A stretch of 64,000 bases of DNA, from the NCBI RefSeq assembly GCF_000445475.1, contig NZ_AUPZ01000009.1, positions 85,566-149,565 of the forward strand, in the 5' to 3' direction. The notes beneath the pieces were generated by a model. The model saw nothing but the letters and a program-made list of their open reading frames with translations, had not been told where the DNA came from and ran no database searches. This document shows positions 1 to 64,000 of this stretch, in pieces (position 1 is the first letter of the stretch; each line of letters opens with the position of its first letter). This DNA is from Sulfurimonas hongkongensis. GTDB taxonomy: Bacteria > Campylobacterota > Campylobacteria > Campylobacterales > Sulfurimonadaceae. Position numbers and translations under genes: made by a program.

Positions 1-393
1 TCCTAAAATATCTGCCATCACAACTGCAGGAGCAGTGTAGTTTAGATCTGGATTTCCTGAGTAAGAACTTACATTAACGATTCCACTACCTGTGATATAT
101 TTACTATCTAATATTTGAGCATCTGCATTGAGTGTGATAAAATCTACTACGATACTTGAAACATTCGAAGCTAATACACTTACAGCATCGCCAATATTAG
201 GTGTAAAGGTATAGGTTTCATTCTGACCATCATATGTCAGAGTAACATCGCCGTTAGATTTGCCAACAGTATAAGTTCCATATCCATCATCTGTTACACT
301 AAAAACTGGAGGCGTTTCACTTTGACTTAGCTTTTGGCTTATATAGTTGTTTACTTTAGATTTAAAAAGTACATCTTTACTATTTTGTGCCAT
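1..393 (-). CDS. N-terminus of a large surface/repeat protein (partial)
   Basis: The gene starts at ATG 393, preceded by a GGAGAA ribosome-binding site, and runs off the left edge after 131 residues. There is no signal peptide. The visible part is rich in Ser, Thr, Val, Asp and Asn with short beta-prone stretches (YGTYTVGKSNGDVTLTYDG, then YTFTPNIGDAV), which suggests an adhesin or RTX-like repeat protein. It lies 16 bp downstream of the FecR/TbpB-like gene and so is probably the third gene of that operon. The family is inferred from composition and context; the C-terminus is not visible. Confidence 0.6.
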   Translation of the reverse strand, partial: MAQNSKDVLFKSKVNNYISQKLSQSETPPVFSVTDDGYGTYTVGKSNGDVTLTYDGQNETYTFTPNIGDAVSVLASNVSSIVVDFITLNADAQILDSKYITGSGIVNVSSYSGNPDLNYTAPAVVMADILG

Positions 394-409
394 TTTATTC
401 TCCTTCTCT

Positions 410-2227
<1,818 letters not shown>

Positions 2228-2237
2228 GATGTTTATC

Positions 2238-3539
2238 CTAAAAAGTCTTTATAACACCAACTAAGAGTGTCTGTTTTTCATAGCTAAATACATCTTGGTC
2301 GGAATCAACTCTATCATATCGAGCATTGAGTCTTAAGAGTAAATTCTCAAGCATTTTAACACTTAGCCCCACACTTATACTTTTGGCAAGGTCATCTCTT
2401 CTTGAGTTAAAGAGTGTGCTATAGTCATTATACTCTCGTTTTCTTATCTGAGCATATAATTCTGCACCGTAAATAGAAGTAAGCTGATTGGCATAAGCTA
2501 CATCAAATTTATACTCATCATAGTCTACATCCACTCTTGATCCACGCTTTTTTCTCTCTAGTACTCCGGTAATATTTACCTGAACATAAGAGCGTGGCGA
2601 CAAAATATTTTGTAATCCATAAGATAACTCATAGTGGTTTGCATTTAGATCTTTTTGGTCGTTTTGTTTAAAATCTTTTACTTGATATCTAAAGTGCGTC
2701 ATGCTTCTTAGAGTTTTTGTGTGTTCATACTCAAACCTTGGCATCAGGGAGAGCGTTTGCAGATAACTCCTATCTCCAAGAGTCATTGCATCTACTCCAC
2801 CTACCATTTCAAGTGTGTACTTTGTGTATTTGTAAAGAAGACTTGGCATGTAAGAGAAGTAGTTTATATCGTACTCATCCTCTTCAAAATGTCTCTTAAG
2901 ATAGATGGATGCACTGTTTTTGAGTGCAAAACCATTCGCTTCCCCTATATCGTAGATGTTAACGATACTAGCAAAAGTTTCAACTGCTCCATCAGACTTC
3001 TCTTTAGCCGTTGCATACTCTGTTATACCTATATTGTAAGTATCATCTATAGGCGCAGAATTTACATTTGAGTCGTATAAAGTGTTTAAATTGAGCGAGA
3101 CATAGGTAAATGATTTTTTTTGCTCTTTTATCACTCTAGAGAGATATAGCTCTACATTTTTGCGAACATTTTGGGGGATAAGAGGATTTTTTAGAACTTC
3201 TTTAAATGTAAGCTCCGCATTTTCATACATCTTTAGCATATAAAAGGTTCTTGCCTTTTCAAGCTTATTTCTAAGATTGGCAGGCTCTAGCATCTCTACT
3301 CTTTCAAAAGCTGCAAGTGCCATATTGTAGTTTCCAATCTCATACGCAGAGATACCAAACATAAAGTTCAAGTTAGCATCAGAGAGATTTGTTATGTATA
3401 ACTTTGAAAAAAGAGTATATGAAGTTTTAAAATCTTTGGCTTTGTAAGCAGCTGTAGCTTGAGTATAGATCTCTTTTTGCTCTATTGCTAAAAGATGCAG
3501 AGGTAAAATTAATACTATGGCAATAAATACTTTTTTCAT
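2238..3539 (-). CDS. SLAM-like outer-membrane protein (TPR domain plus beta-barrel, DUF560 type)
   Basis: A 433-aa protein with a signal peptide (1-18), TPR-like helical repeats at about 20-135, then a strand-rich region from about 144 to a C-terminal Phe, as expected for an outer-membrane barrel. The barrel begins YVSLNLNTLYDSNVNSAP (146-163), which matches the way surface lipoprotein assembly modifier (SLAM) barrels start. SLAMs move proteins with TbpB-like barrels to the cell surface. The next gene, 10 bp downstream, carries such a barrel, so the pair looks like translocon and client. Assignment rests on domain order, motif and context; other TPR-porin families are the alternative. Confidence 0.72.
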   Translation of the reverse strand: MKKVFIAIVLILPLHLLAIEQKEIYTQATAAYKAKDFKTSYTLFSKLYITNLSDANLNFMFGISAYEIGNYNMALAAFERVEMLEPANLRNKLEKARTFYMLKMYENAELTFKEVLKNPLIPQNVRKNVELYLSRVIKEQKKSFTYVSLNLNTLYDSNVNSAPIDDTYNIGITEYATAKEKSDGAVETFASIVNIYDIGEANGFALKNSASIYLKRHFEEDEYDINYFSYMPSLLYKYTKYTLEMVGGVDAMTLGDRSYLQTLSLMPRFEYEHTKTLRSMTHFRYQVKDFKQNDQKDLNANHYELSYGLQNILSPRSYVQVNITGVLERKKRGSRVDVDYDEYKFDVAYANQLTSIYGAELYAQIRKREYNDYSTLFNSRRDDLAKSISVGLSVKMLENLLLRLNARYDRVDSDQDVFSYEKQTLLVGVIKTF

Positions 3540-3574
3540 GTTTTCTCTTTATTTAAACTCATATTTTTAATTTA

Positions 3575-3732
3575 TTGAACCCTCTGATTAATGTATAAGC
3601 TAGATTTCGTGTCAAGCACACAATGGCGGCACAAAAACCATCCTAAAATGAGACACGCATTATCCTGAACTCTAAAGAAATATTTTTGCATAGCAAAAAA
3701 CGATTCTCCTACTTTGATTCAGGATCCAATTT
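3575..3732. repeat. REP-like dispersed repeat, copy 1 (diverged)
   Basis: This gene-free stretch (3540-3875) holds a diverged copy of the element seen at 33200-33285. Shared blocks are TGAACCCTCT, TAGATTTCGTGTCAAGCAC and ATCCTGAAC, then TTTGATTCAGGATC. The palindrome ATCCTGAA/TTCAGGAT is interrupted here by about 45 bp of unrelated sequence. It sits between the divergent SLAM operon and the FNT gene. No gene or tRNA is visible in the interval. Confidence 0.65.
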
Positions 3733-3875
3733 AGTAACTCTTCAAAGCATTCTATTTATAATAAAGTATTATAATGATAGCTATTAAACTCTTAAATATC
3801 AAGTTTATGTTGGGCACTCTTCTTTAAATCAGCAGTTTTTACATATAATAACAAAATTTTTATCTAGGGATTTTT

Positions 3876-4688
3876 ATGTCTTATCTGCAACCTCATGAGT
3901 TTGTAACGAAAATGGTCGACTCTGGAGAATCCAAAGTCTATATGTCAACTAAAGACACCATCATCAGAGCCTTTATGGCAGGAGCCATACTTGGTCTCGC
4001 TGCCGCATTTGCTATTGCAGTCACCATTACAACAGGCTCAGCTCTTGTTGGAGCTATGCTCTTTCCTGTTGGCTTTATCATGCTCTATCTTATGGGTTTT
4101 GATCTTTTAACTGGAGTTTTCGTTCTAGTTCCCCTTGCTCTTTTAGACAAACGAGAAGGAGTTACTATAAAGCAAGTCTTAAGAAACTGGGGGCTCGTTT
4201 TTTTAGGTAACTTTGCGGGTGCACTTGTAGTTGCTTTTATGCTCTCTTTTGTTCTTACATATGGCTACCAAATAGAGCCAGGCTTAGTTGGTGAGAAGAT
4301 ATCAACTATTGGCGAAGCAAGAACTTTAGGCTACAAAGAGCATGGCATCTCTGGCTGGTTTACTATCTTTATGCGTGGCATGCTTTGTAACTGGATGGTC
4401 TCGATGGGAGTAGTTGGAGCCATGATATCCACAACTGTTAGCGGAAAAGCTATCGCTATGTGGATGCCCATCATGCTCTTCTTTTTTATGGGCTTTGAAC
4501 ACTCTATAGTAAATATGTTTTTATTTCCATTTTCTATGATTTTAGGTGGAGATTTTACAATCATGGACTACCTCATCTGGAATGAAATCCCAACCGTATT
4601 TGGAAACTTAGTAGGCGGTTTAGCTTTTACTGGGCTTACTCTATACTCAACTCACATTAGAACTGGGGCAAAAAGAGATTTAACATAA
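3876..4688 (+). CDS. Formate/nitrite transporter (FNT) family channel
   Basis: A 270-aa integral membrane protein with about six transmembrane helices, the usual size for the pentameric FocA/NirC/HSC channels that move formate, nitrite or hydrosulfide. Family features include the N-terminal re-entrant stretch rich in Gly/Ala (MAGAILGLAAAFAIAV), LMGFDLLTG in the second helix, and FEHSIVNMF with an internal N/M pattern near the fifth helix. The substrate cannot be told from sequence. The 3' end overlaps the convergent ADP-ribosylglycohydrolase-like gene by 37 bp. Confidence 0.9.
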   Translation: MSYLQPHEFVTKMVDSGESKVYMSTKDTIIRAFMAGAILGLAAAFAIAVTITTGSALVGAMLFPVGFIMLYLMGFDLLTGVFVLVPLALLDKREGVTIKQVLRNWGLVFLGNFAGALVVAFMLSFVLTYGYQIEPGLVGEKISTIGEARTLGYKEHGISGWFTIFMRGMLCNWMVSMGVVGAMISTTVSGKAIAMWMPIMLFFFMGFEHSIVNMFLFPFSMILGGDFTIMDYLIWNEIPTVFGNLVGGLAFTGLTLYSTHIRTGAKRDLT

Positions 4689-5542
4689 GCTTTAATCTTT
4701 AACCAAGAGGCCGGAATATCGGAAATGTTCTTACCTTTTTGTGCCATAAAAATGATAGTTGCAAGCATAGCTCTAGCACTTGAGTCTCCACCTGCTTTTG
4801 CGTTAGCAATTAGCATCTCTTTAAGATTCTCGTGTCTGTATAACAGATGCACAACTCCGACAAATCCACCATCTATATCACAACTTGGTCCAAAATCTCT
4901 GATGGCTTGCAGTGTATCATCACTCTTTGAAGCAACACCTCTATCCACATACGCTTCTGTTTTTGCATCAAATTTATCTTTAAGAGCCATGATAGACTCT
5001 TTTATATCTTTGCCATCTAACACTTCAAGCAGTAAAGTGGCAAAAAACTTAGCTGTTGTTATAGCCTTATCTGAATTATGAGTACATTTTACAAAACTCT
5101 CTACATTTTGCAAAAACTCTTTCTTTGAATTTGAGACTAACAAAAGTGGAGCAATCCTTCCAACAATGGATAAATCAGTTGAAGACGCACCACTAGCAGA
5201 GATATTGTTTTTGATATTTATCAGAGTATCTTTTGAAGAGCCATCGATATATCCATCATAACTACTCATTTTATCTGCCCAAAACTCTACATATGCATCT
5301 GCATCAAACTTATCTTTATCTTTTAAAAACTCATATAACCATAAAGTTTGATCCCCATAGTGGGTAAAATCTCCAGCCATTTTACCTTTGTGCCAAGGAG
5401 CTTTTGCATCGTTTAACTCATCCCAATCTATATCAAGATTTTCAAGCTCTTTTTCATCATAGACCCAATGCGATCCTAAAGAGTAAGCATCAGCCACCAA
5501 TGAACTAAGCACCAATTCTTTTACTTTTTTCTTATCAAACAT
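4652..5542 (-). CDS. ADP-ribosylglycohydrolase family protein with altered metal-site motifs
   Basis: A 296-aa all-helical protein of the DraG/ARH fold family. The N-terminal motif is LVADAYSLGSHWVYD (15-29), in place of the usual GDALG stretch. The region normally TDDT reads HYGDQT (61-66), and the usual C-terminal GGDTDT reads GGDSSA (251-256). These positions carry the binuclear Mg ligands in canonical enzymes, so some ligands appear changed. It may act on another substrate or bind metal differently. It ends inside the opposite FNT gene. Confidence 0.75.
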   Translation of the reverse strand: MFDKKKVKELVLSSLVADAYSLGSHWVYDEKELENLDIDWDELNDAKAPWHKGKMAGDFTHYGDQTLWLYEFLKDKDKFDADAYVEFWADKMSSYDGYIDGSSKDTLINIKNNISASGASSTDLSIVGRIAPLLLVSNSKKEFLQNVESFVKCTHNSDKAITTAKFFATLLLEVLDGKDIKESIMALKDKFDAKTEAYVDRGVASKSDDTLQAIRDFGPSCDIDGGFVGVVHLLYRHENLKEMLIANAKAGGDSSARAMLATIIFMAQKGKNISDIPASWLKIKAYVKSLFAPVLM

Positions 5543-5748
5543 TTTAGCTCCTTAGTTTTTATTTATATATATTTTAAGCCATATGTATCTTACCATTTTA
5601 TCAATTTTGTTCCCTATTATTTTTCACAACAATGCAAATAAGAAAATTAAATAATTTGATTTAACTGCCTAAAAATAAAATATTATTGTACAATAGTGTT
5701 ATCTGCAATGATAAAACATTTCAGCTCTTTAAAATTTAGGAGTTTATC

Positions 5749-5964
5749 ATGGGAAAAGGTTTAGGAATCTCCGTAAGAGTTATCGGTCTCATTTTAGCGG
5801 TTGTAGGGGTTGGTTTTGCAGTGTGGGGGTATCAGTTATCTGGTTCTATCGGATCACAAGTGACACAAGTTGTTACTGGTGCAAATACAGATAGGGTAAT
5901 GACTTATTATATTATTGGTGCTGTGAGTTTTGTCGTTGGCATCTATCTTTTACGCAAAAAGTAA
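5749..5964 (+). CDS. Small membrane protein, DUF3185 family
   Basis: A 71-aa protein with two hydrophobic helices (about 8-30 and 50-68) flanking a short loop with SQVTQVVTGANTDRVMTYY. This layout and the TG..TDR motif fit DUF3185, whose function is unknown. The start follows an AGGAG ribosome-binding site. The next small membrane-protein gene lies about 60 bp downstream on the same strand. Confidence 0.75.
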   Translation: MGKGLGISVRVIGLILAVVGVGFAVWGYQLSGSIGSQVTQVVTGANTDRVMTYYIIGAVSFVVGIYLLRKK

Positions 5965-6022
5965 AGAATTAGTTTTTAATGGGCTATACTCCAAAAAAAT
6001 TTATTAACAACAGGAGAAAAAA

Positions 6023-6169
6023 ATGCTTGAGACTATTGCAATAATCCTGATCATTCTTTGGCTTTTAGGATTTGTCAGCTCATACACTTTGGGAGGATTT
6101 ATTCATATTCTCTTAGTCATTGCACTCGTAGTTATTCTACTTCGTGTTATTCAAGGAAGACGGATATAG
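6023..6169 (+). CDS. Very small membrane protein, lmo0937-like
   Basis: A 48-aa ORF starting MLETIAIILIILWLLGFVSS and ending RVIQGRRI. It has two hydrophobic segments and a basic tail. AGGAG lies 7 bp upstream of the ATG. Size and the LWLLG...GG.IHILLVIA pattern resemble the lmo0937 family of small membrane proteins, often linked to envelope stress in other bacteria. Function is not established. It is probably cotranscribed with the DUF3185 gene. Confidence 0.7.
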   Translation: MLETIAIILIILWLLGFVSSYTLGGFIHILLVIALVVILLRVIQGRRI

Positions 6170-6198
6170 AGGGTCCAAAAAGGACTCTTTATAAGATT

Positions 6199-7410
6199 CT
6201 ACTCATGCCTTAGAGCATCTATAGGGTTGAGTCTTGCCGCTTTTCTCGCTGGAAAATATCCAAAAACAACTCCTACAATTGTTGAGAAGAAAAAGGCTAC
6301 TAAAATTATAGGTATATTAAAAATAAGTGGCAATTCAAAAAAGAGTGCAACCCCAATTCCTGCACCTACCCCGACAATAATGCCCAAAATCCCTCCAATA
6401 GAAGCAAGAACTATTGACTCTATTAAAAACTGCAATAGCACCTCCCTCTCTAACGCTCCAACAGCGAGACGTATACCTATCTCACGTGTTCTCTCTGTAA
6501 CAGAGACTAGCATAATGTTCATGATGCCGATACCACCAACTAAAAGACTGATGGCTGCTACTGCTCCAAGTAAAATAGTGAGTATCTGTGTCGTAGAAGA
6601 GAGAGTTTGAACCATCTCTCGCATATCGTGGACATTAAAATCATTCTCTTGCCCAACCTGAATCTTACGTCGCTCCTGTAAAAGTGAGATAAGAGATGCT
6701 TTTACACCCTCTATTGATGAAGCGCTGTTTGCTGAAATCATAATTCTTCCTATCTCCTGATTTCCACTTATACGTCTTTGAAACATTTTTATAGGTGTTA
6801 CAATAATGGCATCTTGATCCATTCCAAACATTGCCGCACCTTTTGATTCAAGCAGTCCAACAATCTCACATGAGAAGTTCTCAAGTCTTATAAGCTCTCC
6901 TACAGGATCAAGTGTGCCAAAGAGTTCTTTTCTAACTGTCTCACCGATAACACAAACAGTTTTTCCACCTTGAAGTTCTGATGGTAAAAAATCTCTCCCT
7001 GAGGCAAAAACCCAATCTTTAACTATAAAGTAATCATTATCACTTCCCTCAACAGTGGTTGCATAGTTTTTATTAGCATATACTGCTTGCATTTGGCTTG
7101 AGCTAACAGGAGCGACGCCGCGGATATTGATAATCCCCCCTTTAAGTGCATCAATATCGCTATGGGTAAACCTTCGAGCCGTAGAGTCAGTGCTTGGAGG
7201 ACCCTGTCTTTGCTGCCCTGGTATAACCATAAGCATGTTTGTACCAAGTTTAGAGATGCTCTGTGTGACATAGGCTGTTGTAGCATCTCCTAGCATTATC
7301 ATCGCAATAACAGAAGCTATCCCAATAACAATTCCAAGCGTTGTTAACACCGAACGCATAACACTTCTGCGAATTTCACGAAGAGCAAGTAAAAAAGCAT
7401 TCCAAATCAT
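6199..7410 (-). CDS. macB: ABC transporter permease, MacB type
   Basis: A 403-aa permease with one N-terminal transmembrane helix, a periplasmic MacB_PCD domain (about 20-240) and a C-terminal FtsX domain with three helices (about 280-396). The motif GGIGIMNIMLVSVTERTREIGIRLAVGA is typical of MacB/FtsX permeases. The ATPase is a separate gene overlapping by 4 bp (ATGA), so this is a split MacB. It is the last gene of the TolC-adaptor-ATPase-permease operon, a tripartite exporter for a peptide, toxin or small molecule of unknown identity. Confidence 0.9.
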   Translation of the reverse strand: MIWNAFLLALREIRRSVMRSVLTTLGIVIGIASVIAMIMLGDATTAYVTQSISKLGTNMLMVIPGQQRQGPPSTDSTARRFTHSDIDALKGGIINIRGVAPVSSSQMQAVYANKNYATTVEGSDNDYFIVKDWVFASGRDFLPSELQGGKTVCVIGETVRKELFGTLDPVGELIRLENFSCEIVGLLESKGAAMFGMDQDAIIVTPIKMFQRRISGNQEIGRIMISANSASSIEGVKASLISLLQERRKIQVGQENDFNVHDMREMVQTLSSTTQILTILLGAVAAISLLVGGIGIMNIMLVSVTERTREIGIRLAVGALEREVLLQFLIESIVLASIGGILGIIVGVGAGIGVALFFELPLIFNIPIILVAFFFSTIVGVVFGYFPARKAARLNPIDALRHE

Positions 7411-8108
7411 AAATCTGCTTCCGAATCTTCGATGTACTCTATAGCGCCATCTCTAAAATGAACCCTTCTTGAGGCATATTCTGCCATCTCTACCTCATGC
7501 GTTACCATCAGTATAGTAATTTTCTTTTTACGATTAAAAGATTGTAAAAGCTCCATAATCTCTATACTTTTTGCACTGTCAAGGTTTCCGGTTGGCTCGT
7601 CTGCTAGTAAAATAAGCGGCTTTGTAGCAATAGCACGAGCGATGGCAACACGCTGTTGTTGCCCACCTGAGAGTTCCCCGGGAGTGTGATGTGCGACTTG
7701 CTCAAGTCCAACACTCTTTAGGGCGTCCATTGCCATCTCATGTCTCTCTTGTGCATTGTAACCACGATAAAGAAGTGGAAGTTCTACATTTTCTATGGCA
7801 GTTGTTTTCCCAAGCAGGTTAAAACCTTGAAATATAAAGCCAATATAGTTTCTCCTCAGTAGTGCACGCTGATCTCGGGAGAGTGCCTCAACATTGATCC
7901 CCTCAAAAATGTACTCTCCGCCACTTAGAGTATCAAGACATCCTATCATATTCATAGCAGTTGATTTGCCAGATCCACTAGGTCCCATGATGGCTAAAAA
8001 TTCTCCACGCTTGACTTTTAAATCTACACCGCGCATCGCATATGTTTTTGCTTCATTTTCGCCATATGTTTTTGTAGCCCCTCGTAACTCTATGATAAAT
8101 TCTTTCAT
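7407..8108 (-). CDS. ABC transporter ATP-binding protein, MacB/LolD type
   Basis: A 233-aa nucleotide-binding subunit. Walker A is GPSGSGKST (42-50), the Q-loop is FIFQGFNLL (91-99), the signature LSGGQQQRVAIARA (146-159), Walker B LILLADEP (165-172), followed by GNLDS and the switch His in MVTHE. It overlaps both neighbours by 4 bp, indicating translational coupling with the adaptor and the permease. It energises the MacB-type exporter from the cytoplasm. Confidence 0.93.
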   Translation of the reverse strand: MKEFIIELRGATKTYGENEAKTYAMRGVDLKVKRGEFLAIMGPSGSGKSTAMNMIGCLDTLSGGEYIFEGINVEALSRDQRALLRRNYIGFIFQGFNLLGKTTAIENVELPLLYRGYNAQERHEMAMDALKSVGLEQVAHHTPGELSGGQQQRVAIARAIATKPLILLADEPTGNLDSAKSIEIMELLQSFNRKKKITILMVTHEVEMAEYASRRVHFRDGAIEYIEDSEADL

Positions 8109-9313
8109 GACTCTTTTATTCCGATTAGAACAAGATCCTTTTCACTAAGCTTTGATTTTTTTATAACAGTTAAACTACCATCACTCTTACCTACCTCAAC
8201 CTCAACTCTAACAGGTTTATTCTCTCTTAAAGTCCAAACATGGTGTTTTAAAGCATCCGCTTTAACATGCCTAGAACTATTTTTCTCTTTTATAGGTGGA
8301 GTAAATCGGAGTGCTGCATTTGGTAAAACTAAAACATCTTCTAAAACATCTGTGACAATCTGGGCTGTAACCGTCATTCCCGGTCTTAAAAAAAGCTCAG
8401 AATTGTCCACATTTACAACAGCATCATAAGTTACTACACCGTTTACTATTTGGGAATTAAGACGCAATTGTGTTAGCGTTCCCTCAAAAACCATCTCTGG
8501 ATAAGCATCAACGCTAAAGTTTACTCTCTGCTGCTCTTTTACATCTGCAATATCTGCTTCATCAACACTTACAACTACTTTCATTTTAGTCAAATCTTCT
8601 GCCATAGTAAAGAGTACAGGTATCGTCATAGCCGAGACTACACTCTGCCCTGGTTCAACTTTTCTATCTAATACCACCCCGTTTATAGGAGAGACAACAG
8701 CTGCTTTTTTAAGATCATCTTGTGCAGCCTTTAGCTCAGCACTAGCCTGATCACGCCCAGCTTTTGCAGCTTGCAAAGAAGCCTTTGCTAGTTCATAAGT
8801 AGTAAAAGCAGAGTCAACTTCCTGCTTTGATGGATAGTTTCCATTAGTTGCCTCAACCATTTTTTTTACTCGAATCCACTCCTTTTTTGCCTTGTTTAAC
8901 GAGGCAGTGGCTTCTGCGATATTTGCTTCAAGTTTTGCAAGTCCTGCTTGGTAACTTGTTACTTTTGAGGATAGTTTTACCGTGTCAAGTCGTGCCATCA
9001 GCTGCCCTTTTTTGACTCTCTCGTTATAATCTACTAAGACCTCGCTTATGGTCCCTGAGACTTCTATACCTACATCAACTGTATTTGTCGGCTCCATATT
9101 TCCAGTTGCTAAGACCGTTGTAGTAATGGTTTTTCTCTCTAAAGTAGTTGTATGATAGTTTAACTCTTTATCTTTTGCCCCATATGTAAGATACCAAAAA
9201 ATAGCTCCAGCGATAAGAAGCACAAAAAGAGAAATCCATATATATTTTTTATAGCTGCTCTTTTTGTTTTTACCTATATTTAGAGTCTCTTCTATCGTTT
9301 TGTTATTGTCCAT
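8105..9313 (-). CDS. macA: Periplasmic adaptor (membrane fusion) protein, MacA-like
   Basis: A membrane fusion protein of about 402 aa: cytoplasmic N-tail, one transmembrane helix (IWISLFVLLIAGAIFWYL), split lipoyl domain (TVDVGIEVSGTISEVLVDYN and later SPINGVVLDRKVEPGQSV), an alpha-hairpin coiled coil, and beta-barrel domains. Three consecutive ATG codons occur at 9319-9311. I chose 9313 because AGAGGA lies six bases upstream of it. Its 5' end overlaps the tolC gene. It links the inner-membrane MacB permease to the TolC-like channel. Confidence 0.88.
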   Translation of the reverse strand: MDNNKTIEETLNIGKNKKSSYKKYIWISLFVLLIAGAIFWYLTYGAKDKELNYHTTTLERKTITTTVLATGNMEPTNTVDVGIEVSGTISEVLVDYNERVKKGQLMARLDTVKLSSKVTSYQAGLAKLEANIAEATASLNKAKKEWIRVKKMVEATNGNYPSKQEVDSAFTTYELAKASLQAAKAGRDQASAELKAAQDDLKKAAVVSPINGVVLDRKVEPGQSVVSAMTIPVLFTMAEDLTKMKVVVSVDEADIADVKEQQRVNFSVDAYPEMVFEGTLTQLRLNSQIVNGVVTYDAVVNVDNSELFLRPGMTVTAQIVTDVLEDVLVLPNAALRFTPPIKEKNSSRHVKADALKHHVWTLRENKPVRVEVEVGKSDGSLTVIKKSKLSEKDLVLIGIKES

Positions 9314-10514
9314 CATCATTCCTCTTAAGTGCAAAATGGAGCTTTGCCAGCTCAATTTGTATGTTTATCTCACTTAGTTTTATATTTAGTTCCTCGATCG
9401 CTTTTGTATTTTTTATAGTTTGTAAATCATACCCCGTTTTTTCTCCTGTGTTTACTCCTGCTTCTATAGCTTCAATAAGCTCATCATACAAAGAGAGATT
9501 TTTTAAAGTTATCTCATTATAGCTACGATAACTCTCTATAAGTTCTATCGATTGGGTATAAGAAGCTTTGGTATTTCTATACATATCTGCAACTTGGGCA
9601 GCTTGTTTTAAGTAACTAGCTTTTGCTTCTTGCGTTGTTGCCGTCGCATTGTATGTAAAGGGCACATTAAGCATGACTCTTGCACCATAGTAATTTCCAT
9701 CATACTTGTTTTCATACTTTTTTGAATCATACTCTTGATATCCAACATTGGCACTTAGTGTAACGCTGGGCATATAGCTACTCTTTGTCACACTATAAAG
9801 AGACTCATAACTTTTTGTTTGCAAGCGAAGGAAGTTTAGATTCAAATTGTTTTGAAGATAGGTCTCTTTCTCTATAAGAGTAAATTTGGGAAGTAAAAAT
9901 ACAGCTGGATCAACGTCACTTAACTTTGAGACTTCTTCTCTTAGCTGTGCGAGCATATACTTGTGTGTAACTAAATTTTTCAATTCATCGCTTTGTGCCA
10001 TCAGTGCATTGTTTAACTCTGTAATATCAGCCTTACCTACATCATAGAGTTGTCTTTTTATAAAAATTTCTATCTCTTTGTTTTTAAGTATCAACTCACT
10101 CTGCTTTTTTTGGTAGAGCGTTTTTTTGTAGTTTAAAAGTGCACTAAAAAGCTCTTCATTTATAGCTGCTATCTCTTTTGCAAGTGCAATCTCATCTACT
10201 CTTTTTTTGGCATCTGCATACTCTATCTGGTATGTTATACCTCCAGAGCGAAAGATATCTTGAGAGATGGAGACTGAGATATTTGAGGTTGTGCCATAAT
10301 CTCCTGTATATACTTTATCATATCCATAAGAAGCTCCTAAATTAAGAGGTGCTATCCAGTTGTATCTTAGTTTTTCATACTCTGATTCATATCTATTTTG
10401 TTCTTGAAGCAAAAGATTTTGCTTCTCTTGAGAAAGGAGCTCCTTATCATTAGCACTTAGTGATATGAAAGCTAAAAGATGAAATATTATATAAAGAGGA
10501 ACACTATTTTTCAT
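9303..10514 (-). CDS. TolC-family outer-membrane efflux protein
   Basis: A 403-aa protein with a signal peptide (about 1-21, MKNSVPLYIIFHLLAFISLSA) and two repeated long helical hairpins of the OEP fold. Strand segments read GASYGYDKVY and SANVGYQEYD. It is the first gene of the exporter operon and overlaps the start of the adaptor gene. It is predicted to form the trimeric outer-membrane duct. No substrate-specific feature can be seen. Confidence 0.88.
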   Translation of the reverse strand: MKNSVPLYIIFHLLAFISLSANDKELLSQEKQNLLLQEQNRYESEYEKLRYNWIAPLNLGASYGYDKVYTGDYGTTSNISVSISQDIFRSGGITYQIEYADAKKRVDEIALAKEIAAINEELFSALLNYKKTLYQKKQSELILKNKEIEIFIKRQLYDVGKADITELNNALMAQSDELKNLVTHKYMLAQLREEVSKLSDVDPAVFLLPKFTLIEKETYLQNNLNLNFLRLQTKSYESLYSVTKSSYMPSVTLSANVGYQEYDSKKYENKYDGNYYGARVMLNVPFTYNATATTQEAKASYLKQAAQVADMYRNTKASYTQSIELIESYRSYNEITLKNLSLYDELIEAIEAGVNTGEKTGYDLQTIKNTKAIEELNIKLSEINIQIELAKLHFALKRNDDGQ

Positions 10515-10560
10515 TCTTATCCTTAAACTTTTTAGAAATCATGTAATTATACACTTAAAG

Positions 10561-10873
10561 AAGATAGCTATAGAAAATGAAGAAGAAATGAGTCGCTTAG
10601 GCTTTAATAATTTAAAAAGTTGACTTTAAAGGTGTAACAGTTATACCCATCTCTACAAACATTTTTGGTGAAGACTTAAGAGTTTTTATACTCAAAAGAG
10701 ACAAACTAAAAAAACAGAGTAAGGTTTGCATCAATGAACTTTGCACCTTAGACATAACTAGAATACAACTAGACAATCTCCCAACAACTCTCTTAGAAGA
10801 TAAGCTTGAAGAAGTAAACATGAAGCTCTTAAGACATTTTAAGACCCCTGCAAACCCCTTTGTGCTAAAATAG
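10561..10873 (+). pseudogene. Remnant of a MazE/MazF-type toxin-antitoxin module
   Basis: Read on the plus strand, 10619-10873 encodes 84 residues that match the middle and C-terminus of MazF/PemK toxins: VTVIPIST, an RVFILKRDKL strand pair, then LCTLDITRIQLDNLPTTLLEDKLEEVN. There is no start codon, an in-frame TAA lies just upstream at 10613, and the N-terminal third with the RGDI-type active-site region is absent. Just before it, another frame ends IENEEEMSRLGFNNLKS (stop at 10621), which could be the tail of the antitoxin. The last 12 codons and the stop are supplied by the CRISPR repeat. I read this as a truncated, dead module. Confidence 0.6.
10836..10871 (+). CRISPR. Single 36-bp type II CRISPR repeat (array relic)
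   Basis: A 36-bp unit beginning ATTTTAAGACCCC and ending TTTGTGCTAAAAT, with inverted ends. It pairs along almost its whole length with the anti-repeat at 10965-11003: 20 bp contiguous at one end, 8 bp at the other, and an internal bulge. Only one clear copy is present. A possible degenerate 3' end (GTGGTAAAAT, one mismatch) ends at 10928 but the rest of that window does not match. Orientation is set by the tracrRNA, whose GGGACTTAAAAT end should pair with the 5' end of the repeat. No spacer array is visible in the window. Confidence 0.75.
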
Positions 10874-10928
10874 GGTCTCATACAGCCTTGTATAGTGGGG
10901 CGTATGAGAAGATTATGAGTGGTAAAAT

Positions 10929-10958
10929 TTGACTTTTCATCTTCTTTTTGAGTACAAT
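10929..10958 (+). promoter_or_regulatory. Promoter of the tracrRNA
   Basis: TTGACT (10929-10934) and TACAAT (10953-10958) are separated by 18 bp. This is close to the sigma-70 consensus, and the anti-repeat begins seven bases after the -10 box, where a transcript would start. No ORF follows on this strand. Confidence 0.7.
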
Positions 10959-10964
10959 ATTTAT

Positions 10965-11064
10965 GTTTTAGCACAAAGGGGTTTGTGTAGCGGGACTTAA
11001 AATAATCCTTCGACTTTATTGTCGTTGGAGATTTTGGAATCATCAAAATAGCAATAGCTGTTTT
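10965..11064 (+). ncRNA. tracrRNA of the type II CRISPR system
   Basis: About 100 nt. The anti-repeat is 10965-11003 (GTTTTAGCACAAAGGG ... GGGACTTAAAAT). It is followed by a stem at 11006-11029 (TCC-TT-CGAC, loop TTTATT, GTCG-TT-GGA), a short stem GATT-TTGG-AATC (11030-11041), and a terminator hairpin. The order anti-repeat, short stem-loops, terminator is the usual tracrRNA plan in type II-C loci. It is transcribed opposite to the cas genes, and its 3' end overlaps the last codons of cas2 in antisense. A dedicated promoter lies directly upstream. Confidence 0.7.
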
Positions 11065-11375
11065 GGTGCATTCTTTTCATTTTCTTCTTTTGTACCTACG
11101 ATTATATCCATATTTCCAAACTGCTTATCTGTAAACATAATCATCCTTATGCTTCCTTTTGCTATGTTTGAAGCTATAAAATCTTTGAGCCTTTTTTTTC
11201 CATTTAAAGTTGATTCGTAAGAGTGAAATGAGCGAATGTAGATAGAAAACTGCATCATCATATACCCTTCTTTTAGAAGCTCACCACGTAAATAACGGTA
11301 CTTCTTTCTTGCTTTTTTTGTATCGGTCGGCATATCAAACATTACCATTAGCCACATAAATCTATAAGCACTCAT
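11043..11375 (-). CDS. cas2: CRISPR-associated endoribonuclease/integration subunit Cas2 (type II)
   Basis: I chose ATG 11375, giving 110 aa beginning MSAYRFMWLMVMFDMPTDT, because type II Cas2 proteins start in this way; ATG codons at 11381 and further upstream in the same frame are alternatives. The ferredoxin-like first strand carries the conserved Asp (MFDMP). EGYMMMQFSIYIR and later MIMFTDKQFGN also match the family. Cas2 bridges two Cas1 dimers during spacer integration. The start lies 11 to 14 bp beyond the chimera's stop region, overlapping it slightly. Size and motifs look intact. Confidence 0.93.
   Translation of the reverse strand: MSAYRFMWLMVMFDMPTDTKKARKKYRYLRGELLKEGYMMMQFSIYIRSFHSYESTLNGKKRLKDFIASNIAKGSIRMIMFTDKQFGNMDIIVGTKEENEKNAPKQLLLF
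11045..11064 (+). terminator. Rho-independent terminator of the tracrRNA
   Basis: AAAATAGC (11045-11052), loop AATA, GCTGTTTT (11057-11064): an 8-bp stem with one G-U pair, with the U run forming the 3' arm. It lies inside the 3' end of cas2 on the other strand. Confidence 0.5.
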
Positions 11376-12024
11376 CTTCATACTTTTCAAAGTCAATGCT
11401 TGGGAGCATTAAGTAGAGTATCTTTTTTTGAAGCACACATTTTTGTAACGATTGGACTGTCATATCTATTGCAGTTCTTATATTGCTTAGACCTCCGTTT
11501 ATAGCTACGAATTCTAAATTTAAAATATTGACATATTCTTGTTTTATTTGGCTAGTTAAGGCCTCATCATCATATTTTAAAAGAGTTAGTTTTACATGCA
11601 GATCCACAAAAGCTCTATATGGTTCTATCATATCATCTGCAAGATTAAAAGCGTTGAAATAGTTTTGATGGTGGATTCCAAAAGATGGCATAAGCCCCGC
11701 ATTTGTGAGTGAACGGACAACAGCACTTCTTACAATTGCATAGCAGTAGTTAAGCGAAGCATTTTGCACATCTTCTGCTCCTTTTTGTACTCTTACAAAG
11801 TTTTCAAATAATTCGCTCCAGTAGATTCTTGCTGCTTTTGCTTCTACATTTTCCTCATCATTTGACTTGACACCCTTTGCATACTCGTAGAGAATCTTAG
11901 AAGATTTTTTTCTGTTAAAATAGTTTAAAACTGATGCTTGATTTTTCACTTTTGTTTTAACTACTTCTTGCCAAAGTTGTTTTTTAAGTGGTTTTGATAT
12001 ATCTATCTGGTTGTGCTTGGATAC
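11362..12024 (-). other. cas1: Cas1-derived portion of the Cas9-Cas1 fusion
   Basis: These 220 codons from about residue 1005 (VSKHNQIDISKPLKKQLWQ) to the stop match the C-terminal helical catalytic domain of type II Cas1. The metal-binding Glu, His and Asp residues are all present. Full type II Cas1 proteins are about 300 aa, so roughly 80 N-terminal residues, the beta domain that forms the Cas1 dimer interface, are lacking. The exact joint lies within about 20 codons of 12024. Confidence 0.82.
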
Positions 12025-15000
12025 TTTGTTTTTTACATAACTTCTTATGTCAATCCTTTGAAGTTTTAGTTTTTTAGCATCTATAAAACTACATCTAAGA
12101 CAGACAAGTGAAGGAGCTGTATAAGCCAAGCCTCCTCTTACTTCTATAGAAGCATCCTCTCCTACTCTTTTTACTCTTCGTATCTCATTACCGTTTACAT
12201 CGTATAGAGGCTCATTCATAGTATCTCGTACTTTTATATCAAGCTCGGCTTTATCATCTTTTGTGATTGCAAAAGCCGATTGGTTCAAGATATTTACGAT
12301 GGCATCTCTTTTTTTTGCAAATACTTTTGCTGTAAAATCTTTTGGATTATCTTGAGCAACTTGGATTTTTTTATAAATCTCTTTATTAAATTTTTTATAA
12401 AATTCATCGGAACTCATTTTGTGACTCGGTTTGACTTTATCTAGCAGAGAACCAATCGGCACATAGTAAGCCAAATTTTTCTTAGATTGAATCGTCTCAT
12501 TATGTGCCTTTGTTCCTATCGGTTTTTTAGAGACCCAAAAGGCTGGAGTTTTAAGAGTTCCATCAAGTGCTTTATAAAAAGGACTCTCTTGTATATCTTG
12601 CATGTAACTCTCTCTTATATGGGCAATTATATGATTAGGGGATGTTCCTTCTATGAGTGGAACAATCTTTTTAAAGTTCTCTTTTGCATTTTGTTCGGTA
12701 AGCTCATAATTTTTCTCAAAATTTGTAGAGATATTTTGTAAGTAAGATTTACTCATTAAACCTAGGAGAATAGCATCCTCGGCATGATGAAAGTTTGTAT
12801 CACGAGACTTGTTATCGACACTTAGTATGCGTCTTAGGTAACTTGTAGCACGCCCAGAGATAGACATCACTCTTTGATTCTCTTTGAGTCTGTCTGTAAA
12901 AGGGTAGTAGCGTTTTAAAATCTCACCCAAAAGTTTTTCAGTATAGCTTGTTGCATGGAGCGATACATCATCTTTTACCTCTTTAAAGGTTTTATCTAAG
13001 CTCTCGGCTAAGAGATTTATTTTTTTCTTCATATTTATCTTATAGGTTTTTTTTAACTCTTCTACAAAGTCAATATAAATTTTTCTCTTTTCTCCACTTA
13101 AATAATCAAGAGGTAGCTTATTACCTTTTTTAGCATTTTCATTTTTTAAATCAAGAGCCTTGTTGTACTCTGCATTGCTTCCGCCACAAGCACGAGGAAC
13201 AATGTGTTCTATCTCTGTTTTATCACTCAAGACTTCATCAATACTAAGCGGTTTATGTGAGTAGATTCCTAGTCCTTTTTGTTGCTCCCAAAGCTTAAGT
13301 TTTAGAAGATACTCTTTATTATTTTGAAGATTTAATCCCTTTGCTTCAAAATGTTTTTTGTATTTTTCAATGAGCTCTTGCCACTCTTTTTCATTTTTTT
13401 GGTTTGCTCTTCTAATGTCATTTTTTACATCATCAGGCTGTGAGAGTTCTCTAGTAGATTCTAGTTTTATGATATCAAAAGGTCCATGTTTGACATGCAA
13501 ATCAGTTATAACTCGAAGTGCCCATGAGACTAGAGATTTTACAGCATGGTTAGATATACGATTCTCATCTATCTCGTACTGTAGTTTTCCATCTTTATTT
13601 TGAGATTTTAGATATCTAATGCCTTTTAAAAAATCGGAATAGTTTTCGCTTTTACTGACTTTTAAAATCCCTTTTGCATCACTCTCATTTTTACCCTCTT
13701 GCATTAAAGCAGTTAAATCTTTTAATGCTTTTAGTGAATAATTTGAAGTTCCTTTTGATTTATGTTTATGAAGTTTAAGAGTAAAATCACAAATCTCATC
13801 TTTGGTAAACTCAAAATTGTATTTTTTAAAAAGTATTTCAATGTTTATTAAAAGTTTTTCAGGATTTATATTTAGATGTATCTCTGTTGCGATTTCATCA
13901 AAGATTTTTGCAGATGACTCTTGTGCTAAGATGGCACTTAAAATTTTACGATTCAATTTTTTAAAAGAAGGAAGAAAATTAAATTTAACAAGAGTATTTG
14001 CCTCTTTTTTTCCTTTAAGCATTTTATACTCTTGAAAATTATTGATTTTTACATATTCATTATCAATTCCTAGTATCTTTTTAAAATCTTTTACACTATA
14101 AGAGCTTTTGCACTTCAAACTATTTATATCTTCTAAAAGTGCTTCACGCAACTGCTCTTTTTGCTCTAAAGTTGCATCAGCACCGTCAATCTTCAGATCT
14201 CCAAGTAACTTATATAGTTCAAATATATCAAATGAGTATGAAAAAAGAGGTGCACATATCTCATCTTTATAGATTAGACATTTATTGATATTTTCTGGAT
14301 TTAGCGTAACAGCTTCTTGCGGGATGATGATGTTTATCACTTCATTGGTAAATTTAGCGGCCAACTCATCACTTTTAAAAAAATCAAACTTTTGCTGAGC
14401 TCCTAAGATTTTTTCTATCTCTTTTTTTATGTCTTCTCTACGTATCATATAGCGGTAGTTACCATGATTTCTAAAAGTAGGATTCTCTTTTTGAGATTCT
14501 AGCTCCCAAATAATTTGTGCAGATGTTTTCTCTTTGTATTTGCACTTTAGAGCATCTAAGTATGCCAGTGTTTCAGAAAACTTCTCCAAATCTTTTGGCA
14601 TCTGGATTTCATCACTCCCGCAATCACCCATCTTCTCTTTTGCTTCAAGTTCGGCTATCAAATCTTCTATTTTTAGTGATTTATACCCTCTATGCTTTGC
14701 CATAAATCTAAAAATTGCATAGAGCTCATCATTGTCAAGTTTTCTCTTAAATGCATCTACCGCTCTTAATTTCCAAATATCATATCTCTTTTTTTCTTGA
14801 TACTTAAGGTGATAAGAGGCAAAGAGCTGCTTTATCTCTTTAATCCTCTTTTTTTTCTTATCAAGAAGATTTCGAGATTGTTTTTTCTCTCGTCTTTCTT
14901 GTTGGGTACCACTATCATGAGGATTGTCACGCATTACTACGCCATAATCTAAAAGAGAGTAGCTATTTTTTTCAAGCTCTTGCATTACAGAATATCCGCA

Positions 15001-15036
15001 AGAGGTAACGCCTAAGTCTAATGATAAAATATTCAT
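11362..15036 (-). CDS. cas9-cas1: Cas9-Cas1 in-frame fusion protein
   Basis: A continuous 1224-codon ORF with AAGGA before its ATG. Cas9 part (1 to about 1004): RuvC-I LSLDLGVTS with Asp7; Arg/Lys-rich bridge helix (about 48-70); helical recognition lobe; RuvC-II IIKLESTRE with Glu526; HNH EIEHIVPRACGGS with His611; RuvC-III FHHAEDAILLGL with His750/His751 and Asp754; and IEVRGGL (964-970), which normally opens the WED/PAM-interacting region. Instead of the expected 300 or so further residues, Cas1 sequence follows: ISKPLKKQLWQ (about 1013-1023), EAKAARIYW with Glu1065, GIHHQNYFNAF with His1123, and LADDMIEPYR with Asp1134/1135. The Cas1 N-terminal beta domain (about 80 residues) and the Cas9 PAM-interacting domain are missing. 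No stop or frameshift interrupts the ORF. Confidence 0.9.
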   Translation of the reverse strand: MNILSLDLGVTSCGYSVMQELEKNSYSLLDYGVVMRDNPHDSGTQQERREKKQSRNLLDKKKKRIKEIKQLFASYHLKYQEKKRYDIWKLRAVDAFKRKLDNDELYAIFRFMAKHRGYKSLKIEDLIAELEAKEKMGDCGSDEIQMPKDLEKFSETLAYLDALKCKYKEKTSAQIIWELESQKENPTFRNHGNYRYMIRREDIKKEIEKILGAQQKFDFFKSDELAAKFTNEVINIIIPQEAVTLNPENINKCLIYKDEICAPLFSYSFDIFELYKLLGDLKIDGADATLEQKEQLREALLEDINSLKCKSSYSVKDFKKILGIDNEYVKINNFQEYKMLKGKKEANTLVKFNFLPSFKKLNRKILSAILAQESSAKIFDEIATEIHLNINPEKLLINIEILFKKYNFEFTKDEICDFTLKLHKHKSKGTSNYSLKALKDLTALMQEGKNESDAKGILKVSKSENYSDFLKGIRYLKSQNKDGKLQYEIDENRISNHAVKSLVSWALRVITDLHVKHGPFDIIKLESTRELSQPDDVKNDIRRANQKNEKEWQELIEKYKKHFEAKGLNLQNNKEYLLKLKLWEQQKGLGIYSHKPLSIDEVLSDKTEIEHIVPRACGGSNAEYNKALDLKNENAKKGNKLPLDYLSGEKRKIYIDFVEELKKTYKINMKKKINLLAESLDKTFKEVKDDVSLHATSYTEKLLGEILKRYYPFTDRLKENQRVMSISGRATSYLRRILSVDNKSRDTNFHHAEDAILLGLMSKSYLQNISTNFEKNYELTEQNAKENFKKIVPLIEGTSPNHIIAHIRESYMQDIQESPFYKALDGTLKTPAFWVSKKPIGTKAHNETIQSKKNLAYYVPIGSLLDKVKPSHKMSSDEFYKKFNKEIYKKIQVAQDNPKDFTAKVFAKKRDAIVNILNQSAFAITKDDKAELDIKVRDTMNEPLYDVNGNEIRRVKRVGEDASIEVRGGLAYTAPSLVCLRCSFIDAKKLKLQRIDIRSYVKNKVSKHNQIDISKPLKKQLWQEVVKTKVKNQASVLNYFNRKKSSKILYEYAKGVKSNDEENVEAKAARIYWSELFENFVRVQKGAEDVQNASLNYCYAIVRSAVVRSLTNAGLMPSFGIHHQNYFNAFNLADDMIEPYRAFVDLHVKLTLLKYDDEALTSQIKQEYVNILNLEFVAINGGLSNIRTAIDMTVQSLQKCVLQKKILYLMLPSIDFEKYEDECL

Positions 15037-15109
15037 AAAAGATCCTTATATTTTATTAGATTTAAACATCTTACAATAATTTATTTGTTTAAAAATCACA
15101 TTATCTTAT

Positions 15110-15958
15110 TTATATTTCTACTAAAACCCCATAAGATGTTGGTTGTCTATCTCGCAGAAGTCCCCAATACTCTCTTTGTTTTGCTATCTCCTCTAAATCA
15201 AACTCTGCATAAATAATCTCTTCTTTATCTCTTGAGGCCTCAGCAATTTTTTTGCCCGTGTAGTCTGTGATGAAAGATGAACCGTAAAATGTTAGAGTAC
15301 AACTCTCCCCTACTTCTTCGCCTATACGGTTTGCAACTACTACTGGAACTGTGTTTGTAGCGGCGTGACCCATCTGAACTCTTTGCCAGTGGTCTTTTGA
15401 GTCAACATGAATTTCTGGTTCACTCCCAATAGCAGTAGGATAGAAAATAATCTCAGCACCCATCAGAGTTAGAGCTCTTGCTGTCTCACAAAACCACTGA
15501 TCCCAACAGATACCAACTCCAATCTTAGCGTACTTTGTGTTATAGACTTTAAAGCCACTATTTCCCGGTTTGAAGTAAAACTTCTCTTCATATCCAGGTC
15601 CACAGGGTATATGAGTTTTTCTATAGTTGTCCATAATTTTGCCATCAGCATCTACCACAACTAAAGAGTTAAAATACTCTTTAGCACTTTTTTCAAAATA
15701 ACTAACAAGCAAAACAACACCTAGCTCTTTTGCAAGAGTTGCAAATCTCTCTATAAGGCTACTGTCTTTAAGCTCTGAGGCTAAAGAGAAGTACTTATCA
15801 TCCATATCTTTACAAAAGTACAAAGATGCAAACAACTCTGGTAAAAGTATGATTTTTGCACCATTTTTATTTGCTTGTCTTACCAAAACCTCAGCATTTT
15901 TTATGTTGGCATCTATATCTTGGCTCATCTGCATCTGTATAGCTGAGACTTTTATCAT
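15110..15958 (-). CDS. aguB: N-carbamoylputrescine amidase
   Basis: A 282-aa nitrilase-superfamily enzyme. The catalytic triad is visible as Glu41 (LLPELFAS), Lys114 (YRKTHIP) and Cys151 (GICWDQWFCE). The stretches PGYEEKFYFKPGNSGFKV and ICWDQWF are characteristic of the AguB branch, which converts N-carbamoylputrescine to putrescine, CO2 and ammonia in the agmatine route. No aguA lies in this window. The gene stands alone behind the cas operon, separated by 73 bp. Confidence 0.9.
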   Translation of the reverse strand: MIKVSAIQMQMSQDIDANIKNAEVLVRQANKNGAKIILLPELFASLYFCKDMDDKYFSLASELKDSSLIERFATLAKELGVVLLVSYFEKSAKEYFNSLVVVDADGKIMDNYRKTHIPCGPGYEEKFYFKPGNSGFKVYNTKYAKIGVGICWDQWFCETARALTLMGAEIIFYPTAIGSEPEIHVDSKDHWQRVQMGHAATNTVPVVVANRIGEEVGESCTLTFYGSSFITDYTGKKIAEASRDKEEIIYAEFDLEEIAKQREYWGLLRDRQPTSYGVLVEI

Positions 15959-16083
15959 TTTTGTATCCTGTGGGGAAATAATAGTGTCATTTTACTATAA
16001 ATTTTGTATTAATTTCTTATATTTATTATAACTTAACTAAATATTGATTATAATTTTACAAAATTTACAACCAAAGGAATCTG

Positions 16084-17058
16084 ATGCAAACTTCTGTCTG
16101 TGTAGATGCAAGATCACTCGAATACTTTCCTGTTCAGTTGTTTGCTATTATCATGGGATTATCTGGATTTGCTATAGTTTTTGCTAAAGCTTATCATATT
16201 TTAGATTTTTCATACTGGTTTTATGCATTCATACTTTTTATTGACACACTTTTGTTTTTAGTCATATTTACCTCTTATATGTTAAAAATAGCGAGTTACC
16301 CAGAGGCTGTTAAAGGGGAGATAAACCATCCTATAAAAAGCTCTTTTATGGCTAGCATCTCTGTTAGTCTTTTACTTCTAAGCATAGCTTACTATGACTT
16401 TGCACCGACTCTATCTATAGTGCTTTGGTTTATAGCCACACCTCTGCAACTCTTTTTTACGCTTGTTGTTATGAAGTACTGGATTCATAACGACCTAGAA
16501 GTAGTTCATAGCAATCCTGCGTGGTTTATCCCCATAGTTGGAAATGTTTTAGTTCCTGTTGTTGGAGTCGATGCAGCGCCAATCTTCGTCTCACTCTTTT
16601 TCTTCTCGCTTGGGATGTTTTTTTGGATAGTGCTTTTTACTATTATGATCAACAGAATCATCTTTCACAATCCACTAGCTAAAAAGCTTATACCAACTTT
16701 TTTTATCTTTATAGCTCCGCCTGCGGTTGGATTTGTCAGCTATCTTAAAATCACAAATGGTTCTATAGATATGTTCTCAATTTTTCTATACTCTATCGCG
16801 CTCTTTACGCTTTTACTGCTTTTGTTTATGTTGCGTATGTATGATGTAAAGATGTTTTTCATTTCTTGGTGGGCATACACTTTCCCACTAGCTGCCATCA
16901 CAATAGCCACACTTTTAATGCACAATATATATCACTCAACTTTCACATATATAGCATCTCTATCACTCATCGCTTTTTTAACCCTAGTAGTTGGCTACGT
17001 AGCCCTAAAAACCATCCAAGCCTTCAAGGCTCAGAAAATATGTATATCAGAGGAATAA
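16084..17058 (+). CDS. TDT/SLAC1-family anion or dicarboxylate transporter
   Basis: A 324-aa membrane protein with about ten hydrophobic helices. The opening FPVQLFAIIMGLSGFAIVFAKA and the central NPAWFIPIVGNVLVPVVG are typical of the TehA/Mae1/SLAC1 family, which carries tellurite-resistance proteins, malate permeases and anion channels. AAAGGA precedes the ATG. Substrate cannot be assigned. The DUF302 gene follows after 3 bp and is probably cotranscribed. Confidence 0.85.
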   Translation: MQTSVCVDARSLEYFPVQLFAIIMGLSGFAIVFAKAYHILDFSYWFYAFILFIDTLLFLVIFTSYMLKIASYPEAVKGEINHPIKSSFMASISVSLLLLSIAYYDFAPTLSIVLWFIATPLQLFFTLVVMKYWIHNDLEVVHSNPAWFIPIVGNVLVPVVGVDAAPIFVSLFFFSLGMFFWIVLFTIMINRIIFHNPLAKKLIPTFFIFIAPPAVGFVSYLKITNGSIDMFSIFLYSIALFTLLLLLFMLRMYDVKMFFISWWAYTFPLAAITIATLLMHNIYHSTFTYIASLSLIAFLTLVVGYVALKTIQAFKAQKICISEE

Positions 17059-17061
17059 TAA

Positions 17062-17568
17062 ATGAATAAATTATCACTTTTTGTAGGCATCGCTTTAGGT
17101 TTAGTCTTTAGCATCTTTGTAGTTGGCATCGCTTTTAAAGTAGCAGCTCCATCTATTCTTTTAAAAGAGATAACATCGCCTTATGAATTTGACAAAACTC
17201 TAAAAATCTTAGAAGATAGACTAAATGCAAAAGAGGGTTGGCATGTAACAGACATCATCGACCAACAAGAAGAGATTATTACTCACGGTGGAGCAGACAC
17301 GGGCAAGGTTAAGATCATCAAGTTTTGTAACGCTAAGTATGCGTCAGAGATGTTGAGTGCAGACGAGGGCAAAGTTATGTCTACAAATATGCCTCTTAGC
17401 ATCTCCGTTTATGAAAAGAGTGATGGACGAGTTATGATAGGTCTGAGCAATGGTTATATGATGGCAAGACTTTTCTCAGGACGAAGAGAGGGTCTCATTA
17501 TGCAAAAAGTTGTAAGCGAGATGGAAGAGGTTTTAAACTTCACTCACTTTAGATTTACTATATTTTAG
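17062..17568 (+). CDS. DUF302 domain protein, membrane-anchored
   Basis: A 168-aa protein with an N-terminal membrane anchor or signal (5-30) followed by a DUF302-like alpha/beta domain: LNAKEGWHVTDIIDQQ, KVKIIKFCNAKYASEML, MPLSISVYEKSDGRVMIGLSN. DUF302 proteins are of unknown biochemical role and often accompany redox or sulfur genes. It is coupled to the TDT transporter gene. Its stop overlaps the end of the convergent histidine kinase gene by 4 bp. Confidence 0.78.
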   Translation: MNKLSLFVGIALGLVFSIFVVGIAFKVAAPSILLKEITSPYEFDKTLKILEDRLNAKEGWHVTDIIDQQEEIITHGGADTGKVKIIKFCNAKYASEMLSADEGKVMSTNMPLSISVYEKSDGRVMIGLSNGYMMARLFSGRREGLIMQKVVSEMEEVLNFTHFRFTIF

Positions 17569-19514
17569 TCTTCTAATGGGAGCTTGATGGTAAATCTAGC
17601 TCCTTTATCTATATTTTCAACACTCAGGCTTCCTTGCATATTTTTTTCTATTATCATTTTTGACATGTAGAGTCCTATGCCAGTTCCTTGGTTTTTGTGC
17701 TTTGTGCTAAAGTATGGATCAAAGATTTTGTTCTTTATCTCTTTTGGTATCCCTCCGCCATTATCACTTACTAAAATATACGCATCTTTAGTATCTTTAT
17801 AGGCTCTTATCTCTATCTTTTTTTTATCTATTTTATTTGCTAAGAGTGCATCTTTTGCATTGTTTAAGATGATAAGCATAACTTGTTGAAGTTCATTTTT
17901 AACATTTAAAAGTCTTATATCTTTGTCAATGTCAAGGCTTACTTTTATGTTAGAGTACTCAAGCGTAGTTCCTATGATGCTTAGCATAGAGTCTATCACC
18001 TCATCAAGTAGATAACTCTCTTTTTTCTTGTCACTCTTATAGTAATTTCTAAAGTCATCAATGGTATCAGACATATATCTGATGTTGTTGTCTATGCCTT
18101 CGTGGATGCGGTTAAAGTCGTCATCACTTAGTTTGCTTAGTTGTTTTTTAAAGTACATATCTTGGTTTAACAGCCCTATGTCATTTAGAGGTTGTCTCCA
18201 CTGATGGGCGATTTGCTCTATCATCTCACCCATTGATGCTAGCCTTGATTGCTCAATGAGTATTTTATCTTTTTGCCTCGCCTTTTTTAGAGCTATCTCT
18301 ACTTCTAATTTTAGATTTTTGTTATGGTCTTTTAGCTTGTTAGTGTACTCATCGTGGAGCCGTTTAAGCCTTTCAGCAAGAGCTGCTGAGAGCAAAATCA
18401 TCTCAACACCTGATGCTGCTTGTTGTACATACTTCATAGCAAAATAGCCAGATATAAGATTAAATTTACTAAGTGTAAACAAGAGTGTTCCAAGCAAAAA
18501 TATCCCCCAACCTAGAACAAAGAGTCTTATAGAGTAGTAATCTTTTTTCATAACCATCCAACCAGCAACTAAAAGAACTAAAGGAATTATAATAGAAAGA
18601 GATGCACCCACTAATATAGTATATTTGTAAGGCATGAGTGCTGAGACAACTATGCCAAGGATTGAGAGATAGATAAATGGACCAAGAACATATTTGTCAT
18701 ATTTTGGGATATTATTTTTTGAATTTAAGAGACTTTGACTAAAGATTAGTTGGAAAAATATACTCGTAGAGATGAAAAACACCGCTCCTTTTTCTCTCAT
18801 CCAAGCATTTTCTTGCCAAACATAGAGCCACCCTAAGCCATCAAAAGAGAGTTGCCAAAGAGCATAAGATGCAACAAAAGCTATATATAAAACATAAATC
18901 TTCTCTTTTGTATATATATACGCTATAAGATTATAAAATATCAAAACAAGCAAGATTCCATAGTAGATACCAGAGAGACTTTGATGCAGATGGGTGTGTT
19001 CAAGAAGAGCCTTGCTACTTATAATCTCCATGGGAACGAGCATAGAACTTGAGGTTTTTACCTTTACATATAGCGTATGAGTCTCTGTAGAATTGTTTGT
19101 AAGAGAAAAAACAAGGTTGTGGTGCTTTATATCTCTTTCATAAAGCGGGTACAAATCTCCACTCTTTTTATGTGAAATAAGTTGATTATTTGCATCAAGC
19201 AAATATACATCCACAAAATCAAGCAAAGGATAGTCTATAGAGAGCCACCACTCTTTTCTTTTCATAGCTTCATTATAATTAAACTTAAGCCTAAACCAGT
19301 GTACTTTAGCGAGAAACCCAAAGTTTGGTATACATTCAGAGTATTTTTCAAACTCTTTGGTCTGTATATCTTTGAGTGTAGCATCTTCCTTTTCATCTAC
19401 ATAAAACTCAAGTTGGGTACCCAATATATAGGGTTCTTGCTCTTGAGTAACTCTTAATATTTCGCTCGAAGATAAAAAGCTAGCAAAAAATAATATTAAA
19501 AATAGACATCTCAT
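17565..19514 (-). CDS. 7TM-DISM sensor histidine kinase
   Basis: A 649-aa protein: signal peptide (1-17), periplasmic 7TMR-DISMED2-type beta domain (about 25-165), seven transmembrane helices (about 180-380), short coiled coil (385-420), HisKA with the phospho-acceptor His437 in IAHQWRQPLND, and a HATPase_c domain with N-box NNAKDAL, G1 DNGGGIP and G2 GTGIGLYMSK. DISM ectodomains usually bind carbohydrates or other small ligands. No response regulator is adjacent. It is divergently oriented from the mod operon. Confidence 0.92.
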   Translation of the reverse strand: MRCLFLILFFASFLSSSEILRVTQEQEPYILGTQLEFYVDEKEDATLKDIQTKEFEKYSECIPNFGFLAKVHWFRLKFNYNEAMKRKEWWLSIDYPLLDFVDVYLLDANNQLISHKKSGDLYPLYERDIKHHNLVFSLTNNSTETHTLYVKVKTSSSMLVPMEIISSKALLEHTHLHQSLSGIYYGILLVLIFYNLIAYIYTKEKIYVLYIAFVASYALWQLSFDGLGWLYVWQENAWMREKGAVFFISTSIFFQLIFSQSLLNSKNNIPKYDKYVLGPFIYLSILGIVVSALMPYKYTILVGASLSIIIPLVLLVAGWMVMKKDYYSIRLFVLGWGIFLLGTLLFTLSKFNLISGYFAMKYVQQAASGVEMILLSAALAERLKRLHDEYTNKLKDHNKNLKLEVEIALKKARQKDKILIEQSRLASMGEMIEQIAHQWRQPLNDIGLLNQDMYFKKQLSKLSDDDFNRIHEGIDNNIRYMSDTIDDFRNYYKSDKKKESYLLDEVIDSMLSIIGTTLEYSNIKVSLDIDKDIRLLNVKNELQQVMLIILNNAKDALLANKIDKKKIEIRAYKDTKDAYILVSDNGGGIPKEIKNKIFDPYFSTKHKNQGTGIGLYMSKMIIEKNMQGSLSVENIDKGARFTIKLPLED

Positions 19515-19568
19515 AAATTCTCCATAATTTAAGGATTATACATTAACTTTATAAAGTTTTTTTCATTA

Positions 19569-19620
19569 TTGACTTCTTTTTTTTAAAATGATAATATTTC
19601 GTTATATCTTTAAATACATA
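19569..19620 (+). promoter_or_regulatory. Probable mod operon promoter with a ModE-like half site
   Basis: TTGACT (19569-19574) and TAATAT (19592-19597) are 17 bp apart. TCGTTATAT (19599-19607) lies over the expected transcription start and resembles one half of the ModE operator; the second half (ATACATAA) is poor. Repression by molybdate-loaded ModE is therefore only a suggestion. Confidence 0.4.
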
Positions 19621-19638
19621 AAGCCCAAAAGGAATCTT

Positions 19639-20376
19639 ATGAAAAAACTACTTATGTTTTTTATACTCTCAACTGCCTTTGTTAGTGGCAGCACCATAAA
19701 TATAGCAGTAGCTGCAAATGTTAGTTATGCCATAGATGAACTAATCGCTGAATTTAACAAAACTCACAAAGATACAAAAGTAAAAGTTACTTTGGGAAGC
19801 AGTGGAAAACTGACTGCACAGATAAAACATGGTGCTCCTTACCATCTTTTTATGGCTGCAAATATGAAGTTCCCGCAATCACTTTATGATGACAAGATTG
19901 CTAAAGGTGCTCCTGTAGTCTACGCTTTAGGTTCTTTAGCGATTTTGAGCAAAGAGCAAAAAGATATGTCAAAGGGTATTGAGTTGTTAAAGAGCGATAA
20001 AATAGATAAAATTGCCATAGCAAATCCAAAAACTGCCCCCTACGGGACTGCTGCCATGGAGGCATTTGAGAATGCTGGCGTCTACAAGGATATAAAAAAT
20101 AAACTTATCTTTGCAGAGTCCATATCGCAAACTGTCTCATTTACTATAACAGCGGCAGACATAGGACTTATTGCAAAGTCATCTCTTTACTCAAAAACCA
20201 TGCTAAAATACAAACAAAATATAAACTGGGTAGAGGTAGATGCAAAGCTCTACACTCCAATAGAGCAAGGTATAGTTATGATAGAAAATGACAGAGAGAC
20301 AAAAGCCTTTTATGAGTTTATCTTAAGCAAGAGTGCAAAAGATATCTTTAGAAAATATGGTTACCTCGTGCCATGA
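19639..20376 (+). CDS. modA: Molybdate ABC transporter substrate-binding protein
   Basis: A 245-aa periplasmic binding protein with signal peptide MKKLLMFFILSTAFVSGS. ModA hallmarks are AAN near the mature N-terminus, LGSSGKLTAQIKHGAPYHLFMAAN and IANPKTAPYGTAAMEA, which line the oxyanion pocket. I start it at ATG 19639 after AAAGGA rather than at the in-frame ATG 51 bp upstream, because the signal peptide begins here. Its stop overlaps the next start (ATGA), so the mod genes are translationally coupled. Confidence 0.93.
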   Translation: MKKLLMFFILSTAFVSGSTINIAVAANVSYAIDELIAEFNKTHKDTKVKVTLGSSGKLTAQIKHGAPYHLFMAANMKFPQSLYDDKIAKGAPVVYALGSLAILSKEQKDMSKGIELLKSDKIDKIAIANPKTAPYGTAAMEAFENAGVYKDIKNKLIFAESISQTVSFTITAADIGLIAKSSLYSKTMLKYKQNINWVEVDAKLYTPIEQGIVMIENDRETKAFYEFILSKSAKDIFRKYGYLVP

Positions 20377-20774
20377 ACAGGTTTGAGTCCACAGTTACAA
20401 AGATTCAAACAAAAGAGAACTTAAACATTGTAAACTTTGAGTTTGCCTCTTACAAGCTCACTATGATGAGCTTAGATTTAGATGAATCCATAAGTGTCAA
20501 TAGCCAAGTTTTGCTCAGTGTAAAACCAACCCATATAGCCCTTGCAAAGGAATTTAGCGGAGCTATAAGCTACTCAAATCAACTTGATGCAAAGATTGTA
20601 GAAGTTGAAAATGGCGAGCTACTAAGCAATATAAAACTAAGCGTAGGTGATGCAAAGTTTGAGAGCATTATCACAAAAGATTCATCATCTCGGATGAATC
20701 TCGAAGCTGGGGATCTTGTAAAGATTTTTATAAAAGCTAGTGAACTCTCTATAAGTGAAATTATCATATGCTAG
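20373..20774 (+). CDS. Stand-alone double Mop/TOBE protein
   Basis: A 133-aa protein in which two TOBE-like halves can be seen: 1-65 (FESTVTKIQTKENLNIVNFE, then SQVLLSVKPTHIALA) and 70-133 (NQLDAKIVEVENGELLSNIKLSV, then AGDLVKIFIKASELSIS). Mop domains bind molybdate or tungstate. Inserted between modA and modB with overlaps at both ends, it may buffer or sense the oxyanion. It lacks the ModE DNA-binding domain. Confidence 0.72.
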   Translation: MNRFESTVTKIQTKENLNIVNFEFASYKLTMMSLDLDESISVNSQVLLSVKPTHIALAKEFSGAISYSNQLDAKIVEVENGELLSNIKLSVGDAKFESIITKDSSSRMNLEAGDLVKIFIKASELSISEIIIC

Positions 20775-21463
20775 AAACACTAAACGCTCTTGAGCTAACT
20801 CCCTTTGTCTTATCATTTAAACTGGCTGGACTTACGACTCTTATACTCTTTATACTTTGCTTACCTTTTGCTTGGTGGCTCTCTCAAACAAGATCAAAAT
20901 CAAAACCTATTTTTGAAGCTATCACTGCACTTCCTTTAGTTTTGCCTCCTTCAGTTTTGGGTTTTTACATCCTTATCATTCTCTCTCATAACTCGCCTGT
21001 TGGTGCTTTTTTTGATGAGTATTTTGGTATAAAGCTAGTCTTTAACTTTAGCGGTCTTGTAATTGCAAGCTGTTTTTACTCACTTCCGTTTATGGTTCAA
21101 CCTCTTCAAAATGGATTTTCCTCCATCAACAAAAATATGCTCGAGGCTTCATATATAGCAGGAAAGAGCAAAACCCAGACAGTTCTTAGAGTGGCACTTC
21201 CAAACATGAAACCTGCTGTAATGACTGCTATCATAGTCTCTTTTGCTCACACAGTTGGAGAGTTTGGAGTCGTTTTGATGTTAGGAGGAAGTATCCCAGG
21301 CGAGACGAAAGTTGCCTCTGTTGCCATCTATGAGATGGTTGAGATTATGGACTATACAAACGCTCATATCTACAGTGCCATTATGCTCCTCATCAGCTTC
21401 TCAGTGCTTCTTGCTGTCTATATCTTTAACCAAAAAACTAGAGCCATCGGACAATTTAGATGA
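20768..21463 (+). CDS. modB: Molybdate ABC transporter permease
   Basis: A 231-aa inner-membrane protein with about five to six helices. It contains the PLVLPPSVLGFYILI segment typical of ModB and the EAA loop EASYIAGKSKTQTVLRVALPNMKPAV that contacts the ATPase. GEFGVVLMLGGSIPGETKVASVAIYE is also a ModB hallmark. Overlaps of 7 bp upstream and 4 bp downstream place it within one operon. Confidence 0.93.
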   Translation: MLETLNALELTPFVLSFKLAGLTTLILFILCLPFAWWLSQTRSKSKPIFEAITALPLVLPPSVLGFYILIILSHNSPVGAFFDEYFGIKLVFNFSGLVIASCFYSLPFMVQPLQNGFSSINKNMLEASYIAGKSKTQTVLRVALPNMKPAVMTAIIVSFAHTVGEFGVVLMLGGSIPGETKVASVAIYEMVEIMDYTNAHIYSAIMLLISFSVLLAVYIFNQKTRAIGQFR

Positions 21464-22320
21464 TAAAGATAGATATAAAAAAAGAGCTCTTTGGCTCAAA
21501 CAAAGAGATGATGCTCGATGTAGATCTTGAGATAAAAGAGGGCGAGTTTTTGGCTCTTAGTGGAGTTAGTGGAAGTGGAAAGACTACACTTCTTAGAATC
21601 CTTGCAGGTTTTGAGGATGCAAAAGGAGTTATCAGCGTTGATGATGAGATTTGGCTAGATGCTAAAACTACACTTGCCCCGCAAAAAAGAGCTATCGGGT
21701 TTGTTTTTCAAGACTATGCACTCTTTAACAACATGAGCATTTTACAAAATCTTCTTTATGTAAAAAAAGACGAGGCTTTAGCCTCTCATCTCTTGGGTAT
21801 TACAGAACTAAGTGAGTTAAAAAATAGACATCCAAACACGCTAAGTGGTGGGCAAAAGCAAAGAGTTGCCCTTTGCCGTGCGATGATGGGTGAACCAAAA
21901 CTTCTTCTGATGGATGAACCACTCTCAGCACTTGATTCTAAGATGCGAACAAAACTTCAAAGTGAGATATTAGCCTTGCACAAGGAGTTTAAAACTACCA
22001 TCATCATGGTTAGTCATGACCCTAGCGAGATCTATAGACTAGCTTCAAGAGTTGTAGTTCTAGAGCAAGGTCTTATCATAAATGAGGGCAAACCAAAAGA
22101 TATACTTTTAAAGACTTCAGGAAGTCAGAAGTTCTCATTTAGTGGAGAGCTTTTAGATATAAAAAAAGTAGATGTGATTTTTGTAGCCATAGTTGCCATC
22201 GGACAGCAACTTGTAGAAGTAGTTATCACCCAAGATGAGGCAAAAAACCTCAAAGTCGGTGACACGGTAGAGCTAAGCACAAAAGCCTTTACTCCGATGT
22301 TAAGCAGTACGAAGCAATAA
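21460..22320 (+). CDS. modC: Molybdate ABC transporter ATP-binding protein
   Basis: A 286-aa ATPase with Walker A SGVSGSGKTT (34-43), signature LSGGQKQRVALCRA, Walker B LLLMDEPLSALD and switch MVSHD. The C-terminal 60 residues resemble a single Mop half (QQLVEVVITQDEAKNLKVGDTVEL). This is shorter than the 350-aa ModC of E. coli; the missing regulatory part may be supplied by the separate Mop protein encoded between modA and modB. Confidence 0.92.
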   Translation: MIKIDIKKELFGSNKEMMLDVDLEIKEGEFLALSGVSGSGKTTLLRILAGFEDAKGVISVDDEIWLDAKTTLAPQKRAIGFVFQDYALFNNMSILQNLLYVKKDEALASHLLGITELSELKNRHPNTLSGGQKQRVALCRAMMGEPKLLLMDEPLSALDSKMRTKLQSEILALHKEFKTTIIMVSHDPSEIYRLASRVVVLEQGLIINEGKPKDILLKTSGSQKFSFSGELLDIKKVDVIFVAIVAIGQQLVEVVITQDEAKNLKVGDTVELSTKAFTPMLSSTKQ

Positions 22321-22433
22321 AAAAACTACGAAACCGCGAAATTGTTCGGGGCTGGTGTTACTTTGAAGCCTTATAGCCTAGAGACATCGTGGAGAATGCC
22401 ATTGTATTCCTAAAATTCGGAGTTCCTTATATC
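22321..22433. other. GC-richer intergenic spacer, no gene found
   Basis: A 113-bp stretch between the ends of modC and the convergent cupin gene. It contains GAATGCCATTGTATTC, a near-palindrome, and is less AT-rich than its surroundings. Neither strand has a convincing ORF and it does not fold as a tRNA. It may be a degenerate dispersed repeat. Confidence 0.35.
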
Positions 22434-22766
22434 TTACCCTAAAGGTTGACTATATAGAGCCAGCCAAATAGTCTTGGCATCTGGCTTTGTCCATGAGACT
22501 CTATGTCTCTTATGAGCTCTTATATTTATATAATCCCCAGCCCCAAGCCGTACATCCTCATCACCTTCAAATGCCAAAATAGCCTCACCACAAAGAAGCA
22601 TAACCCACTCATCTCTATCTTGATCATACCACTCACCTTCTGGGGTAGTGTGACCTTGTGAGATGATTCGTTGAAGCTTAAAAGACTCTTTTTTGATGAT
22701 ATCTTCGAAGAGTTCTTCATCTAAGTTTGTAGTTATATCTAGAAAAACATTGGACTTTTTTGCCAT
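22434..22766 (-). CDS. Cupin-domain protein
   Basis: A 110-aa single-domain cupin. The strands EWYDQDRDEWVMLLCGEAILAFEG and VRLGAGDYINIRAHKRHRV hold the two cupin motifs: an acidic residue in the first and His residues (AHKRHRV) in the second, so a metal site is possible though the HxH of motif 1 is absent. Function is unknown. It lies 3 bp after the epimerase gene, so the two are likely cotranscribed. Confidence 0.82.
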   Translation of the reverse strand: MAKKSNVFLDITTNLDEELFEDIIKKESFKLQRIISQGHTTPEGEWYDQDRDEWVMLLCGEAILAFEGDEDVRLGAGDYINIRAHKRHRVSWTKPDAKTIWLALYSQPLG

Positions 22767-22769
22767 AAC

Positions 22770-23636
22770 TTAACTTATTATCTCTCTAAATGCATCTTCA
22801 AAGTAAGGGTACTTAAACTCAAACCCACTCTCTAAGAGTTTTTTAGGATAAACATCTTTTGAGTCAAGCATCACAGTGGCACCATCTGCAAAAGTTAGCC
22901 TTAAAATAAATTCAGGAACTCTGAAAAAAGTTGGTCTGTTTAAAACATCGCCCATTATTTTAGTCTGCTCACTGTTTGAGAGTGAGTGTGCGGTTGTAAA
23001 GTTTATAGCACCCTTTAACTCTGGAGTTTTGATGATAAACTCATATGCACGGACCAAGTCATCTATATGAATCCATGAGACTATCTGCTTACCGCTCCCT
23101 ATTTTTCCGCCGATACCCAACTTAAAAGGCAGTAACATTTTAGTCATTGCTCCGCCCTCTTTTGCGTAGATAACTCCAAATCTAGTTTGAACATTTCTAA
23201 CACCAATCTCAGATGCCCTTCTTGCCTCTGCTTCCCAATCTTTACAGATATTAGCTAGAAAATCATCGCTGAAATCTTTGGAGTCTTCATCATGTTTAAG
23301 TTCACTATCATATATGCCAACAGCAGATGCAGACATAAAAAGTTTTGGTTTTTCCCTGCATAAGCCCATCGCATCTACAAGTTTTCTAGTAGTATTTATC
23401 CTACTGCTATAAAGTCCTTTTTTATACTCATCACTCCAACGAGCGAGAATTGTAGTACCACTTAAGTTTATCAAAACATCGCAAGCTTCTATCTGTTTTG
23501 CTATATCTTCTATTTTTGTATCATCTCGTACTTTAATACCAATGACCTCGTTGTGTTTGGATTCAAACACTTCAGAGAGTTTTGAGCCAACAAGCCCACT
23601 TTGACCACAAATAACTATCTTAATTTTAAATGACAT
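22770..23636 (-). CDS. TIGR01777-family NAD(P)-dependent epimerase/oxidoreductase
   Basis: A 288-aa short-chain dehydrogenase-type protein of the YfcH/TIGR01777 group. It has an N-terminal Rossmann motif IVICGQSGLVGSKL, DVLINLSGTTILARWSDEYKK, SASAVGIYD, and a C-terminal DUF1731-type segment (VPEFILRLTFADGATVMLDSKDVYPKKLLESGF). Physiological substrate is unknown; plant relatives are linked to cell or plastid division. It is followed directly by the cupin gene. Confidence 0.9.
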   Translation of the reverse strand: MSFKIKIVICGQSGLVGSKLSEVFESKHNEVIGIKVRDDTKIEDIAKQIEACDVLINLSGTTILARWSDEYKKGLYSSRINTTRKLVDAMGLCREKPKLFMSASAVGIYDSELKHDEDSKDFSDDFLANICKDWEAEARRASEIGVRNVQTRFGVIYAKEGGAMTKMLLPFKLGIGGKIGSGKQIVSWIHIDDLVRAYEFIIKTPELKGAINFTTAHSLSNSEQTKIMGDVLNRPTFFRVPEFILRLTFADGATVMLDSKDVYPKKLLESGFEFKYPYFEDAFREIIS

Positions 23637-23699
23637 CTCACTCTCCTAGCTAGGATTATTAAGTGATTATATGTCAAATCATATAAGATTTCGCTTTGT

Positions 23700-26600
23700 T
23701 TATAAGTCTAGGAGTGCACTATTTCCTCTTGTTGCTTCAAAGCTTTTAAAGCTATGTGTTAAATTGTGGCTCAAGCTCTTTATCTCAGCTATAGCTGCTT
23801 CTAAATCTTTTAACGTACCTTTATTATATTGTTTGATTAAAGTATCTGTTCTCTTGTGCAAATCTTTATGATATTTTTCAACTTCTTTAAAAGAAGAGCT
23901 ATCTCTGTAGTGCTTCATACCAATATCATAAACCCATTCACCAAAACGGCACTCATGATAATCTAGCCTTGGAATTGTTGAGCTTAGTCCCTTAATATAA
24001 GCTAAAACACTGCTTAACCACGCTCTATGTTCTACTAAAGCATAAAGCAGAGGCAAATCTTCACGACTGATGGAGCTAGTATTTTTCCACTTTTCATTTG
24101 AGTCATAGTGGTTTATCCACTCCTCTATCTCTTGCGGTGGCATCGGATGAGCTATGATGTAGCCCTGAGCTATTTTACATCCAAGCTTAAGTAACATCTC
24201 TCCATGCTCAACACTCTCAACTCCCTCAGCAATAACATCACGTCTAAAAGCATTAGAGAGGCTAAGTATTCCATCCAATATAGCTAAATCATCAGAGTCT
24301 TCAAGCATTCCACAGACAAAACTTTTATCTATCTTTAACTCTCTTGCTGGGAGTCTCTTTAGGTATGTAAGAGAGGAGTAGCCAGTTCCAAAATCATCAA
24401 GTGAAAAAGTGATGCCGATATCTAGACAATCTTGCATAACCTGTGATATATGAACGATATCTTCTAAAGCACTAGTCTCTAGGACTTCAAGCACTAACTC
24501 ATTTGGTTTTACAGTTGGATACTTTTTCAAGAGATTTTCTAACTGCTCAACAAAGTCACTCTGTTGAAGTTGCATGGCATCTACATTTACACTAGTTGGT
24601 ACATTCACCCCCTTGCTTTTCCACTCACTCATCTGCTCCATTGCACTCTCTAAAACCCACTCTCCAATCCTGACGGATAAAATATGTCCATCTACTATTG
24701 GCAAAAATGTAGCAGGTGAGAGTATTCCATGCTTAGGGTGATTCCATCTTATCAAAGCCTCAGTTCCAACAACCTCTCCACTTTGCATATTTACTTTTGG
24801 TTGATAGTAAAGCACAAACTCTTCATTATCAAGCGCTTTTTGCATCTCATCTAAACTCTCATGGTGCGTTCTTATTTTCTCATCTTTGAGTGCATCAAAG
24901 ATATGGTAACGATTCTTTCCAAGTATCTTTGCTTGATACATAGCTTGGTCTGCTTGACGAAGAAGTTGGTCCGCATCTATCTCATCACCTGCATCAAAAA
25001 AGGTCACACCCAAACTTGCAGTAACTTGCATATTAAGATTGTCTATTACTATTTTTTGAGAACTAGCTTCTAAGAGTCTTCTTATCATAGCAAGGCTATC
25101 TTCATGCGTTTTAAGATCGAGCAAAACCACCACAAACTCATCTCCACCCAAGCGAGCTATAGTATCGCCCTCGCGGAGAGATTTTTTCATGTTTTTTGCT
25201 AAAAGTTCTAAAAACTTATCTCCATAGTTATGTCCATAAGTGTCATTGATGGCTTTAAACCCATCAAGATCAAGATAAACAATTGCAAATGAAAACTTAT
25301 GCCTATTTGATTGTTTTAGCGCTTGGTTGATGCGGTCTGAGAGTAAAACACGGTTTGGAAGTCCGGTTAATGCATCATAGTGTGCAATATGCTCTAAATG
25401 TTTTTCATGATGCTGTCTCTCTGTTATATCTCGTGAGATTCCTAGTACCCCCATCAAACTTCCATCGCTATGGTGCACTGGGGTCTTTGTAGCTTGAACT
25501 ATTTCTGAGTGCCCATCACTTGCAAATGTTATTGTCTCTTCATTTATACAAGTTTTGTTTGTTTGCATCACTTTCTTGTCGTTCATTCTAAATAAATCAG
25601 CAAGTTCTTTATCTACAAAGTCATAATCACTCTTACCAATTATATCTCTCTCTTTTGCACCAAAAAAATCTTCAAAACGCTTGTTACAAACTAAGTAGAT
25701 GCCATCTTTATCTTTTAACCAAACTAGGTCTGGGATATTTTGTATAAGTGTTTTAAGTAGTGCTCTTTCTCCAGAACGCTCTTTTTGTATCTGTTTTCTA
25801 TCATTAACATTTACAAGTGTTTTGCCAAATAGGTCGAGAATATCTATCTCATCTTGAGTAAATTCATGTTTAGTTTTTACAGTATCAAACCCTACAAAAC
25901 CTCTACACTCATCTTTTTTCATTAGTGGAATAGTTACTAAACTTTTTATATCTTGAGATATCAACATATCTCTAAACTCACTTTTTGGCATATGTAAAGT
26001 ATCTTGAACTAGTTTTATCTTTCCTTGTAGGTGCGCTTGTGTAAGCTCAGGCACTTTCTCGTTAGGAATATTTTGAAGTCTTTTTATTTGAGATAAAATC
26101 TCATCCCCGCACCACTCATAAGTGTTTGATGAAGCCCCTTTTTGCGTGTCATACTCAAAAATATAAGCCCTATCAGCCCCTACAAAAGTAGCCATACTCT
26201 CAAGTGATTTTTGTATAGCAGCATCTACTTTTTCTATTGGAAGATTTATAAATTGAGTTGAGATGTTTAGAAGAAGTTGTCTATACTCTTCTTGATATGC
26301 CATTTTTTTCTCATAAGCTTGATGTGATTTTAACTCACGCATCAAACTTAGTGTATTTAAAGATAGACTACCATATATGGAGAGGATTATATCTAGCAAA
26401 ACACCTCTTGAGTCACTCATTTTATCTTGTGCATAAGTTTTTGCATCTTTGATGGTGAGCCCATCTTGCAGATTAAAAACGATATAAGCCATATAACGAT
26501 CTCTATCTAGGATGTGAGATGCTAACCATCTTGTTAAAAACACAAGCGCTTCGTCTGCTAACTCGCTAAGAGGTTTTGCATTTTGCTCACGTTTAAGACG

Positions 26601-26891
26601 CTCTACAGTATCTACAAAACTTTGATGTGCTTCTTTATGCTCTTTGTTTAAGAGATCATTTGGTAGGTATTTATCCCAAATAGCCTCTTCTGTTTTAAAG
26701 TGATAACGCGCGTACTCTTTAAGTTCATCAAAGATAGTATGTAGACTTTTTTTATCTGATTTATATGCTACATTTGCTGCTAAATTATTTAGTATTTCAA
26801 CTAATTTTTTATGTTGAATATCTACCGTATCAAAACCAGTTTTAAAATGATCATCCCACGGAAAAATATCAATCGGTTTCATAGCATCCAC
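23700..26891 (-). CDS. Hemerythrin-GAF-PAS-GGDEF-EAL-CZB signalling protein
   Basis: A 1063-aa cytoplasmic protein. Domains in order: bacteriohemerythrin (1-140) with the di-iron ligands His27, His64, Glu68, His85, His89, His126 and Asp131; a linker helix; GAF (about 205-360); PAS (about 370-490); GGDEF with intact RLGGDEF; EAL with TEALIRW and DDFGTGYSSL; and a C-terminal CZB zinc-binding domain (EHRAWL ... ECRFGEWVYD ... YHKDLH). GGDEF makes and EAL degrades cyclic di-GMP, and both active sites look competent. O2 or redox input through hemerythrin is inferred. It has its own start after AGAAGTGG. Confidence 0.92.
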   Translation of the reverse strand: MDAMKPIDIFPWDDHFKTGFDTVDIQHKKLVEILNNLAANVAYKSDKKSLHTIFDELKEYARYHFKTEEAIWDKYLPNDLLNKEHKEAHQSFVDTVERLKREQNAKPLSELADEALVFLTRWLASHILDRDRYMAYIVFNLQDGLTIKDAKTYAQDKMSDSRGVLLDIILSIYGSLSLNTLSLMRELKSHQAYEKKMAYQEEYRQLLLNISTQFINLPIEKVDAAIQKSLESMATFVGADRAYIFEYDTQKGASSNTYEWCGDEILSQIKRLQNIPNEKVPELTQAHLQGKIKLVQDTLHMPKSEFRDMLISQDIKSLVTIPLMKKDECRGFVGFDTVKTKHEFTQDEIDILDLFGKTLVNVNDRKQIQKERSGERALLKTLIQNIPDLVWLKDKDGIYLVCNKRFEDFFGAKERDIIGKSDYDFVDKELADLFRMNDKKVMQTNKTCINEETITFASDGHSEIVQATKTPVHHSDGSLMGVLGISRDITERQHHEKHLEHIAHYDALTGLPNRVLLSDRINQALKQSNRHKFSFAIVYLDLDGFKAINDTYGHNYGDKFLELLAKNMKKSLREGDTIARLGGDEFVVVLLDLKTHEDSLAMIRRLLEASSQKIVIDNLNMQVTASLGVTFFDAGDEIDADQLLRQADQAMYQAKILGKNRYHIFDALKDEKIRTHHESLDEMQKALDNEEFVLYYQPKVNMQSGEVVGTEALIRWNHPKHGILSPATFLPIVDGHILSVRIGEWVLESAMEQMSEWKSKGVNVPTSVNVDAMQLQQSDFVEQLENLLKKYPTVKPNELVLEVLETSALEDIVHISQVMQDCLDIGITFSLDDFGTGYSSLTYLKRLPARELKIDKSFVCGMLEDSDDLAILDGILSLSNAFRRDVIAEGVESVEHGEMLLKLGCKIAQGYIIAHPMPPQEIEEWINHYDSNEKWKNTSSISREDLPLLYALVEHRAWLSSVLAYIKGLSSTIPRLDYHECRFGEWVYDIGMKHYRDSSSFKEVEKYHKDLHKRTDTLIKQYNKGTLKDLEAAIAEIKSLSHNLTHSFKSFEATRGNSALLDL

Positions 26892-26960
26892 TTCTTTAAA
26901 ATTATTATTGAGTATCTTAACAAATCTATCTAAAAATAGCTCTTAGCTTATACGTTTTTA

Positions 26961-29198
26961 TTATAATTCTAGCAAAACTGTATCCCTTGCAGTTTGCTCA
27001 AACTTCTTACAACCACTCTCAAAAGCGGCACCTTCACCTATGATGATACACTTATGTTTTGCTCTTGTGATGGCTGTATATATAAGCTTTGTATTGTGCA
27101 TGATAAAGTGCGAAAATGTCATGGGTATAACAACTATATCATACTCCATACCTTGAACTTTGTGAATGGTTAGTGCATATGAGAGCATTAAGTATGCTTT
27201 TACCTCCTCATACTCATAAACTACAACTATATCCTCATTTGGATAAAATACAAACAACTGTTCATCAGCCTCTTCTATCTTAAAAAGTAGTCCACTCATG
27301 CCGTTAAAGATACGTCTTTGATTTGAGTCTTCGCCCGCTTTAAAGCCATCCCCACTCCATGAAGTCATGTTTTCATTTTTTGTGTGAACTACCTTATCCA
27401 TCAGACGAAACTCAACTCCACCCTTTTTAAAACACTTCTTAGGATTTGGATTAAAGTACTCTTGTAAAACCTTGTTAAGATTGTTAGCTCCTAGTGTCCC
27501 ACCTTTCATGGGAGTGATGACTTGAAAGTAGTTGAGATACTCTTTTATCTGTTTGTTGTTTAGTCTATATCTTGCTTTTTGCAAGGATTCTACAACCTTA
27601 TGAATTATCTCTGTTATAACTGCTTGTAAGTTAGATTCTCTTAGCTCTTGAAGCTTAGATTGAGAGAGTTGGCTTCTTAGAGCATAGTAATTTTGAATGC
27701 TAACTTCTAAAAACTCAAAATCCTCATATTTTTCTCTATAAGCCGGAACTATTCCCCTTCTAATGTCATTTGCGATAAGCCTGATGGCTTGGTCTTCACT
27801 CTGTCTATAAATCTTTGTAAGCTTAACTATGGGAGCTAACTCTAACGTTAAGACATCACTTAAAACGTTTCCTGCACCTATGGGAGGGAGTTGTGCATCG
27901 TCCCCAACAACTACAACTATTGCATCTTTGCGAACTTTGTGCATAAGCCTTGCAAAGAGTGAAGAATTTATCATTGAGGCTTCATCTATAAGTATAACTC
28001 CAAAAGGGAACTTATCCGCACTCTCATACTTAACTAAGAGTGACTGTATAGTAGCACTCTCAAAACCTGTTGTATCTGCAATCCTTTGAGAGGCTATGCC
28101 ACTTAAGGCACAAGCCATTATCTCTTTAGTCTCATATCTTGTGTTTAAAAGTTCTAAAATTGTCTTTGAAGTCGTACTCTTTCCTGTTCCTGCATATCCT
28201 ACTAAAAAGAGTATAGCTGCACCCTCATTTATCTTCATAACGGCTTCTCTTTGTTGCTCTGCTAGTCTTAACTCTTTTGATTCTAAAAACTCATCTAAGT
28301 TTTTTACAAAGCCCCCGCTATCATTTTTAGCTCTTGTGGTTATCGTCTCATATAGAAATTTTTCAGCATCATAAAGTCTTGATGGAGAGACTCTATTGTT
28401 CTTCATAATCACAATGCTACTCTCTGCCACCCTCTCAACCAGAGCCGCTTCATAGAGATGATTTTTATCATTAAAGCCTAAAAGTTCATCAAGACCACTA
28501 AAGAGTGTATCTTTTGAGATGCAACTATTTCCTTGTTGCTCACAGTAGTTTAGAAGTGTGAAATCCATAGCTGAGCTTATACGGTTCTCATCTTGAGCTT
28601 TTACACCCATCTTTAAAGCTAACTCATCAGCTCTTTTAAAGCCTATGGAGTTTATAGAAGTCAAGATATAAGGATTCTCTTTTATCTTAGTGCAAGGCTC
28701 ATCAATCTCTCTCATGGCAGTAGCGATTGTAGTTAAAAGTGCTTGAGATACATCAAAAGGGCTTAGAAATTCTCCAAGTTTACGCATAGAGCGAAACTTT
28801 TTCCATGAGGTCTGAATCTTTTTAAGTCGTTTCTCTTTAATGCCTTTAAACTCTAAGAGTCTCTCAATATCACTGTCTAAAATCTCTACAAGTCCATCAC
28901 TACCAAAGTGCTCTATTAATTCGGCTGAGAGTTTTTTTGTAAAGCCTTTTACTATTTTATTTAAAAAGAAAAAGAGATGATTTTGGTTAACCTTGATGGA
29001 GTCAAACTTAAAGGTCTTACCATACTTTTTATGTTCACTCCACTCACCACTAAGCGTGATTGCTGAGTCTTTTATATGAGAGACTTCGCTCTCTAAGTAG
29101 GTCCCGCTAATCTTCTCTTTACTCTTAAGTGTTGCTATAAAAAATCCATCATCTTCAAAAAGTATACGGTCAATCTGCCCGATAATGGTCTCTCTCAA
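26961..29198 (-). CDS. recD2: RecD2-like ATP-dependent DNA helicase
   Basis: A 745-aa SF1B helicase. The N-terminal OB-like region (1-70) and helix-hairpin-helix segments (85-205, including LLEFKGIKEKRLKKI and INSIGFKRADELA) precede the motor core. Walker A is VGYAGTGKST (333-342), Walker B VILIDEASM, and the C-terminal motif VI region reads SYALTIHKVQGMEYDIVVIP. It is RecD2-like (no RecBC-binding features), probably acting in replication or repair. It ends 3'-ward with a short gap to the GGDEF gene and abuts hemD by its start. Confidence 0.88.
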   Translation of the reverse strand: MRETIIGQIDRILFEDDGFFIATLKSKEKISGTYLESEVSHIKDSAITLSGEWSEHKKYGKTFKFDSIKVNQNHLFFFLNKIVKGFTKKLSAELIEHFGSDGLVEILDSDIERLLEFKGIKEKRLKKIQTSWKKFRSMRKLGEFLSPFDVSQALLTTIATAMREIDEPCTKIKENPYILTSINSIGFKRADELALKMGVKAQDENRISSAMDFTLLNYCEQQGNSCISKDTLFSGLDELLGFNDKNHLYEAALVERVAESSIVIMKNNRVSPSRLYDAEKFLYETITTRAKNDSGGFVKNLDEFLESKELRLAEQQREAVMKINEGAAILFLVGYAGTGKSTTSKTILELLNTRYETKEIMACALSGIASQRIADTTGFESATIQSLLVKYESADKFPFGVILIDEASMINSSLFARLMHKVRKDAIVVVVGDDAQLPPIGAGNVLSDVLTLELAPIVKLTKIYRQSEDQAIRLIANDIRRGIVPAYREKYEDFEFLEVSIQNYYALRSQLSQSKLQELRESNLQAVITEIIHKVVESLQKARYRLNNKQIKEYLNYFQVITPMKGGTLGANNLNKVLQEYFNPNPKKCFKKGGVEFRLMDKVVHTKNENMTSWSGDGFKAGEDSNQRRIFNGMSGLLFKIEEADEQLFVFYPNEDIVVVYEYEEVKAYLMLSYALTIHKVQGMEYDIVVIPMTFSHFIMHNTKLIYTAITRAKHKCIIIGEGAAFESGCKKFEQTARDTVLLEL

Positions 29199-30086
29199 CT
29201 AAAGCGTCTCCAAAGCTTTGTTAACACAAGCTTTTAGAGAGGTTTTATCTGCTATGATGGGGTTTATATGCTTAGGGAAATATTTTGCAGTGGTGCGTCC
29301 AATAGATATGGCTCTATAAGAGTCGTCCCATGAAAAGGCTTTAAAAAAGTATTTTATAGTGGATGGTGAAGAAAAAATTATTTTAGAATTTTTCGGTAGT
29401 GTCTTTTTCTCTTTTGGTTCTTTAAAATGGTTTTCATAAACAACAACATCATCACACTTTATACCATTCTCTTTTAGTATATCCAACATATTTGAGACAA
29501 CCTCTTTTGCTCTAAGATATAGGACTCTCTTACCTTTTAATTCGTCTAGTAACTCATAAGCAAACTCATCACCATGTCTTGTTTTTCCTGCAAATTTAAG
29601 ATGCCCGCCAACATCCTTAACAAGCTTTGCTGTTTGCTCTGAGATGGCATATGATGGAATTTTTCTCCACTCTTTATTCATACTATCTATGGCTAAAACG
29701 CCATTTTTTGAGCTAAATATAAGTGCATCATAATTATAAAAATTTATCTTTTGTTTTATATACTTTATCTCAAAAAGTGGAATATTTTTGGCAAACTTTA
29801 TCTTCACATCATTTAGTAGGTAGATATTTTGTTTTTTATGTTCTATGTATTTTAAAAGTTTTTCAAACTTATCTTTTAGAGAAAATTTCTGTTTTGTAAA
29901 CTCTATGGATTTGTCTTTTAATACTTTAAATTTTATATTTTGCTTAGATAGATGGTAAGTTATTTTAAAAAATTCTAGTTCTATAAACCTATTTGAGTAG
30001 TCTGTATCATAAAAAAGCGTCTTTGTTTTTCTATCATATTCGTAATATATCAAGTCTAGCGGGCTAATTATTTTCTCTATCTTCAA
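29199..30086 (-). CDS. hemD: Uroporphyrinogen-III synthase with N-terminal extension
   Basis: A 295-aa protein. Residues from about 87 onward (NIYLLNDVKIKFAKNIPLFEIKY, YDALIFSSKNGVLAI, YAISEQTAKLVKDVGG, GKRVLYLRAKEVVSNML, IIFSSPSTIKYFFKAF, AISIGRTTAKYF) match HemD, which closes hydroxymethylbilane to uroporphyrinogen III. The first 86 residues are a Lys/Phe/Tyr-rich extension I do not recognise. No Met or other good start occurs near residue 87, so the extension is probably real. The gene abuts recD2. Confidence 0.82.
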   Translation of the reverse strand: MKIEKIISPLDLIYYEYDRKTKTLFYDTDYSNRFIELEFFKITYHLSKQNIKFKVLKDKSIEFTKQKFSLKDKFEKLLKYIEHKKQNIYLLNDVKIKFAKNIPLFEIKYIKQKINFYNYDALIFSSKNGVLAIDSMNKEWRKIPSYAISEQTAKLVKDVGGHLKFAGKTRHGDEFAYELLDELKGKRVLYLRAKEVVSNMLDILKENGIKCDDVVVYENHFKEPKEKKTLPKNSKIIFSSPSTIKYFFKAFSWDDSYRAISIGRTTAKYFPKHINPIIADKTSLKACVNKALETL

Positions 30087-30183
30087 AACTTACTCCTAAA
30101 TAAAATGTTATATTATAACACTTTTAAAGGTAATCAACCAAAAACTAAATGTTTTTCACCCTACTTGATACCTTCATATAAAA

Positions 30184-31065
30184 CTAACTCTTCACTCTTT
30201 GTATTCTCTCATCTTCTTGAGCTTTATATAGCTCAGCACAGGCTTTTGAGAGTTCTCTTATCTTTAGTATATAGTTTTGTCTCTCAGTTTGTGAGATGGC
30301 TTTTCTTGCATCTAGGATGTTAAAAGTGTTAGATGCCATCATACACAGATCATATGCAGGAAGAGGAAGCCCAGCTTCTATAGCTCTTTGGCACTCCTTA
30401 CTCTTAGCAGTAAAGTCAGCAAAGAGCATCTCTGTATCTGCTACTTCAAAGTTGTATTTTGAAAACTCTATCTCGCTCTCTTTATGAACATCTCTATAGT
30501 ATGTTTTTCCGTGCTCATTTTCACCCCAAACGATATCAAAAACATTATCAACACCTTGAAGATACATCGCAAGTCTTTCTGTTCCATAAGTAAGTTCAAC
30601 TGCAACAGGTTTGCACTCTATACCGCCAACTTGCTGAAAGTAAGTAAACTGTGTCACTTCCATGCCATTTAGCCAAACTTCCCAACCAAGTCCCCAAGCA
30701 CCAAGCGTTGGAGACTCCCAATTATCTTCTACAAAACGGATATCATGATTTTTTACATCAAGACCTAAGTACTCTAATGATTTTAAATAGAGTTCTTGAA
30801 TATTGTCAGGTGATGGTTTAATGAGTGCTTGAAATTGATAGTATGAACCTAATCTGTTTGGATTTTCGCCATATCTTCCATCAGTTGGACGACGAGATGG
30901 TGCTACATAAGCAACAGACCAAGGTTGTGAATCTAGTGAGCGTAAAAAAGTGGCTGGATGAAAGGTTCCTGCACCCGCTGGGATGTCATAAGGTTGGACA
31001 ATATTGCATCCTTGTTTCATCCAAAATTCTTGAAGTTTTAGTAGCATGGAGCTAAAAGTTATCAT
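30184..31065 (-). CDS. glyQ: Glycyl-tRNA synthetase alpha chain
   Basis: A 293-aa class II synthetase alpha subunit. [38 protein letters not shown] at the N-terminus, [24 protein letters not shown], and [22 protein letters not shown] are diagnostic of GlyQ. Together with the beta chain (glyS, not in this window) it charges tRNA-Gly. Length matches the family. Confidence 0.97.
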
Positions 31066-31189
31066 ATCTATTTACCTTAATTTTATTTTATTTCTCTCGT
31101 TGCACACTCTGAGAACTTAAAAACGAGAAGAGTTTGTCACGCCTTCCGAGAGAGTGTACCAGAGACTCTTATTTCATAAATTTTCGCAA

Positions 31190-32047
31190 TTATATCATTT
31201 TACAGATTATATCGCCCACACTTTTACCCAAAGAAGATGCTACAACCTCGCACTTTACTTTGAGTAAAAAGCAGAGATTTTTTCTGTGAGTATCATTTAG
31301 GCACTCATAATTTCCCATGCCTTTAGTTATTACCAAATCAGCACTGTCAAAAAGCTCTTTTGAGTGGGCATTTGCACGATTATATGAAAATCCGGGAGTG
31401 TTAACTCCGCTATCTACTAAAGAGCAAAGCTCGTCAAACCCAGCCTCTTTTGCCTCTTTTATAGTTACATCATTTATGATGGGATTTCCTCTAACCATAT
31501 ATGAGTAGTGTGCATCTGGATATAACTCTTTTAATGTTCTTACAAACATATAATCAAAAATATGCTCACCAACATTGTCGCCAATAATTAAAACACTCTT
31601 TGCATCTTTTAGCTTTGCTCGAAGTGACTCAAAGTCATCATGAGTAAAGTCTGTCTCAAAGACTTTTGAGAGCTCTTCTTCTAGGTCAAACTCAACAACT
31701 GCTGCTAAATCTATAACATTTCCAGCTACTGCTATTTTTGTTGCAGTTAAGAGTTTATCAGGAGAGCTTAAAAGTTTTTTCTCTAAAAGGGGAACAAACG
31801 AGAGTGCTTTTTGTGTTGAGAGTGCTTTTACCTTATCATATAAGTCCTCTTTATTTGCTAAGAGAGCCATTTTTTCATAAACATCTGCGGCTATCTCTGG
31901 AGGATTTTTCTCATATGAAAACTCTTTGCTCATCTCCTTGATACTTGAAGTTATCTTCTGTCTTAAATCTTGCGGAGCGTCTATTGCATCGCATACTCTA
32001 TAACTTTGATTGACTATGCAATCAACACAAGCTTTATCTATTGTCAT
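31190..32047 (-). CDS. DUF89 (damage-control phosphatase-like) protein
   Basis: About 285 aa from ATG 32047, preceded by AAGG nine bases upstream; an in-frame ATG 24 bp earlier is less likely because family members begin with the Cys-containing helix (MTIDKACVDCIVNQS). DUF89 hallmarks are IIGDNVGEHIFDYMFVR, YMVRGNPIINDVT, and ITKGMGNYECL. Members are metal-dependent phosphatases acting on damaged phospho-metabolites; the substrate here is unknown. Confidence 0.85.
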   Translation of the reverse strand: MTIDKACVDCIVNQSYRVCDAIDAPQDLRQKITSSIKEMSKEFSYEKNPPEIAADVYEKMALLANKEDLYDKVKALSTQKALSFVPLLEKKLLSSPDKLLTATKIAVAGNVIDLAAVVEFDLEEELSKVFETDFTHDDFESLRAKLKDAKSVLIIGDNVGEHIFDYMFVRTLKELYPDAHYSYMVRGNPIINDVTIKEAKEAGFDELCSLVDSGVNTPGFSYNRANAHSKELFDSADLVITKGMGNYECLNDTHRKNLCFLLKVKCEVVASSLGKSVGDIICKMI

Positions 32048-32103
32048 ATTTGCAAACCTTATATTTCTCAAAAAACTTGTTTTTTGTAGCTTTAGGAGGT
32101 TGT

Positions 32104-32146
32104 ATGGACTTTAGTCCATGCCGTTATAGTGAGCTTTGCTCATTAT
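32104..32146. repeat. Pair of short hairpins after the DUF3972 gene
   Basis: ATGGACTTTAGTCCAT (32104-32119) is an almost perfect inverted repeat, and ATAGTGAGCTTTGCTCATTAT (32126-32146) is a second one. They lie between the stop of the DUF3972 gene and the DUF89 gene on the minus strand. They may form a processing or termination structure, or a small REP-like unit. There is no strong U run. Confidence 0.5.
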
Positions 32147-32152
32147 AGACTA

Positions 32153-32623
32153 TTAAGTAGTATGTTCGTCTATCGCTTTGTTCCACATAAGCTTGTACTT
32201 TCTTCTCATAAACTCAACTTCTTGTTGAGAGAGTTTTAACTGCTCTTGAAGTGTATGAATGGTCTTTCTATCTTCATCATAAAGCTCTTGAAGTGAGCCT
32301 AGAGCCTCTCTTAAAAAGGTGTTTTCAGTTCTTACGGCTTCTAGGGTTTCATCTTTTGCATCTAGGACTTTTTCATGAAGGTTGATTATGGTGCCTATAG
32401 TTTTTTCTACAAACTCAGGTTGGACTAACATCTCTTTTGTGTTTCTAGCGGAGAGCTCTTTTAGTTTAGCCGGAACCACATTTTGTGAGCCTTTGGATGG
32501 ATCTATCATTCTGATGCCATCTTTAACTTCTACTGTTAGTTTTCCACGCGCGCACAAATCATCAATAGCATCCATATCAAGGCCTGTGAGTTCCATATAT
32601 TCTTCATCGCTCATCCACTTCAT
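32153..32623 (-). CDS. DUF3972 family protein
   Basis: A 156-aa protein restricted, as far as I know, to Campylobacterota. The N-terminal 30 residues (MKWMSDEEYMELTGLDMDAIDDLCARGKL) look like a small helix-turn-helix or MerR-type DNA-binding fold. Residues 85-150 are a long coiled coil (VLDAKDETLEAVRTENTFLREALGSLQELYDEDR). Function is unknown. It follows purE by 15 bp, so they form an operon. Confidence 0.78.
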   Translation of the reverse strand: MKWMSDEEYMELTGLDMDAIDDLCARGKLTVEVKDGIRMIDPSKGSQNVVPAKLKELSARNTKEMLVQPEFVEKTIGTIINLHEKVLDAKDETLEAVRTENTFLREALGSLQELYDEDRKTIHTLQEQLKLSQQEVEFMRRKYKLMWNKAIDEHTT

Positions 32624-32638
32624 GAATATTCCTTTAAT

Positions 32639-33139
32639 TTACGCTTTTATTATTGTCTCTATCTCTAGTGAATCTATCTCAACTTTTTTAGCCTTAGAGA
32701 TTCTATCTTCTTGTAGCTTTACTGCCAACTCTTCATTGTCAAGTGCTAAAATTTGCATCGCTAGATATGCGGAGTTGATGGCTCCAGCTTTACCTATTGC
32801 CACAGTAGCAACTGGCATTCCAGCTGGCATTTGAACAGTTGAGAGAAGTGCATCTATCCCACTTAGTGCCGATGCTGACATTGGTACACCGATAATGGGT
32901 TTAACCGTTTTAGAAGATAACACGCCAGCTAAGTGTGCAGCCATTCCAGCTGCTGCAATAAAGACTTGAGCGCCTTTTTTCTCCGCTTCTATAATATACT
33001 TTGCGGTCCTCTCAGGCGAGCGATGAGCTGAGGAGATAATCATCTCATAGTTTACTCCAAAAGCCTCTAGTGTGTCAGAACACGACTTCATTACTTCATA
33101 ATCACTCTTGCTACCCATTACAATTGATACAAATCTCAT
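32639..33139 (-). CDS. purE: N5-carboxyaminoimidazole ribonucleotide mutase
   Basis: A 166-aa class I PurE. It has VSIVMGSKSDYEVM at the N-terminus, ISSAHRSPERT with the active-site His, AAAGMAAHLAGVLSSKTVKPIIGVP, and VATVAIGKAGAINSAYLA. It rearranges N5-CAIR to CAIR in purine synthesis. No purK is adjacent. Confidence 0.96.
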   Translation of the reverse strand: MRFVSIVMGSKSDYEVMKSCSDTLEAFGVNYEMIISSAHRSPERTAKYIIEAEKKGAQVFIAAAGMAAHLAGVLSSKTVKPIIGVPMSASALSGIDALLSTVQMPAGMPVATVAIGKAGAINSAYLAMQILALDNEELAVKLQEDRISKAKKVEIDSLEIETIIKA

Positions 33140-33199
33140 CTAATTTTTTCCTTCTATAAAGTTACAGATATAACTTTATCTACATTTATTTTATTTTAA

Positions 33200-33285
33200 A
33201 CTGAACCCTCTATTCTATAGACTAGATTCCGTGTCAAGCACGGAATGACGGAACACGCGTCATCCTGAACTTGATTCAGGATCTA
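33200..33285. repeat. REP-like dispersed repeat, copy 2 (best preserved)
   Basis: Two clean hairpins. ATTCCGTG-TCAAG-CACGGAAT has an 8-bp stem and spans about 33226-33246. ATCCTGAA-CTTGA-TTCAGGAT has an 8-bp stem and spans about 33262-33282. Copy 1 at 3575-3732 has the same blocks in the same order, and a degenerate copy lies near 49629-49690. It sits between purE and the U32 gene. REP-like extragenic palindromes with this TCATCCTGAA core occur in many bacteria. Confidence 0.7.
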
Positions 33286-33321
33286 GCTTGACAATTGTTT
33301 AACATTAACTCACACACTTTT

Positions 33322-34614
33322 TTATCTCTTTGGATATGTTCCCATATCTTCATGGGCCTTTATTCTAAAAAAAGTATATGGGGCAAACTTCGTTGGTAAT
33401 GTTATAGGATTGACATTTCCACTATGAACCTCTTCCCAGACTTTGCCATTTTTAGCTCTTAACATTTTTAGCTTTAAGTAGACTACGCCATCTCTTTCAT
33501 ATGTTGTGCCTATCTCATTATCAACTAACTCTATTTTTGAGTTTTTTGGAGCTACTACTTCAAGCTCACCATTTGGAAGAGTTTTATATTTACACATAAA
33601 AAACTCTCCACTTTCATCAGCTTGTCCACTTACTTGATGCGTGCCTAGCTGCATAGTAAAGTCTAAACTTTGTGTATCATGTTTTTCAAAAGGTCTTGAG
33701 ATTAAGTAAGCATCTGTATAGCCACGATTTTGTAGACTCTCTAGCTCGTACTGATATTTTCTAGCCTCATACTTGTCATCATAGTAGTCATCTATGGCAT
33801 TTCTATATGCTTTTGCAGTTACTGCCGCGTAGTAAGATGTTTTTGTTCGACCTTCTATCTTTAGAGAATCTACAACTCCGCTATCTAGTATCTCATCTAT
33901 ATGAGAGGCAAGATTTAAGTCCTTTGAGTTCATAATATAAGTCCCAACGCCCTCATCTTCTTCTAACTTAAAAAGTGTTCCCGTTTCAGGATTTGCAGCA
34001 TAGATCTCATAAGGAAATCTACAATCATTAGCACAACTTCCACGATTTGGAACTCGCCCACTTTGAAGAGTAGAGATAAGGCATCTTCCACTATATGCAA
34101 AACACATAGAACCATGAACAAAAACTTCAAGCTCTAGATCTGGAAGCTCTTTTTTTATAGCTACAAGGTCTTTTAGCGAAATCTCACGAGCCGTAATAAT
34201 TCTAGTTGCCCCCATCTCATAAAAGATTTTTGCATCTAAAACATTCATAACATTTGCTTGAGTTGATAGATGTATTGGGATTTGTGGAGCTAACTCATGG
34301 GCTAATTTTAAAACACCTGGAGTAGCGACTATAAAAGCATCAGGTTCTAACTCTGCCATAGCTAATATATGTTTTTTTAAAAGTGATAGTTGAGAGTTAA
34401 AAGGAAAGCCATTTATAGTTGCATAGACTTTTTTACCTCGAGCATGAGCATAGTCGATACCCTCTTTAAACTCTTCCATACTAAACTCTTTTCCAGAGCG
34501 TATCCTGAGTGAGAAGTGGCTTACTCCACCATAAACAGCATCAGCACCAAAGTCAAGTGCTATTTTTAGTTTCTCTAGAGTCCCTGCAGGGGAGAGTAGT
34601 TCAACTCTGCTCAT
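33322..34614 (-). CDS. U32-family peptidase-like protein (tRNA hydroxylation, TrhP type)
   Basis: A 430-aa protein. The N-terminus is VELLSPAGTLEKLKIALDFGADAVYGG. The U32 signature is EVFVHGSMCFAYSGRCLIS, followed by NRGSCANDCRFPYEI, whose cysteines probably bind an Fe-S cluster. Relatives such as TrhP/YegQ work with prephenate to hydroxylate uridine 34 of some tRNAs. The start overlaps the end of cheZ by one base. Confidence 0.88.
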   Translation of the reverse strand: MSRVELLSPAGTLEKLKIALDFGADAVYGGVSHFSLRIRSGKEFSMEEFKEGIDYAHARGKKVYATINGFPFNSQLSLLKKHILAMAELEPDAFIVATPGVLKLAHELAPQIPIHLSTQANVMNVLDAKIFYEMGATRIITAREISLKDLVAIKKELPDLELEVFVHGSMCFAYSGRCLISTLQSGRVPNRGSCANDCRFPYEIYAANPETGTLFKLEEDEGVGTYIMNSKDLNLASHIDEILDSGVVDSLKIEGRTKTSYYAAVTAKAYRNAIDDYYDDKYEARKYQYELESLQNRGYTDAYLISRPFEKHDTQSLDFTMQLGTHQVSGQADESGEFFMCKYKTLPNGELEVVAPKNSKIELVDNEIGTTYERDGVVYLKLKMLRAKNGKVWEEVHSGNVNPITLPTKFAPYTFFRIKAHEDMGTYPKR

Positions 34615-35300
34615 TATTTTCCAAACTGCTCTAGTAGTGCTTCGATATCATCAGTAGATGCCAACTCATTATGCGTATCGCCTGCGATATGTTGAGCAGA
34701 TGAGACTCTTTTTTCGTCTTCTATCTTACCTTCAAAAAGAGTGTTCATATATTTTGAAAGTGCGCGCATTACATTTATAACTCGCTCTATCTTTTGACGG
34801 TGAATATCTTGATATTGCATAATATCCATTACATTCATAATAGAGTCGCCACTATTTTGTAGTGCTTCTAAAGTTTGATTTATATCTTCTTGTGCTGCTT
34901 CATTTTTTTCTAACTGAGTCTTAAAAGCTTCAACATCAGGAAATTTTGCACTAAGCTTGCTAAAGAGTTCAATATTTGAAACTATAACCTCTAAAGCATT
35001 TTGGGTGTTTGATTCTTTTTCCATCAAATCATTACTAATAGCCTCAATGATGTCAAAAATCTCACTAGCTTTTTCTTCACCCTCTTTTGTTACATCATCT
35101 AGCTGATGCACCATCTTATTTTCATCCGTAGCAGGTAGTGGCCAATGATGAGATGTTTTTTCACTATATCCAGCAGGAACACCACTATCTGCTAAGCTCT
35201 CATCAAGCTCTTTATCATCTGATTCTTTTACATCATCTTCAAAATCATCAAAATCATCGATTTCTCCATTCATCATAGCATCTAATTCTTCTTGAGTCAT
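34614..35300 (-). CDS. cheZ: Chemotaxis protein phosphatase CheZ (epsilon type)
   Basis: A 228-aa protein. The central helix has MDIMQYQDIHRQKIERV, where Asp165 and Gln169 match the catalytic Asp/Gln pair that dephosphorylates CheY. The C-terminal STDDIEALLEQFGK is the CheY-tethering helix. The first 11 residues (MTQEELDAMMN) resemble the CheY-binding peptide at the N-terminus of FliM/FliN. Residues 13-40 are an acidic linker. The layout is similar to Helicobacter CheZ. Confidence 0.88.
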   Translation of the reverse strand: MTQEELDAMMNGEIDDFDDFEDDVKESDDKELDESLADSGVPAGYSEKTSHHWPLPATDENKMVHQLDDVTKEGEEKASEIFDIIEAISNDLMEKESNTQNALEVIVSNIELFSKLSAKFPDVEAFKTQLEKNEAAQEDINQTLEALQNSGDSIMNVMDIMQYQDIHRQKIERVINVMRALSKYMNTLFEGKIEDEKRVSSAQHIAGDTHNELASTDDIEALLEQFGK

Positions 35301-35379
35301 TTTTGTTTTCCCTAGCCAAATTTATTTATTGTCACTATAATAGCATAAAATTCTATAAGTTTTATTTCAGAGGCACAAA

Positions 35380-36159
35380 ATGATAGTCGATTTACACAAC
35401 CATACTCCGCTTTGCAACCACGCTGAGGGAGAACTGTTTAAATATGTTGAAAAAGCCCTTGCAACTGGTACAAAACAGTTTGGTTTTGCAGATCATGCAC
35501 CTATGAAGTTTGATACAAAATATCGTATGAAGTTTGATGAAATGAAAAGCTATGAAAAAGAAGTTCTAGATTTAAGAGATAAGTACAAAAATAAAATAGA
35601 TATCCTTTTAGCTTATGAAGTTGATTTTCTTAATGGTTATATGGATAAAAGAGTATTAGAAGCAGATGTTGACTATCTCATAGGCTCTGTTCATTTTATA
35701 GATGAGTGGGGATTTGACAACCCTGAGTTTATCGGTCATTATGAGCATGAAGACATAGATATTATTTGGCAAAAATATTTTGATGCCGTAAGAGATATGG
35801 CAAAGAGTGGACTCTTTGATATAGTAGGACATCTTGATTTGATAAAAGTGTTTAAATTTATGCCAAAAAAAGATATAAGTCTCATTGCAAAAGAGACACT
35901 ACAAGCTATAAAAGATGCAGATATGGTTATAGAGTTAAATATGGCAGGATTTAGAAAACCAGTGGCTGAACAATATCCTTCCATCAGCCTCTTAAAAGAT
36001 GCTTATAGGCTAAATATTCCTATCACTTTTAGCTCAGATGCACACAAACCAGAACAGGTCTCTCTCTTTGCTAAAGAACTTGTAAATCTTGCAAGAGATG
36101 TGGGTTATCAAGAGTGTGCAACCTTTAAAAAAAGAAAAAGAGAGATGCTAAAATTTTAG
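35380..36159 (+). CDS. hisK: PHP-family histidinol-phosphatase
   Basis: A 259-aa PHP-domain hydrolase. Metal ligands are visible in DLHNHTPLCNHAEG, FADHAPMK, LLAYEVDF, IGSVHFI, DIVGHLDL and SSDAHKPEQV. These motifs and the length match HisK-type histidinol-phosphate phosphatases, the eighth step of histidine synthesis. It overlaps the globin gene tail to tail by 4 bp. Another PHP phosphoesterase function cannot be excluded. Confidence 0.88.
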   Translation: MIVDLHNHTPLCNHAEGELFKYVEKALATGTKQFGFADHAPMKFDTKYRMKFDEMKSYEKEVLDLRDKYKNKIDILLAYEVDFLNGYMDKRVLEADVDYLIGSVHFIDEWGFDNPEFIGHYEHEDIDIIWQKYFDAVRDMAKSGLFDIVGHLDLIKVFKFMPKKDISLIAKETLQAIKDADMVIELNMAGFRKPVAEQYPSISLLKDAYRLNIPITFSSDAHKPEQVSLFAKELVNLARDVGYQECATFKKRKREMLKF

Positions 36160-36599
36160 CTTTTAGTATTTACAAGCCACATAGAAAACACATCTAAATA
36201 ATTCCAAAAACTCTCTATATACTCCTCCGTAATCCCTTCATCAACAAGAGCCTCTAGAAGTGGAGCATAGAGAGCCAACCATGTTTTTCTACCATTTTCA
36301 TCGATTCGAAATGGGGCATGTCTTCCAACCATTCTAGGTTCGCCACGACTCAGTTCGAAATATCTAGGTCCACCACAAATCTGGATAAGAAAATCAAAAG
36401 CATGTTGCTTTGCATCATCAAAATCCTCTTCATCATATATAGGAAATAAAAAAGCAATGTCGCTTGTCTTTATAGACTCGTAATGGTCATAAACCAGCTT
36501 TTTAAATCTCTCCTCTCCTACCTCATGTAAAAAACCAGGATGTGGTTTTGTGACCGGTGGTCTAACACCTATTTGTCCATCGCTTATTGTTAGTTTCAT
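36156..36599 (-). CDS. Truncated-hemoglobin-like globin
   Basis: A 147-aa globin. The segment IQICGGPRYFELSRGEPRMVGRHAPFRIDENGRKTWLALY resembles the E-F region of truncated hemoglobins (a G-G-P.Y...G.P.M...H..F.I pattern), in which the His of GRHAPF would be the proximal heme ligand. The N-terminus has a 20-residue Pro-rich extension. It may bind O2 or NO. AAGGG precedes the start. Confidence 0.85.
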   Translation of the reverse strand: MKLTISDGQIGVRPPVTKPHPGFLHEVGEERFKKLVYDHYESIKTSDIAFLFPIYDEEDFDDAKQHAFDFLIQICGGPRYFELSRGEPRMVGRHAPFRIDENGRKTWLALYAPLLEALVDEGITEEYIESFWNYLDVFSMWLVNTKS

Positions 36600-36808
36600 A
36601 AAAAACCCTTAAAAAATTTGTTAAAATTATACAAAAAAAAAGAAACAAGGATCGGCGTATCGCTAAACTTTATTTGGCCTACTAAAGCACATAAACCCTA
36701 TTTTTTTCTTCTTAGCATATTCTATAAAATATTTGCAAAAATTTATAAAGTCCTTTTAAAGATTAGCTTTGTATAATACTTCCATATAAATTTAATAAGG
36801 AAATTGTG

Positions 36809-37129
36809 ATGAGTAAATATATAGAATTAACTAGTGCAGATTTTGAAGCAACTTTAAGTGAAGGTGTATCTTTAGTAGACTTTTGGGCTCCATGGTGTGG
36901 ACCTTGTCGTATGATTGCACCTGTGATTGAAGAGTTAGCGGAAGACTTTGATGGTAAGGCTAAAATTTGTAAAGTAAACACTGATGAAGAGCAAGATATC
37001 GCTGTTAAATTTGGTATCCGCTCTATTCCAACTATCATGTTTTTTAAAGATGGCGAAATGGTAGATCAAGTTGTTGGAGCACAGTCAAAACAAGCTCTAG
37101 CTGAAAAAATCAACGCTCTTTTAGCGTAA
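36809..37129 (+). CDS. trxA: Thioredoxin
   Basis: A 106-aa thioredoxin with the active site WAPWCGPCRMIAP (Cys30 and Cys33) and cis-Pro loop IRSIPTIMFF. I use ATG 36809, seven bases after AAGGA; a GTG just before it would add one residue. It lies upstream of a membrane thioredoxin-like protein and trxB, forming a redox cluster. Confidence 0.97.
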   Translation: MSKYIELTSADFEATLSEGVSLVDFWAPWCGPCRMIAPVIEELAEDFDGKAKICKVNTDEEQDIAVKFGIRSIPTIMFFKDGEMVDQVVGAQSKQALAEKINALLA

Positions 37130-37146
37130 CGTAAAGAGTTTAAGTA

Positions 37147-37635
37147 GTGTCAAGAGTAAGAGGCAAAAGCCTCTTTTCTCTCTCTACTCTTCTAGCTTCG
37201 TTTTTTGGTGCCGCTATGATAGCTGGTGCTTTTGCTTACTTCAACTATAAATTTTCAGAGTACAAGTTCATAGATTTTAAGGAGTTTGTTTTTTATGAAA
37301 AAAGCGATGTTTTTCTTCCAGAAGAAGAAAAGTATATAGTTGTCTTTTATAGCTCTAAAGATCCAAACACTATGGACTTACTCTCTCAAACAAAACTTAA
37401 GCTCCCAATACTAGCAATCGACTACTACAATGAAGTTAGACAAAACAGTGAGGGTACTACTTTTTTAAGAAGTGGAACAAAGACTTCACTAAGCTTTATC
37501 CAACGCTTTAATATCTACGAATCCCCTTCTATTTTTTTTATAAAAAAATCACAAGAGCAGATTTATAAACAAGATAGTATGATACGAAAATTAGATAATT
37601 TGCAAGAATTGTCAAAAAATGTTGATTTATTATAA
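37147..37635 (+). CDS. Membrane-anchored hypothetical protein, possibly thioredoxin-fold
   Basis: A 162-aa protein starting at GTG 37147, with one transmembrane helix (about 12-35). The soluble part has YIVVFYSSKDPNTMDLLSQ, LPILAIDYYNEV, then FNIYESPSIFFIKKS, whose strand-Pro-strand pattern suggests a thioredoxin-like fold with a cis-Pro (SPSIFF). No CXXC is present, so it would not be a disulfide oxidoreductase. It lies between trxA and trxB. I do not recognise a named family. Confidence 0.65.
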   Translation: MSRVRGKSLFSLSTLLASFFGAAMIAGAFAYFNYKFSEYKFIDFKEFVFYEKSDVFLPEEEKYIVVFYSSKDPNTMDLLSQTKLKLPILAIDYYNEVRQNSEGTTFLRSGTKTSLSFIQRFNIYESPSIFFIKKSQEQIYKQDSMIRKLDNLQELSKNVDLL

Positions 37636-37713
37636 TTCTAACTCAATAGGTTTAGTGCCACAACGGTTTAGCAATGGTATTTTAGCTTCGTTTTAGTGCT
37701 ATCATAAGTGTAA

Positions 37714-37755
37714 GATGAAGAGTTTTTTTCATCTTATAAAGTAAAATTAAGGAAT
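37714..37755 (+). promoter_or_regulatory. trxB leader, shared with dapB
   Basis: A hairpin GATGAA ... TTCATC (37714-37733) is followed by AAAGTAAAATTAAGGAAT and the trxB start. The same arrangement, with nearly identical bases, precedes dapB at 38878-38920, suggesting that the segment was duplicated. Confidence 0.55.
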
Positions 37756-37759
37756 AAAG

Positions 37760-38701
37760 ATGATTTTAGATTGTGCAATTATAGGTGGTGGACCCGCTGG
37801 TCTTACAGCTGGGCTCTATACTACTCGCGGTGGTTTAGAAAATGTTGTGATGTTTGAAAAAGGAATGCCTGGTGGGCAAATTACTCAAAGTTCAGAGATA
37901 GAAAACTATCCAGGTGCAACTGGTGAGATTACTGGTATGGAACTTATGGAACCATGGCCTAAGCAGTGTCAAAGATTTGGTCTAAAACACGAAATGGTAG
38001 AAGTTACAAGAGTACGTAAAGATGGTGACTTGTTTAAAATACATAAAGGTGATGGAACAGTTACTGATGCACATAGTGTTATCATAGCAACTGGCTCATC
38101 TCCAAGACGTGCTGACTTTGCTGGAGAAGATGAATTTTTTGGAAAAGGTGTAAGCACTTGTGCAACTTGTGATGGATTTTTCTACAAAGGAAAAGAAGTA
38201 GCTGTTATCGGTGGTGGAGACACTGCTCTAGAAGAAGCACTATATTTGGCAAAAATATGTTCTAAAGTATATCTGATTCATAGAAGAGATACATTTAGAG
38301 CATCTCCAAACACTGTAAAGAGAGTTGAAAAATCTGAAAAGATAGAGCTAGTTTTAAACTCTACTCCTGATGAAGTCTATGGAGATAAGATGGGAGTAAC
38401 TGGCATTAGAGTTAAAAACAAAGATGGCGAGCTTCGCGACATCGAGGTTCCAGGTGTATTTACTTTTGTTGGAAATGATGTAAACAACCAAACTCTAAAA
38501 CAAGAAGATGGTAGCTTTTTATGCGATATGAACGACAAGGGTGAAGTTATAGTTGATATTAGCATGAACACTTCTGTAAAAGGTCTCTTTGCGGCAGGAG
38601 ATATGAGAATAGCAGCTCCAAAGCAAGTTGTAAGTGCAGCTGGAGATGGTGCAGTAGCAGCTCTTCAAGCTATCTCTTTTGTAGATGAAAAACTAGGCTA
38701 A
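37760..38701 (+). CDS. trxB: Thioredoxin reductase
   Basis: A 313-aa flavoprotein. The FAD motif is [14 protein letters not shown], the redox-active pair CATC is at 134-137, NADPH motif is [15 protein letters not shown], and the C-terminal FAD motif is [10 protein letters not shown]. It reduces thioredoxin with NADPH. Leader and ribosome-binding site (TAAGGAAT) are shared in sequence with dapB downstream. Confidence 0.96.
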
Positions 38702-38702
38702 A

Positions 38703-38786
38703 AGAGGCACAAGTGCCGAGGGCTTCCTGCCGAAGGAATCCAAGCGATAGCGTAGGTAGCGGAATTACTTCCGATACCGTGACAAA
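38703..38786. repeat. 84-bp tandem duplication, unit 1
   Basis: Begins AGAGGCACAAGTGCCGAGGG and ends GATACCGTGACAAA. It is identical to the unit at 38793-38876 as far as I can read. It is GC-richer than the surroundings and contains inverted segments (GGCAC-AA-GTGCC, CGGAA...TTCCG). It begins directly after the trxB stop. Confidence 0.9.
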
Positions 38787-38792
38787 ATAAGC

Positions 38793-38876
38793 AGAGGCAC
38801 AAGTGCCGAGGGCTTCCTGCCGAAGGAATCCAAGCGATAGCGTAGGTAGCGGAATTACTTCCGATACCGTGACAAA
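38793..38876. repeat. 84-bp tandem duplication, unit 2
   Basis: Second copy of the element, with a period of 90 bp and a 6-bp spacer (ATAAGC) between copies. The dapB leader hairpin follows directly. Confidence 0.9.
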
Positions 38877-38877
38877 T

Positions 38878-38920
38878 AAATGAAGGGTTTCCTTCATTTT
38901 ACAAAGTAAAATTAAGGAAT
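38878..38920 (+). promoter_or_regulatory. dapB leader: hairpin plus TAAGGAAT
   Basis: AAATGAAGG-GTTT-CCTTCATTT is a perfect 9-bp stem with a 4-base loop (38878-38899), followed by ACAAAGTAAAATTAAGGAAT. It resembles the trxB leader at 37714-37755. It could end transcription from trxB or shape dapB translation. Confidence 0.5.
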
Positions 38921-38926
38921 TTTTGT

Positions 38927-39694
38927 ATGGTAAAAGTTGGAGTTTTTGGGGCAAATGGTAGAGTTGGGCAACTAGTCATAGATGATTTAAAAAAGACTGA
39001 TGATATTAGTCTGAGTTCAGTATTTGTTAGAGAGAAACTAAACTTCTCTATAGACCCATCAATCCTAGTTAGCACGAATGTAAAATCATTTTTAAAAGCT
39101 TGTGATATTGTTATAGATTTCTCTCTTCCTAAAGCTTGTGAAACCTTACTTGAAGCTGCCATAGAGACTCCTACGCCTCTTGTTATTGGCACTACAGGAT
39201 TAAGTATGCATCAGCTAAATCTAATAAAGCAAGCAAGTGAAAGCATGCCAGTCCTTTACGCTACAAATATGTCTTTAGGTGTAGCACTTTTAAACAAACT
39301 AGTACACCAAGCATCAGCTGCGTTAGAGGGTTTTGATATAGAGATAGTTGAGATGCACCATAAACATAAAAAAGATGCACCAAGTGGAACCGCACTAACT
39401 CTAGGTGAATCAGCAGCAACTGCCCGTGGACTTGACTTAAATAACGTTCGCATAAGTGGAAGAGATGGAAACATTGGCGAGCGCACTAAAGATGAAATAT
39501 CTGTTATGGCTCTAAGAGGTGGAGATATTGTAGGTCGTCATACTGTTGGCTTTTACAATGATGGAGAGTTTATAGAGCTAAACCATACTGCAACTTCTAG
39601 AAACACCTTTAGTAAGGGAGCTATAAGAGCTGCCTCGTGGCTTGTAGGAAAAGAAATTGGACTTTACTCCATAAGTGATTGCTTGGAGTTATAA
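38927..39694 (+). CDS. dapB: 4-hydroxy-tetrahydrodipicolinate reductase
   Basis: A 255-aa enzyme. The nucleotide-binding motif is VGVFGANGRVGQLV. IEIVEMHHKHKKDAPSGTALTLGE holds the catalytic His/Lys signature, and VMALRGGDIVGRHTVGF matches DapB. It reduces HTPA toward lysine and meso-diaminopimelate. Downstream purF is 69 bp away. Confidence 0.95.
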   Translation: MVKVGVFGANGRVGQLVIDDLKKTDDISLSSVFVREKLNFSIDPSILVSTNVKSFLKACDIVIDFSLPKACETLLEAAIETPTPLVIGTTGLSMHQLNLIKQASESMPVLYATNMSLGVALLNKLVHQASAALEGFDIEIVEMHHKHKKDAPSGTALTLGESAATARGLDLNNVRISGRDGNIGERTKDEISVMALRGGDIVGRHTVGFYNDGEFIELNHTATSRNTFSKGAIRAASWLVGKEIGLYSISDCLEL

Positions 39695-39763
39695 GTATTA
39701 TAAAAAATTTAAGACAATTCAAGTATACTTCCAAAATAGTTATACTCTAAACAAGGAAAAATT

Positions 39764-41119
39764 TTGCGAGAAGATGTTAATGAAAAGTGTGCAGTTGTAG
39801 GTATTTACGGTCATAAAGAAGCTTCAAGATTAGCTTATTTTGCACTTCATGCACTTCAACATCGTGGACAAGAAGCGGCAGGAATAAGCTCCGCTGATGG
39901 GGAAAAACTCTACACTATTAAAAAGCGTGGATTAGTTATGCGTGTTTTTGATGAAGCAAAATTAAAAACACTTAGCGGATCTAGTGCTATTGGACATACT
40001 CGCTATTCAACCGCTGGAAATGACTCTATTTTAGATGCTCAACCAGTATTTGCCAGATATGATTTAGGCGAAATGGCAATAGTTCACAATGGAAATCTTA
40101 CAAATGCTGATGAGATTAGAAATAGACTTATAGAAAAAGGTGCGATTTTTCAAACATTTATGGATACAGAAAATCTTATCCACCTTATAGCAAAAAGTGA
40201 GCAAAAAAAACTTCTAGCTAGAATTATAGATGCAGTTCAAAGAATTGAGGGTGCATTTTCACTTGTATTTTTAAGCAGAACAAAAATGTTTGCAATGCGT
40301 GATAGACACGGTTTCCGCCCTCTTAGTCTAGGTCTTCTTCCAAATGGTGGATATATTGTTGCATCTGAGACCTGTGCTTTTGACTTGGTTGGTGCTGAGT
40401 TTATAAGAGATGTGGAGCCCGGCGAACTTCTGATTTTTGAAGAAGGCAAAGAGCCAAAAAGCATAAAAATCTTTGAACCAACTCCAAAACACTGTATTTT
40501 TGAGTATGTTTACTTTTCAAGGCCAGACTCCAAAGTCTTTGGTCAATCAGTATATCAAACAAGAAAAGCTATGGGAAGAGAGTTAGCACATATAAAGCCA
40601 GTTGAAGCTGACTTAGTTATTCCTGTTCCTGATGGTGGAGTTCCAGCTGCAATTGGATACAGCCAAGAGAGTGGTATTCCTTATGAGATGGGGATTATGA
40701 GAAATCACTACATTGGTCGGACATTTATTGAACCAACTCAAGAGATGCGTGATCTTAAAGTAAAGATGAAACTCTCGCCTATGACAGATATTATCAAGGG
40801 TAAAAGAGTTATTGTTATCGATGACTCCATTGTTCGTGGAACCACTTCAAGAAGAATAGTAAGAATGTTAAAAGAAGCAGGAGCTAGTGAGGTCCACATG
40901 CGCGTATCCTCTCCTCCAACCACAGACCCTTGTTATTATGGAGTTGACACTCCAAACAAAGACAAACTAATAGCTGCAAATATGAGCGTAGATGCAATAT
41001 GCGAATTCATTGGAGCTGACTCTTTGGCTTACTTAGATGAAGCATCGCTTCTTAGAAGCGTAAACACTAATGAAGACAACTACTGTACAGCCTGCTTTAC
41101 TGGCAAATACATCGTTTAA
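39764..41119 (+). CDS. purF: Amidophosphoribosyltransferase
   Basis: A 451-aa enzyme that starts at TTG 39764, nine bases after AAGGA; no ATG fits better. The N-terminal nucleophile Cys9 (KCAVVGIYGH) would be exposed after removal of an 8-residue propeptide. The glutaminase domain has LQHRGQEAAGI and HTRYSTAG, and the PRTase domain has RVIVIDDSIVRGTTSRRIV. It makes 5-phosphoribosylamine, the first step of purine synthesis. Cys residues near the C-terminus (NYCTACFTG) suit the Fe-S type. Confidence 0.95.
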   Translation: MREDVNEKCAVVGIYGHKEASRLAYFALHALQHRGQEAAGISSADGEKLYTIKKRGLVMRVFDEAKLKTLSGSSAIGHTRYSTAGNDSILDAQPVFARYDLGEMAIVHNGNLTNADEIRNRLIEKGAIFQTFMDTENLIHLIAKSEQKKLLARIIDAVQRIEGAFSLVFLSRTKMFAMRDRHGFRPLSLGLLPNGGYIVASETCAFDLVGAEFIRDVEPGELLIFEEGKEPKSIKIFEPTPKHCIFEYVYFSRPDSKVFGQSVYQTRKAMGRELAHIKPVEADLVIPVPDGGVPAAIGYSQESGIPYEMGIMRNHYIGRTFIEPTQEMRDLKVKMKLSPMTDIIKGKRVIVIDDSIVRGTTSRRIVRMLKEAGASEVHMRVSSPPTTDPCYYGVDTPNKDKLIAANMSVDAICEFIGADSLAYLDEASLLRSVNTNEDNYCTACFTGKYIV

Positions 41120-41168
41120 AATTACTTCTATTTTTTGATACAAAATAACCTTAGATAAAGAGTTCGTG

Positions 41169-42146
41169 ATGATAAGGAAAAAAAAAGTGCAACAAATCTA
41201 TACTTTTGGTAACTACTTAAAGTCCAAATACGGATGCAAAGTTTATAAAGTTGGCATAAATATATCTGGTTTTACTTGCCCTAACATAGACGGAACAGTT
41301 GCAAAAGGTGGTTGCACCTTTTGTCAAAATGACTCTTTTAGTGCAAGCACTGGTGAGACTCAAGAGCTAAAAGGTTTTCATCTAAATCTCACATCAACAC
41401 ATAACCCAAACTTACAAAAACAGCTTTTACAACTTCAAACTCAGTTTGATGCCATCTCAAAGAGACAACAAGTTGAGTATGGAGCCGAAAAGTTTTTAGT
41501 ATATTTTCAATCTTTTACAAACACTTATGCGCCATTTGAGACTCTAAAGGCTCTTTATGACAGAGCTCTCTCATTTAAAAATGTAGTAGGACTTAGCATT
41601 GGTACTCGCAGTGACAGCATAACGGATGAGACATTAGAATACTTAGCCAAACTAAATGAGGACAAAGAGATTTGGGTAGAGTTTGGCATTCAATCTATCT
41701 ATGATGAGACACTCCAAAAGATAAACCGCGGTCATACAAGCCAAATGAATAAAGAGTGGATAAAAAAGTCTAAAAAACTAGGATTAAATGTTTGTGGGCA
41801 CCTTATATTTGGACTTCCAGGTGAAACACAAGAGATGATGCTAGAAACTGCTAAAGAGGCTTATGAATGGGGTATAGACTCTGTTAAATACCACCCTCTG
41901 TATGTTGTTAAAAGAACTTCTTTAGCAAATGATTTCCTAAAAGGAAAGTTCACACCTATTAGTGAAGACGCTTATCTTGAAGTTTTAACTAAAGCACTAA
42001 AGATGAAGCCTCAAAATGTAACAGTGCAAAGGGTTACTGCTGGTATAGATGACTCATCACTGCTCTCACCTGATTGGTGTAGAGATAAAAATTCACAAAT
42101 TAGAAATATAAACAAAGCCCTAAGACCGCATGAACTTAAATATTAG
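41169..42146 (+). CDS. Radical SAM protein, TIGR01212 (YhcC) family
   Basis: A 325-aa protein. The cluster motif is CPNIDGTVAKGGCTFC, the arrangement of the YhcC group. Further on it has FQSFTNTYAPFETLKALYDRA, WVEFGIQS and HLIFGLPGETQEMMLETAKE. Start is uncertain: ATG 41169 is used, but GTG 41187 follows AAGGA more closely. The reaction is unknown. Confidence 0.87.
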   Translation: MIRKKKVQQIYTFGNYLKSKYGCKVYKVGINISGFTCPNIDGTVAKGGCTFCQNDSFSASTGETQELKGFHLNLTSTHNPNLQKQLLQLQTQFDAISKRQQVEYGAEKFLVYFQSFTNTYAPFETLKALYDRALSFKNVVGLSIGTRSDSITDETLEYLAKLNEDKEIWVEFGIQSIYDETLQKINRGHTSQMNKEWIKKSKKLGLNVCGHLIFGLPGETQEMMLETAKEAYEWGIDSVKYHPLYVVKRTSLANDFLKGKFTPISEDAYLEVLTKALKMKPQNVTVQRVTAGIDDSSLLSPDWCRDKNSQIRNINKALRPHELKY

Positions 42147-42697
42147 TGTCCTTTGACTGTAACAAAGTCTGCAACCTGCCTAAAATATGGTGGCCAATCA
42201 AAATAGACCCTAAATGGCTCTGCTTGACCTGGTTTTAAGTTTCTTGCAACTACAAACTCTTTTATTATGGTTTGCGGTTTATATGAAAGATTTGCTCCGC
42301 CAGTAAAAAAACCAAAAAATCCGCTTGATTTGAAAAAACTTCCACCCTTTACATTTCCTGTAGCATGCCCTTTGTTTACAAGCTTAATCTCAACTATAAC
42401 CTCACCAATTTCATGATTACCATCGTTTTTGACTATTCCACTGTATGAGATTTTTTCTATACTTAAAAGTCTTTTGCTCTCAACTTTAAATATAGACACT
42501 TTTTTGGTGTACTTATCTACTATAACTATTGAAAAAACTCCTAATAGTGTGCTTATAAGAACTGTAGATACTACTATAGGAAAAACAAGCTTTTTATCTT
42601 TTTGCTTATATGCTGAGAAGATTCCACCTGCACAAATCAAAACTACTATCAGTAAAGCTATATAGTGCCAATAATTAAGTAGAGTTATTAGTTGCAT
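42143..42697 (-). CDS. DUF2393 family membrane protein (copy B)
   Basis: A 184-aa protein with two N-terminal transmembrane helices (12-27, 38-60) and a beta-rich C-terminal domain that resembles an immunoglobulin-like fold (KISYSGIVKNDGNHEIGEVIVEIKLVN). DUF2393 proteins are typical of Campylobacterota and of unknown function. It overlaps the start of the upstream paralogue by 10 bp. Confidence 0.75.
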   Translation of the reverse strand: MQLITLLNYWHYIALLIVVLICAGGIFSAYKQKDKKLVFPIVVSTVLISTLLGVFSIVIVDKYTKKVSIFKVESKRLLSIEKISYSGIVKNDGNHEIGEVIVEIKLVNKGHATGNVKGGSFFKSSGFFGFFTGGANLSYKPQTIIKEFVVARNLKPGQAEPFRVYFDWPPYFRQVADFVTVKGH

Positions 42698-43200
42698 TTT
42701 GCTCCGATAGTGATATTATAATCACCTTCATAATTAAAAGGTTCTACTATTATCTTAAACTCCCTACTCTCACCTATGTCTATATTTTTCTCTGTTATTT
42801 TGCTCGTCACTATTGGTTTAAATGAGAAGATATAGTTTTTAAATTTATTTGAAGTCACTTTTATAGCGCTTGCTTTGATGCTACATCTTTTAAAAAATCT
42901 CTTTGACTCATTTGTGAGGAGTCCTTTAACAACTATAGCATTGTTAAAATTAAGCTTTTTCTCACTGAGTAATTCTGTTTTATGTTTATATAGATACTCA
43001 TGCATCTTAACATATCCAAAAGTTGGAGCTAAAAAGAGGATACCAAATGACAGCAGAATTACTACAACAGCGATGGCTGTCTTTCGTCTAAGTAAAATCC
43101 CTAAAATGATTAGAAGAATAAAGAGTATAAAAGAACTACCAAAGAGGATAAAGTCATAAACAATAAGCTCATTTACAAAGGTAGTTATCTGTGTTTTCAT
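42688..43200 (-). CDS. DUF2393 family membrane protein (copy A)
   Basis: A 170-aa paralogue of the next gene: two N-terminal helices (19-35, 40-60), then NFNNAIVVKGLLTNESKRFFKRCSIKASAI and a C-terminal strand region. The two genes are translationally coupled and follow hisIE by 6 bp. They probably act as a pair in the envelope. Confidence 0.75.
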   Translation of the reverse strand: MKTQITTFVNELIVYDFILFGSSFILFILLIILGILLRRKTAIAVVVILLSFGILFLAPTFGYVKMHEYLYKHKTELLSEKKLNFNNAIVVKGLLTNESKRFFKRCSIKASAIKVTSNKFKNYIFSFKPIVTSKITEKNIDIGESREFKIIVEPFNYEGDYNITIGAKCN

Positions 43201-43206
43201 ATCTCT

Positions 43207-43893
43207 TTAGTTACTTCTTGAATTTTTCTCAGCTATCCCACTCATATCAAATCTTCGAGAGAGCTCTTGCTTAATCCGCTCAGGAGAGATATTTTTAACT
43301 CCAAGAGCTACAAGCATATGGTAGGTCAAATCCGCTGCTTCATATATCACCTCATGCTCATCATCATCTTTATAGGCTAAACAAAACTCACCTGCTTCTT
43401 CTATAACTTTTTTGAGTATAGCGTTATCACCTTTAGAGATAAGTGCTGCTGTCCATGAGCTACTAGTATCTGCACTCTTTCGCTCTTGGATTGTGTGGTA
43501 GAGCGTGTCTATAACTCCATACATCTCTTTAGTATCAACTTCTACATCGGTGCTTGTTTTAAGTGATTCTAACTCTGTAAAAAAACAAGATCTTCTTCCT
43601 GTATGACATGCTACACCCTCTTGAATCACTTTTATAAGAAGTGTGTCATTATCACAGTCTATATAAAAAGAGTCTATCTTTTGAATGTGCCCGCTTGATT
43701 CGCCCTTTTTCCAGATGCGTTGTTTACTTCTTGAGAAGTAGTGAGCTATTTTAGTGCTAAGAGACAACTCTAATGCTTCTTTGTTCATATAGGCCATCAT
43801 CAAGACTTCATTGTTTTTGATATCTTGGACTATAACTGGCAAAAGATCACACTTTTGCCAATCCACTCTCTCTAAAGAGTTAAGAATACTCAT
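43207..43893 (-). CDS. hisI: Bifunctional phosphoribosyl-AMP cyclohydrolase / phosphoribosyl-ATP pyrophosphatase
   Basis: A 228-aa HisIE fusion. The HisI domain (1-118) has AYMNKEALELSL, FSRSKQRIWKKGESSGH, DCDNDTLLIKV and GVACHTGRRSCFF (Zn ligands). The HisE domain (120-228) has SWTAALISKGDNAILKKVIEEAGEF and DLTYHMLVAL. It catalyses steps two and three of histidine synthesis. It abuts the SPFH gene. Confidence 0.96.
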   Translation of the reverse strand: MSILNSLERVDWQKCDLLPVIVQDIKNNEVLMMAYMNKEALELSLSTKIAHYFSRSKQRIWKKGESSGHIQKIDSFYIDCDNDTLLIKVIQEGVACHTGRRSCFFTELESLKTSTDVEVDTKEMYGVIDTLYHTIQERKSADTSSSWTAALISKGDNAILKKVIEEAGEFCLAYKDDDEHEVIYEAADLTYHMLVALGVKNISPERIKQELSRRFDMSGIAEKNSRSN

Positions 43894-44984
43894 TACTCAG
43901 CCGTTGTTCTTTTCTTAACATCTTTTGTATCAACCCAGATATTTGGAGTTGAACCACCAGGTGTTAAAAATATTTTTGCATCTGTATTTATTTGTAGTGC
44001 TTCGTTAAACTTACCTTGTATTTTTAACTGCTCAAGCTCTAAAAGTTTAGAGGTTAATGATTTTGCGATAAGTATGTTTGCCTTAGCTTTTGCATCAGCT
44101 TCAATAGTTACAGCGTCAGCTATACCTTGAGCTTCAATTCTCTTCTTTTGAGCTATACCTTCTGCTTCTGCGGCACGTCTAAGTGCCTCTTGTTTAGCTC
44201 TTGCAACCTGTTGCTCTGCTCTTTGAACTTCTTGCTTTGCAACTTGAACACGCTCAATTTGTTCTCTTACTTTTATAGGAAGACCTATCTCACGAAGTTG
44301 AACTGATTGCAAATCCGCTGGAGTATTTTCAAGGTTTGAGACACTCTTTCTCACATCTCTATCTATCTCTTGAGCTATTTGACTTCTAAGTTGTGGAAGT
44401 GATTCTGCATCATACTTACCTACAACACTACGAACAACATCTCTTACAACTGGAGTGATAATCTTCTCTTCCCAGCTAAAGCCCCAGTTTGAAATAGTTT
44501 GAGCTGCAAACTGAGAGTTTAGTCTATACTGAACAGTTAGCTCTATGGTAACAGGAAGACCTCTTTTATCCAAAACTGTAATAGCTGGTTTAGAGCCTAT
44601 TCCAGAACTCATTCCGGCATTAGCTTCAACGCGAGTAGCATAGTTGATGATACGGACTTTAGTATCAACTACATAAACCTTTTGAATCACTGGAACTATA
44701 AAGTGCAGACCTGGTAGAAGTGCCTGATCTTGGTACTTACCATTTGTACTCAAAATTCCTCTCTCACCCTCTTGAATGATGGTAAAAGGTTTTGCTAATA
44801 CCAGCAAAAGTACTACTGCGATTAAAAAGTAAGCTATGCCCGCTTTACCACCACCAAAGTTAAAATCCATCTTAGGCAGCTGTGGACCACCTCCCCCGCC
44901 ACTAGAGCCTCTACCCGATTTTTGACTAGACTCACTACTCTGGCTTTTTTTCTTATTAAAGTAATCATTCATATCTGATGCCAT
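43893..44984 (-). CDS. SPFH/prohibitin-family membrane protein (HflK/HflC-like)
   Basis: About 363 aa from ATG 44984, which follows AGAGGA by ten bases; ATG 45005 is an alternative. Gly-rich N-terminal tail, one transmembrane helix (GIAYFLIAVVLLLVLAKPF), SPFH domain (TIIQEGERGILSTNGKYQDQALLPGLHFIVPV), and a long Ala/Glu/Arg coiled coil (VQRAEQQVARAKQEALRRAAEAEG). Such proteins form large membrane rings around proteases. The longer reading frame would overlap ilvE. Confidence 0.87.
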   Translation of the reverse strand: MASDMNDYFNKKKSQSSESSQKSGRGSSGGGGGPQLPKMDFNFGGGKAGIAYFLIAVVLLLVLAKPFTIIQEGERGILSTNGKYQDQALLPGLHFIVPVIQKVYVVDTKVRIINYATRVEANAGMSSGIGSKPAITVLDKRGLPVTIELTVQYRLNSQFAAQTISNWGFSWEEKIITPVVRDVVRSVVGKYDAESLPQLRSQIAQEIDRDVRKSVSNLENTPADLQSVQLREIGLPIKVREQIERVQVAKQEVQRAEQQVARAKQEALRRAAEAEGIAQKKRIEAQGIADAVTIEADAKAKANILIAKSLTSKLLELEQLKIQGKFNEALQINTDAKIFLTPGGSTPNIWVDTKDVKKRTTAE

Positions 44985-45037
44985 TAAAATATTATCCTCT
45001 TTCATTTTTATTGTTTCCTTGATTTTATTTATCTCTC

Positions 45038-45964
45038 TTAACACCCATCAACATAAGTCAAATAGTGCGCATACTTTTCATTACGACCAAAAACTATATC
45101 GAAGTAAGCACTTTGTAGTTTTTCTGTCATTTCTCCTCGAGAACCATTGCCTATCTCTCTTGCATCTACTATTCTAACAGGTGTTATCTCAGCTGCTGTT
45201 CCTGTTAAAAATGCCTCATCTGCGATGTATACTTCTTCTCTAGAGATTTTACGACGCTCCACTTTTATGCCTAAATCTTGTGCTATCTCTATAACTGTTT
45301 TTTGACTTATAGAAATAAGGGCATTGTCACTAGGAGGAGTTATTAAAACACCATCTGCTACCATAAAGAAACTAGCTCCTGAAGCTTCTGCAACATAGCC
45401 TTGGTCATCTAAAAGCAAGGCTTCATCATAGCCACAATCAATAGCCTCATACTTTGCCATCTGGGAGTTTAGATAGTTAGCTGTTGCTTTTGCTTTACCC
45501 ATGTTTGAAGTGTTTGATGGTCTATTCATTGAGGCAATTTTTAACTTAATGCCTTTTTGAAGTCCCTCTTCACCTAGATAAGCGCCCCACTCCCATGCAC
45601 TCATAACAGTCTCAACTGGAGCATTTTTGTGATAAACGCCCATAACACCATAGCCCAGAAATGCAAAAGGACGAATATAGACATTATCACCCGTAAACTC
45701 ATTCATTTTTACAAGTTGTATTTGAGCTCTGTTCATCTCATCAATACTATAAGGAATATCTATCAAAGTCATTTTAGCTGACTCTTTTAGTCTCTTTGTA
45801 TGGTCATTTAGGCGAAAAATCGCATAACCTTTTTTAGTTTTATAGGCTTTTGTGCCTTCAATTACACCGTTTCCATAATGAATTGTGTGTGAAAGTACAT
45901 GTACTTTTGCATCATGCCAAGCTACAAACTCTCCATTCATCCAAATATATTTGGCTGCGTCCAT
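45038..45964 (-). CDS. ilvE: Branched-chain amino acid aminotransferase
   Basis: About 308 aa from ATG 45964, preceded by GGAG at a good distance. An in-frame ATG 45 bp upstream gives an unlikely leader. Class IV PLP fold: YIWMNGEFVAWHDAKVHVLSHTIHYGNGVIEGTKAY, KATANYLNSQMAKYEA (with the PLP lysine), GYDEALLLD, and LTGTAAEITPV. It transfers the amino group for Leu, Ile and Val. Confidence 0.95.
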   Translation of the reverse strand: MDAAKYIWMNGEFVAWHDAKVHVLSHTIHYGNGVIEGTKAYKTKKGYAIFRLNDHTKRLKESAKMTLIDIPYSIDEMNRAQIQLVKMNEFTGDNVYIRPFAFLGYGVMGVYHKNAPVETVMSAWEWGAYLGEEGLQKGIKLKIASMNRPSNTSNMGKAKATANYLNSQMAKYEAIDCGYDEALLLDDQGYVAEASGASFFMVADGVLITPPSDNALISISQKTVIEIAQDLGIKVERRKISREEVYIADEAFLTGTAAEITPVRIVDAREIGNGSRGEMTEKLQSAYFDIVFGRNEKYAHYLTYVDGC

Positions 45965-46071
45965 TGATTCTCCAATAATCACTTTTAAAATTGATGGTAT
46001 TTTAGCCAAATTGCTATTTATTAAGTATTAAGTGTGTTTTTAAGAGTTTAAATAGCGAGATATGAGAGAGT

Positions 46072-46097
46072 GTTAAGCTCATAAAACTGAGCTTAAC
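46072..46097 (-). terminator. Hairpin after the porin gene
   Basis: GTTAAGCTCA-TAAAAC-TGAGCTTAAC: a perfect 10-bp stem with a 6-base loop, 11 bp beyond the porin stop. There is no long U tract, so termination may be weak or the stem may protect the mRNA end. Confidence 0.6.
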
Positions 46098-46107
46098 TAG
46101 ATTGATT

Positions 46108-47346
46108 TTACCAATGAACCTCTGCAGTTATCATAGCAGAGTCCCAATCTTGAGCTACTGAACCTTTATAGCTTCTATTATCACTTGCTCTATATGATTG
46201 ACCTGAGAGCAACCATTTTAGATTTTTATTTTGTTGCCAAGCTAGACCATAAATGGCACTGTTAGTTTTGTTTTTTTCTTTACTAACTTCATTTTCTGAC
46301 TCCCAAACATCATAACGACCAATAATAGAAAACTCTTTTTTACTTCCAAAACGAAAGCTAGAGTTTATAGAGTAACCCTCACCATTAAACTGACTTGTTC
46401 CTAAGCCTTTATCCGCTCCATCATTATCTGCTTGAACATATTGTGCCGCTATTAAAAAGTTTGGTATGTTGTAAACAGTATGAAGTCCTAATATTTTGTA
46501 GTCATAAACTTTATTAACACCATTTACTATAACTTCATTTTGAGAGTTATCCATGTTGTATTGCCCATAAAAGGAAGCATCAAAGTAGCTATCTTTTGTA
46601 GGTTTTCTTTTCATTTTACCATTTCCTAAAAAAGCACCTGTTAATCTCCACTCAGCAGAGTTTCCAGAACCGATTTCCTCTTCAGTACCATTTTTACCAT
46701 GGTAGCCCTCACCATTAAATATACCTATCTCAGATGTAAAATAATCAGTTTTAGTTTTAAAGTTAAAACCTAAATCTGCAGAGTTTGTAAGATGAGCTGC
46801 TTCACTAGCTTCAATGAAAACTTTGGATATTGAACGCATCCACCAACCTTGATGCTCTTCATAATCAATCCAAGGACGATGTGCCATACCTATCTCAACA
46901 CCAGTAAATGGTAAAATATCATCTAAATAAATGTAGGCATATTTAGCAAAAATATCTGCATAGTCATCTTTACCAGAACTATACACAGTATCTAAGGTGA
47001 CACGTAAGTAAGACTTAGGATCCTCAAGTAAATAAGCTTTAACTTGAAGATAGTTTCTTCTAAGTTCAAAGTTTCCAGTTGACTTTTGAGCTATTGGACC
47101 ACCATCAGAAGCACTTAAATTTTTCTTATCTTGATATATATAGCCCAAATAGTGTGTACCACTAAACTGAAGTTTTGAGCTTTTTGAAAAAAGTGGAGTC
47201 TCTTTACTCTTTAGCTCTACTCTACCATCAGCTGGTGTTGTAAAAACTTGACCTTTATCGTCCGTATAAAGCTTAATATCGCTCGCATCTGCCTCAAGAG
47301 CAGATATTGTTAATACTGCCAAAGATATCAAGATGGTTTTTTTCAT
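46108..47346 (-). CDS. Outer-membrane porin, OprO/OprP-like
   Basis: A 412-aa protein with signal peptide (1-21, ending EADA) and alternating strands through to a C-terminal HW, a typical barrel end. FELRRNYLQVKAYLLEDPKSYLRVTLD and GVEIGMAHRPWIDYEEHQGWWMRSI resemble phosphate-selective porin O/P proteins. Substrate is not known. Monocistronic, with a hairpin downstream. Confidence 0.82.
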   Translation of the reverse strand: MKKTILISLAVLTISALEADASDIKLYTDDKGQVFTTPADGRVELKSKETPLFSKSSKLQFSGTHYLGYIYQDKKNLSASDGGPIAQKSTGNFELRRNYLQVKAYLLEDPKSYLRVTLDTVYSSGKDDYADIFAKYAYIYLDDILPFTGVEIGMAHRPWIDYEEHQGWWMRSISKVFIEASEAAHLTNSADLGFNFKTKTDYFTSEIGIFNGEGYHGKNGTEEEIGSGNSAEWRLTGAFLGNGKMKRKPTKDSYFDASFYGQYNMDNSQNEVIVNGVNKVYDYKILGLHTVYNIPNFLIAAQYVQADNDGADKGLGTSQFNGEGYSINSSFRFGSKKEFSIIGRYDVWESENEVSKEKNKTNSAIYGLAWQQNKNLKWLLSGQSYRASDNRSYKGSVAQDWDSAMITAEVHW

Positions 47347-47452
47347 TTTTTGATTTTCCTTTTTTAAATTTGTGCAAGTATAAAATAATTTTATTACATC
47401 AAGATTACATTAATTTAGTTATAGGTAATATATAAGGATTTAAAGGATATTT

Positions 47453-47731
47453 ATGCGTTATGAAGATTTTGACAAAGCGTTAGAGAGTTTAAACATAGTT
47501 ACAAGGATGACTCAAAGTGAGCTAAAAAACCAATATCTAAGACTATCAAAAAAATACCATCCAGATATGCCTGATGGAAGTGATGAGAGGTTTAAAGAGA
47601 TTTCAGAAGCATACAAGCTCATACGAAATTATATGAGAAATTATAGATTTTCACTAGATAAAGATGAGTTTGACTCTCAAAATCCTCTCTCAAATAGGCC
47701 AGACGACTGGTTTAAAAGTTTTAACTCTTGA
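47453..47731 (+). CDS. J-domain (DnaJ-like) protein
   Basis: A 92-aa protein that is little more than a J domain: helix II LKNQYLRLSKKY, the HPD motif at 36-38, and helix III DERFKEISEAYKLIR. A charged tail (70-92) follows. It would stimulate an Hsp70 ATPase. Its 3' end overlaps the convergent ppk2 gene by 11 bp. Confidence 0.87.
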   Translation: MRYEDFDKALESLNIVTRMTQSELKNQYLRLSKKYHPDMPDGSDERFKEISEAYKLIRNYMRNYRFSLDKDEFDSQNPLSNRPDDWFKSFNS

Positions 47732-48626
47732 TCTCTTCTTTAAGCGAGTACTGAAACATTTTCTCCATGGCAATTGCTTCATCTCGTCCATATACTATGA
47801 TTTCATCATCAACTTTTAGCTCTTTGTTTGGTATTTGGTCTTTGTACTCAACAAAGTTTAGTATGTGTTTGATGCAGTTTAGTCTTGCTTTTTTCTTGTT
47901 GTCACTCTTTACTATAGTCCACGGTGCAAAATCTGTATGAGTTTGACTTAGCATCATATACTTTGCAAGTGAGTACTCATTCCAAAGTCTTTGTGACTCT
48001 TTGTCAACTGTTGAGAATTTATGCTGTTTTAGTGGGTCCGTCTCTCTAGCTTTAAACCTTTTTGCTTGTTCATCTTTTGAAACTGAGAAGTAAAACTTAA
48101 AAATTTTTATATCTTCATCGACTATCATATCTTCAAACTTTGGTGCATCTTTTAAAAACTGATGATGCTGTCTCTCTGTACAAAAGCCCATTACAGGCTC
48201 TACCATAGCTCTGTTATACCAACTCCTATCAAAGATTACAATCTCTCCAGCAGTTGGCAAGTGTTGCACATATCTTTGAAAATACCACTGGGTTTTTTCT
48301 ATATCACTTGGTTTTTCTAAGGCTACAACTCTGGCACCCCTAGGATTTAGATTTTCGGTGATCCTTTTTATTGTCCCACCTTTTCCAGCAGCATCACGTC
48401 CCTCAAAGATCATAATAACTTTCAAACCATTTGCCTTGATATGGTTTTGAAGTTTTAAAAGTTCTATTTGAAGCTTTGCTAGCTCTTTTTCATAAGCGAG
48501 GGTCTCTTCTTTAACCCAGACTTGAACCCTGCCTGTTTTTTTACCCTCTCTTCTGTCGTCTTTGCTCTGTCTTCTGTCTTTTTCTCTTCTATCTTTTTGT
48601 CTTTTTCTTTTCTCTTTTTCTTTCAC
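47721..48626 (-). CDS. ppk2: Polyphosphate kinase 2 (second of tandem pair)
   Basis: A 301-aa PPK2 with a Lys/Arg-rich N-terminal tail (1-33). Walker A is FEGRDAAGKGG (74-84), Walker B region IVIFDRSWYNRAMVEPV, and lid FSVSKDEQAKRFKARETDPLKQHKFS. PPK2 transfers phosphate between polyphosphate and nucleotides. It lies 13 bp after its paralogue. Their different tails suggest different partners or substrates. Confidence 0.93.
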   Translation of the reverse strand: MKEKEKRKRQKDRREKDRRQSKDDRREGKKTGRVQVWVKEETLAYEKELAKLQIELLKLQNHIKANGLKVIMIFEGRDAAGKGGTIKRITENLNPRGARVVALEKPSDIEKTQWYFQRYVQHLPTAGEIVIFDRSWYNRAMVEPVMGFCTERQHHQFLKDAPKFEDMIVDEDIKIFKFYFSVSKDEQAKRFKARETDPLKQHKFSTVDKESQRLWNEYSLAKYMMLSQTHTDFAPWTIVKSDNKKKARLNCIKHILNFVEYKDQIPNKELKVDDEIIVYGRDEAIAMEKMFQYSLKEEIKS

Positions 48627-48639
48627 GCTTGATTTCCTT

Positions 48640-49530
48640 TTAACCTATAAATTTACCAGTACTTGTAACCTGAGCATCCATAATCTCTATCTCTCTAGCG
48701 CCTGAGATAACGATTTCTGGATTTGGAGAGTAGTTTAAATGTTCATCTCTTCCCTCATAATCGACCTTGTTGAGTATGACTTTTAGTGACTCTAGTCTTG
48801 CAAGCTGTTTATTATTTGAACGAATAATAGTCCATGGAGCACTATGAGAGTGAGTCTGCTTTATCATGTTGTACTTTGTCTGGGTAAATTCATCCCATTT
48901 ATCTTGAGCTTGAAGGTCTATCTCACTAAGCTTCCACTGTCTGAGTGGGTCATTTTGTCGTCTTTGAAATCTTCTAGCTTGCTCAGCTTTTGTAACACTA
49001 TAGTAAAGCTTTACTAGTATAATGCCTTGACGAACAAGATCATTTTCAAACCCTTTTACACCCTTCATAAAGTCATCGTACTCTTTTTTAGTACAAAAAT
49101 TAAAAACAGACTCAACCATAGCTCTGTTGTACCAACTTCTATCAAAAAGAACTATCTCTCCAGCTGTAGGAAAGTGTCGTACATATTTTTGGTAAAACCA
49201 TTGTGTTCTTTGCTCCTCTGTAGGTTTTCCAAGGGCTACTATCCTATAATGCTTCTCATCCATATATCTTGTAACCCTTCTTATAGTTCCACCTTTTCCA
49301 GCGGCATCACGTCCCTCAAAGAGAATAATCATCTTTTGATCTGTGTTTTCAAGATGTTTTTGCAGTTTTATAAGCTCAGCCTGATACGGTTTTAACTTCT
49401 GCTCATTGATTCTTTTAAGTTCTACCTTACTTCTTATTTTTTTTGAAGATTTTGACTTTTTGTAGCCTTTAATGAGTTCATCAAGCGTAACCTCAACTCC
49501 ATCAACTCTAAAGATATTTTGCTGCTTCAT
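48640..49530 (-). CDS. ppk2: Polyphosphate kinase 2 (first of tandem pair)
   Basis: A 296-aa PPK2. Walker A is FEGRDAAGKGG (71-81), Walker B region IVLFDRSWYNRAMVESV, and lid YSVTKAEQARRFQRRQNDPLRQWKLS. The N-terminal 45 residues differ from the sister protein. The two arose by gene duplication and share an operon. Confidence 0.93.
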   Translation of the reverse strand: MKQQNIFRVDGVEVTLDELIKGYKKSKSSKKIRSKVELKRINEQKLKPYQAELIKLQKHLENTDQKMIILFEGRDAAGKGGTIRRVTRYMDEKHYRIVALGKPTEEQRTQWFYQKYVRHFPTAGEIVLFDRSWYNRAMVESVFNFCTKKEYDDFMKGVKGFENDLVRQGIILVKLYYSVTKAEQARRFQRRQNDPLRQWKLSEIDLQAQDKWDEFTQTKYNMIKQTHSHSAPWTIIRSNNKQLARLESLKVILNKVDYEGRDEHLNYSPNPEIVISGAREIEIMDAQVTSTGKFIG

Positions 49531-49628
49531 CTATATAAAATCCTTACGTCTTTTTTATTAAGTATACATATATTATTCTTGATATTTTCTTCAATTTATA
49601 AATACTAAATGCTATGAAAAATTATCAA

Positions 49629-49690
49629 ATGGATCCCAAATCTAGTTTATAAATTAATCATAGGACTCTACTATAAACTAGAAACAACCC
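49629..49690. repeat. Degenerate REP-like repeat with perfect 11-bp inverted arms
   Basis: TCTAGTTTATA (49641-49651) and TATAAACTAGA (49672-49682) are exact inverted copies with a 20-bp loop. The flanking GGATCCCAAATCTAG and GGACTCTACTATAAACTAGA resemble blocks of the elements at 3575 and 33200. It lies in the 297-bp spacer between the ppk2 operon and glnA; nothing else is recognised there. Confidence 0.5.
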
Positions 49691-49827
49691 AATATTTCTT
49701 TTTACTCTCTTGTAACATTCTTTACAAAAATAAAGACTTAAAGTGATGAATTTTTACACAATAGTAGAGCTAGGATTAAATATTTTTGAGATATACTAAC
49801 ACCCATTATAAATCATAGGGAGAAATA

Positions 49828-51258
49828 ATGGGAAAGTTTGTTAACACCACCGAGGAGTTTTTTACTTTTTGTGAAGAACATGATGTTGGATTTGTAGATT
49901 TTAGATTTACAGACATTAAAGGTACATGGCACCATGTAAGCTATAGGATGTCTGCTGTAACTACAGAACAATTAGAAGAAGGTTTACCTTTTGATGGCTC
50001 ATCTATAGAAGCTTGGCAACCTATCAACAAGTCTGATATGCTTCTAAGACCAGATGTAAAAACTGCTTTTTTAGATCCTTTTACTGCTGATCCAACTATC
50101 ATCGTTTTTTGTGATGTTTATGACATATATAAAAATCAAGCTTATGAGAGATGTCCTCGCTCTATTGCAAAAGCAGCCTTAGAACATACTGAGTCTCTTG
50201 GAATTGCTGATACTGCATATTTTGGTCCTGAAAATGAATTTTTTATGTTTGATAACATAACTTTTGTTGACAATATCAACGAAGCAGGTTACAAAATCGA
50301 TACTGAAGAGGGTGATTGGAACGCTAACAATCCATATACAGATATGTACAACACAGGTCACAGACCGGGAACTAAAGGTGGTTATTTTCCAGTAGCTCCA
50401 TCTGATTCTGCTGTAGATATTCGTGCTGAGATGATGCAAGTATTAGAACAAGTTGGACTTGAAGTGGTGCTCGGTCACCATGAAGTAGCTCAAGGTCAAC
50501 ATGAAATAGGGATAGTTTTCTCAGATATTATAACTGCTGCTGATAATGTTCAAAAGTACAAATATGTCATAAAAATGGTAGCTCACCTAAATGGGAAAAC
50601 TGCGACTTTTATGCCTAAACCAATGTTTGGCGACAATGGAAATGGTATGCATGTTCACCAATCTCTTTGGAAAGATGGTAAAAACCTATTTTATAAAAAA
50701 GGAAACTATGCAAATGTCTCTGAGATTGGTATACACTATGTTGGCGGTATCTTTAAACACGCTCGCTCAGTAGCAGCTTTTACAAACCCTACGACCAACT
50801 CATACAAAAGACTTCTTCCTGGATTTGAAGCACCAAATATTTTGGCTTACTCTTCTCAAAACCGCTCTGCATCTTGTAGAATCCCTTATGGTGCTGGAGA
50901 AAAGGCAACTCGTGTTGAGATGCGTTTTCCAGATTCAAGTGCTTGTCCATACCTAGCTTTTGCTGTAATGCTTATGGCAGGACTTGATGGTATAAAAAAC
51001 AAAGATATTCCTACTGGACCTATGGATGAAAACTTATATGAACTCTCTTTAGATGAGATTCGCGAAAAAGGTATCCCTCAACTCCCACACACTCTTCGTG
51101 GTTCACTAGAGGCACTTTTTAGAGATTTCGACTACCTCAAACCTGTCTTTACTGATGAGTTTTTAGAAAGCTATAGACACTACAGATTTGAGAGAGATGT
51201 TTGGCCTGATGAAGGTCGTCCTACTGCCTATGAGTTTAAAACAACTTACCAATGCTAA
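49828..51258 (+). CDS. glnA: Glutamine synthetase, type I
   Basis: A 476-aa GlnA. It has [21 protein letters not shown], the ammonia/metal site [16 protein letters not shown] stretch ([16 protein letters not shown]), [17 protein letters not shown], and [24 protein letters not shown] with Tyr404 is the position adenylylated in enterobacterial enzymes. It converts glutamate and ammonia to glutamine. A GGGAG ribosome-binding site precedes ATG. A terminator follows. Confidence 0.97.
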
Positions 51259-51265
51259 AACAAAT

Positions 51266-51287
51266 TCTCTAGCTTTAACGCTAGAGA
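51266..51287 (+). terminator. Terminator of glnA
   Basis: TCTCTAGC-TTTAAC-GCTAGAGA: a perfect 8-bp stem, 7 bp after the glnA stop, followed by GTAAAAATT. Confidence 0.65.
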
Positions 51288-51366
51288 GTAAAAATTAACT
51301 CTATATCTTTTGCCCTAAATCGCACTTTTTGCTATAATTTGGTTAAAGATTAATAGTTGGTAAAAG

Positions 51367-52281
51367 ATGTCAAATAAAATTACTCAGCTCATGCTAAATG
51401 AGCTTATACTACAATCAAAAAAATCAGACACTCACTTGGCTGATAAGCTAGAGTCTGTTTTAAACTTCTACACAACAGAGCAAAAAGAAAACCAAAAAAC
51501 TATAAAACAAAATGAGTACTTTTTAAAACAGTGGGACAGAAGAAACATCCTTGCAAACCAAAGAGATATGCAAAAAGATGAACTTTTAAAACAACAGTCA
51601 AGACTTGCCTCAATGGGCGAAATGATAGATGCTATCGCACATCAATGGAAACAACCACTAAACTCTATCAGCATGATGAGTGATATGTTAAGAGAAGACT
51701 TTAAAACTGGCAGTGTTGATGAGCCATATATCCAAGAACTTGATAAAAATATTCATATGCAAATAGATCACATGGTTAGCACTCTTAGTGAGTTTCGTAC
51801 ATTTTTTAGACCAAGCACTAAAAACGAGGAGTTTACTTTTTTAGATGCGCTCAAGAGCGTTCAAGTTCTTATGAAAGATGAACTTATCTCTCAGGGCATT
51901 CTTTTATACTTAGAGATAGATGAGCACCTTAGTATATTTGGAAATAAAAATGAGTTTAAACATCTCTTTATAAATCTCATAAACAACTCCATTGACTCTT
52001 TTAATGAAAAAAACATACGTAATAGAAAAGTCCATATTAGATGCTATGAAGAAAACAGCAACACCTATATAGAAGTGCAAGACAATGCAGGAGGGGTCTC
52101 CCTTGAAGTTATAGATGATATCTTCAAAGCAAATATTACTACAAAAAAAGAGGGTAAAGGGACAGGAATAGGCCTATATATGAGTGAGCAAATCCTCAAA
52201 AAAAACCACGGTTCCATAAATGTTCACAATACAAAAGATGGAGCTTTGTTTACAATAACTCTCAAACAGCCCACTAGATAA
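51367..52281 (+). CDS. Soluble sensor histidine kinase
   Basis: A 304-aa kinase without membrane helices. An N-terminal coiled coil (1-75) leads to HisKA with His92 (IAHQWKQPLNSISMM) and a HATPase_c domain (NLINNSIDSF, DNAGGVSLEV, GTGIGLYMSEQIL). The sensory part is only the short coiled coil, so it may depend on a partner protein. No response regulator is adjacent; it lies between glnA and leuA. Confidence 0.9.
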   Translation: MSNKITQLMLNELILQSKKSDTHLADKLESVLNFYTTEQKENQKTIKQNEYFLKQWDRRNILANQRDMQKDELLKQQSRLASMGEMIDAIAHQWKQPLNSISMMSDMLREDFKTGSVDEPYIQELDKNIHMQIDHMVSTLSEFRTFFRPSTKNEEFTFLDALKSVQVLMKDELISQGILLYLEIDEHLSIFGNKNEFKHLFINLINNSIDSFNEKNIRNRKVHIRCYEENSNTYIEVQDNAGGVSLEVIDDIFKANITTKKEGKGTGIGLYMSEQILKKNHGSINVHNTKDGALFTITLKQPTR

Positions 52282-52384
52282 ATCTTGCCTTACAAAAGCC
52301 TAACACAAAATCTGATATAATTTCAATCTTGATTGTAATATGTAAGAGTGTCATAATCAAAATTTCAAGTTTTAAGGATTCAAA

Positions 52385-54046
52385 GTGAATCATATCAAAG
52401 CGGGCAAATATCGCCCTTACCCAAAAATAGATTTGCCAAATAGAGAGTGGCCAGACAACACAATTACAAAAGCTCCTAGGTGGTGTAGTGTAGATTTACG
52501 TGATGGAAATCAAGCGCTTATCAATCCAATGGACATGACTAAAAAACTTGAACTTTTTGCACTCTTACTTAAACTCGGTTTCAAAGAGATAGAGGTGGGT
52601 TTTCCATCTGCATCTAAAGTTGAGTTTGACTTTTTACGCCGTTTGGTTGATGACAAACTTATCCCTGATGACGTAACTATCCAAGTCTTAGTCCAAGCTA
52701 GAGAGCATCTAATAGCTAAAACTTTTGAAGCTCTAAAAGGTGTAAAAAAGGCAACCGTGCATCTTTATAACTCAACCTCAAGTGCTCAAAGAAAGATAGT
52801 CTTTGGAAAAAGCAAAGAGGAGATTATAGCTCTTGCAATAGAGGGAGTTGATTTAGTTAAAAAGTATGAGAAAGAGCATGATGGAGAGATATTTTTAGAG
52901 TACTCTCCTGAGAGTTTTACGGGAACTGAGCTAGAGTTTGCAGCAGCTATATCAAATGCAGTAACTGCGAGATGGGGTATAGCAGATAACAGAAAAGTTA
53001 TCATAAACCTTCCAGCAACAGTAGAGATGTCAACTCCAAATGTCTATGCAGATCAGATAGAGTGGATGTCAAAACATTTAGATAACCGTAAAAATGTCAT
53101 CATCTCAACTCATACCCATAATGATAGAGGAACTTCCATAGCTGCGACAGAGTTAGCACTTTTAGCAGGTGCTGACAGAGTTGAGGGGACGCTTTTGAGT
53201 AATGGCGAGAGAACAGGAAATGTTGACATTATAACTTTGGCACTAAATATGTTGACTCAAGGGATAGATCCAAAATTAAACTTCTCAAATGTAGATGAAG
53301 TCTTAGAAGTCGTTGAGAGATGTACAGAGATGCCTACACATCCAAGACATCCATATGTAGGAGATTTAGTTTATACTGCATTTTCGGGTTCACATCAAGA
53401 TGCCATCAACAAAGGTTTGGCATATCAGAAAAATAGCCAAAATGGTTTTTGGGAAGTTCCATACTTGCCGATTGATCCGAAAGATGTAGGTCGCTCTTAT
53501 GAGTCCATCATTCGCATCAACTCACAATCTGGAAAAGGTGGGGTAGCTTATATATTAGAGAAAAACTTTGGTTATCAGCTTCCAAAAGCTATGCATCCAG
53601 AGATTGGCAAGATTGTTCAAGCTGTAACGGATGAAGAGGGAAGAGAGCTAGAACCTGATGAGATATTAGACATCTTTAATAAGACATATTTTGAGCCTGA
53701 TGAGCATATTAGCTTTGTAGATGTTACGGTTGAGTCACTAAAAAAAGTCTCAACTTGCACTATAGTTTATAACTACAGGGGCAAAGAGATAGTAGCATCT
53801 GCGCAGGGCAATGGACCAATAGACGCTTGTAAAAATGCTTTAATGAAAGACTACGAAAATGAGTTTACAATAAACTCTTACTCAGAACACTCTTGTGGAG
53901 ATAAGAGCAGTGCCAAGGCCATCGCCTACATAGAAGTGCAGTCCAAAGAGACTCTATCTTGTTTTGGTGTAGGTATCGATGATGATATAGCAACGGCATC
54001 TATAAAGGCTATGTTTAGTGCCCTAAATAGGGCTTTTAGCAATTAA
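52385..54046 (+). CDS. leuA: 2-isopropylmalate synthase
   Basis: A 553-aa enzyme starting at GTG 52385 after TAAGGA. It has WCSVDLRDGNQALINPM (metal-binding DRDGNQ-like motif), EVGFPSASKVEFDF, STHTHNDRGTSIAATELALLAGADRVEGTLLSNGERTGN, and a C-terminal LeuA regulatory domain (from about 430). It belongs to the longer form with extended N-terminus. First committed step of leucine synthesis. Confidence 0.95.
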   Translation: MNHIKAGKYRPYPKIDLPNREWPDNTITKAPRWCSVDLRDGNQALINPMDMTKKLELFALLLKLGFKEIEVGFPSASKVEFDFLRRLVDDKLIPDDVTIQVLVQAREHLIAKTFEALKGVKKATVHLYNSTSSAQRKIVFGKSKEEIIALAIEGVDLVKKYEKEHDGEIFLEYSPESFTGTELEFAAAISNAVTARWGIADNRKVIINLPATVEMSTPNVYADQIEWMSKHLDNRKNVIISTHTHNDRGTSIAATELALLAGADRVEGTLLSNGERTGNVDIITLALNMLTQGIDPKLNFSNVDEVLEVVERCTEMPTHPRHPYVGDLVYTAFSGSHQDAINKGLAYQKNSQNGFWEVPYLPIDPKDVGRSYESIIRINSQSGKGGVAYILEKNFGYQLPKAMHPEIGKIVQAVTDEEGRELEPDEILDIFNKTYFEPDEHISFVDVTVESLKKVSTCTIVYNYRGKEIVASAQGNGPIDACKNALMKDYENEFTINSYSEHSCGDKSSAKAIAYIEVQSKETLSCFGVGIDDDIATASIKAMFSALNRAFSN

Positions 54047-54050
54047 GACT

Positions 54051-54086
54051 AAAGACTCACTCACTATAAATGCCGAGTGGGTCTTT
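54051..54086. terminator. Bidirectional terminator between leuA and the convergent small gene
   Basis: AAAGACTCACTC, loop of 12, GAGTGGGTCTTT: a 12-bp stem with one G-U pair and A/T ends on both sides, so it can serve both strands. Confidence 0.75.
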
Positions 54087-54091
54087 ATCTC

Positions 54092-54328
54092 CTAATCTCT
54101 ATACTGATTTTTATATGGAAACTTCTCTATTGTGAGATAATCATCATCAAAATCATCATACTCTTCATAGTTAATATTAAAGATTATAGGATATCCTCTT
54201 TTTAAAAGTTCCTCATCTAAAAGTTCACTATTAAAACCCTTGTCACGACAGAGTTCTACGATGCTATCAATATCTTTAGCATCAACACCATTAAGTTCCA
54301 TCTCAAATATTGCATCAGAAATGTTCAT
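54092..54328 (-). CDS. Small acidic hypothetical protein
   Basis: About 78 aa from ATG 54328 with GAGGA upstream; a longer frame to 54406 lacks a good ribosome-binding site. The N-terminal half is helical (MNISDAIFEMELNGVDAKDID), and the C-terminal half is acidic (YEEYDDFDDDYLTIEKF). No family recognised. It shares a terminator with leuA. Confidence 0.55.
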   Translation of the reverse strand: MNISDAIFEMELNGVDAKDIDSIVELCRDKGFNSELLDEELLKRGYPIIFNINYEEYDDFDDDYLTIEKFPYKNQYRD

Positions 54329-54532
54329 TGTGTCCTCAAAAAAATTGTTATGTATTACATAAGAAAAGTTTGTTTGATACTTCATCAAACACAGCCAAAA
54401 AACCACAAGATATCAAACGATGTCTATTTTGACTCAAAGATATTTTTATAGTTAAAAAGACCTTTATTTTGAGCTAGAAATTATACTATTTTTTGAAAAA
54501 AAAAGAGTATAAGATGGGTATAAAAAGAGATT

Positions 54533-55363
54533 TTATATTTTTAAAATTAAAACATTTTCTATTGAACTCTCAAGGATATCAAAAGCGTAAAAGCTAACTC
54601 TACCTGTAGTATGCAGGGCAAGTATATCATGTGGAATATCTTCGACTTCCTTATCAAAGAGTTTTGGGTTTAAAGAACTTTTACGTACTTTTGAGGAGAC
54701 TCTAAATCCTTGAGGGATATCTATTGTTTGAACAAATTGTTCAAGATTTTTCTCACTTTTATCTTTCATCACGGTCATATACTCTATAGTATCTTCATCG
54801 CTAAAACCATAGCTATTGAGGCGTGCTTCAAAGGGAATTGTAAAAAAATGGACAAGGGTTAAATAAGCACTAGGAAATAGTTTTGCAATCTCTAAAATTG
54901 CCGCTGCTGATTTTGAAGAGAGGTCAGTAGGAAGTAAAATAGTCTTTGTGCTAATCTCACTCTCTTTTTTAAGAACTAAGACAGGAACATCTGCACTTCT
55001 TACAATATGCTTTGTATGCGAGCCCATATAGACCTCGCTAAACCTATAAGTCTCTCCACTTTTACCAATAATGATGAGCTTGGATTTGAGAATATTAGCT
55101 ACTTTAGCAATCTCTTTTTTTGTATTACCTTTAATACAGTGAAAATGCTTTTCATCAAAGTCATTAAATGCGAGCTGTAGTCTTTCTAAAATATGCTCTT
55201 TAATATAGTTAATATCTTTTTTGGGTGAAAAAAATGAGTTCTCTACTATATGAACAACATCTACAATACCGTTTATTTTTCGTGCAAACTCCATAGCTCT
55301 TTGCAATACTATAAAACTATCTTTTGAAAAATCTATTGCAACAAGTATTTTAAATTGCTTCAT
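54533..55363 (-). CDS. Tandem universal stress protein
   Basis: A 276-aa protein with two Usp domains: 1-133 (KILVAIDFSKDSFIVLQRAMEFA and the ATP-binding GKSGETYRFSEVYMGSHTKHIVRSADVPVLVLK) and 138-276 (TILLPTDLSSKSAAAILEIAKLF, degenerate C-terminal motif). The first half looks able to bind ATP, the second less so. Role is unknown. Confidence 0.87.
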   Translation of the reverse strand: MKQFKILVAIDFSKDSFIVLQRAMEFARKINGIVDVVHIVENSFFSPKKDINYIKEHILERLQLAFNDFDEKHFHCIKGNTKKEIAKVANILKSKLIIIGKSGETYRFSEVYMGSHTKHIVRSADVPVLVLKKESEISTKTILLPTDLSSKSAAAILEIAKLFPSAYLTLVHFFTIPFEARLNSYGFSDEDTIEYMTVMKDKSEKNLEQFVQTIDIPQGFRVSSKVRKSSLNPKLFDKEVEDIPHDILALHTTGRVSFYAFDILESSIENVLILKI

Positions 55364-55429
55364 AACTCTCTACCTATTTGAAATTTTGTTTACTTTAGCA
55401 TAGAGTGTATTAACAAATGCTAAGTGAAA

Positions 55430-55600
55430 TCTCTTCAACAGACTACAACTTTATCTTTTAACACGCTATCGCCTAGTGCTTTTATAATCCCATGAGCCCT
55501 TATACTAATGGAGTCCTCATTAAAGCTCCATCTGCTTTATACAAAAGTATAAAAAAGCCCTTCTCTTGTGCTACAGCTCTAAGTTTTGAGTAAAGGATTC
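55430..55600 (-). pseudogene. Possible frameshifted gene remnant
   Basis: The minus strand holds two adjoining open stretches in different frames: SKLRAVAQEKGFFILLYKAD, then after a one-base shift WSFNEDSISIRAHGIIKALG and DSVLKDKVVVC with a stop. Together they look protein-like but have no start codon. The family is not recognised. Chance is the alternative. Confidence 0.3.
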
Positions 55601-55606
55601 AGGGAT

Positions 55607-56539
55607 TTATACTCCTATGCTATCTTTTTTTAGCTTTCTTTTTTTGCTTGCTTCATCAGTTCTTGGAGTTACATTTGCATCTATATAATCCATGATTTTT
55701 CCAGCTATATCTATGTTTGTAGACTTCTCAATCCCCTCTAACCCAGGCGATGAGTTTACTTCCATCACAAGTGGACCACGAGCTGATTCGATCATATCTA
55801 CCCCGCAGATGCCAAGCCCCATAGCTTTTGCAGCAGCTAATGCAGTTGATTTCTCTTTACGAGTTAGTTTATGTGCGGTTGCATGTCCACCCTGATGCAG
55901 GTTTGATCTAAAGTCTCCATCTGCACCTTGACGCTTCATAGCTCCAACAACTTCACCACCAACTATCAACACACGAATATCTGCCCCGCCCGCCTCTTCT
56001 ATAAACTCCTGAACAAGCAAGTTTACATCCATGCCATAAAAAGCATCAAGGACTGATTTTGCTGCTTTTTCGCTATCTACTAAAACTACTCCAACACCTT
56101 GTGTTCCCTCTAATATCTTAAGTATCAAAGGTGCACCACCACTTAAAGCTATAACATCTTTTGCACTTGACTTATTAGATGCAAAGATAGTCTTTGGCAT
56201 ATCTACGCCTTGTTTTGAGAGGATTTGCAGGCTTCTTAATTTATCTCTACTTCTTGTAACAGCTAAACTCCCAGATGTAGTAAAAACATCCATCATCTCA
56301 AAATGTCTAATCATAGCAGCTCCATAAAAAGTTCTACTAGCACCAATTCTAGGGATGATGGCATCTGGAACTGGTAACTGAGAACCAAGATAGTTAATGT
56401 TGAGTTGTCCTTTCATAATCTCTATACTACACTTTAAGTAGTCTATAACTCTTACCTCCCAGCCTTTTAGCTCAGCTGCCTCTACAAGCCTTTGTGTGGA
56501 GTAGAGATTTCTGTTTCTTGATAGTATATAGACTCTCAT
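55607..56539 (-). CDS. rimK: RimK-family ATP-grasp ligase
   Basis: A 310-aa ATP-grasp protein. It has VRVIDYLKCSIEIMKGQLNI, DAIIPRIGASRTFYGAAMIRHFE, LKILEGTQGVGVVLVDS, VQEFIEEAGGADIRVLIVGG, MKRQGADGDFRSNLHQGG and MEVNSSPGLEGIEKST, which match RimK. RimK adds glutamates to ribosomal protein S6. It overlaps the retropepsin-like gene by 4 bp. Confidence 0.93.
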   Translation of the reverse strand: MRVYILSRNRNLYSTQRLVEAAELKGWEVRVIDYLKCSIEIMKGQLNINYLGSQLPVPDAIIPRIGASRTFYGAAMIRHFEMMDVFTTSGSLAVTRSRDKLRSLQILSKQGVDMPKTIFASNKSSAKDVIALSGGAPLILKILEGTQGVGVVLVDSEKAAKSVLDAFYGMDVNLLVQEFIEEAGGADIRVLIVGGEVVGAMKRQGADGDFRSNLHQGGHATAHKLTRKEKSTALAAAKAMGLGICGVDMIESARGPLVMEVNSSPGLEGIEKSTNIDIAGKIMDYIDANVTPRTDEASKKRKLKKDSIGV

Positions 56540-56964
56540 ATTTTTACCTTTTCATCTTTTTTCGCTATATATTCTTTTGATACATCTACTAAAAATTTTC
56601 CGCTTAAAAATTTCCTACCTATGAGCATGGGATACTTCATATCTGCTCTATCTGCTAAGGAGATGATTGTTTTGTACTTTTTACCAAAAAACTCTACGCT
56701 TACCTTTATAGACGCCCTCTCTTGTAGCTTTCCATTTGAACTTCTTACTCTTTTTATAGAGTGAAGTGGCATAACTATTTTTTTGTCATGATATGCTTCA
56801 TGAACCTCATCTTGAAGTGTAAAATGAACAAATCCTTCATCATCTACATATATATCATCGCAGTGCAAAGCGTTAGAGTCCGCACCCGTGTCTATCTTCG
56901 CGTCTAAATTGAAAAGCTCCAAATCCAAGATAGATATAACTTCTCTTCTGCCAATAATCTTCAT
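56536..56964 (-). CDS. Retropepsin-like protease (RimB / DUF785 family)
   Basis: A 142-aa protein with the aspartyl-protease motif AKIDTGADSNALH (Asp25), YPMLIGRKFLSGKFLVDVS at the C-terminus and a single-domain retropepsin fold. It is encoded directly before rimK with overlapping codons. Relatives adjacent to rimK are known to act with it in S6 modification. Confidence 0.87.
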   Translation of the reverse strand: MKIIGRREVISILDLELFNLDAKIDTGADSNALHCDDIYVDDEGFVHFTLQDEVHEAYHDKKIVMPLHSIKRVRSSNGKLQERASIKVSVEFFGKKYKTIISLADRADMKYPMLIGRKFLSGKFLVDVSKEYIAKKDEKVKI

Positions 56965-57126
56965 CCTCGACCACCCACTATTTTCAAACTAATTTTTATA
57001 AAACTCACTCTTTATAGTTACTATTATATCCACATTGTTATAAATCTTAAACCTAAAGTATTTATATGATTTTTGTCATTTTAAGAGTATAATACTATCT
57101 TCATATACCACTCTTTTGGAGAGATT

Positions 57127-58563
57127 TTGAAACAATTATTTGCTTCTTTTTTAGCATTATCACTACTGTTTAGTTTGACCTATGCTGAAGACTTTGACTA
57201 TCTTGATAAAAAAAACAACACTTGGCTTCAGGTATATAGCAACTCACTAAAAGCTCATAACTTAGATGATGAGATAAAGATTCTAAAAAACGAAATCCAA
57301 AGAGCAAGTGGCAAAAGAAAAGCTGAGCTTACTCAACTTCTAAAACTAAAAACTAGTAAAAGAAAGATATTAGATGAACTTCCACAATCTTTTTATGGGT
57401 TACTTGAGAAGATTGGTGTAGCTCACGATGCAAAAGAGGTAAATATCATCGAGTATCTCTTTAAAAACAAAAACAACAACTTCAATATCCAAAATCGGAA
57501 ACTTACGTTGCTAGAAAAAGAGTACAACGATGCTCAGGAATACTTAAACAAAGAGTTAAACGCTACACAATCGCAAGAAAAAAAAGATACAAAAAAAGAG
57601 GCTCAACTAATTAATGCCATAGATTTTTTCGACAATGCAAAAGACCTGCTTGAACATAAAAAAGAGGTTTTAAAACACTCCAAAGAGGCTTATCTTCATG
57701 AGCTAAAGAGTTATGAGATAACACAACTTCCAAGACATGGCATTAATATCGCTGTTATTATACTTATTTTTATACTTTTTCACTTCTTAAAGCACTTTAT
57801 CATCAAAAAGGCAAAAGATGAGGACCAACTCTTTAAGATAAAAAAAGTTTTAAATATCTCATTTTTTCTTGTTCTTTTTTTAGTTCTCATAGCATTTAAT
57901 ATCAACAATATTATCTACGCAGCAACACTTATAGGCTTTATAGCAGCTGCTATCACCATCTCCATGAAAGAGTATCTTCAAAGCATAGTAGCGTGGATGC
58001 ATCTCTCTTTTGGTGGTTCTGTAAAGATTGGAGATAGAGTTTTACTATATATGAACAACAATCCAATTATTGGCGAGATTATAGATATCTCTCCTTTTAA
58101 AATGACCATCTATGAAAGCATTAACAACACTACATCCTTGCAACTAAAAAGAGCTGGCAGAGTCGTTTTTGTACCAAACAACTACTTTGTAACTAACTAC
58201 GTTTATAACTACACGCATGACAAGATGAAGACCATCTATGACCTTATAGAGTTTCGAATTCCTTTTGCATCTGATACCGCAAAAGTTGAAGAAATAACGA
58301 ACGAAATAACGCTTGAAGTAACTGAGAGATACATGGAAGTAGCATCAAAGCAGTACGGACATCTTAAAAAACGTTATGATATGCGTTCTCGTGACTTTAG
58401 ACCTCGTATTCATCTCATTCCAGACCCAATAGAGCCATGTTTTACACTCTATGTTTGGTATGTAACGCCATATCATCAAATAATGGAGCTAAAATCTCAA
58501 CTCAGTCAAAAGATAGTTAAAAGACTTCATAAAGAGGGTATAGAGTTCTATGTTAAAAAATAA
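57127..58563 (+). CDS. MscS-family mechanosensitive channel
   Basis: A 478-aa protein starting at TTG 57127 with GGAGAG upstream. Signal peptide (1-20), periplasmic coiled coil (about 25-195), three membrane helices (about 208-290, LIGFIAAAITISMKEYLQSIVAW as the pore helix), then the MscS beta domain (GGSVKIGDRVLL) and C-terminal domain. It opens under membrane tension. It overlaps the CorA-like gene by 14 bp. Confidence 0.87.
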   Translation: MKQLFASFLALSLLFSLTYAEDFDYLDKKNNTWLQVYSNSLKAHNLDDEIKILKNEIQRASGKRKAELTQLLKLKTSKRKILDELPQSFYGLLEKIGVAHDAKEVNIIEYLFKNKNNNFNIQNRKLTLLEKEYNDAQEYLNKELNATQSQEKKDTKKEAQLINAIDFFDNAKDLLEHKKEVLKHSKEAYLHELKSYEITQLPRHGINIAVIILIFILFHFLKHFIIKKAKDEDQLFKIKKVLNISFFLVLFLVLIAFNINNIIYAATLIGFIAAAITISMKEYLQSIVAWMHLSFGGSVKIGDRVLLYMNNNPIIGEIIDISPFKMTIYESINNTTSLQLKRAGRVVFVPNNYFVTNYVYNYTHDKMKTIYDLIEFRIPFASDTAKVEEITNEITLEVTERYMEVASKQYGHLKKRYDMRSRDFRPRIHLIPDPIEPCFTLYVWYVTPYHQIMELKSQLSQKIVKRLHKEGIEFYVKK

Positions 58564-59362
58564 TACTATGTTACATATAAAAGAGAGTCTCGATAAACTA
58601 CACCTAGAGGACCTAAAAAACGAAGTTCATCCATCACTTTTTGATGTAAATGATGAGTATGACCTCCTTATTGTGCGGCTCCCCATCGTTGAAGATGAGT
58701 TAAAATTTCGCTCAGTTGGTTTTATCATCACAGAAGAGTATAGTTTTTTGTACGATAGAGCAGAGGGAGAGCTTAAAAAACTAGATGATAAGTTTGTAAC
58801 TACGCACAATATTTTAAATAAAATTATTGACAAACTACTAAAGACTTTTGAGAGATACAGAGAGACAATAGCCGACATAGAAGAAGATCTATATGACAGT
58901 AAAAACATGAATAGTTTTATAAACAAATGGCTAGAGCTAAAAAGGGACATACTTCGCATAGAGAGAATTCTTATGCATACGTCAGAAACTATGGATGAGA
59001 TGATAGAGCATTATGAAAAGAGAGATGATTTTCCCATAAATAACTACATGAATCTTCACGAACACATAACTAGAACTCTTCGCTCAGCAACACTTCAGTA
59101 TTCAAAACTAGACTATCTATATAGTTTTTACACCGCTCGCATCAACGACAAAATGAACCATTTAATATACACGCTAACTATAATCTCAGCAATATTTTTA
59201 CCGCTAAACCTGATAGTTGGTTTTTTTGGCATCAACACAAGTGGGCTTCCTTTTACCGATGGAACTAACGGAACACTTGGAGTTGTAACCATCATAGTCT
59301 TTGTATCTATTTTAAGTGCACTTATTATAAACTTTGTTAAAAAAGGAGGGAAATCCTTATGA
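58550..59362 (+). CDS. CorA-like divalent-cation transporter with GIN motif
   Basis: A 270-aa protein with a cytoplasmic domain, a long stalk helix (about 85-210) and two C-terminal helices. The selectivity motif after TM1 is GFFGIN (224-229) instead of the canonical YGMN, as in some CorA/ZntB-like relatives. Ion specificity is not clear. It is coupled to mscS and to the next gene by overlaps. Confidence 0.83.
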   Translation: MLKNNTMLHIKESLDKLHLEDLKNEVHPSLFDVNDEYDLLIVRLPIVEDELKFRSVGFIITEEYSFLYDRAEGELKKLDDKFVTTHNILNKIIDKLLKTFERYRETIADIEEDLYDSKNMNSFINKWLELKRDILRIERILMHTSETMDEMIEHYEKRDDFPINNYMNLHEHITRTLRSATLQYSKLDYLYSFYTARINDKMNHLIYTLTIISAIFLPLNLIVGFFGINTSGLPFTDGTNGTLGVVTIIVFVSILSALIINFVKKGGKSL

Positions 59363-60000
59363 AACGGTGGTTTACTAAACTTCACAATAAAATTGACAAA
59401 AGTGATAAATCCATCACATCTATGCAGGAGATTTTTAAAGATACAGCGAAGAGTATTTTAAATCAAAAAGTTTTAAAAATAGGAGATATTAAGATAGAGC
59501 TAACTGAGATAGAGTTTTACTTTTATCAAAGCAAGACTCATAATGATCCCTTTGTCCATCAAGACAGTCTGCTAAGAGATACCCATAACTATATCTATGT
59601 ACATAAAAAAGCATGGCAAAGAGGAGGCGCTGGCATTACATTTGGAGATGGTAAATTTTTAGGCAGTATCCTTATGAGAGGCATAAAACATAAACACTCA
59701 TTTTTCGCGGGAAGTGCTACGGTAAAGAAATATCTTGCATCTCTCTTAGATAGCAATATCGCGCAACATGAGGAGCTTCAAGACTATTTTCATAAGCACA
59801 AGAGAGAGATCTCTTTAGTTGCATCTACTAAAAAAGATTTTAAAATCTACTCTTCATTTCGCATCGGACTTAACAGAGATAAGAGCAAAGAGTATGCAGA
59901 TGCAAAGTATCGATTTGTAAGAGAGGACTATCTTAATGCACCAAAAGATGAAAATTTTAAAAGCTATGCTAATCTAAAAGATAGAACTAAACTTTCATAA
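59359..60000 (+). CDS. Conserved hypothetical protein, weakly DNA-glycosylase-like
   Basis: A 213-aa soluble protein. The stretch IKIELTEIEFYFYQSKTHND, PFVHQDSLLRDTHNYIYVH, then GITFGDGKFLGSILMRGIKH has a pattern similar to 3-methyladenine DNA glycosylase (E.E.Y...D...H, Y(V)Y, ...G.ILIRA). This is only a resemblance. It is the third gene of the mscS-corA cluster, overlapping by 4 bp. Function not assigned. Confidence 0.6.
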   Translation: MKRWFTKLHNKIDKSDKSITSMQEIFKDTAKSILNQKVLKIGDIKIELTEIEFYFYQSKTHNDPFVHQDSLLRDTHNYIYVHKKAWQRGGAGITFGDGKFLGSILMRGIKHKHSFFAGSATVKKYLASLLDSNIAQHEELQDYFHKHKREISLVASTKKDFKIYSSFRIGLNRDKSKEYADAKYRFVREDYLNAPKDENFKSYANLKDRTKLS

Positions 60001-60117
60001 AATAGAATAAAAAAAATGATTTATTTTGATAATACATTTTTAAGCTTTAATGCTCTATCATCTTAAATAACAAAAAGAGGCTAGACTTATCTCTACTCTT
60101 TAATTAAGGAGAAAATT

Positions 60118-60624
60118 ATGAAAAAAATAGGACTTTTTTACGCATCCTCAACAGGAAACACTGAAGATATGGCAACAGAAATTAAAGAGTCTTTAAGTGA
60201 CCTAGATATAACTATGCATGATGTTGCTCAGTCTGCAAGTGATGAGATGACAAAATATGACGCTCTTATAATTGGTGTCTCAACTTGGGGTGATGGAGAT
60301 CTTCAAGATGACTGGGAAGACTATATTGTAAACCTTGATGATGCTCAGCTAAGTGGCAAAACCATAGCTCTTTTTGGGCTTGGAGATCAAGAAGAGTACC
60401 CTGATCATTTCCTATCTGCTATGGGAACCATATATGAGAAGGTAGTCTCTTTAGGTGCAAATGTCGTAGGCTCATTTTCAACTGATGGCTTTGAGTTTGA
60501 TGAGTCAACTGCCGTAGTTGATGGCATGTTTGTAGGTTTGGCACTAGATGAAGACAACCAAGATGATTTAAGCTCACAACGTATAAAATCATGGTGCGAC
60601 TCAATCCGCCCTCACTTTGCATAG
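60118..60624 (+). CDS. fldA: Flavodoxin
   Basis: A 168-aa flavodoxin. The FMN phosphate loop is YASSTGNTEDMA, the W loop STWGDGDLQDDWEDY, and GLGDQEEYPDHFLSAM lies at the third FMN-binding loop. It transfers low-potential electrons; in related organisms it works with pyruvate or 2-oxoglutarate oxidoreductase. GGAG precedes ATG. A hairpin follows. Confidence 0.95.
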   Translation: MKKIGLFYASSTGNTEDMATEIKESLSDLDITMHDVAQSASDEMTKYDALIIGVSTWGDGDLQDDWEDYIVNLDDAQLSGKTIALFGLGDQEEYPDHFLSAMGTIYEKVVSLGANVVGSFSTDGFEFDESTAVVDGMFVGLALDEDNQDDLSSQRIKSWCDSIRPHFA

Positions 60625-60637
60625 ATATATTAAAAAC

Positions 60638-60665
60638 ACTTCGCTACAGGTTTTTGTAGTGAAGT
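60638..60665 (+). terminator. Hairpin after fldA
   Basis: ACTTCGCTAC, loop AGGTTTTT, GTAGTGAAGT: a 10-bp stem with one G-U pair, 13 bp after the fldA stop. No U tract follows. Confidence 0.55.
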
Positions 60666-60795
60666 CTCTAAAGCGCTCTCAAGCAAAATTTATCTCTAAA
60701 ATTAGATAAATTTCTTTTGTTATTTTCTTATATTTTGCATCTTTATATTAGCTCTTTAGGGGTTACTGTTTTAAAATATCAACTAGGATATATAT

Positions 60796-62562
60796 ATGTC
60801 TAGGAAATTGCTGCTCCCCTTTAGTTTTCTTTTTTTCGCATATTTCGTAATTATTTCAGAGAATCTTACTGTTTTGCTAAGTGGCATTGCCATTTTCATA
60901 ATCGGTATGTATTTTATGCAAGATGGCTTTAGGCTACTCTCCGGTGGTATTTTAGAAAAGCTACTTCAAAAGTTTACAAGCAACCTATTTTACTCCATTT
61001 TAACTGGGGTTATCTCAACTTCCCTTGTTCAAAGTTCAACTATTACCTCTCTAATCGTTATCTCTTTCTTGTCCGTTGAACTACTTACCTTAGTTCAAGG
61101 TGTTGGTATTATTTTTGGTACAAATCTAGGAAGTACAACAACCGCATGGATAATCTCTAGCCTAGGCGTAGATGTCAAAATCTCTCTATACGCTATGCCT
61201 CTTATAGTTTTTGGTGTTGTTTTAAGATTTGCTAAGAGCAGTGCTTATAAAGGACTAGGAAATGTTCTTCTAGGTTTAGGCTTTATCTTTTTAGGTATCG
61301 CTTACATGAAAGAAGGTTTTGACACACTAAAAGACTCTATAGATATAGCTTCTTACTCGATAGAAGGCGCACTTGGAATCTTAGTCTACATAGTTATAGG
61401 AATTGTTGTAACTGTGGTCATTCAGTCAAGTGCAGCAACTTTAGCTATAGTCATTACAGCACTAAATGCAGGAAGCATCATCTATATAAATGCTCTTTCT
61501 TTAACTATAGGTGCGAATTTAGGAACGACACTTACAGCTATCCTAGCCTCTTTAACTTCAAATGAAAATGGAAAAAGAGTTGCTTTTGCCTACTTTGTTT
61601 TTAATCTTGTCACAGCTATTATTGTTACTATTTTTATACATTATATTAGTGATTTTATAGATATATTTGCTCCTTATCTTGGTATAAGCAGCGATAACTA
61701 TGGAATGAAGTTAGCTCTTTTTCATACCCTCTTTAGTATTATTGGTCTTTTAGTTCTTTCTCCTTTTGTGAACAAGATTGTAAAATTATCAGAGAGACTT
61801 ATAAAGAAAAAAGTCTCTTCTCACTCAAAACCAAAGTATCTGCTTGATGCAAATTTAACACTTCCAGAAGCTGCTATTGTTTCCATCAAAAAAGAGATAA
61901 TAAACTTATATGAAAATTGTCAAAGAGCGATGCTCCATGCGATAAATTTGCACACAACTAACCTTAAAACAAAAAAGGATTTAGAAGTGCAAATCTCAAA
62001 AGAAGTTACAAAAATAAATACTGACATAGATGAGATATATCAGTCAAATCTAAAGATATTATATAGCGAAATCATCAAGTACTCATCTTTTGCTCAAGAA
62101 AACATGACAAGCTCTCAGCAACAAAAAGTGGGCGATTTAAAGAGAAGTGCAAAGCTTATAGTAGAGGTCTTAAAAGATACAAGAGACGTCCAAAAAAATC
62201 TAAATTTTTATCTTAGAAGCCGAAATAATTTTATAAAAAATGAGTATAATATGCTAAGAAAAGAGCTAGCAGCTATCTTGATAGATATAAACATTCTAAA
62301 CTCAACTAAAGATGAGATAGAGAGACTCACGCAGCTAGAGATGCTAAAGTCAACCATACAAGCAAATGATTTAACTAACACGGCAAAGACAGACAAGCTT
62401 ATACGAGAGGGAGCTATAAAAGCCACGATGGCAACTTCTCTTATGAATGATAGTGCTACAATCTACTCTACTCAAAAGAAATTAGTAGAGATGGCAGCTA
62501 TTTTATTTATAGATGACAGCCTCATCAAAGAGATAGGAGAACACGTCAATGAAACTCAGTAA
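60796..62562 (+). CDS. Na/Pi cotransporter family protein with PhoU-like domain
   Basis: A 588-aa protein. The membrane half (1-340) contains the twin QSS repeats LVQSSTITSLIVISFLSV and VIQSSAATLAIVITALNAG that form the sodium/phosphate site, each followed by GTNLGSTTTAW or GANLGTTLTAI. The C-terminal half (about 355-588) is a PhoU-like helical bundle. Sodium-driven phosphate movement is the family function. It overlaps the next gene by 14 bp. Confidence 0.9.
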   Translation: MSRKLLLPFSFLFFAYFVIISENLTVLLSGIAIFIIGMYFMQDGFRLLSGGILEKLLQKFTSNLFYSILTGVISTSLVQSSTITSLIVISFLSVELLTLVQGVGIIFGTNLGSTTTAWIISSLGVDVKISLYAMPLIVFGVVLRFAKSSAYKGLGNVLLGLGFIFLGIAYMKEGFDTLKDSIDIASYSIEGALGILVYIVIGIVVTVVIQSSAATLAIVITALNAGSIIYINALSLTIGANLGTTLTAILASLTSNENGKRVAFAYFVFNLVTAIIVTIFIHYISDFIDIFAPYLGISSDNYGMKLALFHTLFSIIGLLVLSPFVNKIVKLSERLIKKKVSSHSKPKYLLDANLTLPEAAIVSIKKEIINLYENCQRAMLHAINLHTTNLKTKKDLEVQISKEVTKINTDIDEIYQSNLKILYSEIIKYSSFAQENMTSSQQQKVGDLKRSAKLIVEVLKDTRDVQKNLNFYLRSRNNFIKNEYNMLRKELAAILIDINILNSTKDEIERLTQLEMLKSTIQANDLTNTAKTDKLIREGAIKATMATSLMNDSATIYSTQKKLVEMAAILFIDDSLIKEIGEHVNETQ

Positions 62563-62791
62563 AATTGTAAGTAAAATCAAAAAATATCTTGAAGATGAGA
62601 ACTTAACCCATACAAAGCAAGAGAAAATAGAAGATATAATTGAAAAACTATCTCTAAAAAAAATACAACTCAAACAAGATATAAAAAGTTGTGATACTCA
62701 ACTACAAAAAGAGAAGATGCAAAAAGAACTTGAAGCCATCTCTACCCTTTTGAAAAAGAGTAAGAGGCTCATTGAAAGAGACAATCTTTAG
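62549..62791 (+). CDS. Small coiled-coil protein
   Basis: An 80-aa, highly charged all-helical protein (KQEKIEDIIEKLSLKKIQLK and on). It starts within the last codons of the Na/Pi gene, so translation is coupled. No known family; possibly a partner or regulator of the transporter. Confidence 0.65.
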   Translation: MKLSKIVSKIKKYLEDENLTHTKQEKIEDIIEKLSLKKIQLKQDIKSCDTQLQKEKMQKELEAISTLLKKSKRLIERDNL

Positions 62792-62864
62792 ATTGTCTCT
62801 TTACTATGTTTTTATTCGCTATAATGTTTTTTAGTTTATCAAAAAGAAAACAGGCTATTAAAAC

Positions 62865-64000
62865 ATGTTTAAAATCAAAAACCTCTATCTAAGAAATATC
62901 CTACTTGCTTTGCTGTTTGGAGGACTTATAGCTGCTATAACCTCAGTAGTAAACTACAATATGAAATTTGTTGAAATAGAACAACAAGTTAAAAAAGATG
63001 TTAAATTTGACTCAACTCGTATAAAGCTTTTTATAAAAGGTTATTTAGACAATGTAGAAAACACGCTAAACTCCATACAAACAAATCAGCTTTTTCTCAA
63101 CTACTTAAACACTCCATCTAAAATGAATCAACAAATTGTTACACACCTCTTTAGAGGTCTTATAAAAAGTAATGAACACCTTTTTCAACTAAGGTTTATA
63201 GACAAAAATGGACTTGAAAAAATCAGAATAGAAAAAGAAAGAAATTCTAAATTTATATTTTCTGTTTCTGAGAAAAATCTACAAAACAAATCAAACAGAT
63301 ACTATTTTGAGAAGACTATAAAAAACAAGGCTGGAGAGTTTTGGTACTCAAACCTTGACTTAAACATAGAAAACAAGATGCTTGAAAAACCTATAAGACC
63401 GACTATTAGAGTCTCAACAAATATTTTTTATAAAGGTGTGTTTTATGGGATAGTCATCGCAAATCTAGATATGGATAGACTCCTTTCGCAAATCAAGAGC
63501 AATAACAATTTTAATGTCTATTTAATTGACAATGAAGGCAACTTTATCTTACACCCAGATGAACAAAAGGCTTGGAATAACTACTTAAACAATGGCTATA
63601 CAGTTTTTAGTGAATTTACTTCTGTAGATGAAACCTCCTTAGAGTTAGATAATTTTGGAGATGGCAGATATGTTTTTTCTTTAGAGAATTATTTTAAAAA
63701 CAATGAAAACATCAAACTAATCTTAGAAGCAGACAATAGTTACCTAGAAAACATAAAAGAAAATAACTTACAATATATCTATATACTAGGCTCCGTAGTA
63801 CTTATCATCTCTTTGCTTGCTGGTTTTTTAATCTCTTTTCCTGTATCAAAACTATATCTTAGCTTTAACAAACTCTATAGAGATAACTTGAGATTTATTG
63901 ATATTATTGATGAGTATGTAATAACCATAACAGTTAACCTAGATAAAGAAATAACAAGTGTTAGTGTCAAGCGCAATCCAAAAATGTACCAAAACGCAGT
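62865..64000 (+). CDS. Membrane sensor with dCache-type periplasmic domain (partial)
   Basis: Begins at ATG 62865 and continues past the window (378 residues visible). One N-terminal transmembrane helix (about 10-27), a periplasmic region (30-300) with dCache features (FQLRFIDKNGLEKIRIE, then YYFEKTIKN and GVFYGIVIANLDMDRLL, NVYLIDNEGNFILHP), a second helix (about 305-325), and the start of a cytoplasmic part (DIIDEYVITITVNLDKEITSVS) that looks like a PAS domain. The output domain lies outside. Confidence 0.8.
   Translation, partial: MFKIKNLYLRNILLALLFGGLIAAITSVVNYNMKFVEIEQQVKKDVKFDSTRIKLFIKGYLDNVENTLNSIQTNQLFLNYLNTPSKMNQQIVTHLFRGLIKSNEHLFQLRFIDKNGLEKIRIEKERNSKFIFSVSEKNLQNKSNRYYFEKTIKNKAGEFWYSNLDLNIENKMLEKPIRPTIRVSTNIFYKGVFYGIVIANLDMDRLLSQIKSNNNFNVYLIDNEGNFILHPDEQKAWNNYLNNGYTVFSEFTSVDETSLELDNFGDGRYVFSLENYFKNNENIKLILEADNSYLENIKENNLQYIYILGSVVLIISLLAGFLISFPVSKLYLSFNKLYRDNLRFIDIIDEYVITITVNLDKEITSVSVKRNPKMYQNA

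Follow-up and report, generated by a model that had tools for sequence, protein, structure and literature searches.

The window, a 64,000-nucleotide stretch of DNA, spans bases 85566–149565 of contig NZ_AUPZ01000009.1 in an assembly of 2.30 Mb and 28 contigs. On its minus strand lies an uninterrupted open reading frame of 1224 codons with an ATG start (11362..15036), whose residues 1–1013 are type II Cas9 and whose residues 1014–1224 are type II Cas1. The Cas9 part proper (12010..15036, minus strand; residues 1–1009) lacks the final 102 Cas9 residues. It is followed by a joint of Gln-Ile-Asp-Ile codons (11998..12009, minus strand; residues 1010–1013) that occur in Cas9 and Cas1 relatives alike, and then by the Cas1 part (11362..11997, minus strand; residues 1014–1224), which retains the helical catalytic domain but lacks the N-terminal one. 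The cas2 gene (11043..11396, minus strand; 117 aa) overlaps the end of the fused frame and matches TIGR01573 (E 1.3e-15). In the list of open reading frames for 8000–18500, neither csn2 nor cas4 lies between 11043 and 15036, which hold only cas9-cas1 and cas2.

Domain content and catalytic residues of the fused frame

A sequence-only reading of this DNA had proposed a single 1224-codon frame carrying both Cas9 and Cas1, and the open reading frame together with the NCBIfam and Pfam matches bears this out. The fused protein matches the NCBIfam Cas9 profile TIGR01865 (E 1e-123) and, in Pfam, HNH_4 (E 1.1e-10) and Cas_Cas1; its match to Cas9_RuvC, at 22.8 bits, falls below the cut-off of 27. The type II Cas1 profile TIGR03639 matches residues 994–1197 (E 1.3e-56) over profile positions 75–277 of 278, and because the match starts at position 75, the start of Cas1 is absent from the fusion. 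All of the catalytic residues named in that reading are present: D7, E526, H611, H750, H751, and D754 of the Cas9 part do not vary between the window and three relatives, and E1065, H1123, D1134, and D1135 are invariant in the 31 Cas1 sequences aligned (positions 64, 122, 133, and 134 of the Cas1 fragment, numbered with fusion residue 1002 as residue 1). The placement of cas2 next to the fusion likewise holds.

Both partners are incomplete. Relative to the closest relative compared at the DNA level (G005, same genus, taken as Sulfurimonas crateris, the species of the Cas9 P0125), the Cas9 part has lost its 102 C-terminal residues and the Cas1 part about 93 residues. The RuvC and HNH parts characteristic of Cas9 in a type II-C locus are present in a Cas9 with a missing end, and six of the twelve predicted strands of the Cas9 C-terminal domain, the domain that reads the PAM, are absent from the fusion. 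Type II-C Cas1 comprises two domains, and the N-terminal one, which docks Cas2, is absent from the fusion. An alignment prepared for folding the whole fusion put Cas1 over the middle of Cas9 and was discarded. As the Cas2-docking domain of Cas1 is gone, the fused product would be unable to acquire spacers, and as half of the Cas9 C-terminal domain is lost and no spacer remains (see below), it would not be expected to interfere either.

To gauge sequence constraint, we compared each part with intact relatives. Of 430 Cas9 columns with the same residue in all of 16 intact relatives, 3 are changed in the window's Cas9 part; when each of these 16 was compared with the other 15, it showed 2 to 21 differences in 400–418 Cas9 columns. 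For the Cas1 part the figure is 1 of 111 invariant columns, and eleven relatives gave 0 to 11 of 111–122. Private Cas9 changes number 30 in the window and 24 in the relative P0002, with mean BLOSUM62 scores of 0.03 and 0.42, respectively, which, on few sites, would point to slightly rougher changes in the window. In pairwise comparison with G005, Cas9 has a dN/dS of 0.080, the Cas1 part 0.093, and Cas2 0.061, values that average over the whole divergence. The coding sequence therefore shows little sign of decay, as would be expected if the deletion were recent or if selection had continued: long decay should leave stops or relaxed change, so either the deletion is recent or the frame is still selected.

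Probable deletion at the joint and state of the CRISPR loci

In G005, cas9 (1115 aa), cas1 (308 aa, GTG start as listed), and cas2 (115 aa) are separate, and cas1 lies in a different frame from cas9. The II-C loci of G005 and the window share the order cas9, cas1, cas2, anti-repeat, repeat, with 83% identity over the Cas9 part and 87% over the Cas1 part; unlike in the window, cas9 and cas1 of G005 are full length and separate, and its array holds 17 repeats with 16 spacers. In alignment, the window Cas9 tracks G005, P0002, and P0003 up to Gln-Ile-Asp-Ile 1010–1013, and the residues beyond 1013 are those that follow Gln-Ile-Asp-Ile within Cas1. The two joint sites are 596 nt apart in G005, and the same 596 bp are absent from the window. 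The sequence-only reading had proposed an in-frame joining of the two genes by deletion with the joint inside 11900–12200; the position is as it placed it, and the deletion is supported, with a short repeat identified at its ends. It had also put the missing stretch at about 1 kb, and a stretch is indeed missing relative to G005, though of smaller size.

A scan of 17-mers in G005, pairing those from the 3′-terminal 330 nt of cas9 with those from the 5′-terminal 330 nt of cas1, places the joint on the best direct repeat between the gene ends (15 of 17 nt identical); the repeat state before deletion is here taken from G005, which stands in for the direct ancestor. Both G005 repeat copies encode Gln-x-Asp-Ile, each in its own gene's frame, so a crossover between them yields an open frame at any distance. 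Because the in-frame joint arises from the repeat itself, the open frame is no evidence of selection. A search of all contigs did not recover the missing stretch elsewhere in the assembly (best match E 0.18), and the only type II Cas1 match in the assembly is the fusion itself.

The remainder of the II-C locus is reduced as well. An anti-repeat (10965..11000, plus strand) is the predicted tracrRNA part, and G005 carries a similar element in the interval from cas2 to its array; no Rfam match was obtained within the window. After cas2 and the anti-repeat, G005 carries 17 copies of its 36-nt repeat. The window, in place of the spacer-bearing array typical of a type II-C locus, has one repeat (10836..10871, minus strand; 1 mismatch to the G005 repeat) and no spacer, and a search of the whole genome with the 30-nt core of this repeat, allowing up to 3 mismatches, gives no second copy. 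The lone repeat abuts the 3′ end of a pemK/mazF-like gene (10616..10840, plus strand; 75 codons matched) that runs into it. The 75 residues are 69% identical to residues 39–113 of an intact 115-aa relative (L079), through which the remnant is named, the remnant on its own giving no Pfam match. Its start is absent: neither the first codons of the gene nor any partner gene in front is found at 10616–10871. Since the repeat abuts this truncated gene, the array end was probably hit by another rearrangement. Promoter and terminator scans returned counts similar to those for shuffled sequence. Elsewhere in the window, two identical 84-nt copies with a spacing of 90 lie at 38703–38876.

The same genome encodes a type I-F locus (L026, G000:C13:195000-212000) with six cas genes, Cas1f, Cas3f, Csy1, Csy2, Csy3, and Csy4 each scoring above cut-off. 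Its array (C13:194157-196644) consists of 42 repeats, all identical and with a spacing of 60, and holds 41 spacers.

Distribution among relatives

We searched for other Cas9-Cas1 fusions at the level of both proteins and genomes. A search with the Cas1 part against a set of 5.8 billion proteins, with candidates limited to 0.55–1.75 times the fused length, returned 3 of 589 candidates, none of them another fusion: one is the window's own protein, and two are Cas9s matched over only 13% of the query. This search reaches relatives that have short words in common, and remote fusions could escape it. Among the 120 Cas9 homologues listed of 139 found, the window's own protein alone carries the Cas1 Pfam domain. 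The fused protein has a match at E≤1e-20 in 38 of 135 genomes of the genus. Across 397 genomes of the class, TIGR03639 matches 95 at E≤1e-30 (88 above cut-off), and among these 95 the window alone has a frame of more than 900 aa with a type II Cas1. A conserved fusion would be expected to have its joint in at least two lineages; the joint seen here was found in one of the 120 listed Cas9 homologues and in one of the 95 matching genomes. A search of related genomes for this joint had been proposed on the basis of the sequence, and no relative found shares it.

Several candidates were rejected on closer inspection. Open frames of 1284–1308 aa in G016, G116, G149, G093, G139, and G080 proved, on direct translation, to contain a stop between cas9 and cas1 in 6 of 6 cases. 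Merged frames (1284–1437) in thirteen genomes, two of them translated directly, are taken to be a feature of the protein search; the TIGR03639 profile search gives these same thirteen genomes Cas1 frames of 298–328 aa. The matches in long frames of 755 (G331), 735 (G346), and 497 (G051) lie below the type II cut-off, and the 454-aa Cas1 frame of G376 is apart from its 1104-aa Cas9 frame. Truncated Cas1 genes without a fusion occur in G210, where cas9 lies in several broken frames and cas1 over two; in G418, on a contig of 4459 bases; and in G287, which has a separate 1037-aa Cas9 frame.

Three further observations emerged from this survey. The type II Cas1 frame of G376 (L076, G376:C6:38000-47000, at 5397–6758) is unusually long at 454 aa; its profile match is split in two stretches, and extra sequence lies elsewhere in the frame. 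The G210 locus (L073, G210:C39:34000-44000) is another decaying type II locus. In six Sulfurimonas genomes (L023, L053, L054, L055, L056, and L057), cas9 and cas1 share one reading frame with a single stop or a few codons between them, so that losing one stop would fuse the genes.

Origin of the fusion and comparison with known systems

Taken together, these data make it highly probable that the fusion arose when about 0.6 kb was deleted by chance between short repeats in a decaying II-C locus, with function probably lost. The deletion would have joined the repeat near the end of cas9 to its 15/17 match inside cas1, presumably by replication slippage or short-homology joining, and a crossover at the Gln-x-Asp-Ile copies would keep the frame open with no need for selection. 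With the locus free of spacers and both proteins amputated, the cell would depend on its type I-F system. As to age, recency appears to be a better reading of the intact coding sequence than continued selection, because both proteins are amputated, the repeat stands alone, and no relative has the joint. Of the two outcomes originally put forward, a recent lesion or a chimera kept under selection, the lesion is thus favored, and the amputation of both partners, the single repeat, and the unshared joint speak against the selected chimera.

An assembly or population artefact, in which cas9 and cas1 are separate in most cells and the assembler collapsed them at the repeat or took a minority variant, is unlikely. 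The assembly is in 28 contigs, and both the joint and the lone repeat simplify the locus as assembly errors can do; yet the repeat is just ~13–17 nt, shorter than usual assembly words, the assembler resolved the 42-copy I-F array, neither the missing piece nor an extra Cas1 start lies on another contig, and the array end carries a probable second, different rearrangement. Still less probable is a deletion that was caused by I-F self-targeting or selected to escape it, which we regard as the remotest of the readings. Both systems reside in the same cell, and self-cutting can select deletions. However, none of the 41 spacers matches more than 16 nt in either the window or the locus of G005, the best spacer match by E-value (14 nt, E 0.005, at 42251–42264) lies outside the locus, and 10500–15100 holds only chance-level matches of 11–15 nt to the 41 present-day spacers.

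It is also very improbable that the chimera is made in the cell and kept because it is useful, with the Cas1 catalytic domain replacing the PAM-reading Cas9 end and an RNA-guided or DNA-binding Cas9 body delivering the Cas1 active site to DNA in the absence of Cas2. The open frame, the active-site residues kept in both parts, and the lack of excess change at conserved sites are what such a protein would show, and Cas9 and Cas1 function jointly as parts of a type II-A supercomplex (PMC8034620). Against it, the Cas2-docking domain of Cas1 and half of the Cas9 C-terminal domain are gone, no spacer is there to serve as guide, the joint is absent from every relative found, and its frame follows from the repeat alone. 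The earlier suggestion that a covalent link might aid Cas9-assisted spacer choice finds no support for this protein. If the fused protein proved functional, it would be the first naturally occurring Cas9-Cas1 enzyme met in the literature and database searches made here. As a chance deletion, the lesion would offer a snapshot of a redundant CRISPR system dying, its array gone and its cas9 and cas1 joined as another CRISPR type remains, and it would illustrate that selection need not lie behind the joining of two interacting genes in one frame.

In the literature found, mostly open-access and in part as excerpts, no natural Cas9-Cas1 fusion is described; the exact phrase and its variants gave an engineered case only. 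Lau and Bolt 2021 is reportedly the source cited for that casposase Cas1-Cas9 fusion. The engineered protein (PMC9939771) resembles the window's in combining Cas9 with a Cas1 enzyme in a single chain; unlike the window's, it is man-made and uses a casposase. Natural fusions of adaptation proteins include RT-Cas1 (type III), Cas4-Cas1 (type I-G), and Cas2-Cas3 (type I-F) (PMC6452270, PMC12259127; structures 7mi4, 7kft), in each of which, as in the window, an adaptation protein is covalently linked to another Cas protein. These fusions are spread over many genomes and retain the integrase core, whereas the window fusion occurs in one genome and has the Cas1 N-terminal domain cut. A parallel in loss comes from the reduced II-C loci, one of them in a relative of the class: Campylobacter coli clade 3 has a II-C locus with cas9 and without cas1 or cas2 (PMC4607530). 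There, as in the window, the adaptation part of a II-C system has been lost, but in C. coli cas1 and cas2 are absent, whereas in the window cas9 and cas1 appear to have been joined by deletion.
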